Positions 1 to 28,931 of a stretch of DNA of 28,931 bases are shown here, one piece after another; position 1 is the first letter of the stretch; every line of letters starts with the position of its first letter. The position numbers and the translations under genes are program-made. The notes below the pieces were generated by a model, which was not told where the DNA came from, made no database searches, and saw only the letters and a program-made list of their open reading frames with translations. The stretch covers positions 1 to 28,931 of the forward strand of contig JACCXN010000023.1 of the NCBI GenBank assembly GCA_013696965.1, written 5' to 3'. This DNA is from Bacteroidota bacterium (GTDB lineage Bacteria; Bacteroidota; Bacteroidia; JACCXN01).

Positions 1-5
1 CCAAT

Positions 6-57
6 GCTGTCATTCCGATTGAAGCGAAGCGCAATGAGGAATCCCTTTAATGACAGC
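6..57. repeat. REP-like imperfect palindrome, copy 1
   Basis: A perfect 9-bp inverted repeat (GCTGTCATT at 6-14, AATGACAGC at 49-57) encloses a second partial stem (ATTG 18-21 with CAAT 32-35) and the core GAAGCGAAGC. A related copy lies at 188-228. Short palindromes with a GCGAAGC core are common intergenic repeats in Bacteroidota and are often moved by REP-associated Y1 transposases; no such transposase is visible here. The T-run at 59-67 following the stem could also let it terminate transcription on the plus strand. Confidence 0.6.
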
Positions 58-94
58 TTGTTTTTTTAGAAAAAACAAGAAATCCTCACTAACA

Positions 95-190
95 TCATCT
101 CATTAAATGCAGCGAACCTTGTTTTTGAAAGGCTTCTCCATTTTCCAAGACTCCGGTGATGGTATAATAATAAACCCCCTGGCTGCACTG
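95..190 (-). pseudogene. Remnant of a T9SS C-terminal sorting domain
   Basis: Read on the minus strand, the stretch from a stop at 191-193 to a stop at 95-97 encodes QGVYYYTITG at 150-181, followed by NGEAFQKQG and ending HLMR. The pattern GVYYY-x-I, a short linker with NG, K/Q-x-G and a final beta strand before the stop is the last third of a type A T9SS sorting domain. Intact examples occur in this window at 20320 and 23328. There is no start codon, and an in-frame stop precedes the conserved part directly beside the repeat copy. This looks like the tail left after a large secreted-protein gene was deleted. The homology is by eye. Confidence 0.55.
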
Positions 191-228
191 TCATTTCAGA
201 ATGAAGCGAAGCCTAAGGAAGAATCGCT
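188..228. repeat. REP-like element, degenerate copy 2
   Basis: Aligns to the element at 6-44: CTGTCATT, then a diverged spacer, then TGAAGCGAAGC, then a purine-rich stretch ending GAATC. It lacks the closing AATGACAGC arm, so it is truncated or decayed. It sits between the 3' end of the symporter gene and a fragment of a T9SS sorting domain, exactly where that fragment loses its reading frame. Confidence 0.5.
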
Positions 229-238
229 ATCAAAGTGC

Positions 239-1930
239 TTAAGTAGAACGAAGCCTATAAAACCACCCCAAAACCAATGCCAACCCAATAACCAATGCAC
301 ATCCAATCACATTGTACCAAAGAAAACCAATATCAGAATAAAGGTAAAGCAAAATTACGGTTACCTGTGTGATAATGGCAGCAATGAAAACCTCCTTTGA
401 TTTTATTATTTTGATGTAAAAAGCTGAAAGAAAGATTCCAAGAATGGTTCCGTAGAATATGGAACCCAGAATATTTACCGCTTGAATCAGGTTATCGACC
501 AGTGAAGCAAAAGTGGCAAATAAAATAGCTATAAGCCCCCAAAAAACAGTAAACCATTTGGATGCACTTAAGTAATGTTTATCAGAACCAGAAGGATTTA
601 TCCGCCTTTTGTATATATCAATTACGGTTGTAGAGGCAAGGGCATTAAGTTCTCCTGAGGTGGAGGACATTGCTGCAGAAAAAATTACTGCCAATAATAA
701 TCCAATAATACCGGTAGGAAGATATTTCATAATAAATGAAATAAAAATGTAATCAGTATCCTTTGCCTCAGAGCCTGGAATTGCATTTTTAATTATGCTT
801 TGGCTTTCTTTTCGTAGTTTTTGGTCTAATTTCCCTGCAATCCTAATTTTGTTTGCAGCCTCTTTCGCTGTTAGATCATTTCCTGAGTTAAGAGCTGTAA
901 CATACTGATTAATCTGCTCTTTTTTGTATTGAAAGGTGCTTGCATGTGCTTTTTCCACTTCTCTCATTTCATCCTCAAAAGGAGTATTATAAACCTTTTG
1001 TGTTAAATTTTCATTGAAAAATACGGGCGATTGTTCAAATTGATAAAACACAAAAACCATTATCCCGGTAAATAAAATCAAGAATTGCATTGGTATTTTA
1101 ACAATTCCATTGAACATTAATCCAAGTCGGCTTTCTTTCAATGATTTACCCGATAAATAACGCTGAACCTGTGATTGATCCGTTCCAAAATAGGACATGG
1201 CAAGAAATAAGCCTCCTGTAATTCCAGACCAAAAGGTATATCGGGTGGTAAAGTCAAAAGAAAAATCTACAACATTCATTTTTCCCATTGTGCCTGCAAT
1301 GGAAACCGCATTGGAAAAAGTAATATGTTGGGGCAAAGAGTTTACAACAATAATAAATGCAATGGTCATACCTGCCAATATTACAAGCATTTGTTGTTTT
1401 TGCGTTTGGCTTACTGCCTTTGTTCCCCCAGCAACTGTATAGATTATTACCAGGAAACCAATAAATATGTTGGTGAAATTTAAATTCCATCCTAAAATAG
1501 AAGACAAAATAATAGCGGGTGCATAAATTGTAATTCCTGCTGCAAGCCCACGTTGCACTAAAAAAAGAAATGCAGCTAGTAATCTTGTTTTATAATCAAA
1601 GCGGTTTTCTAAATATTCATAAGCTGTATAAACCTTGAGTTTGTAGTAAATTGGCAGGATGGTAAAAGAAATTATTATCATGGCAATGGGCAAGCCAAAA
1701 TAAAATTGGATAAAGCGCATGCCATCTTCAAAAGCCTGACCAGGAGTTGAAAGAAACGTAATAGCACTAGCCTGGGTGGCCATAATGGACAAGCCAATTG
1801 TATACCATTTCATCTCATTGTCACCCTTAAGGTAACCTTCAATGTTTTGGCTACCCCTGGACTTCCAGGTACCATAAATTACAATAAAGGCAAGGGTGCC
1901 AAACAGAATTATCCAATCAAGGTTTGCCAT
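239..1930 (-). CDS. Sodium:solute symporter (SSS family)
   Basis: A 563-residue polytopic inner-membrane protein, the usual size for the SSS family, which couples solute uptake to inward sodium flow. Visible family features are a tryptophan-rich first helix, the GLSIMATQASAITFLSTPG segment of helix 2, the VYTAYEYLENRF loop, TVAGGTKAVSQTQ in the middle, and AMSSTSGELNALAST near residue 430, typical of the sodium-site helix. A charged, probably coiled segment of about 70 residues (roughly 315-385) separates two groups of helices. The substrate cannot be read from sequence. Its start overlaps a 44-residue membrane-protein gene, which itself overlaps the deacetylase gene upstream, so the three are probably co-translated. 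A sugar or sugar-amine released by the deacetylase is a plausible but unproven cargo. Confidence 0.9.
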   Translation of the reverse strand: MANLDWIILFGTLAFIVIYGTWKSRGSQNIEGYLKGDNEMKWYTIGLSIMATQASAITFLSTPGQAFEDGMRFIQFYFGLPIAMIIISFTILPIYYKLKVYTAYEYLENRFDYKTRLLAAFLFLVQRGLAAGITIYAPAIILSSILGWNLNFTNIFIGFLVIIYTVAGGTKAVSQTQKQQMLVILAGMTIAFIIVVNSLPQHITFSNAVSIAGTMGKMNVVDFSFDFTTRYTFWSGITGGLFLAMSYFGTDQSQVQRYLSGKSLKESRLGLMFNGIVKIPMQFLILFTGIMVFVFYQFEQSPVFFNENLTQKVYNTPFEDEMREVEKAHASTFQYKKEQINQYVTALNSGNDLTAKEAANKIRIAGKLDQKLRKESQSIIKNAIPGSEAKDTDYIFISFIMKYLPTGIIGLLLAVIFSAAMSSTSGELNALASTTVIDIYKRRINPSGSDKHYLSASKWFTVFWGLIAILFATFASLVDNLIQAVNILGSIFYGTILGIFLSAFYIKIIKSKEVFIAAIITQVTVILLYLYSDIGFLWYNVIGCALVIGLALVLGWFYRLRST

Positions 1931-2051
1931 TGTAAACTAAAGTTAAAATGTAAAAACACAAGATTAAAACAGTTGTAAATGCAAGTACAAATAGGTACAT
2001 GCCATTCCAGTTTTTAAAAAAGGGCGGTTTATCATTGTTTTCTTGCTCCAC
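1917..2051 (-). CDS. 44-residue single-span membrane protein between deacetylase and symporter
   Basis: On the minus strand a GTG codon at 2049-2051 opens a 44-codon frame with a charged N-terminus (EQENNDKPPFFKNWNG), then one hydrophobic helix of about 22 residues and a short NGKP tail. It overlaps the deacetylase gene by 20 bases and the symporter gene by 14 bases, each in a different frame. The charged-KPPFFKxW-helix layout resembles tiny proteins I have seen beside transporters in Bacteroidota, but that is recollection, not a search. An internal ATG at codon 18 would leave only the helix, so GTG is the likelier start. It may be a transporter accessory peptide. Expression is not demonstrated; the intact frame filling the gap exactly is the main support. 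Confidence 0.6.
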   Translation of the reverse strand: MEQENNDKPPFFKNWNGMYLFVLAFTTVLILCFYILTLVYNGKP

Positions 2052-4521
2052 TCTGATTTGTATAAGATATTAGGTTTACAAATAAACGGTATGCTCCTGG
2101 AACTCCTGCTGGCAACTGTCTGAAGAAAGAAATACCTGTATAAATAAAACTTCCTTTTCCATAATGGGTCACTATTAAACTTCCATGTTGAGCTTTTTCA
2201 TCCTTGTCGTGCATGGAAAATACTGTTTGATAATTTTCCTGAAAATCTTCAGCGAAATATATTCCTCTTTCCTGCACCCAGCCCTCAAAGTCCTGGGAAG
2301 TTATTTTATTTGGAAAATTTAATAAAGCATGTGTGGGCTTTGTAAATTCAACTTCCGCATTTTCATCAGTTACCCTGTTTCTGCCTATTTTAAAAGGATA
2401 AGGGCCTATCTGAAAATCAATAGTTCCGGTAAAATTGCTGGTATTATATTGTACAATAAGATTGCCTCCATTTTCAACAAATTGCAATAATTTCCTATTG
2501 CTCATTTTAAGTTTGTTGTTTGTATTATAGGCCCTGATTCCAGTAATTATCACTTTAAATTGATTTAAATCCAGCGCCTCTAGCATATCATCAGTTAAAA
2601 TGGATACCTCATAACCCAGTTGTTCCAGGTAAATCGGAATGTCATCTGCTCCCGGTATATACGCAATTTTAATTTTGTTTAAAGAGATATCGAGTTGCGA
2701 TAAACTCGATTTTGATTCATTAATAAGGGTCTGAACAGGAATGTGATCATAATTAATTCGGGTAATACTCTGATTAAAGGTTTTATTGTTGGAATTAGCA
2801 AGCGCTTTCATTTCAAAAGGCCCGGTAGAATTTGTGTCGGAGGGCGGAAGCACAATGAAATTAACTGCCATTTCTTCTTCTTTTTGATTTAATAAAAAAG
2901 ATTGACTCTCGGGTTCTGATCTCCAACCCCGTGGAAGTATTAATTTTACATTTCCCGAAACATTCTCTTTACCTGCCTTAACGGTGAGGTTTACCAGGCT
3001 TTTTTCCTTCTTCTTAAATAAATAAACCTGCTTGTTGAAATTTACCATCACCTCTGGAATTACTTCAAAATCCCGGTATAGTTCTCCATCCACCGGGCTT
3101 ACCCATTTATAAACTAAAGGACGGGTAAAATGCAATTCCTTATTTCCAACACTAAAAGTAAAAACCGCTTCAATTGTTGACGGACCTTTTGGTGCAGCTA
3201 AATTAAGCGTATCATTTATTTGAAATAATCCTTCTTGGGGCGTATCCTGCAACCAAAAGGGATTCGTATAATTTTTATCAAAAGGGATAACAAGTGAAAT
3301 TGGAATTGTCAATGGTTCATGTTTTTTAATAGTTACATTAACTAAAGTATCTTTAATCCCTTTTATTGAAATGTTTTTTAAATTAAAATCCGCATTGTTT
3401 CTTATCAATACATATGCCTTGGTATTTATTTGCTGACCCGGATTTGCAGAATAAGTATCCACAAATGCTTCAAAAAATAAACCTGCACAATCTAAAATTA
3501 TTTGCTCAAGTTCCTGCCTTTTTACGGTCTTTATTTCAGTGTTTTTAATCAGGTTTAATTGTTCATGGGCTTTTAAAAGATAGGGAATGCTTTTTTCAGG
3601 AGCCGATGGATTGTAATTTTTTATTGTTTCATCTATAGCCTTTTCAAAGCCGGCTCCTCCTTGTATTTTAGAAACAGATAAGATTACATTTTCAAAAATA
3701 TCTTTTTGTGCTCTTTCTCCTGCCAAATGTTTAAACCATTCGATTTGTGGCCCTCTGTTTCGCGCAGAACCAAATCCCTGACTCTTGTGCATGCTACGGC
3801 TTTTTGAAGCGATTTCTCCATAAGAGCTCCCTAATAAAGCATTGTAACCTCCTACATCAAGTTTTAATAAATCAGTTGTATCGGCATTGGAATTCCTTTG
3901 GGGTTGAAAAGTATTCCATAAAAGTCTTTTTGGCTGCCATAGTTGAGTATATTTTAATTGCCAGGGGAATTTTTCTTGATTAGCGGCAGCTTCAAAAGCC
4001 TCAACTGCAAGCATTGCAGAAGCAGTATGATGTCCGTGTCCCCCTTCGCCCGTTGTTGGAAACCGGGTTATAATAATATCCGGCTTGAAATTTCTTATTA
4101 CCCATACTACATCTGAAAGAATTTCATCCTTGCCCCATTTCTCAAAAGTTTCTTCAGGTTTTTTTGAATAACCAAAATCAACTGCACGTGAAAAAAATTG
4201 TTCTGCACCATCCACGCTTCTTGCAGCTAATAATTCCTGGGTTCTTATAATTCCTAATAATTCAGCCTTTTCTGTGCCAATTAAATTTTGTCCTCCATCT
4301 CCCCTTGTTAAAGACAAATAAGCAGTTTTACACTTTTTTTCACTCACCATCCAGGATAGCAATCTGGTGTTTTCATCATCAGGATGTGCTGCTATATACA
4401 ATACTTTTGCAGGATTTTTAAGTTTTTCAATATTAAGCCTGATTTGTGCAGCATCTGCTTGTTTATAAGGTTGGGCTTCAGCCAAAAAAGGCATTAACAG
4501 GACTAAAAAAAATAAGCGCAT
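2032..4521 (-). CDS. Secreted PIG-L family deacetylase with C-terminal ThuA/glutamine-amidotransferase-like domain
   Basis: 829 residues. An N-terminal signal peptide (hydrophobic to about residue 16, ending AEAQ) sends it to the periplasm or surface. Residues 38-270 form a PIG-L/LmbE zinc deacetylase: AAHPDDE at 44-50 supplies His46 and Asp49, and GHGHHTA at 161-167 supplies His162 and His165. The family removes N-acetyl groups from GlcNAc-type sugars or conjugates. The middle (about 370-600) looks like beta-sandwich domains. Residues 610-829 contain KIAYIPGADD and VIITGIRAY, followed by a glycine-rich VENGGNLIVQY, as in ThuA or class-I amidotransferase-like folds. It heads a unit with the 44-residue membrane protein and the symporter. 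A TATCTTTG box lies about 30 bases upstream. Substrate unknown; much larger than cytoplasmic BshB-type deacetylases. Confidence 0.85.
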   Translation of the reverse strand: MRLFFLVLLMPFLAEAQPYKQADAAQIRLNIEKLKNPAKVLYIAAHPDDENTRLLSWMVSEKKCKTAYLSLTRGDGGQNLIGTEKAELLGIIRTQELLAARSVDGAEQFFSRAVDFGYSKKPEETFEKWGKDEILSDVVWVIRNFKPDIIITRFPTTGEGGHGHHTASAMLAVEAFEAAANQEKFPWQLKYTQLWQPKRLLWNTFQPQRNSNADTTDLLKLDVGGYNALLGSSYGEIASKSRSMHKSQGFGSARNRGPQIEWFKHLAGERAQKDIFENVILSVSKIQGGAGFEKAIDETIKNYNPSAPEKSIPYLLKAHEQLNLIKNTEIKTVKRQELEQIILDCAGLFFEAFVDTYSANPGQQINTKAYVLIRNNADFNLKNISIKGIKDTLVNVTIKKHEPLTIPISLVIPFDKNYTNPFWLQDTPQEGLFQINDTLNLAAPKGPSTIEAVFTFSVGNKELHFTRPLVYKWVSPVDGELYRDFEVIPEVMVNFNKQVYLFKKKEKSLVNLTVKAGKENVSGNVKLILPRGWRSEPESQSFLLNQKEEEMAVNFIVLPPSDTNSTGPFEMKALANSNNKTFNQSITRINYDHIPVQTLINESKSSLSQLDISLNKIKIAYIPGADDIPIYLEQLGYEVSILTDDMLEALDLNQFKVIITGIRAYNTNNKLKMSNRKLLQFVENGGNLIVQYNTSNFTGTIDFQIGPYPFKIGRNRVTDENAEVEFTKPTHALLNFPNKITSQDFEGWVQERGIYFAEDFQENYQTVFSMHDKDEKAQHGSLIVTHYGKGSFIYTGISFFRQLPAGVPGAYRLFVNLISYTNQSGARKQ

Positions 4522-4549
4522 CGATATTTAATAGTTAAATGAATAGTGG

Positions 4550-4557
4550 CAAAGATA
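4550..4557 (-). promoter_or_regulatory. -7 box of the deacetylase-symporter unit
   Basis: Minus-strand TATCTTTG matches the Bacteroidota TAnnTTTG consensus and lies 28 bases before the ATG at 4521. No TTG was found at the expected 19-22 base distance, so the upstream half is weak. Confidence 0.5.
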
Positions 4558-4700
4558 TGTTTTTGAAAATAATTTAAAGAAACACAACTTTGATTGCTCG
4601 GATTTTTTTTGACACTAAACTGTTTATTATCCATTAATACTTACTAAAAGCAACAATTTGTTCTAGATGGTGTATCCAGGACAGAAAAACAATCACTTAC

Positions 4701-4732
4701 TTGAAATTACGTTGTAAAATTATTTAGATTTG
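4701..4732 (+). promoter_or_regulatory. mtgA promoter
   Basis: TTG at 4701-4703, a 21-base spacer, then TAGATTTG at 4725-4732: a good match to the Bacteroidota -33/-7 consensus. The ATG of mtgA follows after 17 bases, so the leader is very short. Confidence 0.65.
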
Positions 4733-4749
4733 CGGCCAATTTTATTCGG

Positions 4750-5493
4750 ATGAAAAAGAAATCAGGAACATTAAAAAGAATTTTAAAATCCCTGTTAAAG
4801 GCAATTATTGGCTTGTTTGTTTTTAGTTTACTTATTGTCTTGGTATTTAAATGGGTTCCTGTTCCAGTTACTCCATTAATGTTAATAAGGCTGGCAGAAC
4901 AAGGCATTGAGGGGAAAGATTTCAAACTCAAAAAAGATTGGGAACCATTAGATAAAATAGCTCATTTGCCACTAGCAGTGGTAGCTTCCGAAGATCAGCG
5001 TTTCCCCCATCATTGGGGATTTGATTTTGAATCCATTGAAAAAGCTTTCAAAGCAAATAAAAAAGGCAAAAGGATTAAAGGCGCTAGTACAATAAGCCAA
5101 CAAACAGCTAAAAATGTTTTTTTATGGCAGGGACGAAATTATTTAAGAAAAGGCCTCGAGGTATATTTTACAGCCCTTATTGAACTTATTTGGGGAAAAG
5201 AAAGAATCCTTGAAGTTTACCTGAATGTAATAGAAATGGGTGATGGTATATACGGGGCACAGGCCGCCTCTCAAGCTTATTTTAAAAAAAATGCCTCTAA
5301 TATTTCATCTCAACAAGCAGCCCTTATAGCGGCAATACTACCAAACCCAAGAAAATATTCCGCTCATAAGCCCTCAGGTTACATTCAAGGTAGGCAACAA
5401 TGGGTTTTAAGGCAAATGAGAAATATTGGAAAACTGGATTTTGAGCCACAAGAAAAATCACAAGAAAAGCCAAAAAAAAGAAAAGGCAAGTAA
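4750..5493 (+). CDS. mtgA: Monofunctional peptidoglycan glycosyltransferase (GT51)
   Basis: 247 residues, the usual MtgA size. It polymerises lipid II into glycan strands at the periplasmic face of the inner membrane. A lysine-rich N-terminus is followed by one membrane helix (about residues 12-36). The GT51 motifs appear in order: ASEDQRFPHHWGFD at 79-92 with catalytic Glu81, GASTISQQTAKN at 111-122, and KERILEVYLN at 150-159 with the second essential Glu, then GIYGAQAAS. There is no transpeptidase domain, so it is not a class A PBP. The tail is very lysine-rich (EKPKKRKGK). It is monocistronic, with its own promoter, and ends 43 bases from a convergent gene. Confidence 0.93.
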   Translation: MKKKSGTLKRILKSLLKAIIGLFVFSLLIVLVFKWVPVPVTPLMLIRLAEQGIEGKDFKLKKDWEPLDKIAHLPLAVVASEDQRFPHHWGFDFESIEKAFKANKKGKRIKGASTISQQTAKNVFLWQGRNYLRKGLEVYFTALIELIWGKERILEVYLNVIEMGDGIYGAQAASQAYFKKNASNISSQQAALIAAILPNPRKYSAHKPSGYIQGRQQWVLRQMRNIGKLDFEPQEKSQEKPKKRKGK

Positions 5494-5536
5494 TACTAAC
5501 TAAATGCCACTTTTAGGTAAGTTTGCATTGTTAAAT

Positions 5537-6406
5537 TCAATCAACCAAAATTACACACCTGGGCAATAGGACCTTTAAAATATCAACATCATACTTATCC
5601 ACAAAATTACCCCTCAAATCAAGACTTTGGAGTTTTTGAAGATTAGAAATATTTTCATTCAGATGAGTAATTTTATTGTTTTTCAAGGAAAGATGTTTAA
5701 GGTTTTTTAGTTTTACAAAGGAGGATGGAAGAATCCTTATTTCATTTTCATCAAGAATAAGTTCTTCAAGATTTTTTAGTTGGCCAATGTTTTCCGGCAT
5801 TTCTTTTAAATTACATTTTACCAGGGTCAGCTTTTGGATACTTTCCCAAAGAAACAAATCATCAGCAAGAGTATCTAAAATTGTATTGAAAACAGTCAAT
5901 TCCGAAAGGGAAGGCATCTTGCTAAGAAAGGGGGCTAGGTATAGAGTATCTTTGTTGTTTTGAATATTTAGGGATTTTAAACGGTAAAGGTTTTGGAATG
6001 AAGCCGGAAGTGAATCCAAATTCGTATCAATTAATTCCAGGTACATCAGGTTATTTAGCTTTCCAATATCTTCTGGCAAATCAGTTAATCCATTTTTTCT
6101 GCTGGATAAAAAAAGCAAGCCCTCAAGTTCACATATTTCATCTGGTAATTTTGTAAGGTAATTATTTCCAAATTGTAAAGCCTGAATATACTTTAGGTGA
6201 ACTAATTTTTGTTGTTCCTTTTCGAAATATTGGTCAGTTAGATCAAGTTTAAAAGCTTTCTCCCAGTTTTTTGAAGCTGTGCTTATAGAAGAAAAAACGG
6301 GTGCATTATAGGTGCCAGATGTTTTAAAAGTTATTGGAGCATTTTTTTGAGAAAAAAGCAAGAAACTGTATAAAACCAAATTGATAACTAAATAAAATTG
6401 CTTCAT
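5537..6406 (-). CDS. Secreted leucine-rich-repeat protein
   Basis: 289 residues. A signal peptide (MKQFYLVINLVLYSFLLFSQ) predicts export. From about residue 75 to 275 there are eight or so leucine-rich repeats of the 23-residue LPxxIxxLxxLxxLxLxxNxL type, for example LPEDIGKLNNLMYLEL and MPENIGQLKNLEELIL. No enzymatic domain or T9SS tail is present, so it is probably a periplasmic or outer-membrane-attached interaction protein of unknown partner. It begins 2 bases after the futalosine hydrolase gene and should share its transcript, but nothing in the sequence links it to menaquinone synthesis. Confidence 0.85.
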   Translation of the reverse strand: MKQFYLVINLVLYSFLLFSQKNAPITFKTSGTYNAPVFSSISTASKNWEKAFKLDLTDQYFEKEQQKLVHLKYIQALQFGNNYLTKLPDEICELEGLLFLSSRKNGLTDLPEDIGKLNNLMYLELIDTNLDSLPASFQNLYRLKSLNIQNNKDTLYLAPFLSKMPSLSELTVFNTILDTLADDLFLWESIQKLTLVKCNLKEMPENIGQLKNLEELILDENEIRILPSSFVKLKNLKHLSLKNNKITHLNENISNLQKLQSLDLRGNFVDKYDVDILKVLLPRCVILVD

Positions 6407-6408
6407 AA

Positions 6409-7089
6409 TTAAAAGGCGTTAAGAATTGCAAAGGCAGTTTCGTTTAAATTTTTTACGGCAAGGGGAATATCCCAGGATGCACGATTTCTTTTTTCAATAA
6501 AATTTGAAATTGACCTTATTTGAATACACGGAATTTTACTTTCGAAACAACTGTAAAAAAATGCTGCTCCTTCCATGCTTTCTGTTTGAGCATTATATTG
6601 ATTAATTGTTTTTTCTATACTTTTTTTCTCACCGTGTACCAAATTTACTGTAATGCTTTCAACCTTTTGTAATAAGCCAATTACAGGATTTTTAACTTTG
6701 TTGATATTTATTAGCTTGTTGTTTGTAAATGGAAATTCATTTTCATCCATTAGCCCTAGTTCTGGCAAAGAGATAAATTTATCATCATCCTGGGCTCCCA
6801 ATTCTGAAAAAACATCAGAAATTATTTCAACAACTTCACCTTTATTTACCTTTGAATTAAATGTACCGGCAATACCAAGGTTTAGTGCCAGGTCAAAATC
6901 ATATTTGCCAAACACTCTTGCACATTCATAAGCAGTTGCTACCATTCCAATGCCTGTAACAAGTATATAAATGGTTAAAGAATTATGGGTGTATTTTCGT
7001 AATTTCCTATCAAGGACTTCAATCAATTTAAGATTATTTAAAAGGGGTGAAATTTCCTTTTCTGTAGCAACAACTATAATAATAATCAT
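6409..7089 (-). CDS. mqnB: Futalosine hydrolase
   Basis: 226 residues of the MTAN/purine nucleoside phosphorylase superfamily. It removes the base from futalosine to give dehypoxanthine futalosine, a step of the alternative (futalosine) menaquinone pathway in the cytoplasm. The N-terminus MIIIIVVATEKEI, the nucleoside-binding NLGIAGTF at about 90-97 and the ESMEGAAFFY loop at about 170-179 are seen. The IPCIQIRSISNF and NRASWDIPLAVKNLN segments fit MqnB better than MTA/SAH nucleosidase. The pathway choice is informative about lineage. A TATCTTTG box ends only 4 bases before the ATG, so the message may be leaderless. The LRR gene follows after 2 bases. Confidence 0.85.
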   Translation of the reverse strand: MIIIIVVATEKEISPLLNNLKLIEVLDRKLRKYTHNSLTIYILVTGIGMVATAYECARVFGKYDFDLALNLGIAGTFNSKVNKGEVVEIISDVFSELGAQDDDKFISLPELGLMDENEFPFTNNKLININKVKNPVIGLLQKVESITVNLVHGEKKSIEKTINQYNAQTESMEGAAFFYSCFESKIPCIQIRSISNFIEKRNRASWDIPLAVKNLNETAFAILNAF

Positions 7090-7093
7090 GCTA

Positions 7094-7101
7094 CAAAGAT
7101 A
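7094..7101 (-). promoter_or_regulatory. mqnB -7 box, almost abutting the start codon
   Basis: Minus-strand TATCTTTG lies 4 bases before the ATG at 7089. A start site a few bases past the box would put transcription at or next to the ATG. No clear TTG upstream. Confidence 0.5.
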
Positions 7102-7132
7102 TTTATTTTAGTGCAGCCTTTAAATTTTGGTT

Positions 7133-7140
7133 TATCTTTG
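7133..7140 (+). promoter_or_regulatory. -7 box of the pterin synthase gene
   Basis: TATCTTTG lies 18 bases before the ATG at 7159. It rules out an in-frame ATG at 7111, which would lie upstream of the promoter. Confidence 0.55.
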
Positions 7141-7158
7141 TTTTTTATCTTAAGAAAA

Positions 7159-7572
7159 ATGATTTTTATTACACGCAAAGAACATTTTAATGCCGCACAT
7201 AAATTATGGCGGGAGGAGTGGAGCCAGGAAAAGAACATGCAGGTATTCGGAAAATGTTCAAACCCCAATTGGCATGGGCACAATTATAATTTATTTGTAA
7301 CTGTAAAGGGAAATCCCAATCCTGAAACAGGTTTTGTAGTTGATCTTAAACACCTCAGTAAAATAATCAGAGCCAATGTAATTGAGGATCTTGACCATAA
7401 AAATATTAATTTGGATGTGCCATGGATGAAAGGAAAAATGGCTTCTACAGAAATTTTAGTTATTGAAATCTGGAAGAGGCTTCAAAAGGAGGTTGAAGGC
7501 CTTGGATGTGAGTTGCATTCCATTAAGCTCTTTGAAACAGAAAATAATTTTGTGGAATATTTTGGCCTTTAA
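7159..7572 (+). CDS. queD: 6-pyruvoyl-/6-carboxytetrahydropterin synthase (PTPS/QueD family)
   Basis: 137 residues, cytoplasmic. The family converts dihydroneopterin triphosphate to 6-carboxytetrahydropterin (QueD, queuosine route) or 6-pyruvoyltetrahydropterin (PTPS, biopterin route). Zinc ligands are His14 (HFNAAH), His39 and His41 (HGH), with catalytic Cys33. The run CSNPNWHGHNY and the C-terminal LFETENN are closer to the PTPS-type pattern CxNPNxHGHNY...ETxNN than to the short C-x3-HGH of many QueD proteins, so the product is uncertain. The start is set at 7159 because residues conserved in the family begin there and a promoter box sits at 7133-7140. folE, which makes its substrate, follows 134 bases downstream. 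Confidence 0.85.
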   Translation: MIFITRKEHFNAAHKLWREEWSQEKNMQVFGKCSNPNWHGHNYNLFVTVKGNPNPETGFVVDLKHLSKIIRANVIEDLDHKNINLDVPWMKGKMASTEILVIEIWKRLQKEVEGLGCELHSIKLFETENNFVEYFGL

Positions 7573-7706
7573 AAATAAGTTTTGCGATTTTTATTTGCCT
7601 TTATAAACCAGTTGTCATTAAATGGAACAAGCCTATGAGCTTAGTTATAAGGAACACACAAAATTTTATATAAGATTCCTTTGCATTTTTAATTAAATTA
7701 TTCCTA

Positions 7707-8354
7707 ATGAATCAAAAAGACGATACAAGTTTTGAGAATTTTGAAGAAACTGAAATTCAAGGTTATTCAAAACTCGATAAATACAACAAAGGAAAAATAG
7801 ATTCCATTGCTGGGAGCTACCGTTCAATATTGGAAGATATTGGAGAAGACACAACACGTGAGGGCTTGTTAAAGACCCCGGAACGTATGGCAAAGGCAAT
7901 TCAGTTTCTTACTCACGGATACGATCTTAACCCTGGGGAAATTCTTAAGTCAGCTATTTTTAAGGAAGATTACAAACAAATGGTTTTGGTGAAAGATATA
8001 GAAGTTTATTCTCTTTGTGAACACCATTTACTGCCTTTCTTTGGAAAAGCATATGTAGCATACATTCCAAATGGTTATATCACCGGTTTGAGCAAAATAC
8101 CCCGTATAGTAGATGCCTTTGCCCGAAGATTGCAAGTTCAGGAACGCCTAACCTACGATATAAGAGATTGTATCCAGGAAACTTTAAACCCTTTGGGCGT
8201 TGCTGTTGTTATTGAATGTTCCCATCTTTGCATGCAAATGAGAGGAATTCAAAAGCAAAATTCAGTAACAACCACCTCTGCTTTTACCGGGGAGTTTTTA
8301 AAGGACTCTACCCGTGCGGAATTTATTAGTTTGATTTCAGCAAAACTCAGCTAA
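7707..8354 (+). CDS. folE: GTP cyclohydrolase I
   Basis: 215 residues, normal for FolE. It converts GTP to 7,8-dihydroneopterin triphosphate, the entry step to folate, queuosine and biopterin. A variable N-terminal arm (about 30 residues) precedes the domain. Landmarks are [14 protein letters not shown] at 51-64, [12 protein letters not shown] at 102-113, [12 protein letters not shown] at 125-136 and [10 protein letters not shown] at 171-180. The zinc ligands Cys104, His107 and Cys175 are all intact, as expected for the zinc-dependent type I enzyme. The preceding PTPS/QueD gene uses its product. No convincing promoter box was found in the 134-base gap, so co-transcription with that gene is possible. 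Confidence 0.95.
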
Positions 8355-8415
8355 AAAAATAGTTATTTTTAGCCTTTTAAATTAAAGACAGTTTTTACAT
8401 TAATATAGCGTATAA

Positions 8416-9291
8416 ATGAAAGCATATATTTTTCCAGGGCAAGGTTCTCAATTTTCAGGAATGGGTAAAGACCTTTATGATTCTTCAATTCAGGCAAAAA
8501 ATATTTTTGAACAAGCAAATGATATTCTTGGTTTTAGGATTACAGATATCATGTTCAGCGGAACTGAAGAAGATTTAAGACAAACAAATGTTACACAGCC
8601 TGCAATTTTTTTACATTCAGTTGTTAAGGCAAAATCATTAAAATCAGAGTCAAGACCAAATATGGTTGCTGGCCATTCACTGGGAGAATTTTCCGCATTA
8701 GTAGCAAATGAAACATTAAGTTTTGAAGATGCTCTTGTACTTGTTTCAAAAAGAGCAATGGCAATGCAAAAAGCTTGTCTTGCTCAACCATCTACCATGG
8801 CAGCCATAATTGGGCTTGCCGATAATGTAGTTGAGGAAATTTGCAATACAATAACAGAAATAGTTGTTCCTGCTAATTATAATTGCCCTGGACAATTGGT
8901 TATTTCCGGCTCAATTAAAGGAGTAAATATTGCCTGTGAAAAATTAATTCATGCAGGTGCAAAGCGCGCCTTGATTTTACCTGTGGGAGGTGCTTTTCAC
9001 TCACCCCTAATGGAGCCTGCACAAACAGAACTTGAAGCAGCAATTCAAGCAACTAATTTTATGCATCCTTTTTGCCCTGTTTATCAAAATGTAACTGCTT
9101 ATGCTGTTTCTGATCCAGAACAAATTAAAAAGAATTTAATTGAGCAACTTACATCTCCTGTAAAGTGGACTCAAACGGTTTTGAAAATGATTGCCGATGG
9201 AACAAATGTTTTTGTTGAAGTTGGCCCTGGAAAGGTTCTTCAGGGATTAGTGAAAAAGGTTGAGCGTAATATGGAAGCCTATAGTGCTTAA
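8416..9291 (+). CDS. fabD: Malonyl-CoA:ACP transacylase
   Basis: 291 residues, typical of FabD. It loads malonyl groups from CoA onto acyl carrier protein for type II fatty acid synthesis in the cytoplasm. N-terminal FPGQGSQFSGMG (6-17), the nucleophile motif GHSLGEFSA with Ser88, and GAFHSPLM with His195 form the expected active site. NYNCPGQLVISG and the terminal EVGPGKVLQGL are also family features. The rest of the fab genes are not in the window, so it stands apart from a fatty-acid operon. A beta-barrel gene follows 45 bases later on the same strand. Confidence 0.95.
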   Translation: MKAYIFPGQGSQFSGMGKDLYDSSIQAKNIFEQANDILGFRITDIMFSGTEEDLRQTNVTQPAIFLHSVVKAKSLKSESRPNMVAGHSLGEFSALVANETLSFEDALVLVSKRAMAMQKACLAQPSTMAAIIGLADNVVEEICNTITEIVVPANYNCPGQLVISGSIKGVNIACEKLIHAGAKRALILPVGGAFHSPLMEPAQTELEAAIQATNFMHPFCPVYQNVTAYAVSDPEQIKKNLIEQLTSPVKWTQTVLKMIADGTNVFVEVGPGKVLQGLVKKVERNMEAYSA

Positions 9292-9336
9292 TTAATTTGA
9301 ATAGAAGTTAAACTTGCAGTTAATTAGAGGAATTAA

Positions 9337-9975
9337 ATGAAGAAAATTATTTTATTGTTTGTCCTGTTTGTAGGGGTTTGCTTTGGGTCTCAAGCTCAGT
9401 TTTTACACGCTTATGGCGCAACCCTAGGTATTACCAGAGCAACGGAAATAGGATGGCTTTCTGCTTCTGATACTCCTCAAAAAATGAAATACCGAACAGG
9501 ATTTAACGGAAGTTTGTTTTTGGAATTTTTTAATCATGATGTTTTCACCTGGGTTATGGAAGCCCAATACAATCAAAAAGGAGTAAGAATGCTTGATGAA
9601 TTTGGCAATGTTGATTTCAAACACAGGACCAATTATGGCAGTTTTAATAATTTTTTAAAAGCAAGAGCAGAGGGTATAGACATAAATTTGTATGTTTTAG
9701 CAGGACCACGCATTGAATATTTGATTTCTCAAAATTCCACTTTACCTTTTAATCAATTGCATTTTAGTATTTCAGGTGGAGTAGGTTGTGATTTTAATTA
9801 TTGGGAACCCATTATCTTTTTTACCGAAGTGCATTTTAACCCTGATATTACCCCTTCTGCTAATGTAGGTCGCGGACAAACTATCAGAAATCGGGCCTTG
9901 GAATTAAGAATAGGAATTAAAAAGAAAATTCAATCAGGACGTAATAGAGATGTTTGTCCGCCCGTTTTTCTATAA
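9337..9975 (+). CDS. Outer-membrane beta-barrel protein, function unknown
   Basis: 212 residues. A clear signal peptide (MKKIILLFVLFVGVCFGSQAQ) is followed by alternating hydrophobic/polar strands rich in aromatic residues and ending in polar turns. Segments such as SLFLEFFNHDVFTWVMEAQYNQKG and INLYVLAGPRIEYL show this pattern, as in the PorT-like barrels common in Bacteroidota. The tail (RNRDVCPPVFL) is not the usual strand-ending phenylalanine pattern. It may be co-transcribed with fabD, 45 bases upstream. Its last 6 bases overlap the end of the convergent phosphatase gene. Confidence 0.7.
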   Translation: MKKIILLFVLFVGVCFGSQAQFLHAYGATLGITRATEIGWLSASDTPQKMKYRTGFNGSLFLEFFNHDVFTWVMEAQYNQKGVRMLDEFGNVDFKHRTNYGSFNNFLKARAEGIDINLYVLAGPRIEYLISQNSTLPFNQLHFSISGGVGCDFNYWEPIIFFTEVHFNPDITPSANVGRGQTIRNRALELRIGIKKKIQSGRNRDVCPPVFL

Positions 9976-10716
9976 TTGGCTGTTTAAAAGGTTCTCCTTT
10001 TTTAAAATTTTATTCAGGTATTTTTCTTTTCTGCACTGTTCAAGCAAATTTACGTGATTCATGTTATGGCAATCACTTCCTAATAATTCAATCATGTCTT
10101 CATCCACCATTCGTTCAGCAATTTTTTTTGTGTCCAGTGAATAATGGCCAGTAAGGGAATTGATATTCATTTGAAACAACACTCCTTTTTCCTTGAGTTC
10201 GTAATATTTATTAAAATCCCTGTACCAATAGGTATATCTTTCTGGATGAGCCAAAACCGGCTTGTAACCATTGGTTTGCATTAAAAAAATCGCATTGTTT
10301 AATGAATCAGAAGGACTTAAAAATCCCAATTCAAATAAAACATATTTATCCCCAAAGGTTAATAATTTATTTTGATCAATTTTTTGTTCAAAATCAAAAT
10401 CAAGATAATATTCTGCTGCGGCTTCCAACTCAATTTCAATACCTGCATTTTTCACAGCTTCTCTTAATTTTGCAAGTCCTGATAAAATAATTTCAGGTGT
10501 GTTTTTGTAATAATCACTCATTACATGTGGGGTTGTTATTAATTTTTGATAACCCTGTGATTTAAAATAGTCAATTATTTGCAGGGATTCTTCCATAACT
10601 TGTGCTCCGTCATCAATACCAGGTATTAAATGGGAGTGTATATCACATTTTAATACGGATAAATCAGCAGGGGCAAATTTGGGCTTTGGGAAAAATAAAC
10701 TACTTATGAAACTCAT
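9970..10716 (-). CDS. PHP-domain tyrosine phosphatase, CpsB/YwqE family
   Basis: 248 residues. Metal-dependent PHP phosphatases of this family dephosphorylate tyrosine kinases that control capsule and exopolysaccharide export. The metal-binding CDIHSHLIPGIDDGA (24-38) carries Asp25, His27, His29 and the Asp pair; TTPHVM, the HPERY segment near residue 157 and the late SDCH provide the remaining ligands. It lies apart from, but in the same orientation as, the nucleotide-sugar operon beginning 0.8 kb to the right, and no Wzc-like kinase is in the window. A TATCTTTT sequence (10735-10742) could be its -7 box with one mismatch. Its stop overlaps the convergent barrel gene by 6 bases. Confidence 0.85.
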   Translation of the reverse strand: MSFISSLFFPKPKFAPADLSVLKCDIHSHLIPGIDDGAQVMEESLQIIDYFKSQGYQKLITTPHVMSDYYKNTPEIILSGLAKLREAVKNAGIEIELEAAAEYYLDFDFEQKIDQNKLLTFGDKYVLFELGFLSPSDSLNNAIFLMQTNGYKPVLAHPERYTYWYRDFNKYYELKEKGVLFQMNINSLTGHYSLDTKKIAERMVDEDMIELLGSDCHNMNHVNLLEQCRKEKYLNKILKKENLLNSQL

Positions 10717-11092
10717 GTTTTATTTTTGATTCTGAAAAGATAAAGGTATTAAAAAAACGATAAAAGATACACAGCAAAAAGGCTAGGGAGTACCTTGGGA
10801 AACATTGGCTTAATCTGAAAAGGATTAATAATTTTAAATTTAGACATTGCTTTAACATCCGGATATATCCTGATACCCTATAAAAAACCAATATTTTGCC
10901 CGCTTTTCCTTGATTTATCCCATTTGCAATTTCATAATTGGAAGTTTTCTCCTGTAAATGGAACTTTTAAAGGCATATGGCCTTGAAATAACCCATTTTT
11001 ATGAGAAAACAACATCTTTTGAAAAACAGGCACAGTTTTATTGCAAATTACGGTGATAAGTTTATTTAGTAACCAATTAAAATTAGAATAAA
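10717..11092. other. Intergenic region, no gene supported
   Basis: The 376 bases between the divergent phosphatase and SPW genes hold no convincing coding frame. An AAGGC-ATATG-GCCTT inverted repeat lies around 10971-10985. A TTG at 11041-11043 and TAAGTTTA at 11057-11064 are too close together (13 bases) to be a normal promoter for the SPW gene. That gene's promoter is not identified. Confidence 0.4.
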
Positions 11093-11455
11093 ATGAAAGT
11101 TATATCATCAAAAGCCCATGGAGTTATGGATTATATTATAGGCATTGCATTAGTTGCCGCTCCCTGGCTGTTTCAATTTGCTCGTGGAGGAGCTGAAACA
11201 TGGGTACCTGTAATTTTAGGTATTGTAGTTATTGTTATGGCTTTATTTACAGATTACGAACTCGGTGTATTCAAAATTACACCTATGAGCACACATCTTT
11301 GGATTGATGGTGTTCTCGGAGTGTTTTTATTGCTTTCACCTTGGATTTTCGGATTCTGGGGCTTTGTTTTATGGCCCCATGTAATTGTTGGAATTCTTAT
11401 GGCAGGTGTATCATTAATGACAGAAACAACAACAGTTCACATAAGAGTAACTTAG
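11093..11455 (+). CDS. SPW-repeat membrane protein
   Basis: 120 residues, nearly all membrane: four hydrophobic helices in two similar halves. Each half contains an HG(V)xDY/W-xDG opening and an (A/S)PW-(L/I)F motif: AAPWLFQF at 22-29 and LSPWIFGF at 81-88. This is the signature of the SPW repeat family, small inner-membrane proteins of unknown function. The ATG follows the AT-rich sequence GAATAAA with no Shine-Dalgarno, as is normal in this group. The gene is monocistronic, with a strong hairpin terminator 27 bases after the stop. Confidence 0.85.
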   Translation: MKVISSKAHGVMDYIIGIALVAAPWLFQFARGGAETWVPVILGIVVIVMALFTDYELGVFKITPMSTHLWIDGVLGVFLLLSPWIFGFWGFVLWPHVIVGILMAGVSLMTETTTVHIRVT

Positions 11456-11481
11456 TAGATAATGCCTCTAATAACAGGGAA

Positions 11482-11519
11482 AAAAGGCCTGTCTTGGTTT
11501 TTGTTAAGACAGACCTTTT
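11482..11519. terminator. Bidirectional hairpin terminator
   Basis: AAAAGGCCTGTCTT (11482-11495) pairs with AAGACAGACCTTTT (11506-11519) across a 10-base loop, with a single mismatch. The A- and T-rich flanks let it work in both directions, ending the SPW gene (+) and the seven-gene sugar operon (-). Confidence 0.8.
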
Positions 11520-11536
11520 AATGTGTTTGCTTTTAA

Positions 11537-12517
11537 TTAATATTTTTGCTCAAACCAATCCAGAGTAATTTTTAAACCTTGCTCAAAATTCACTGTCGGT
11601 TCATATGCTAATAAGTTCTTAGCCTTTGTTATATCAGCCAATGAATCCCTAACATCTCCCTTTCGTTCATTTTTAAATTCAGGCTCCACGGAAGCCTGGG
11701 TTAATCCCTTTAGAATAGTGAACATATCTAAAATAGATGTCCTATCCCCATAAGCAATATTAAAAACTTCCCCCAAAGCTTCTGTATGCTTAGTGAAAAG
11801 TGCCTTAATATTCGCTTGTACTGCATTCTCAACAAAAGTAAAATCCCTGGTTTGTTTGCCATCACCAAATATTTTTGGTGAAATATTATTTTTTAAGGCA
11901 TCCATAAACAAAGGAATTGCTGCTGCATAAGCTCCCTTAGGATTTTGCCTTGGTCCAAAAATATTGAAATATCTTAATCCAATTACTTCTGTCCCATATA
12001 CTGATGCATAAACACCAGCATAAAGTTCATCTATATATTTAGAAACGGCATAAGGTGATAAAGGCTTTCCTATTTGTTCCTCTGTTTTTGGAAGGATCTT
12101 ACTATCGCCATATACAGAGGAGGAACTTGCATAAACAATACGCTTAACCCCTGATTCCTTTGCTGCTGTAATGATGTTTAAAAAACCACTTGCATTTACG
12201 CTGTTTGTTGCAAGTGGGAATTCTATGGAACGAGGCACAGAACCAAGAGCTGCCTGATGTGATATAAAATCAATATCCTCGCAGGCATTCATGCATGTGG
12301 CATAATTTTCAATTGAGCCTTTAACAAGTTCAATTTTATTTAAAAAAGGTTCCAGGTTTTCTAGAAATCCGGTTGACAAATCATCAAGAACCTTGATTTT
12401 TCCTGCATTATATTTTACAAGGTATTCAACAATATTTGAACCGATAAAACCTGCCCCACCCGTAATTAAAAATTTATATTTACTTAAATCGCTTGAATGA
12501 TAAGGTTTTTCGAACAT
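11537..12517 (-). CDS. wbpP: UDP-GlcNAc 4-epimerase, WbpP type
   Basis: 326-residue extended short-chain dehydrogenase/reductase, cytoplasmic. WbpP-type enzymes interconvert UDP-GlcNAc and UDP-GalNAc. GGAGFIGSN (20-28) binds NAD; SSSSVYGD and Tyr156-x3-Lys160 (SPYAVSK) form the catalytic site. SHQAALGSVPRS (86-97) and GLRYFNIFGPRQNPKGAYAA are strongly WbpP/TviC-like. It is the last gene of the operon, 7 bases after rfbB and just before the terminator. With the WbpO-type dehydrogenase upstream it would give UDP-GalNAcA. Epimerases of this group differ in substrate preference, so UDP-GlcNAcA as substrate (TviC-like) remains possible. Confidence 0.82.
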   Translation of the reverse strand: MFEKPYHSSDLSKYKFLITGGAGFIGSNIVEYLVKYNAGKIKVLDDLSTGFLENLEPFLNKIELVKGSIENYATCMNACEDIDFISHQAALGSVPRSIEFPLATNSVNASGFLNIITAAKESGVKRIVYASSSSVYGDSKILPKTEEQIGKPLSPYAVSKYIDELYAGVYASVYGTEVIGLRYFNIFGPRQNPKGAYAAAIPLFMDALKNNISPKIFGDGKQTRDFTFVENAVQANIKALFTKHTEALGEVFNIAYGDRTSILDMFTILKGLTQASVEPEFKNERKGDVRDSLADITKAKNLLAYEPTVNFEQGLKITLDWFEQKY

Positions 12518-12524
12518 CTTTAAT

Positions 12525-13589
12525 TTACCTGTTTATATATTGGCTTTGGTAATAATTCTGGTATTCACCTGAAGTAACTAAATCAAGCCAGGTGTTATTA
12601 TTCAAGTACCATTCCACTGTTTTTTCCAGGCCCTGTTCAAAGTTCACTGAAGGTTGCCATCCTAATTCTTTTTGCAATTTAGAGGAATCAATTGCATAAC
12701 GCATATCGTGACCGGCACGATCCTTAACAAAAGTGATGAGTTTTATTGAACTGCCTTCTTCACGATTTAATTTTTTGTCCATAATGGAACAAAGCAAATT
12801 AATAAGGTCAATGTTTTTCCATTCATTGTTTCCTCCAATATTGTATGTTTCTCCTGTTTTGCCTTTATGAAAAATTTGATCAATTGCCCTTGCATGATCA
12901 TTCACCCACAACCAATCCCGAATATTTTCTCCTTTGCCATAAACTGGAATAGGTTTATTGTTTTTTATATTATGAATGGCAAGAGGTATTAACTTTTCTG
13001 GAAATTGATGCGATCCATAATTGTTTGAACAATTGGAAATTACAACTGGCAATTTATAAGTATGGTGCCAGGCTCTTACCAGGTGATCTGAACTTGCTTT
13101 TGATGCTGAATAAGGGCTTCTGGGATCATAGGAAGTTTCTTCAGTGAAAAAACCTTCAGCTCCTAAGGATCCATAAACCTCATCTGTTGAAATATGATAA
13201 AATAAATTATTTCCCGTATTTGAGTTTTCCCATGATTTCCTGGAAGCATTCAAAAGATTAACAGTTCCTATAATATTGGTATTTATAAAATCCATAGGAC
13301 TGGCAATTGATCTATCCACATGTGATTCTGCCGCAAGATGGATAACATGGTCAATTGCATGTGTTTCAAACAATGTATATATGAAATCCGCATCTACAAT
13401 ATCACCCTTTACAAACTGGTAGTTAGGAGCATCTTCAACATCCTTTAAATTAAGCAGGTTGCCTGCATAGGTTAGCTTATCTAAATTGATAATTCTATAC
13501 TCAGGGTATTTATTCAGGAATAAACTTATTACATGCGAGCCAATAAAACCTGCTCCTCCTGTGACTAAAATTATTTTGGTGAAATTCAT
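12525..13589 (-). CDS. rfbB: dTDP-glucose 4,6-dehydratase
   Basis: 354 residues, close to the RfbB norm. It converts dTDP-glucose to dTDP-4-keto-6-deoxyglucose, the branch point to rhamnose and amino-deoxy sugars. VTGGAGFIGSH (9-19) binds NAD; the diagnostic Thr135-Asp136-Glu137 triad (STDEVYG) and Tyr160-x3-Lys164 (YSASK) are intact. The segments SNCSNNYGSHQFPEKLIPL and GENIRDWLWVNDHA are typical of the dTDP-glucose enzyme. The usual companions rfbA, rfbC and rfbD are absent from the window, so the final sugar cannot be deduced. It starts 2 bases after galE and ends 7 bases before the WbpP-like gene. Confidence 0.92.
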   Translation of the reverse strand: MNFTKIILVTGGAGFIGSHVISLFLNKYPEYRIINLDKLTYAGNLLNLKDVEDAPNYQFVKGDIVDADFIYTLFETHAIDHVIHLAAESHVDRSIASPMDFINTNIIGTVNLLNASRKSWENSNTGNNLFYHISTDEVYGSLGAEGFFTEETSYDPRSPYSASKASSDHLVRAWHHTYKLPVVISNCSNNYGSHQFPEKLIPLAIHNIKNNKPIPVYGKGENIRDWLWVNDHARAIDQIFHKGKTGETYNIGGNNEWKNIDLINLLCSIMDKKLNREEGSSIKLITFVKDRAGHDMRYAIDSSKLQKELGWQPSVNFEQGLEKTVEWYLNNNTWLDLVTSGEYQNYYQSQYINR

Positions 13590-13591
13590 TT

Positions 13592-14641
13592 TTAAGCGGG
13601 TGTATTCGTTTTTTGATTAAGGGCAAGCTCCCATTTCCATGCTGTTAGCATCATATTATCCAGATCACGTTCAGCCTTCCAATTTAATTCTTTATTTGCA
13701 TAAGTTGTATCGGCATAAATTTTCTCAACATCTCCTGGTCTTCGTTGAACTATTTTATAGTTTAATTTTTCCCCACTTACTCTTTCAAAGCTATGAATTG
13801 TATCCAACACGGAATATCCTATGCCTGTTCCCAGATTGAATATTTCATTTTTTGATTTGTTTTTATTGTCCATTAATCTTTCCAGTGCAATTAAATGAGC
13901 TTTGGCCAAATCCACAACATGAATGTAATCCCTAATGCAGGTTCCATCCGGAGTATTGTAATCACCTCCAAAAACCTGCAATTCATCTCTTTTTCCTACT
14001 GCTGTTTGAGTAATAAAGGGTACAAGATTATTGGGTTTTTCAATAGGCAATTCGCCAATCATGGCTGAATCATGTGCCCCTGTAGGGTTGAAATATCTTA
14101 ATGAAATAGAATTAAGGAATGTAGCTTTAACAGTATCGGAAATAATTTTTTCACTCATTTGTTTAGTTTCCCCATATGGAGATGAGGATTTTTGCAAGGG
14201 GGTATTTTCATCAACAGGCAATTTATCGGGTTGACCATAAACTGTACAAGAGGAAGAAAATACAAGATTGGGTATTTCAATTTCCTTCATGGCCTCAAGT
14301 ACATTTACCAATGAAAAAATATTGTTTTTATAATAAAGCAATGGATTTTCAACCGATTCACCTACTGCTTTAAAAGCTGCAAAATGTATAACGGCCTTTA
14401 AGTCCTTGTGTTTTTTAAAAAGTGATTGTGTTTGTTCTCTTTCACAAAGTTCAGTAAACTCAAAAACAGGACGCTTTCCTGTTATCTTTTCTATAGAGTC
14501 AATTACGCTTTCAGAAGAATTTGAAAAATTATCGGCTATAATTACATCAAATCCTTTTTGTTGTAATTCAACTACAGTATGAGAACCAATATAACCTGTT
14601 CCTCCTGTTACTAAAACTTTATCCCCTTTTTTCATTGTCAA
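13592..14641 (-). CDS. galE: UDP-glucose 4-epimerase
   Basis: 349 residues, a normal GalE length. It interconverts UDP-glucose and UDP-galactose (some members also UDP-GlcNAc/UDP-GalNAc). VTGGTGYIGSH (11-21) is the NAD motif; HFAAFKAVGESV (86-97), SSSCTVYGQP and Tyr156-x3-Lys160 (SPYGETK) are the classical GalE signatures, followed by SLRYFNPTGAH and CIRDYIHVVDLA. An ATG two codons downstream (14635) is an equally possible start. The gene lies 16 bases after the nucleotide-sugar dehydrogenase and 2 bases before rfbB, inside the operon. Confidence 0.93.
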   Translation of the reverse strand: MTMKKGDKVLVTGGTGYIGSHTVVELQQKGFDVIIADNFSNSSESVIDSIEKITGKRPVFEFTELCEREQTQSLFKKHKDLKAVIHFAAFKAVGESVENPLLYYKNNIFSLVNVLEAMKEIEIPNLVFSSSCTVYGQPDKLPVDENTPLQKSSSPYGETKQMSEKIISDTVKATFLNSISLRYFNPTGAHDSAMIGELPIEKPNNLVPFITQTAVGKRDELQVFGGDYNTPDGTCIRDYIHVVDLAKAHLIALERLMDNKNKSKNEIFNLGTGIGYSVLDTIHSFERVSGEKLNYKIVQRRPGDVEKIYADTTYANKELNWKAERDLDNMMLTAWKWELALNQKTNTPA

Positions 14642-14657
14642 TGTTTATCAAAAAAAA

Positions 14658-15947
14658 CTAAAGACTCCAATAACTCAGATCTTTGATTTTATTGCGGTAC
14701 ATGCCTTTTACATCAACAATTATTCCTTTTTCTGAACTAATACTTTTGAAATAATTTTCATCAAGACCAATATATTCTTTATGATTTACAGCCACAATAA
14801 CTGCATCATATTTTTTATCAGCTTTTTTATGAAGTCCAAATCCATACTCATGATTCAATTCTTCTGAAGATGCATGGGGGTCAACAATTTCAACAGCAAC
14901 ACCAAAGGATTTTAACTCCTTTATAACATCCGCAACTTTTGAATTTCTAATATCACTCACATCTTCTTTAAATGTTGCTCCCATTACAAGGACTACAGCT
15001 TGATTTAGGTCTTTTTTTGCAGCTATAATCTTTTTAACCGTTTGTTTGGCAATATAAAAGCCCATGGAATCATTTACATATCTTCCCGAATTAATTACCC
15101 TTGCATGATAACCCAATGATTCTGCCTTATAGGTTAAATAATAAGGATCAACACCAATGCAATGGCCACCAACTAATCCTGGAAAAAACTTTAAAAAGTT
15201 CCATTTTGTACCTGCCGCTTCAAGCACTTCATATGTATTTATTCCCATTCTGTTAAAAATAATGGAAAGTTCATTCATAAGGGCAATATTAACATCTCTT
15301 TGGGTGTTTTCGATAATTTTAGCTGCTTCGGCAACCCTTATAGAAGAGGCCTTATGAACTCCAGGCTCTACAATTATTTCATATACTTTAGAAATTTCAT
15401 CAAGCGCTTCAGCATCACATCCTGAAACTACTTTAAGTATTTTTGTAATGGTATGCTCCTTATCTCCTGGATTTATCCGTTCGGGGGAATAACCTGCTTT
15501 AAAATCAGTTTTAAATTTCAATCCCGATAGTCTTTCCAATACAGGTACACAATCCTCTTCCGTACATCCTGGATATACAGTAGATTCATACACTACATAA
15601 TCTCCTTTTTTTAAAGCTGAACCTACAGATTCAGAAGATTTAAGCAAAGGGGTTAAATCAGGCAGGTTATGCTCATTAATGGGTGTTGGAACCGCCACAA
15701 TGAAAAAATTAGCTTGCCTTAATACCTCTAGAGAAGATGTGAAAACTATATCACAACCTTTAAAGGATTCAGCTGGAAGTTCATTGCTGGGATCAACATT
15801 ATTACGCATCATTTCAAGACGTTCATCATTAATATCAAAACCAATCACTGATGTTTTTTTTGCGAATTCTAGTGCAATTGGCAATCCAACATAGCCAAGA
15901 CCTATTACAGCAATTTTTGCTTCCTTATTTATTATTTTGTTGTACAT
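14658..15947 (-). CDS. wbpO: UDP-N-acetylhexosamine 6-dehydrogenase (WbpO/TviB type)
   Basis: 429 residues of the UDP-glucose/GDP-mannose dehydrogenase family, oxidising C6 of a UDP-sugar to the uronate with two NAD. GLGYVGLP (16-23) binds NAD; VPTPINEHNLPDLTP (86-100), YESTVYPGCTEEDCVPV (120-136), AGYSPERINPGDKEH and KIIENTQRD are WbpO/TviB-like. Catalytic Cys263 lies in GGHCIGVDPYY. This branch acts on UDP-GalNAc (WbpO) or UDP-GlcNAc (TviB) rather than UDP-glucose; sequence by eye cannot decide. The neighbouring Gfo/Idh oxidoreductase and WbpD-like acetyltransferase would favour UDP-GlcNAcA, whereas the WbpP-like epimerase favours UDP-GalNAcA. Confidence 0.85.
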   Translation of the reverse strand: MYNKIINKEAKIAVIGLGYVGLPIALEFAKKTSVIGFDINDERLEMMRNNVDPSNELPAESFKGCDIVFTSSLEVLRQANFFIVAVPTPINEHNLPDLTPLLKSSESVGSALKKGDYVVYESTVYPGCTEEDCVPVLERLSGLKFKTDFKAGYSPERINPGDKEHTITKILKVVSGCDAEALDEISKVYEIIVEPGVHKASSIRVAEAAKIIENTQRDVNIALMNELSIIFNRMGINTYEVLEAAGTKWNFLKFFPGLVGGHCIGVDPYYLTYKAESLGYHARVINSGRYVNDSMGFYIAKQTVKKIIAAKKDLNQAVVLVMGATFKEDVSDIRNSKVADVIKELKSFGVAVEIVDPHASSEELNHEYGFGLHKKADKKYDAVIVAVNHKEYIGLDENYFKSISSEKGIIVDVKGMYRNKIKDLSYWSL

Positions 15948-15976
15948 TATTTTTAAAACTAATATTACTATTAATA

Positions 15977-17020
15977 CTATTTACTATTATTATCACTATT
16001 TCGAAGAGCGTAAATTCTTTCAATTATATCAACTACTTTGAGTCCCTCTAGCGCGTTTGTTGTTGCTATTGTTCTTCCTTTTAATGTGTCCACTACATTT
16101 TCTATAACAAAATGATGATTAGCTGCCGATCCTTTATAATATCCATAATCATTCGCAGGGCTTGCCTCTGCTAGTTCTGGCATTGTATAATCCTTCACGT
16201 GACAGTACTCAACTTCATTCATATACTGCCCGCCAATTTTTATGCTCCCTTTACTTCCAATTATTGTAATACTACTCTCAAGGTTTGTGTCCCATACTGC
16301 CGTTGAATAATTAATACAACCCATTCCACCATTGATGAAATTAAAATTTACAAATCCTGAATCCTCAAAATCTGTAAGTTCCTTATGACTGAAATCCTCA
16401 AACTTGGCCTGAATGTCTTTGATGTCACCAAATAGCCAATACATTATATCTATAAAATGCGAGAACTGTGTAAACAAGGTCCCTCCATCTAAATCATTTT
16501 TTCCCTTCCAACTGTCTTTTTTATAATAACGTTCATCTCTATTCCAATAGCAGTTAAGCTGAACCATGTATATATCTCCAAGCAATCTCCTTTCCAATAC
16601 ATCTTTTATCCAAACCGATGGGGGAGAATACCTGTTTTGCATTACACAAAAAAAGTGTTTTGAAACCTGGAGGGACTTAAAAATGATTGCTTCACATTCT
16701 GATTTGGTTAAACCCATTGGCTTTTCACACACCACATGTTTTTTGTTTTCCAGCATCTTCATAGATTGTTTTGCGTGAAACCCGTTTGGAGTACAAATAT
16801 TAACCACATCATATTCAATCCCTGAGTTTAGCAATTCCTCAATGGATTGAAAAAAAGGAACTTCAAATGCCAGAATTCCGCATTCTTCAGCAGAACGGAT
16901 ATCACACAGAGCAACAAGCTCTGCTTCTGGATTTCTGATTATCATTTCAGCATGTCGTTTACCAATATGCCCTGTGCCAATTATGGCAAATTTTACTTTT
17001 TTGTTTTCTTGAATTAACAT
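15977..17020 (-). CDS. Gfo/Idh/MocA oxidoreductase, probable UDP-GlcNAcA 3-dehydrogenase (WbpB/WlbA-like)
   Basis: 347 residues. GTGHIG (15-20) is the Rossmann NAD motif and CEKPMG (98-103) carries the catalytic lysine of the Gfo/Idh/MocA family. The C-terminal domain has CYWNRDERYY, WKGKNDLDGGTLFTQFSHF and MYWLFGD, a pattern I associate with the UDP-N-acetyl-2-amino-2-deoxyglucuronate 3-dehydrogenases that precede an aminotransferase. The product would be the 3-keto sugar. It lies between the WbpD-like acetyltransferase (34 bases upstream) and the uronate-forming dehydrogenase (29 bases downstream), consistent with that pathway. A minus-strand TAATTTTG just upstream may be an internal promoter. 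Confidence 0.75.
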   Translation of the reverse strand: MLIQENKKVKFAIIGTGHIGKRHAEMIIRNPEAELVALCDIRSAEECGILAFEVPFFQSIEELLNSGIEYDVVNICTPNGFHAKQSMKMLENKKHVVCEKPMGLTKSECEAIIFKSLQVSKHFFCVMQNRYSPPSVWIKDVLERRLLGDIYMVQLNCYWNRDERYYKKDSWKGKNDLDGGTLFTQFSHFIDIMYWLFGDIKDIQAKFEDFSHKELTDFEDSGFVNFNFINGGMGCINYSTAVWDTNLESSITIIGSKGSIKIGGQYMNEVEYCHVKDYTMPELAEASPANDYGYYKGSAANHHFVIENVVDTLKGRTIATTNALEGLKVVDIIERIYALRNSDNNSK

Positions 17021-17040
17021 TTTATCGGGGTAGTGTGTCG

Positions 17041-17048
17041 CAAAATTA
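17041..17048 (-). promoter_or_regulatory. Possible internal promoter in the sugar operon
   Basis: Minus-strand TAATTTTG fits TAnnTTTG, 20 bases before the oxidoreductase ATG. A TTG lies 23 bases further upstream (17072-17074), slightly beyond the usual spacing. Confidence 0.35.
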
Positions 17049-17054
17049 ATTTTT

Positions 17055-17639
17055 CTAAGTTAATTTACTTACAATACCTGCTTTTATTTTGTATTTTTCT
17101 TTGCTTTCCTCACATTCCGCAATGCCATTGGCATCGAATTCCAACTTATGCCCGTATTCGCTCATCCATCCTGCCTGTCGTGCCGGATTTCCAATTACAA
17201 GAGCATAAGATGGTACATTTTTAGTAACAACAGAACCAGCACCAATAAATGCATATGCACCAATATCATGACCACACACAATGGTAGCATTTGCTCCTAT
17301 AGATGCTCCTTTGCCAACATGGGTTTTTGTATATTGGTTTTTACGTATTACCGCACTCCTTGGATTGTTAACATTCGTAAAAACCATAGACGGACCAAGA
17401 AAAACATCATCATCACAAGTAACCCCAGTGTAAATGGAGACATTATTCTGGACTTTTACATTGTTTCCCAAGATTACCTCTGGGGATACAACTACGTTTT
17501 GGCCGATATTGCATTGGTTGCCGATTTTACATCCTGGCATAATATGAGAAAAATGCCAGATTTTAGTTCCTTCTCCGATATTGCAGCCCTCGTCTATCAC
17601 TGCAGTTTCATGGGCAAAGTATTTTTTTTCAGTTTTCAT
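17055..17639 (-). CDS. wbpD: UDP-3-amino-sugar N-acetyltransferase, WbpD/WlbB type
   Basis: 194 residues folding as a left-handed beta helix: isoleucine/valine-led hexapeptides run from about 15 to 150 (IGEGTK, IGNQCN, IGQNVV, LGNNVK, VGKGAS, IGANAT). The family transfers acetyl from acetyl-CoA to the 3-amino group of UDP-GlcNAc3NA. WHFSHI (28-33), IGQNVVVSPEVILGNNVKVQ and FLGPSMVFTNVNNPRS are WbpD/WlbB hallmarks. The short C-terminal tail after the helix lacks the cysteine pairs some homologues have. Its ATG overlaps the stop of the uxs gene (TAATG), indicating translational coupling. Its substrate needs an aminotransferase that is not in the window. Confidence 0.82.
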   Translation of the reverse strand: MKTEKKYFAHETAVIDEGCNIGEGTKIWHFSHIMPGCKIGNQCNIGQNVVVSPEVILGNNVKVQNNVSIYTGVTCDDDVFLGPSMVFTNVNNPRSAVIRKNQYTKTHVGKGASIGANATIVCGHDIGAYAFIGAGSVVTKNVPSYALVIGNPARQAGWMSEYGHKLEFDANGIAECEESKEKYKIKAGIVSKLT

Positions 17640-18616
17640 TAAGCAAATCGATGTTCTGTTTTATATAATTCTTCCTCTGGAAGATTTTTAAAATAGTTAT
17701 ATGTTATTTTTAATCCATCAGCTCTATTAACCTTTGGCTCCCATCCTAATAAAGCAATAGCCCTGGAAATGTCAGGTTTCCTTTGTTTGGGATCATCTGT
17801 TGGTAAATTCTTGTAAATCATTTTTTGATTGGTATTTGTGAGTTTTATAATTTCCTCCCCAAATTCACTTATAGTAATTTCATCCGGATTGCCAATATTT
17901 ACAGGATTAGCATAATCACTTAACAACAATCGGTAAATTCCTTCAATTAAATCATCCACATAACAAAAAGATCTGGTTTGACTACCATCTCCAAAAACAG
18001 TTAAATCTTCCCCCCTTATGGCCTGGCCTATAAAGGCTGGTAAAACTCTTCCATCATTTAATCGCATTCTGGGTCCATAAGTATTGAAAATTCTTACAAT
18101 TCTTGTTTCTACCGCATGATAAGTATGATAGGCCATAGTAATAGCTTCCTGAAACCTTTTGGCCTCATCATAAACCCCTCTGGGGCCCACAGGATTTACA
18201 TTTCCCCAATAGTCCTCATCTTGTGGATGCACAAGAGGATCTCCGTACACCTCTGAGGTAGAGGCAACAAGAATTCTTGCTCCTTTGGCTTTTGCCAGCC
18301 CTAATAAATTATGTGTTCCAAGTGAACTAACCTTGAGTGTTTGAATTGGTATCTTTAAATAATCAATAGGGCTTGCAGGTGATGCAAAATGTAGAATATA
18401 TTCTAAATCTCCAGGTACATGTACATATTTGGAAACATCGTGGTGATAAAATTCAAATTGTTCTAATTTAAAAAGATGCTCAATATTGCGCATGTCCCCA
18501 GTAATTAAGTTGTCCATACCAATTACATGGTAACCTTCTTTAATAAACCGGTCACATAAATGAGAGCCTAAAAAGCCAGCTGCTCCAGTTATTAATACCC
18601 TTTTTCTTTTTGCCAT
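17639..18616 (-). CDS. uxs: UDP-glucuronate decarboxylase (UDP-xylose synthase)
   Basis: 325 residues, an extended SDR that decarboxylates UDP-glucuronate to UDP-xylose (or its 4-keto intermediate). [58 protein letters not shown] (Tyr-x3-Lys) and [10 protein letters not shown] are UXS signatures. An upstream in-frame ATG at 18667 would add 17 residues, but the promoter boxes lie within that stretch, so 18616 ([11 protein letters not shown]) is chosen. It is the first gene of the sugar operon, and its stop overlaps the next start as TAATG. No specific UDP-glucose 6-dehydrogenase is seen; the WbpO/TviB-type enzyme is unlikely to supply UDP-glucuronate. Confidence 0.9.
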
Positions 18617-18634
18617 ATTTCTTTTATTTGAAAA

Positions 18635-18667
18635 CAAATTTACACCTTCCATCATATTTACAGTCAA
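18635..18667 (-). promoter_or_regulatory. Main promoter of the nucleotide-sugar operon
   Basis: On the minus strand TTG (18667-18665), a 22-base spacer and TAAATTTG (18642-18635). The uxs ATG at 18616 follows after 18 bases. This fits the Bacteroidota consensus and decides the uxs start. Confidence 0.65.
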
Positions 18668-18866
18668 TTATCTTGTATTATTTCATTTTATAAGCTTTCG
18701 GCTTTTATTTTTATTGTTTTTATCCAGTTGGATAAATTGAAAAACCTATAAATTCAAACCTCTATTGCTCATAATTCCTGTTTAACCTTATTCCTAAAAA
18801 ACAGATATAAGTAATTTTATTGAATGCTAAAAAATTAAAAAATCTTAACTGCTCCTTTGTTCCTTG

Positions 18867-19733
18867 TTATTTTAAACTTTGCTGAAGCAATAATAAATTA
18901 TCAGTTTGTATATAGTCAGGTGATTTATTTATGGCTTCAATGGTGCCATCCCTGGTTTTTACATCAAAAATAACTACAGTTAAACCATTGGAATGCGCTT
19001 GATTTACTTCTTTTTTTGAAATAACTCCATTCGAGAGGATAACTCCTTTGTATCCTTTTATTTTTGCCGTTTCTATTATTTCTTCTGCATTTCCTCCTTC
19101 AAGTAGTAACAAGATTTCACCATTAATCTGTTTTAAGTAGTCCAGAAAGTATGGTTGTACGGATTGTACCATAACCCATTGCAAGGCATCGTATTTAAGT
19201 ATTGTTTTATTTATTGCTTCAGCCATTGCTTCACTTAAATCAGTTGAATCTGTACCACATGGATTAAATATTTTTATGTCAAAAAACAAAATAGGTTTTA
19301 TTTGTCGTTTTGAGAACCTTTCCATTATTACTTCTAGTTCAATTACATGTTCCTCTGTAAATACATTAGTATAATAGTCGTTTCTATATTTACACGCTGA
19401 AATTCCCATTGCCGTTTTACTTGAAATGCATCCATCGCATTTTGTCATGGATTGCAAAGTACGGTCATGGTATAATATAAGCTTAAGGTCTTTACTTATT
19501 TGAATGTCTAATTCTACACCATCTGCCTGGTTTGCCTCAATGGCTTTTACAATACTTCCAAATGAATTATGCGGAAGTGGATTTGTTTCCGACTGAAATC
19601 CGCTACCCCCATGTCCAATTATTCCTATTTTGCCTTCATTTAAATTTACTATGCCAGATTCTGTTTTTGAACAAGCTAAAAGTGTTAACACAATCAAAAT
19701 AAGGAACAATGCCTGCATTACTTTAGAAATCAT
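18867..19733 (-). CDS. Lipoprotein glycerophosphodiester phosphodiesterase
   Basis: 288 residues. The N-terminus has a hydrophobic stretch ending LTLLAC with lipobox Cys21, so the enzyme should be lipid-anchored in the envelope. The GDPD domain follows: GHGGSGFQSETNPLPHNS with His41 and an Asn, VELDIQ with Glu74 and Asp76 as metal ligands, and His89 in LILYHDRTL. These enzymes split glycerophosphodiesters to glycerol-3-phosphate and an alcohol. The C-terminal DYIQTDNLLLLQQSL matches the family's closing motif, and two CxxC-like cysteine pairs (about 105-120) are unusual. The gene overlaps the preceding barrel gene by 11 bases, so it belongs to the amidase/GH18 operon, where it could act on lipid headgroups or teichoic-acid-like polymers. 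That role is inference. Confidence 0.88.
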   Translation of the reverse strand: MISKVMQALFLILIVLTLLACSKTESGIVNLNEGKIGIIGHGGSGFQSETNPLPHNSFGSIVKAIEANQADGVELDIQISKDLKLILYHDRTLQSMTKCDGCISSKTAMGISACKYRNDYYTNVFTEEHVIELEVIMERFSKRQIKPILFFDIKIFNPCGTDSTDLSEAMAEAINKTILKYDALQWVMVQSVQPYFLDYLKQINGEILLLLEGGNAEEIIETAKIKGYKGVILSNGVISKKEVNQAHSNGLTVVIFDVKTRDGTIEAINKSPDYIQTDNLLLLQQSLK

Positions 19734-20259
19734 AGTTCATATGTATTTTAAGTAAGCCACTGTAACCTTGATAAATATTTTTACGATTTTCAATAATATC
19801 ATGGTAAAACTCAAGATATCTTCCAAACCCTATGGAATTTCCAATTGATAAACCTTTGAATAAATTGTAATGCAAACCGTAGGATGCATTAAATTCATGG
19901 ATAATGTTATATTTTATTTTTTCTGAAAATCCATTGGGCCTGAATAATGAATTCTGATAATCAATATTAAAAAAGGCTTTTAGTGTCCCTGCTTGAGCAA
20001 AATCATGCCTTATTCCCATATTTATACCCCATATGGAAGATAAAGGCATGTAGTAATTGGAAAGAGAAATTTTTGGCCCAAGATAAAAGGAGTTCTTTTC
20101 ACTTTTAATTAAAATAACAAGTGATTGATTAAATCCTGTATAAGATAAGAACAATGCAGTTTCCATGCCTACACTTATGCTTGAATCTCTAGCAATATGC
20201 GCTTGAATATCATTAGATATTAATAAAAAAAAGAAGAGTTGACAATGAATAAATCGCAT
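19723..20259 (-). CDS. Small outer-membrane beta-barrel protein, unknown function
   Basis: 178 residues. MRFIHCQLFFFLLISNDIQA looks like a signal peptide. The rest alternates polar and hydrophobic residues with aromatic girdles (SFYLGPKISLSNYYMP, GIRHDFAQAGTLKAFFNIDY, GLSIGNSIGFGRYLEFYHD) and ends LKIHMNYDF, a terminal-phenylalanine strand typical of outer-membrane barrels recognised by BamA. I do not recognise a named family. The gene lies 60 bases after the GH18 gene and overlaps the phosphodiesterase by 11 bases. Its start codon is buried in a perfect 19-bp hairpin and no TAnnTTTG box precedes it, so expression probably depends on read-through and on opening of the hairpin. Confidence 0.65.
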   Translation of the reverse strand: MRFIHCQLFFFLLISNDIQAHIARDSSISVGMETALFLSYTGFNQSLVILIKSEKNSFYLGPKISLSNYYMPLSSIWGINMGIRHDFAQAGTLKAFFNIDYQNSLFRPNGFSEKIKYNIIHEFNASYGLHYNLFKGLSIGNSIGFGRYLEFYHDIIENRKNIYQGYSGLLKIHMNYDF

Positions 20260-20291
20260 AGTATTAAGTTAATTAATACTATGCGATTTAT
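20249..20291 (-). promoter_or_regulatory. Hairpin sequestering a start codon
   Basis: Positions 20249-20267 and 20273-20291 form a perfect 19-bp inverted repeat with a 5-base loop. On the minus-strand mRNA the ATG at 20259 and the first codons of the barrel gene lie in the descending arm. There is no U-run after it, so it is a poor rho-independent terminator. Translational control, transcript-end protection or processing are options. Confidence 0.6.
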
Positions 20292-20319
20292 CAATAGGCC
20301 AATTTAGTGAAAAGGAACT

Positions 20320-23307
20320 CTATTTTTGATATATTAATTTCAGCGTAATTGCTGGGTTGCTTTCCGGAATAATTTGAATAAAATAAAGTCCTTCGGAAAT
20401 ATTTTCTTTTAAAAAGTCAAATTCAAAATGATTCATTCCTTTTAACAGGAACATTTCTTTATTCTCGATTTCCCTTCCGCTATTATCGAATAGAATGAAT
20501 TTTATTTTTTGATCAGATGGATTGTTAAAAATAACGTTTGCCTTATTAGAAGTTGGGTTCGGATGAATTTTAGTGTTTGCAGCAAAATGGTTTTCCGTTA
20601 ATCCTCCAGTATTCAAATCAACAATTTGGCCATCAGAATTGCTTATAGAGGAAAGTAATCCTGCTTCATTTATAGCTTGAATACTAAAATAATAAGTTTG
20701 TCCATGAGTTAAGCTTAGGCCTGTATGAGTAACAAATGAATTAATAGAATTATCTGTCCAGTTAACAACATCAGCTAAACCAGCGGAAGTGCCAATGGAA
20801 TATAAATATTTTTCTAATCCTGAATGTGGATCAAAGCTTGGTAACCAATTAGCAGATAGTTCACCAGAGGATAGGGTATAATTAATATCACTTCCGGTTC
20901 CATCATTTACAATAGTTACATCATCAGGGGCTGTCCAATCTACATTTACAAACATACTGGTAAGGGTAGATATATTTCCAGCACTATCACTAACAACCGA
21001 TTTAATGATACCAGCAGAAGTAAGTGGATCCATATTTTGATACCTAATATCATCATTGTTGTTTAACCCTACATTAACTGTTGAATTAGAAGATCGTGAT
21101 CTTAAAACGCTTAAACTATCAACGGACCAATTGCAATTACCACTTCTGAAAGAAATATGAGTGCCATTTTGATAAGGAGCTGGATCAATCCAGGATAGAA
21201 CAGGTAAATTGTCAATCCATACTTGGGCTTTACCAGTAATCCTGTCAAATGAAACTTTATAATCATACCATTGACCTTCATTAACTGTATAACTAATATC
21301 CTCAACAAGGGTAAACACATCGTTTGCTACTTTATAGAACTGAACCTTATTGTTGTCTGTTCTAAAATAGACAAAATAGGAATTGCCCCTGTTAGGCAAT
21401 GAAGGGTTATCAGAAAAGAAATGCAATCCTGCCCTTTTGTTTGTTCCTGTTCCTTCTATTTTCCCTTTCCAATGATATAAATACCTGTTAGATAAATTTT
21501 GTGTTAAAGCCGTAGAAATATTAGTATTGTCTAAGGCTTCATTGGATTGAACAAGAAAACTATTGCTTGTATTCCATGTTCCGCTATAATTTATCCAATC
21601 AGCATGAATAACAGTATTGAAATTATCAGTAAAAAAGCCCCTTGAAGAATTGGAACGCCATTCATCCCCATTGAAATCAGAAACAGTATAAAAACTTTTA
21701 TCAACTCCGCTTCCTGATTGATTGTCACTGTCTAAAAAGGAAACCAAAAAATCCTGGGTAACCCAGGTTGCAACAGGTGTAATTTGAGTAGTCGGAGAAA
21801 CAGCATCCATAATGCAATTCCAGGTTGCTCCCCATCCACTTCCAACTCCGGATGCATTGGATTTAAAACTTAAAGTTAAAGCATTGCCCAGGGAATTGAT
21901 TGTTGCAGGCAAATTTGCGCCTGTGTAATTCCCAATAAGGCTGGTGCCAACTGAATTGCCATTATATATTTTTAAAGTATCTCCGGTTCCCAAATTAAAA
22001 GAACTGAAATTCATATTAACCTGCGTTGCACCTGTTGGTGAAATAACAAATGTAAAATTTTCATCATTGTAATAATCTCCCATGGGGCCGCCCATATCGT
22101 AAATTGTGTCTGTGCAGGAAATAACTGAACAATTAGTAAACTTTTCTTCAATTTTATTCCACAAATCGGTATATCCATCATCTCCACCTAATGACCAAAT
22201 GCCAATTCCTCCAATATTTCTTTGATTTACCATATCATACCTTTTGCCTAAAGTAAATGCATTGTTTATAAAGCACTGTCTCCAATTAGAGCCTGAATAA
22301 TAAGTATGGTAATTAGTCATACTTTTTAAATAAAAGTTTGGGTTAGAATAATTCCCACTGCTATTGTCTTTAATAAACTTGTAAGTTCTGGCTGCCACAT
22401 GACTAGTAGCATTTGAAGGAACAAGGTCTGTTGTGGTATTCCATTCCCTCCCATAATAGGGTAAACCTAAAATTAATTTAGAATTGGGAATGCCTTTATT
22501 CAAATAGGTATTTATGCTCCTGGAAATATTTTGAGAAGATACTGTTGCATCAAAGGTATATGCCGGATCTGTAGGTCCAGCCTGAGTACTTCCACCCCAA
22601 TAATAATCATAACCCATAATAATAAATAGATCTATATATGGATTCATTGCAGCTACATCAAAGGCATTTCCCCAGTCAACTGCGGGAAGAGCAATTGAAA
22701 CCTGGGAATTTGGTATAGCAGCATGCATTTGGTTACATAGGTTTGTGATAAAAGTTGTTAAGTTGTTTTTTTGAGCCGAGGCCATTTCCTCAAAATCTAT
22801 ATTTACTCCATGTGCTCCCCTTGCCTGAACAAGATTTATAAGGTTGGTTATGAGTGTTTGCTGGGCTGTTGCATTAGTTAAAAATGTGGTATGATTGGAA
22901 CTTCCAAAAAGCGTTACACATAAATTTACCCTCACTCCATTTGCAAGGGCACTAGTTACAGATGCTGCAGTTGACCAGCTATTCGTAGTATATGCCTGAC
23001 CATTATTTGGATTAACATCATAAGAAAAATAAGAAAAATCAGTCAATAGATCCCATTGATAATTAGTTTGTAATCCATTCATCCAATAGGGATGCCAACC
23101 AAAAACAATTTTATTAAGTTGGCAGTTTCTTTTTTGCTGCAAAGGCATTAAAACTGCCTGATTTAACTGTTCATATTCACTTGCAGAAATATTTATGCTT
23201 TTGTATTGTTCATGCAGTTCCTTGTGCAAAGATTTTATTTCAGGAACTTGCGAAAAAAGCATCGTTGGGGCAATGAAAATCATTGCAAGAGCAATTGTTT
23301 TGTTCAT
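20320..23307 (-). CDS. T9SS-secreted GH18 glycosidase with CUB-like, Ig/LamG-like and FN3 domains
   Basis: 995 residues with a signal peptide (cut near FSQ, residue 20). Residues 65-395 are a GH18 barrel: FGWHPYWMNG start, catalytic HGVNIDFEE at 166-174 (Asp171, Glu173), MGYDYYW at 231-237 and the closing IGGIGIWSLGGDDG. The catalytic line reads GVNIDFE rather than the DGxDxDxE of classical chitinases, as in spore-cortex/peptidoglycan glucosaminidases of the YaaH/SleL kind. A CUB-like domain (about 396-498), one ~285-residue module shared with the neighbouring amidase (505-792), an FN3-like domain (793-897) and a T9SS sorting domain (907-995, IHPNPTS...GLYFIQI) follow. It begins 20 bases after the amidase gene. 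Substrate could be chitin or peptidoglycan glycan; context favours the latter. Confidence 0.85.
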   Translation of the reverse strand: MNKTIALAMIFIAPTMLFSQVPEIKSLHKELHEQYKSINISASEYEQLNQAVLMPLQQKRNCQLNKIVFGWHPYWMNGLQTNYQWDLLTDFSYFSYDVNPNNGQAYTTNSWSTAASVTSALANGVRVNLCVTLFGSSNHTTFLTNATAQQTLITNLINLVQARGAHGVNIDFEEMASAQKNNLTTFITNLCNQMHAAIPNSQVSIALPAVDWGNAFDVAAMNPYIDLFIIMGYDYYWGGSTQAGPTDPAYTFDATVSSQNISRSINTYLNKGIPNSKLILGLPYYGREWNTTTDLVPSNATSHVAARTYKFIKDNSSGNYSNPNFYLKSMTNYHTYYSGSNWRQCFINNAFTLGKRYDMVNQRNIGGIGIWSLGGDDGYTDLWNKIEEKFTNCSVISCTDTIYDMGGPMGDYYNDENFTFVISPTGATQVNMNFSSFNLGTGDTLKIYNGNSVGTSLIGNYTGANLPATINSLGNALTLSFKSNASGVGSGWGATWNCIMDAVSPTTQITPVATWVTQDFLVSFLDSDNQSGSGVDKSFYTVSDFNGDEWRSNSSRGFFTDNFNTVIHADWINYSGTWNTSNSFLVQSNEALDNTNISTALTQNLSNRYLYHWKGKIEGTGTNKRAGLHFFSDNPSLPNRGNSYFVYFRTDNNKVQFYKVANDVFTLVEDISYTVNEGQWYDYKVSFDRITGKAQVWIDNLPVLSWIDPAPYQNGTHISFRSGNCNWSVDSLSVLRSRSSNSTVNVGLNNNDDIRYQNMDPLTSAGIIKSVVSDSAGNISTLTSMFVNVDWTAPDDVTIVNDGTGSDINYTLSSGELSANWLPSFDPHSGLEKYLYSIGTSAGLADVVNWTDNSINSFVTHTGLSLTHGQTYYFSIQAINEAGLLSSISNSDGQIVDLNTGGLTENHFAANTKIHPNPTSNKANVIFNNPSDQKIKFILFDNSGREIENKEMFLLKGMNHFEFDFLKENISEGLYFIQIIPESNPAITLKLIYQK
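20617..20931 (-). repeat. FN3-like domain shared with the amidase (GH18 copy)
   Basis: Residues 793-897 of the GH18 protein. Shared blocks with amidase residues 974-1080 include VNDGTG-DIN, ELSANW, YSIGTSAG, WTDN-IN-FV-H-GL, GQTYYF and SDGQ-VD. It is a protein-level paralogous segment. Confidence 0.7.
20932..21795 (-). repeat. Shared Ig/LamG-like module, GH18 copy
   Basis: Residues 505-792. It shares GSGVD-FY, EWR-N--GFF-DNFN, ALTQNLSNRYLY, HFFSDN-SL-NRGNSY, FYKV-NDVF and WYDYKV with the amidase copies, and ends D-AGN-S and VDWTAP. It resembles amidase copy B more than A and B resemble each other. Confidence 0.75.
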
Positions 23308-23327
23308 AAATCTTGAGTTAGTGCTGT

Positions 23328-26300
23328 TTAATTCGCTTTGATTATCTTTAGTTGCCTGGTTCCCCCAGGTGTTATAAGTTGAAGTGTATAAACACCCGGA
23401 GAAAAATCCTTTCCGTTAACAACAAAATTATGATCGCCTTTTGCTTGTAATTCCGTATTATACAACATGAAAGTTTTGCCTAACATATCAATCATCATTA
23501 TTTTTAAGGGCTGAGCTTGTGTTAATGAAAATCTAATTTGAATAGAGGAATTAAATGGGTTCGGTAGGGCAACAAATGAAATAAAAGGATTTACACCTTT
23601 AAGACCCGCAGGAATATCAACCGTTTGACCATCTGATGAATTTACTGTAGAATACAACCCGGCTCCATTTTCAGCCCTTACATTGAAATAATAAGTTTGT
23701 CCTGGATTTAGTAACAATCCAGAATGTGAAACAAATGTATTTATCCCGTTATCAGTCCATACCACTCCATCTGTAGCTCCTGCTGAGGTTCCAATGGAAT
23801 ACCAATATTTAATGATACCTGAATTTTCATCATTAGAGGATGCCCAGTTTGCTGATAGTTCTGTAGTTGAATTTACAAAATTAATATCTGCACCAGTTCC
23901 ATCGTTAACATAATTTATTTCATCTGGAGCAGTCCAATCTACACGCAAATCATTATAATGAATGGCAGAAATATTATCAGCCATATCAGTTACAATGGAT
24001 TTTATTTTAGCAGCATGGCTGGTCGGATTAATATTTTGAAATCTTATATCATTTGTGGATCCCGGACCAACAGATACTGTTAAAGAAGGAAATCTGGTAC
24101 GGTAAATTTTAAGATTATCCACTTCGAAATTACTGTTCCCGCCCCTGAAAGAGATATAATTTCCATTTGAAATTGGATTAGGATCTGTCCAGTTTCCAAT
24201 ATTTTCATCATCTCTGTAAACCTTTATTTCGCCATTTATCCGGTCATAAATTATTTTATAGTCATACCATTGTCCTGGATTGATGTTTATACCAATTACT
24301 TTTTGCTGAGCAAATACATCATTGGTTACTTTGTAAAATTCCAAAGTGTTATCATCAAGCCTGAACCAAATAAAATATGAATTTCCACGATTTGCTAAGG
24401 AAGCATCATCACTGAAAAAATGAAATCCAGCTCGTCTGTTTGTTCCTGAACCATCAATTTTTCCTTGAAAATTATATAAATACCGATTTGAAAGATTTTG
24501 TGTTAAGGCTGCAAAAATATTACTGTTGTTTTCATTTTCATCTGATTGAACAAGTTTCCCTGCGGCAATATTCCAGGTGCCTTTTGCTTGGGTCCAGTCA
24601 GTATGTATGGCATTATCAAAATTGTCGCTGTAAAATCCTCTTGATGCATTCGCTCTCCATTCTGTTCCTTGATTTTCAAGAATCTGATAAAATCTTCTAT
24701 CAATACCACTTCCATTTAAATTGTCTTCATCAGTAAATTCAGTAGTAAAATCTGTTGTTTGCCATGATTCTTGAACCGAAGATGATGTGGATGGAAATGT
24801 CCAATCTATAAAAATGTTTTGAGCAACTTCACTGGAAAAATTGCCTGCAACGTCTTTTATTAGTGTATTTACTCTACATGCCTCTGTAGTGGAATTAATG
24901 CTTTCATATTGAATATCCTTTCCTCCAGTGGGACCTACAGTTATATTTACAGTAGCATTCCTTGATTTTCGGACTTTTACATTGTCAAATTGCACTTCTG
25001 AATCTCCGTTTCTTAATGAAATATATTCTCCTGAAGTAAGTGGAGTAGGGTCAGTCCAATTGGCCACTAAAAGGTTATCCATCCATACTTCTATTTTTCC
25101 ATTCAGCGGATTGTAAATTACTTTATAGTCATACCAAGTGTTTGCATTTATTGTAAGGGCTAAATCTACTTTAAGACTAAGAACATTATTCTCTGTTTCG
25201 TAAATTTGAATCTTATTATCATCAGCCCTAAACCATACAAGGTAAGAATTCCCCCTATTTGCTAAAGCCGCATTATCAGAAAAGAAATGAAGTCCTGATC
25301 TTCTGTTTGCTCCTGTGCCATTCATGTTTGCAGACCATTGATATAAATATGAATTGGAATTGTTTTGATTAACAGATGTGCTGATGTTAGAATTTGTATT
25401 TAATTGGTCTGATTGCAAAAGTCTGCCGTTTACTATGCTCCAAGTTCCTGAATGGCTGGTCCATTCTGGATGTATGGTGCTGTTGAAATTATCATTAAAA
25501 AAACCATTTTGTCCATTTGCTCTCCATTCTGTTCCTGTATATTCCATTGCTTGATAAAATCTCAAATCCACTCCGCTTCCGGATAAATCATCAAGGTCAT
25601 TAAAAGTAAGTGAAAAGTCAGATGATTGCCAAAGGTTTCCCAATGTGTTAATCGAAGTAGTGGGGGGAATGTTATCTGGAGATGTGGTGCAAGCATCAAT
25701 AATAGCTTTAGTAGCTGTTCGTAAATTTGGTAATTGACCATATAAAGTTGTTCCTGGGCACGAAGTTTGTCCTATATCAAGATGACCGCATATTCTTGGC
25801 TTTACCTGGTATCCAAAAGCCTGAGTAGTCATTCCTGCAGAGGTAGTTGGGTCGAGGTTTTTGTGCTTAAACCACCAGGCCATCATTGCAGTGCATTTGT
25901 CTATTTGTACAGTAGTAGGTAAAGTAACATCTGCATTTCCAATAAATGAAATTCCAATTGAACCACTATTTGCATTTCCTGCATGTGCCCCCCTTACATC
26001 AGAAGTCGGTAAATTGGGGTTTTTTCTGCCTTGATATAAATTCCCATATTTATCTGTTAAATAATTGTATCCAATATCTGCCCATCCTAGTGTATTAACA
26101 TGGTAATTCCAATAGGAGCGCACAATTGATGGCCCATCTGTATATGTATTTGGCGAAGCGCCATGATGAATTACGATATGAGTAGCATCAATATAAGTAA
26201 CAGCATAATTGGCATTATGACAATCAGTGTAGCTTCCGCACCAATCAGAACGAGGAATTATGGTTGGTAAAGTAGGACAACTTGATCTTAAGGTTTCCTG

Positions 26301-26849
26301 GGTTTCTTCTTTTTTATCTTTTTCAATCCATTCAGGAATGGCATAATCATTCGTTGTGTTTAAAATATCAACCCGTGAAAAATTAATCTTTGCCTTCTCA
26401 TATGCAATTAAATGTATTTCAATTGCGGAATGAATTGTTGCATCATTGGTAAAAAGTAATTCGCTCCAATATAATCCGGTTGGAGTTTCTTCTGGAGCAA
26501 CTTCGCCATCACTGCTTATCCATTCCTTCCAAATTCCATCTAATCCTTTTACTCTGTAATTTATTTTAAATTCGCCAGGTTTTATCCCTTTTTCAGAAGA
26601 TTCCCATCCAATACCAAAACAATTAAAATCAATGGGTGATTCTATAAGAAAGACATATGAACCTTCATTGTTTTTCCTTAGGTTAGTTTCTTCCCATTCT
26701 ATAATATAAGAAGGAGACTCTCTCCTTTGATGATCATTAGTAATTTTATTAGCTCTTGGAGATATTCCTTCATGATTTCTACCATTTTGAGCATAAATAA
26801 AGGTAAATGAAGAAATAATTATAACAGATAAAATGTAAATTTTTTTCAT
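23328..26849 (-). CDS. T9SS-secreted PGRP-type N-acetylmuramoyl-L-alanine amidase with duplicated Ig/LamG-like module
   Basis: 1173 residues. A signal peptide ends near FIYAQ (residue 21). Residues 40-160 are a beta-rich domain of a type often preceding PGRP domains. Residues 195-390 are an amidase_2/PGRP domain: IIPRSDWCG, IVIHHG with zinc ligand His228, WADIGYNYLTDKYGNLYQGR, GNANSGSIGISFIGN, and CGHLDIGQTSCPG with His356 and Cys364. The complete His/His/Cys set predicts active cleavage of the MurNAc-L-Ala bond. Two copies of a ~285-residue module (401-683 and 690-973), an FN3-like domain (974-1080) and a T9SS sorting domain (1089-1173, ALPNPFNSS...PGVYTLQL) follow. It heads the operon, and a TAAATTTG box lies 34 bases upstream. 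Natural target is either prey or competitor wall, or the cell's own wall. Confidence 0.88.
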   Translation of the reverse strand: MKKIYILSVIIISSFTFIYAQNGRNHEGISPRANKITNDHQRRESPSYIIEWEETNLRKNNEGSYVFLIESPIDFNCFGIGWESSEKGIKPGEFKINYRVKGLDGIWKEWISSDGEVAPEETPTGLYWSELLFTNDATIHSAIEIHLIAYEKAKINFSRVDILNTTNDYAIPEWIEKDKKEETQETLRSSCPTLPTIIPRSDWCGSYTDCHNANYAVTYIDATHIVIHHGASPNTYTDGPSIVRSYWNYHVNTLGWADIGYNYLTDKYGNLYQGRKNPNLPTSDVRGAHAGNANSGSIGISFIGNADVTLPTTVQIDKCTAMMAWWFKHKNLDPTTSAGMTTQAFGYQVKPRICGHLDIGQTSCPGTTLYGQLPNLRTATKAIIDACTTSPDNIPPTTSINTLGNLWQSSDFSLTFNDLDDLSGSGVDLRFYQAMEYTGTEWRANGQNGFFNDNFNSTIHPEWTSHSGTWSIVNGRLLQSDQLNTNSNISTSVNQNNSNSYLYQWSANMNGTGANRRSGLHFFSDNAALANRGNSYLVWFRADDNKIQIYETENNVLSLKVDLALTINANTWYDYKVIYNPLNGKIEVWMDNLLVANWTDPTPLTSGEYISLRNGDSEVQFDNVKVRKSRNATVNITVGPTGGKDIQYESINSTTEACRVNTLIKDVAGNFSSEVAQNIFIDWTFPSTSSSVQESWQTTDFTTEFTDEDNLNGSGIDRRFYQILENQGTEWRANASRGFYSDNFDNAIHTDWTQAKGTWNIAAGKLVQSDENENNSNIFAALTQNLSNRYLYNFQGKIDGSGTNRRAGFHFFSDDASLANRGNSYFIWFRLDDNTLEFYKVTNDVFAQQKVIGININPGQWYDYKIIYDRINGEIKVYRDDENIGNWTDPNPISNGNYISFRGGNSNFEVDNLKIYRTRFPSLTVSVGPGSTNDIRFQNINPTSHAAKIKSIVTDMADNISAIHYNDLRVDWTAPDEINYVNDGTGADINFVNSTTELSANWASSNDENSGIIKYWYSIGTSAGATDGVVWTDNGINTFVSHSGLLLNPGQTYYFNVRAENGAGLYSTVNSSDGQTVDIPAGLKGVNPFISFVALPNPFNSSIQIRFSLTQAQPLKIMMIDMLGKTFMLYNTELQAKGDHNFVVNGKDFSPGVYTLQLITPGGTRQLKIIKAN
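23610..23930 (-). repeat. FN3-like domain shared with the GH18 protein (amidase copy)
   Basis: Residues 974-1080, colinear with GH18 residues 793-897 with few gaps. The conserved blocks are those given for the GH18 copy. The segment continues directly from module B. Confidence 0.7.
23931..24782 (-). repeat. Shared Ig/LamG-like module, amidase copy B
   Basis: Residues 690-973. It opens SWQTTDFTTEFTDEDN and GSGIDRRFYQ, carries ALTQNLSNRYLY, HFFSDDASLANRGNSYF and FYKVTNDVF, and ends with D-ADNIS and VDWTAP. Confidence 0.75.
24801..25649 (-). repeat. Shared Ig/LamG-like module, amidase copy A
   Basis: Residues 401-683. It opens LWQSSDFSLTFNDLDD and GSGVDLRFYQ, carries HFFSDNAALANRGNSYL and TWYDYKV, and closes KDVAGNFS and IDWTFP. 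It is the most diverged of the three copies (for example SVNQNNSNSYLY in place of ALTQNLSNRYLY). Confidence 0.75.
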
Positions 26850-26883
26850 GCAATGAATTTATAGTCATATTAAAAATGTCAAA

Positions 26884-26891
26884 CAAATTTA
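26884..26891 (-). promoter_or_regulatory. -7 box of the amidase operon
   Basis: Minus-strand TAAATTTG, identical to the uxs operon box, lies 34 bases before the amidase ATG. No clear TTG at the right distance. Confidence 0.45.
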
Positions 26892-26929
26892 ACCTATAAA
26901 ACGAATGAATGAAAAAATCAGAAAAGAAT

Positions 26930-27478
26930 TTAAATCCCAAACCCAATTCCCATTCTTATTATTGGATTGCGATAGGGTGAATATTCTGATTGATTTATAT
27001 TCCACAATGCCAATATATTTATAAAAGTTCTCCCACCTAAATGTTGTCTATAACCCCCACCTACCAGAATATTGGTTACTTCCACCCTTCTTACATTACC
27101 AATATCAAAAACCTCAAGATTTAATATTTCATATTCAACATGTCCAAAAAGGTTATCCAGGAAAAAATACCGTCCAAATAAACGTCCACCATAAATATTG
27201 GTACTGAAATCAACTGAGGGGACCCTTAAGCGATAGTACATATATGTAATTCCTGCTCCCGCAGATAACTTATCAGTTAATCGATATCCCACCAAGGGAG
27301 AAAGATCAATTACAGTTTCGTTTCCAAACTGCAATCCGAAATTTCCTCCAAAAAACAACCTTTCCTTAAAGGATTGTTCCTTTACAGGCCTTTCCTGTGA
27401 AAAAGCATCTAAAGCTGTTTGCAACAGCATTATGGTTAGAATAAACTGTATATACTTTGATCTGGCTTTTGTATGCAT
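26930..27478 (-). CDS. Outer-membrane beta-barrel protein, unknown function
   Basis: 182 residues. A basic n-region (HTKARSKYIQ), hydrophobic core and DAFSQ cleavage region form a signal peptide. The mature part has barrel-like strands (GGNFGLQFGN, LSPLVGYRLTDKLSAGAGITYMYY, GRLFGRYFFLDNLFGHVEYE, TNILVGGGYRQHLGGRTFINILALW) and ends IIRMGIGFGI. This looks like a small porin-like or YfaZ/PorT-like barrel, not assignable to a named family. It lies 80 bases upstream of the amidase gene on the same strand but the amidase appears to have its own box. A TAATTTTG box ends 7 bases before the ATG, leaving almost no leader. Confidence 0.7.
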   Translation of the reverse strand: MHTKARSKYIQFILTIMLLQTALDAFSQERPVKEQSFKERLFFGGNFGLQFGNETVIDLSPLVGYRLTDKLSAGAGITYMYYRLRVPSVDFSTNIYGGRLFGRYFFLDNLFGHVEYEILNLEVFDIGNVRRVEVTNILVGGGYRQHLGGRTFINILALWNINQSEYSPYRNPIIRMGIGFGI

Positions 27479-27485
27479 TTTTTTA

Positions 27486-27493
27486 CAAAATTA
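27486..27493 (-). promoter_or_regulatory. -7 box of the beta-barrel gene
   Basis: Minus-strand TAATTTTG lies 7 bases before the ATG at 27478. No matching TTG upstream was found. Confidence 0.4.
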
Positions 27494-27507
27494 ATAAATT
27501 TAAAACT

Positions 27508-27515
27508 TACTTTTG
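27508..27515 (+). promoter_or_regulatory. -7 box of the short-chain dehydrogenase gene
   Basis: TACTTTTG lies 31 bases before the ATG at 27547. This supports the shorter start, since an in-frame ATG at 27457 lies upstream of the box and inside the divergent gene. Confidence 0.4.
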
Positions 27516-27546
27516 GCTAAGAAGTTGTCCTTTTTTATCTCAATTT

Positions 27547-28245
27547 ATGAATATTATTGTAACTGGTGCCAGTAGCGGAATAGGATATGATTCTGTTAAA
27601 ACTTTAGCTATGAGGGGAGGAAATAGTATAATAGCAATCGCACGAAGACAAGATTTACTCCAAAATTTAATTAGAGAATGTGAGCAATATCCTTCATCAG
27701 AGGTGACTGCCCTTCCATTTGATATTCAATCTGAAGATTTTTCTAAACTTAATGAATACGTTAATGATAAATTCACAGGTATTGATATTCTTCTAAATAA
27801 TGCAGGTTTATTAATAAGTAAACCGTTTGAAAAATTAACAAAAATGGATGCTCATGATTTATATAACACCAACTTTTATAGTGTTGTTAAAATCATCCAG
27901 GAACTTTTGCCTCTTTTTAATGCTCCATCACATATAGTTAATATTAGTAGTATGGGTGGATTTCAAGGAAGCGCTAAGTTTCCAGGACTTTCGGTTTATA
28001 GTGCTACTAAAGCAGCAGTAGCTTGCTTAACGGAATCTCTTGCTGAAGAATTTGGCCCCTTAAAGATTTCAGTAAACTGCCTGGCCCTGGGCGCGGTTCA
28101 AACCCAAATGTTGGAAAAAGCTTTTCCTGAATATAAAGCTAATCTTAGTTCTTCTGAAATGAGCTCATTTATTGCTGATTTTTGTTTAAATGGATCAAAG
28201 TATTTTAATGGAAAGATACTCCCAGTATCAATTTCAACCCCCTAA
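27547..28245 (+). CDS. Short-chain dehydrogenase/reductase (classical SDR)
   Basis: 232 residues, a single Rossmann domain. TGASSGIG (6-13) binds the cofactor; ARR after the second strand suggests NADP; NNAG (near residue 85), the serine in NISSMGG and Tyr-x3-Lys in YSATKAA form the classical active site; NCLALGAVQT lies after the catalytic helix. The substrate cannot be told. The start is placed at 27547 because the Rossmann strand MNIIVTG begins there and residues before it look uncoded and overlap the divergent barrel gene. The gene stands alone between that gene and the ribosomal RNA leader. Confidence 0.9.
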   Translation: MNIIVTGASSGIGYDSVKTLAMRGGNSIIAIARRQDLLQNLIRECEQYPSSEVTALPFDIQSEDFSKLNEYVNDKFTGIDILLNNAGLLISKPFEKLTKMDAHDLYNTNFYSVVKIIQELLPLFNAPSHIVNISSMGGFQGSAKFPGLSVYSATKAAVACLTESLAEEFGPLKISVNCLALGAVQTQMLEKAFPEYKANLSSSEMSSFIADFCLNGSKYFNGKILPVSISTP

Positions 28246-28311
28246 TCGAAAAATTTATCTGCTTATATTCAATAATATAAGAAAAATAATTGAGTTTATA
28301 TAAAATATCTT

Positions 28312-28341
28312 TTGGGTATGGCGTTTTTAATTCTACATTTG
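28312..28341 (+). promoter_or_regulatory. rrn promoter P1
   Basis: TTG at 28312-28314, a 19-base spacer, then TACATTTG at 28334-28341 followed by CACCCCC. Full consensus match. Confidence 0.65.
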
Positions 28342-28592
28342 CACCCCCTTAAACGAAAGGGCTTGCATTTTGAAATCAATTATTAAGCATTTAAAATAAG
28401 TGTTGCAGTTTTTTAAATATTCTTTTTCTTTTGAATTTTATATTTTTAAATCTTCCCTTATTTTTTACTAAGAAAGTTGAAAATACAATATTCTTCCGTT
28501 TCCATAGTTTTAAAGTAGGCTTTGTGAAAATGTTTTCAAAATGCTATTTTTTTAATTTCTTTCAATTAATTTAAAAAAAGGCTAAAAATAAA

Positions 28593-28622
28593 TTGCAGGA
28601 TTAAAAACATTAATTATCTTTG
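28593..28622 (+). promoter_or_regulatory. rrn promoter P2
   Basis: TTG at 28593-28595, a 19-base spacer, then TATCTTTG at 28615-28622 followed by CAGCCC. Full consensus match with the same spacing as P1. Confidence 0.7.
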
Positions 28623-28739
28623 CAGCCCGAAAAGAAACGTTGGCATTGAAAAAGCGATTTGCAAGCGAGTAAATTGAAGGTTTAAAAAAGAAACTAAACA
28701 TTTTTTTAAATAATATTAGGAAAGTTCGCAAAAGTAAAT

Positions 28740-28747
28740 TATCTTTG
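28740..28747 (+). promoter_or_regulatory. rrn promoter P3 (-7 box)
   Basis: TATCTTTG followed by CGGCCC, the same discriminator type as P1 and P2. The upstream half is poor: TTA at 28716-28718 is the best candidate. Confidence 0.55.
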
Positions 28748-28751
28748 CGGC

Positions 28752-28791
28752 CCTTAAAATAAACGGAGGATATTTTTGTTTATATTTAAGG
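28752..28791 (+). promoter_or_regulatory. 5' hairpin of the P3 transcript
   Basis: CCTTAAAATAAAC (28752-28764) pairs with GTTTATATTTAAGG (28778-28791), 13 pairs with one bulged A. The 13-base loop begins GGAGGA. The stem begins where P3 transcription should start. Confidence 0.55.
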
Positions 28792-28814
28792 CAGATAAAA
28801 AAGCATTAAAAAGG

Positions 28815-28832
28815 CTTAACAAATGAGTTAAG
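28815..28832 (+). promoter_or_regulatory. boxB-like hairpin
   Basis: CTTAAC (28815-28820) and GTTAAG (28827-28832) form a perfect 6-bp stem with a 6-base loop, just upstream of the boxA-like site, as in the boxB-boxA order of rrn leaders. Confidence 0.45.
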
Positions 28833-28855
28833 TTTTATAGAAATAAAGAATAAAA

Positions 28856-28864
28856 GTTCTTTGA
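28856..28864 (+). promoter_or_regulatory. boxA-like antitermination site
   Basis: GTTCTTTGA resembles the rrn boxA core (GCTCTTTAA) and, in the form AGTTCTTTGAC, is a familiar element just before 16S genes of Bacteroidota. Confidence 0.6.
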
Positions 28865-28931
28865 CTTATTGAAGATAAATTAAGAAATAGCAAGGTAATA
28901 TTTATGTTTGCAAAAACATGAGTAGCAACAA

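What the first reader, a model, noticed from the sequence alone, without database searches (positions are those of the whole stretch)
20932..25649. Three copies of a ~285-residue module shared by two adjacent secreted wall-lytic enzymes
Seen: amidase residues 401-683 and 690-973 and GH18 residues 505-792 align along their whole length, with blocks such as HFFSDN-SL-NRGNSY, WYDYKV and GFF-DNFN. The GH18 copy resembles amidase copy B more than A resembles B, and the following FN3-like domain is shared too, while the T9SS tails have diverged. Inference: duplication inside the amidase, followed by transfer or gene conversion of copy B plus FN3 into the neighbour. The module probably targets both enzymes to the same ligand, plausibly a cell-wall glycan or glycoprotein.
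Basis: partly seen in the sequence, partly recalled or inferred. Interest (0 to 1): 0.75.

Follow-up and report, generated by a model that had tools for sequence, protein, structure and literature searches.

The report
Shared sugar-binding module on wall-cutting enzymes
Two neighbouring genes encode exported enzymes that cut bacterial cell walls, and both carry copies of one old, unnamed, lectin-like module that related bacteria also put on several other kinds of wall- or chitosan-cutting enzyme, so it is probably a reusable wall-targeting part of an exported lysis kit rather than the result of a recent gene conversion here.

Summary
A ~295-residue module occurs twice in the amidase (23922-24797, 24789-25676) and once in the adjacent GH18 enzyme (20923-21807), at 45-52% identity; the following FN3 is 61% identical and the T9SS tails only 30%. 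The module recurs in over a quarter of sampled Bacteroidia genomes but has no full-length Pfam or NCBIfam model. Its predicted structure (pLDDT 96) is a CBM66-like lectin sandwich (Z 22) inserted into what looks like an Ig-type domain.

Of 143 module-bearing ORFs examined, 138 have an assignable catalytic part, nearly all wall or amino-sugar-polymer enzymes: two Amidase_2 types, Amidase_3, GH18, GH25, SpoIID, GH75-type chitosanase, C39-type. Amidase then GH18 is a recurring gene pair (20 of 26 testable loci). Of about 144 T9SS-tail proteins in the window's genome, only these two carry the module; they are its only Pfam-detectable Amidase_2 and GH18.

Copies A and B lie in different deep clades, each with its own counterpart in other genomes. 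The GH18 copy is closer to foreign amidase modules (60%) than to copy B (52%). Wall targeting is well supported by association; the ligand is untested.

The parts
20320..23307 (-). GH18 gene: signal-like N-terminus, GH18, CUB, module, FN3, T9SS type A tail
22138..23127 (-). GH18 catalytic domain (aa 61-390), motif HGVNIDFEE; nearest solved relative is B. subtilis YdhD
   Evidence: Pfam E 7e-31; PDB 3cz8 E 6e-18; GxNxDFE motif kept in all 35 GH18 hits examined
21808..22122 (-). CUB domain (aa 396-500)
   Evidence: Pfam PF00431 E 1e-10
20923..21807 (-). Module, GH18 copy (aa 501-795)
   Evidence: AF2 model pLDDT 96.4
21100..21633 (-). Inner lectin-like sandwich of the GH18 copy (model residues 59-236), CBM66 fold
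   Evidence: Foldseek and VIA-align to 4b1m, Z 22.2, rmsd 1.9, 158 residues
20617..20922 (-). FN3-like domain of the GH18 protein
   Evidence: weak fn3 hit; 61% identical to the amidase FN3
20353..20568 (-). T9SS type A sorting tail of the GH18 protein
   Evidence: PF18962 / TIGR04183
23328..26849 (-). Amidase gene: N-domain, Amidase_2, module A, module B, FN3, T9SS tail; 20 bp upstream of the GH18 gene
25686..26279 (-). Amidase_2 (PGRP-like) catalytic domain (aa 191-388) with Zn-ligand motifs VIHHG and GHLDIGQTSCPG
   Evidence: Pfam E 3e-16; PGRP3 4zxm E 6e-20; motifs
26325..26729 (-). N-terminal domain without Pfam match (aa 41-175), present in the other amidases of this subtype
   Evidence: phmmer to L105, L113, L142, L143
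24789..25676 (-). Module, amidase copy A (aa 392-687)
23922..24797 (-). Module, amidase copy B (aa 685-976)
23616..23921 (-). FN3-like domain of the amidase
   Evidence: no fn3 model passes its cut-off here
23346..23564 (-). T9SS type A sorting tail of the amidase
   Evidence: TIGR04183 E 6e-8, PF18962

Best explanation
The repeated segment is one evolutionary unit of about 295 residues: a CBM66-like carbohydrate-binding beta-sandwich inserted in an Ig-like scaffold, usually followed by FN3 and a T9SS tail. Bacteroidia use this C-terminal cassette to export wall-lytic enzymes and hold them on a glycan of the target wall. In the window it is carried by a putative two-gene operon: an N-acetylmuramoyl-L-alanine amidase (two modules; cuts the sugar-peptide bond) followed by a GH18 glycosidase (one module plus CUB; probably cuts the glycan strand). 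Both enzymes would leave through the T9SS, bind the same polymer on other bacteria or on dead wall material, and cut complementary bonds. Shown: homology, predicted fold, partners, the recurring gene pair, the sorting tails. Inferred: carbohydrate binding, the ligand (peptidoglycan or another GlcNAc/GlcN polymer), and the role in lysing or scavenging other cells. The module set is old and has been reshuffled between enzyme types; copies A and B and the GH18 copy were already distinct lineages before the window's own lineage split from its relatives.
For: Copies and homology. Family size: 22 of 60 relatives, 157 confirmed loci in genome contigs, 119 of 396 class genomes at E<=0.001, most with full-length matches. 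Partners: 143 module ORFs = 85 + 5 Amidase_2 of two subtypes, 33 GH18, 8 GH75-type, 2 SpoIID, 1 Amidase_3, 1 GH25, 3 C39-type, 5 unassigned (Pfam). The 8 'L100N' enzymes match the viral GH75 chitosanase V-Csn at E 2e-53; four acidic residues invariant in them (D67, D69, D182, E191) have nearly the spacing of V-Csn D34, D36, D148, E157 (PMC9485262). Gene pair: amidase directly upstream of GH18 in 20 of 26 testable loci. Specificity: about 144 T9SS-tail proteins in the genome, two with the module, which are also its only Pfam hits for Amidase_2 and GH18. Fold. Mostly vertical history: in 14 of 15 tandem pairs each module is closest to the same enzyme type of another genome. Trees.
Against: No binding data. 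CBM66 of B. subtilis SacC binds fructan ends (PMC10076258), so the fold alone does not point to peptidoglycan, and ConA-like folds also occur in domains that bind no sugar. The GH75 partner acts on chitosan, which could mean a fungal or arthropod target; GH18 enzymes are often chitinases. The Ig-like nature of the outer halves rests on weak matches (E 0.03-0.07) and on strand order in the model.
Confidence: 0.65

Rival explanations
1. Recent local history: tandem duplication inside this amidase, then transfer or gene conversion of copy B plus FN3 into the neighbouring GH18 gene.
For: GH18 is closer to B than A is to B; FN3 is 61% identical. Such events do occur elsewhere: the pair in L095 and the two genes of G009 (L115/L116) have sister modules.
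Against: A and B each have their own counterparts in G002 and G557; A+B clade rejected, p 0.004; GH18 and B are each about 60% identical to foreign modules but 52% to each other; DNA identity of the copies is only 57-61%; the MOD-FN3-tail order is general in the family.
Confidence: 0.08
2. The module binds chitin or chitosan and the system degrades fungal or arthropod material; the amidases are passengers.
For: GH18 and GH75 partners; CBM-like fold.
Against: Amidases are the commonest partners, and Amidase_3, GH25 and SpoIID act on peptidoglycan. The window GH18 is nearest to YdhD and has GVNIDFE instead of the chitinase DxxDxDxE.
Confidence: 0.13
3. The module is a structural spacer or an anchor to the producer's own surface polysaccharide, not a binder of foreign walls.
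For: It sits between enzyme and T9SS tail; an Ig-like scaffold and FN3 suggest a stalk; the copy number is 1-2 per protein; CBM66-type domains can bind other glycans.
Against: Restricted to wall-type enzymes rather than spread over the ~144 T9SS cargoes of the genome; the inner domain is at least as conserved as the outer scaffold.
Confidence: 0.14

Closest known systems
CBM66 (B. subtilis SacC; PDB 4b1m, 4azz)
   Same: Fold of the inner domain: Z 22, 158 of ~161 residues, rmsd 1.9; non-catalytic module on a glycan-acting enzyme
   Different: 15% identity; here inserted in a second domain; partners are wall hydrolases, not fructanases; ligand untested
Pfam 3keto-disac_hyd PF06439 and Laminin_G_3 PF13385
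   Same: A minority of members match (8 and 4 of 74; best E 5e-8 and 4e-11), consistent with a ConA-like fold
   Different: No Pfam model covers the module; the window GH18 copy matches none at E<=0.1
Modular peptidoglycan hydrolases with a separate wall-binding domain used as weapons (e.g. archaeal ones, PMC12352652)
   Same: Exported catalytic domain plus targeting module; GH25 and amidase types
   Different: T9SS export in Bacteroidia and an unnamed targeting module; the antagonistic role here is inferred only
B. subtilis YdhD and the cortical-lytic GH18 enzyme (3cz8, 4s3j)
   Same: YdhD is the closest solved relative of the GH18 domain, 4s3j also matches; both lack the first Asp pattern of chitinases in the YdhD alignment (GG-VTIDFE versus HG-VNIDFE)
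   Different: Exported by T9SS with CUB, module and FN3; substrate untested
F. johnsoniae ChiA, the described T9SS GH18 chitinase (PMC10202324)
   Same: GH18 exported by T9SS
   Different: ChiA has a type C tail according to that review; the window enzyme has a type A tail

Membership tests
CBM66 | Beta-sandwich (ConA-like) fold of CBM66 | tested here: met
   Best solved match by Foldseek and VIA-align, Z 22
CBM66 | Detectable sequence membership | tested here: inconclusive
   15% identity; profile search of PDB sequences did not return 4b1m; no CBM66-specific model was run
CBM66 | Fructan binding site and fructan ligand | not testable with these tools
   No coordinates or ligand residues to compare
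Generic LamG / Laminin_G domain | Curated Pfam match over the domain | tested here: not met
   Window copies match no LamG model; 4 of 74 members match Laminin_G_3 at E<=0.1
Generic LamG / Laminin_G domain | Spread over unrelated proteins | tested here: not met
   2 of ~144 T9SS proteins in the genome; 138 of 143 ORFs have an assigned, nearly always wall-type partner
Ig-like scaffold (Big_3_2 / OmpL47 type) around the lectin core | Significant profile match of the outer halves | tested here: inconclusive
   E 0.03-0.07, below the cut-offs; 4+3 outer strands in the model
T9SS type A cargo | PF18962 / TIGR04183 tail | tested here: met
   Both proteins above the TIGR04183 cut-off and PF18962
N-acetylmuramoyl-L-alanine amidase (Amidase_2) | Domain match and Zn-ligand motifs | tested here: met
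GH18 peptidoglycan glucosaminidase (YdhD/SleL type) | GH18 domain with the catalytic Glu of the motif, nearest to the spore enzymes | tested here: met
GH18 peptidoglycan glucosaminidase (YdhD/SleL type) | Activity on peptidoglycan | not testable with these tools
   needs an assay

The most novel reading that the evidence does not exclude
The module is an undescribed carbohydrate-binding family (a lectin sandwich nested in an Ig-like domain) specific for bacterial wall glycan, and it marks a T9SS-exported multi-enzyme lysis kit (amidases, glucosaminidase, muramidase, lytic transglycosylase, peptidase, chitosanase) by which many environmental Bacteroidia attack or recycle other cells.
Probability: 0.35. 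Interest if true: 0.7.

Novelty: new variant of a known kind. Interest (0 to 1): 0.5.

Why it matters
A T9SS review read here lists proteases, chitinases, cellulases and similar cargo; a search of its text for 'amidase' and 'lysozyme' returned nothing, and 'peptidoglycan' only as context (PMC10202324). Another review cites rhizosphere Cytophaga-Flavobacterium that profit from B. cereus peptidoglycan and degrade its walls (PMC11205867). A module that tags such enzymes across the class gives a sequence handle for finding wall-lytic cargo in any genome, and an amidase-GH18 gene pair to test. It may also be a new wall-binding domain.

Tried and rejected
Viral contigs: no relative found with copy B. 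PDB by sequence with the module or its profile: nothing meaningful. Outer halves joined in silico against Pfam, NCBIfam and PDB: only weak Ig-type or chance hits. An uninterrupted copy of the outer domain elsewhere in the fetched ORFs: none. A joined outer domain was not sent to structure prediction, because changed sequences are not accepted there. Generic LamG: rejected. Recent duplication plus gene conversion: disfavoured, though the AU test for GH18+B depends on taxon sampling. Apparent presence in Gammaproteobacteria (L042, 'Glaciecola amylolytica'): most of the 12.9-kb locus is collinear with Fluviicola loci at 72-84% DNA identity, so the record looks misnamed. Literature: no paper found that describes the module; the search covers open-licence papers only.

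Full report
What is there. Two minus-strand genes lie 20 bp apart: an amidase (23328-26849) and, downstream, a GH18 protein (20320-23307). Pfam gives Amidase_2 and a T9SS tail in the first, and GH18, CUB and a T9SS tail in the second. BLASTP and a three-way alignment confirm one module of about 295 residues three times: GH18 501-795, amidase A 392-687, amidase B 685-976. Identities are 52% (GH18-B), 45% (GH18-A) and about 46% (A-B), with alignment scores 94-109 SD above shuffles. FN3 is 61% identical between the proteins and the tails 30%.

How specific it is. The window's genome holds exactly these three copies. It has about 144 T9SS tails above the cut-off, but the module sits on only these two proteins, which are also the genome's only Pfam hits for Amidase_2 and for GH18. 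It is therefore not a generic domain of exported proteins.

How wide it is. 22 of 60 related genomes, 157 confirmed loci in genome contigs (80 kept) and 119 of 396 genomes of the class have matches; a phylum-wide sample of 395 shows, besides the window's own genome, only weak partial matches, mostly to the lectin core. The single 'gammaproteobacterial' hit is a Fluviicola-like locus under what looks like a wrong name.

What it is attached to. Among 143 module-bearing ORFs, catalytic partners are Amidase_2 of the type that usually has a CUB (85), Amidase_2 of the window's subtype (5), GH18 (33), a GH75-type chitosanase (8; E 2e-53 to V-Csn, with four acidic residues invariant at nearly matching spacing), SpoIID (2), C39-type (3), Amidase_3 (1), GH25 (1) and 5 unassigned, most of which run off a contig end or look broken. 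Part of this set (L133-L152) was picked for unusual ORF length, so the proportions are not a random census, but all sampling routes gave the same kind of partner. The amidase lies directly upstream of GH18 in 20 of 26 testable loci. In three of these (L057, L064, L110) the amidase has two CUB domains and no module.

Fold. AlphaFold2 on 74 homologues gives pLDDT 96.4, pTM 0.93. Residues 59-236 match CBM66 (4b1m, Z 22.2, rmsd 1.9) and other lectin sandwiches. The flanking halves (1-56 and 240-297) add about four and three strands and show weak Big_3_2/OmpL47 resemblance, so a lectin core inserted into an Ig-like domain is my inference, not a shown fact.

History. In trees of 79, 50 and 54 modules, copy A groups with copy A of G002 (and of G557) and copy B with their copies B, in different deep clades. 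Holding A and B (with G002's) together is rejected (p 0.004). The GH18 copy does not join B; AU rejects this in the 50-row set (p 0.006) but not in the 79-row set that has long branches (p 0.33-0.40). Best matches of the GH18 copy and of B are foreign modules at about 60%. In 14 of 15 tandem pairs elsewhere, each module is nearest to the same enzyme type in another genome; only L095 looks homogenised. G009 shows the same on two contigs. Enzyme type changes at least 7-8 times for GH18 on well-supported branches, so the module has been moved between enzymes in the past, but the window shows no fresh event.

Mechanism. Both proteins carry a sorting tail for export (shown by homology). The amidase keeps the Zn-ligand motifs and is PGRP-like. 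The GH18 is closest to YdhD and has GVNIDFE in place of DxxDxDxE, which favours a peptidoglycan rather than a chitin substrate. With a lectin-like module on both, the simplest reading is a secreted pair that binds the same wall glycan and cuts the peptide link and the glycan strand. The ligand and the biological role (predation, competition, or use of dead walls) are inferred.

Verdict. Observation confirmed; shared-targeting idea strengthened; recent duplication and gene conversion not supported. A new, unnamed variant of a wall-targeting carbohydrate-binding module, widespread in Bacteroidia.

Noticed in passing
L042 (CP034120.1, 'Glaciecola amylolytica THG-3.7'): The 12.9-kb locus is collinear with Fluviicola loci at 72-84% DNA identity and carries a T9SS amidase; the genome record looks misnamed (Bacteroidota, not Gammaproteobacteria).
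   Followed up: partly
L057, L064, L110: The amidase upstream of the GH18+module gene has two CUB domains and no module, as if a CUB had taken the module's place.
   Followed up: partly
L133-L138, L140, L100: T9SS-exported GH75-type chitosanases (V-Csn-like) carrying the module; in the three scanned (L100, L133, L136) Pfam has no hit for the catalytic domain at E<=0.1.
   Followed up: partly
   Followed up: partly
window 11537-18667 (-): Run of nucleotide-sugar and polysaccharide genes (epimerases, GDP-mannose dehydratase-like, UDP-glucose/GDP-mannose dehydrogenase, MocA oxidoreductase, hexapeptide transferase) downstream of the GH18 gene, with CpsB/CapC at 9970-10716.
   Followed up: no
window 4750-5493 (+): A 247-aa monofunctional Transgly (PF00912) protein, a peptidoglycan glycosyltransferase domain without a transpeptidase domain.
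   Followed up: no
window 26325-26729 (-): N-terminal domain of the amidase (aa 41-175) has no Pfam match but recurs in the same amidase subtype of other families.
   Followed up: partly
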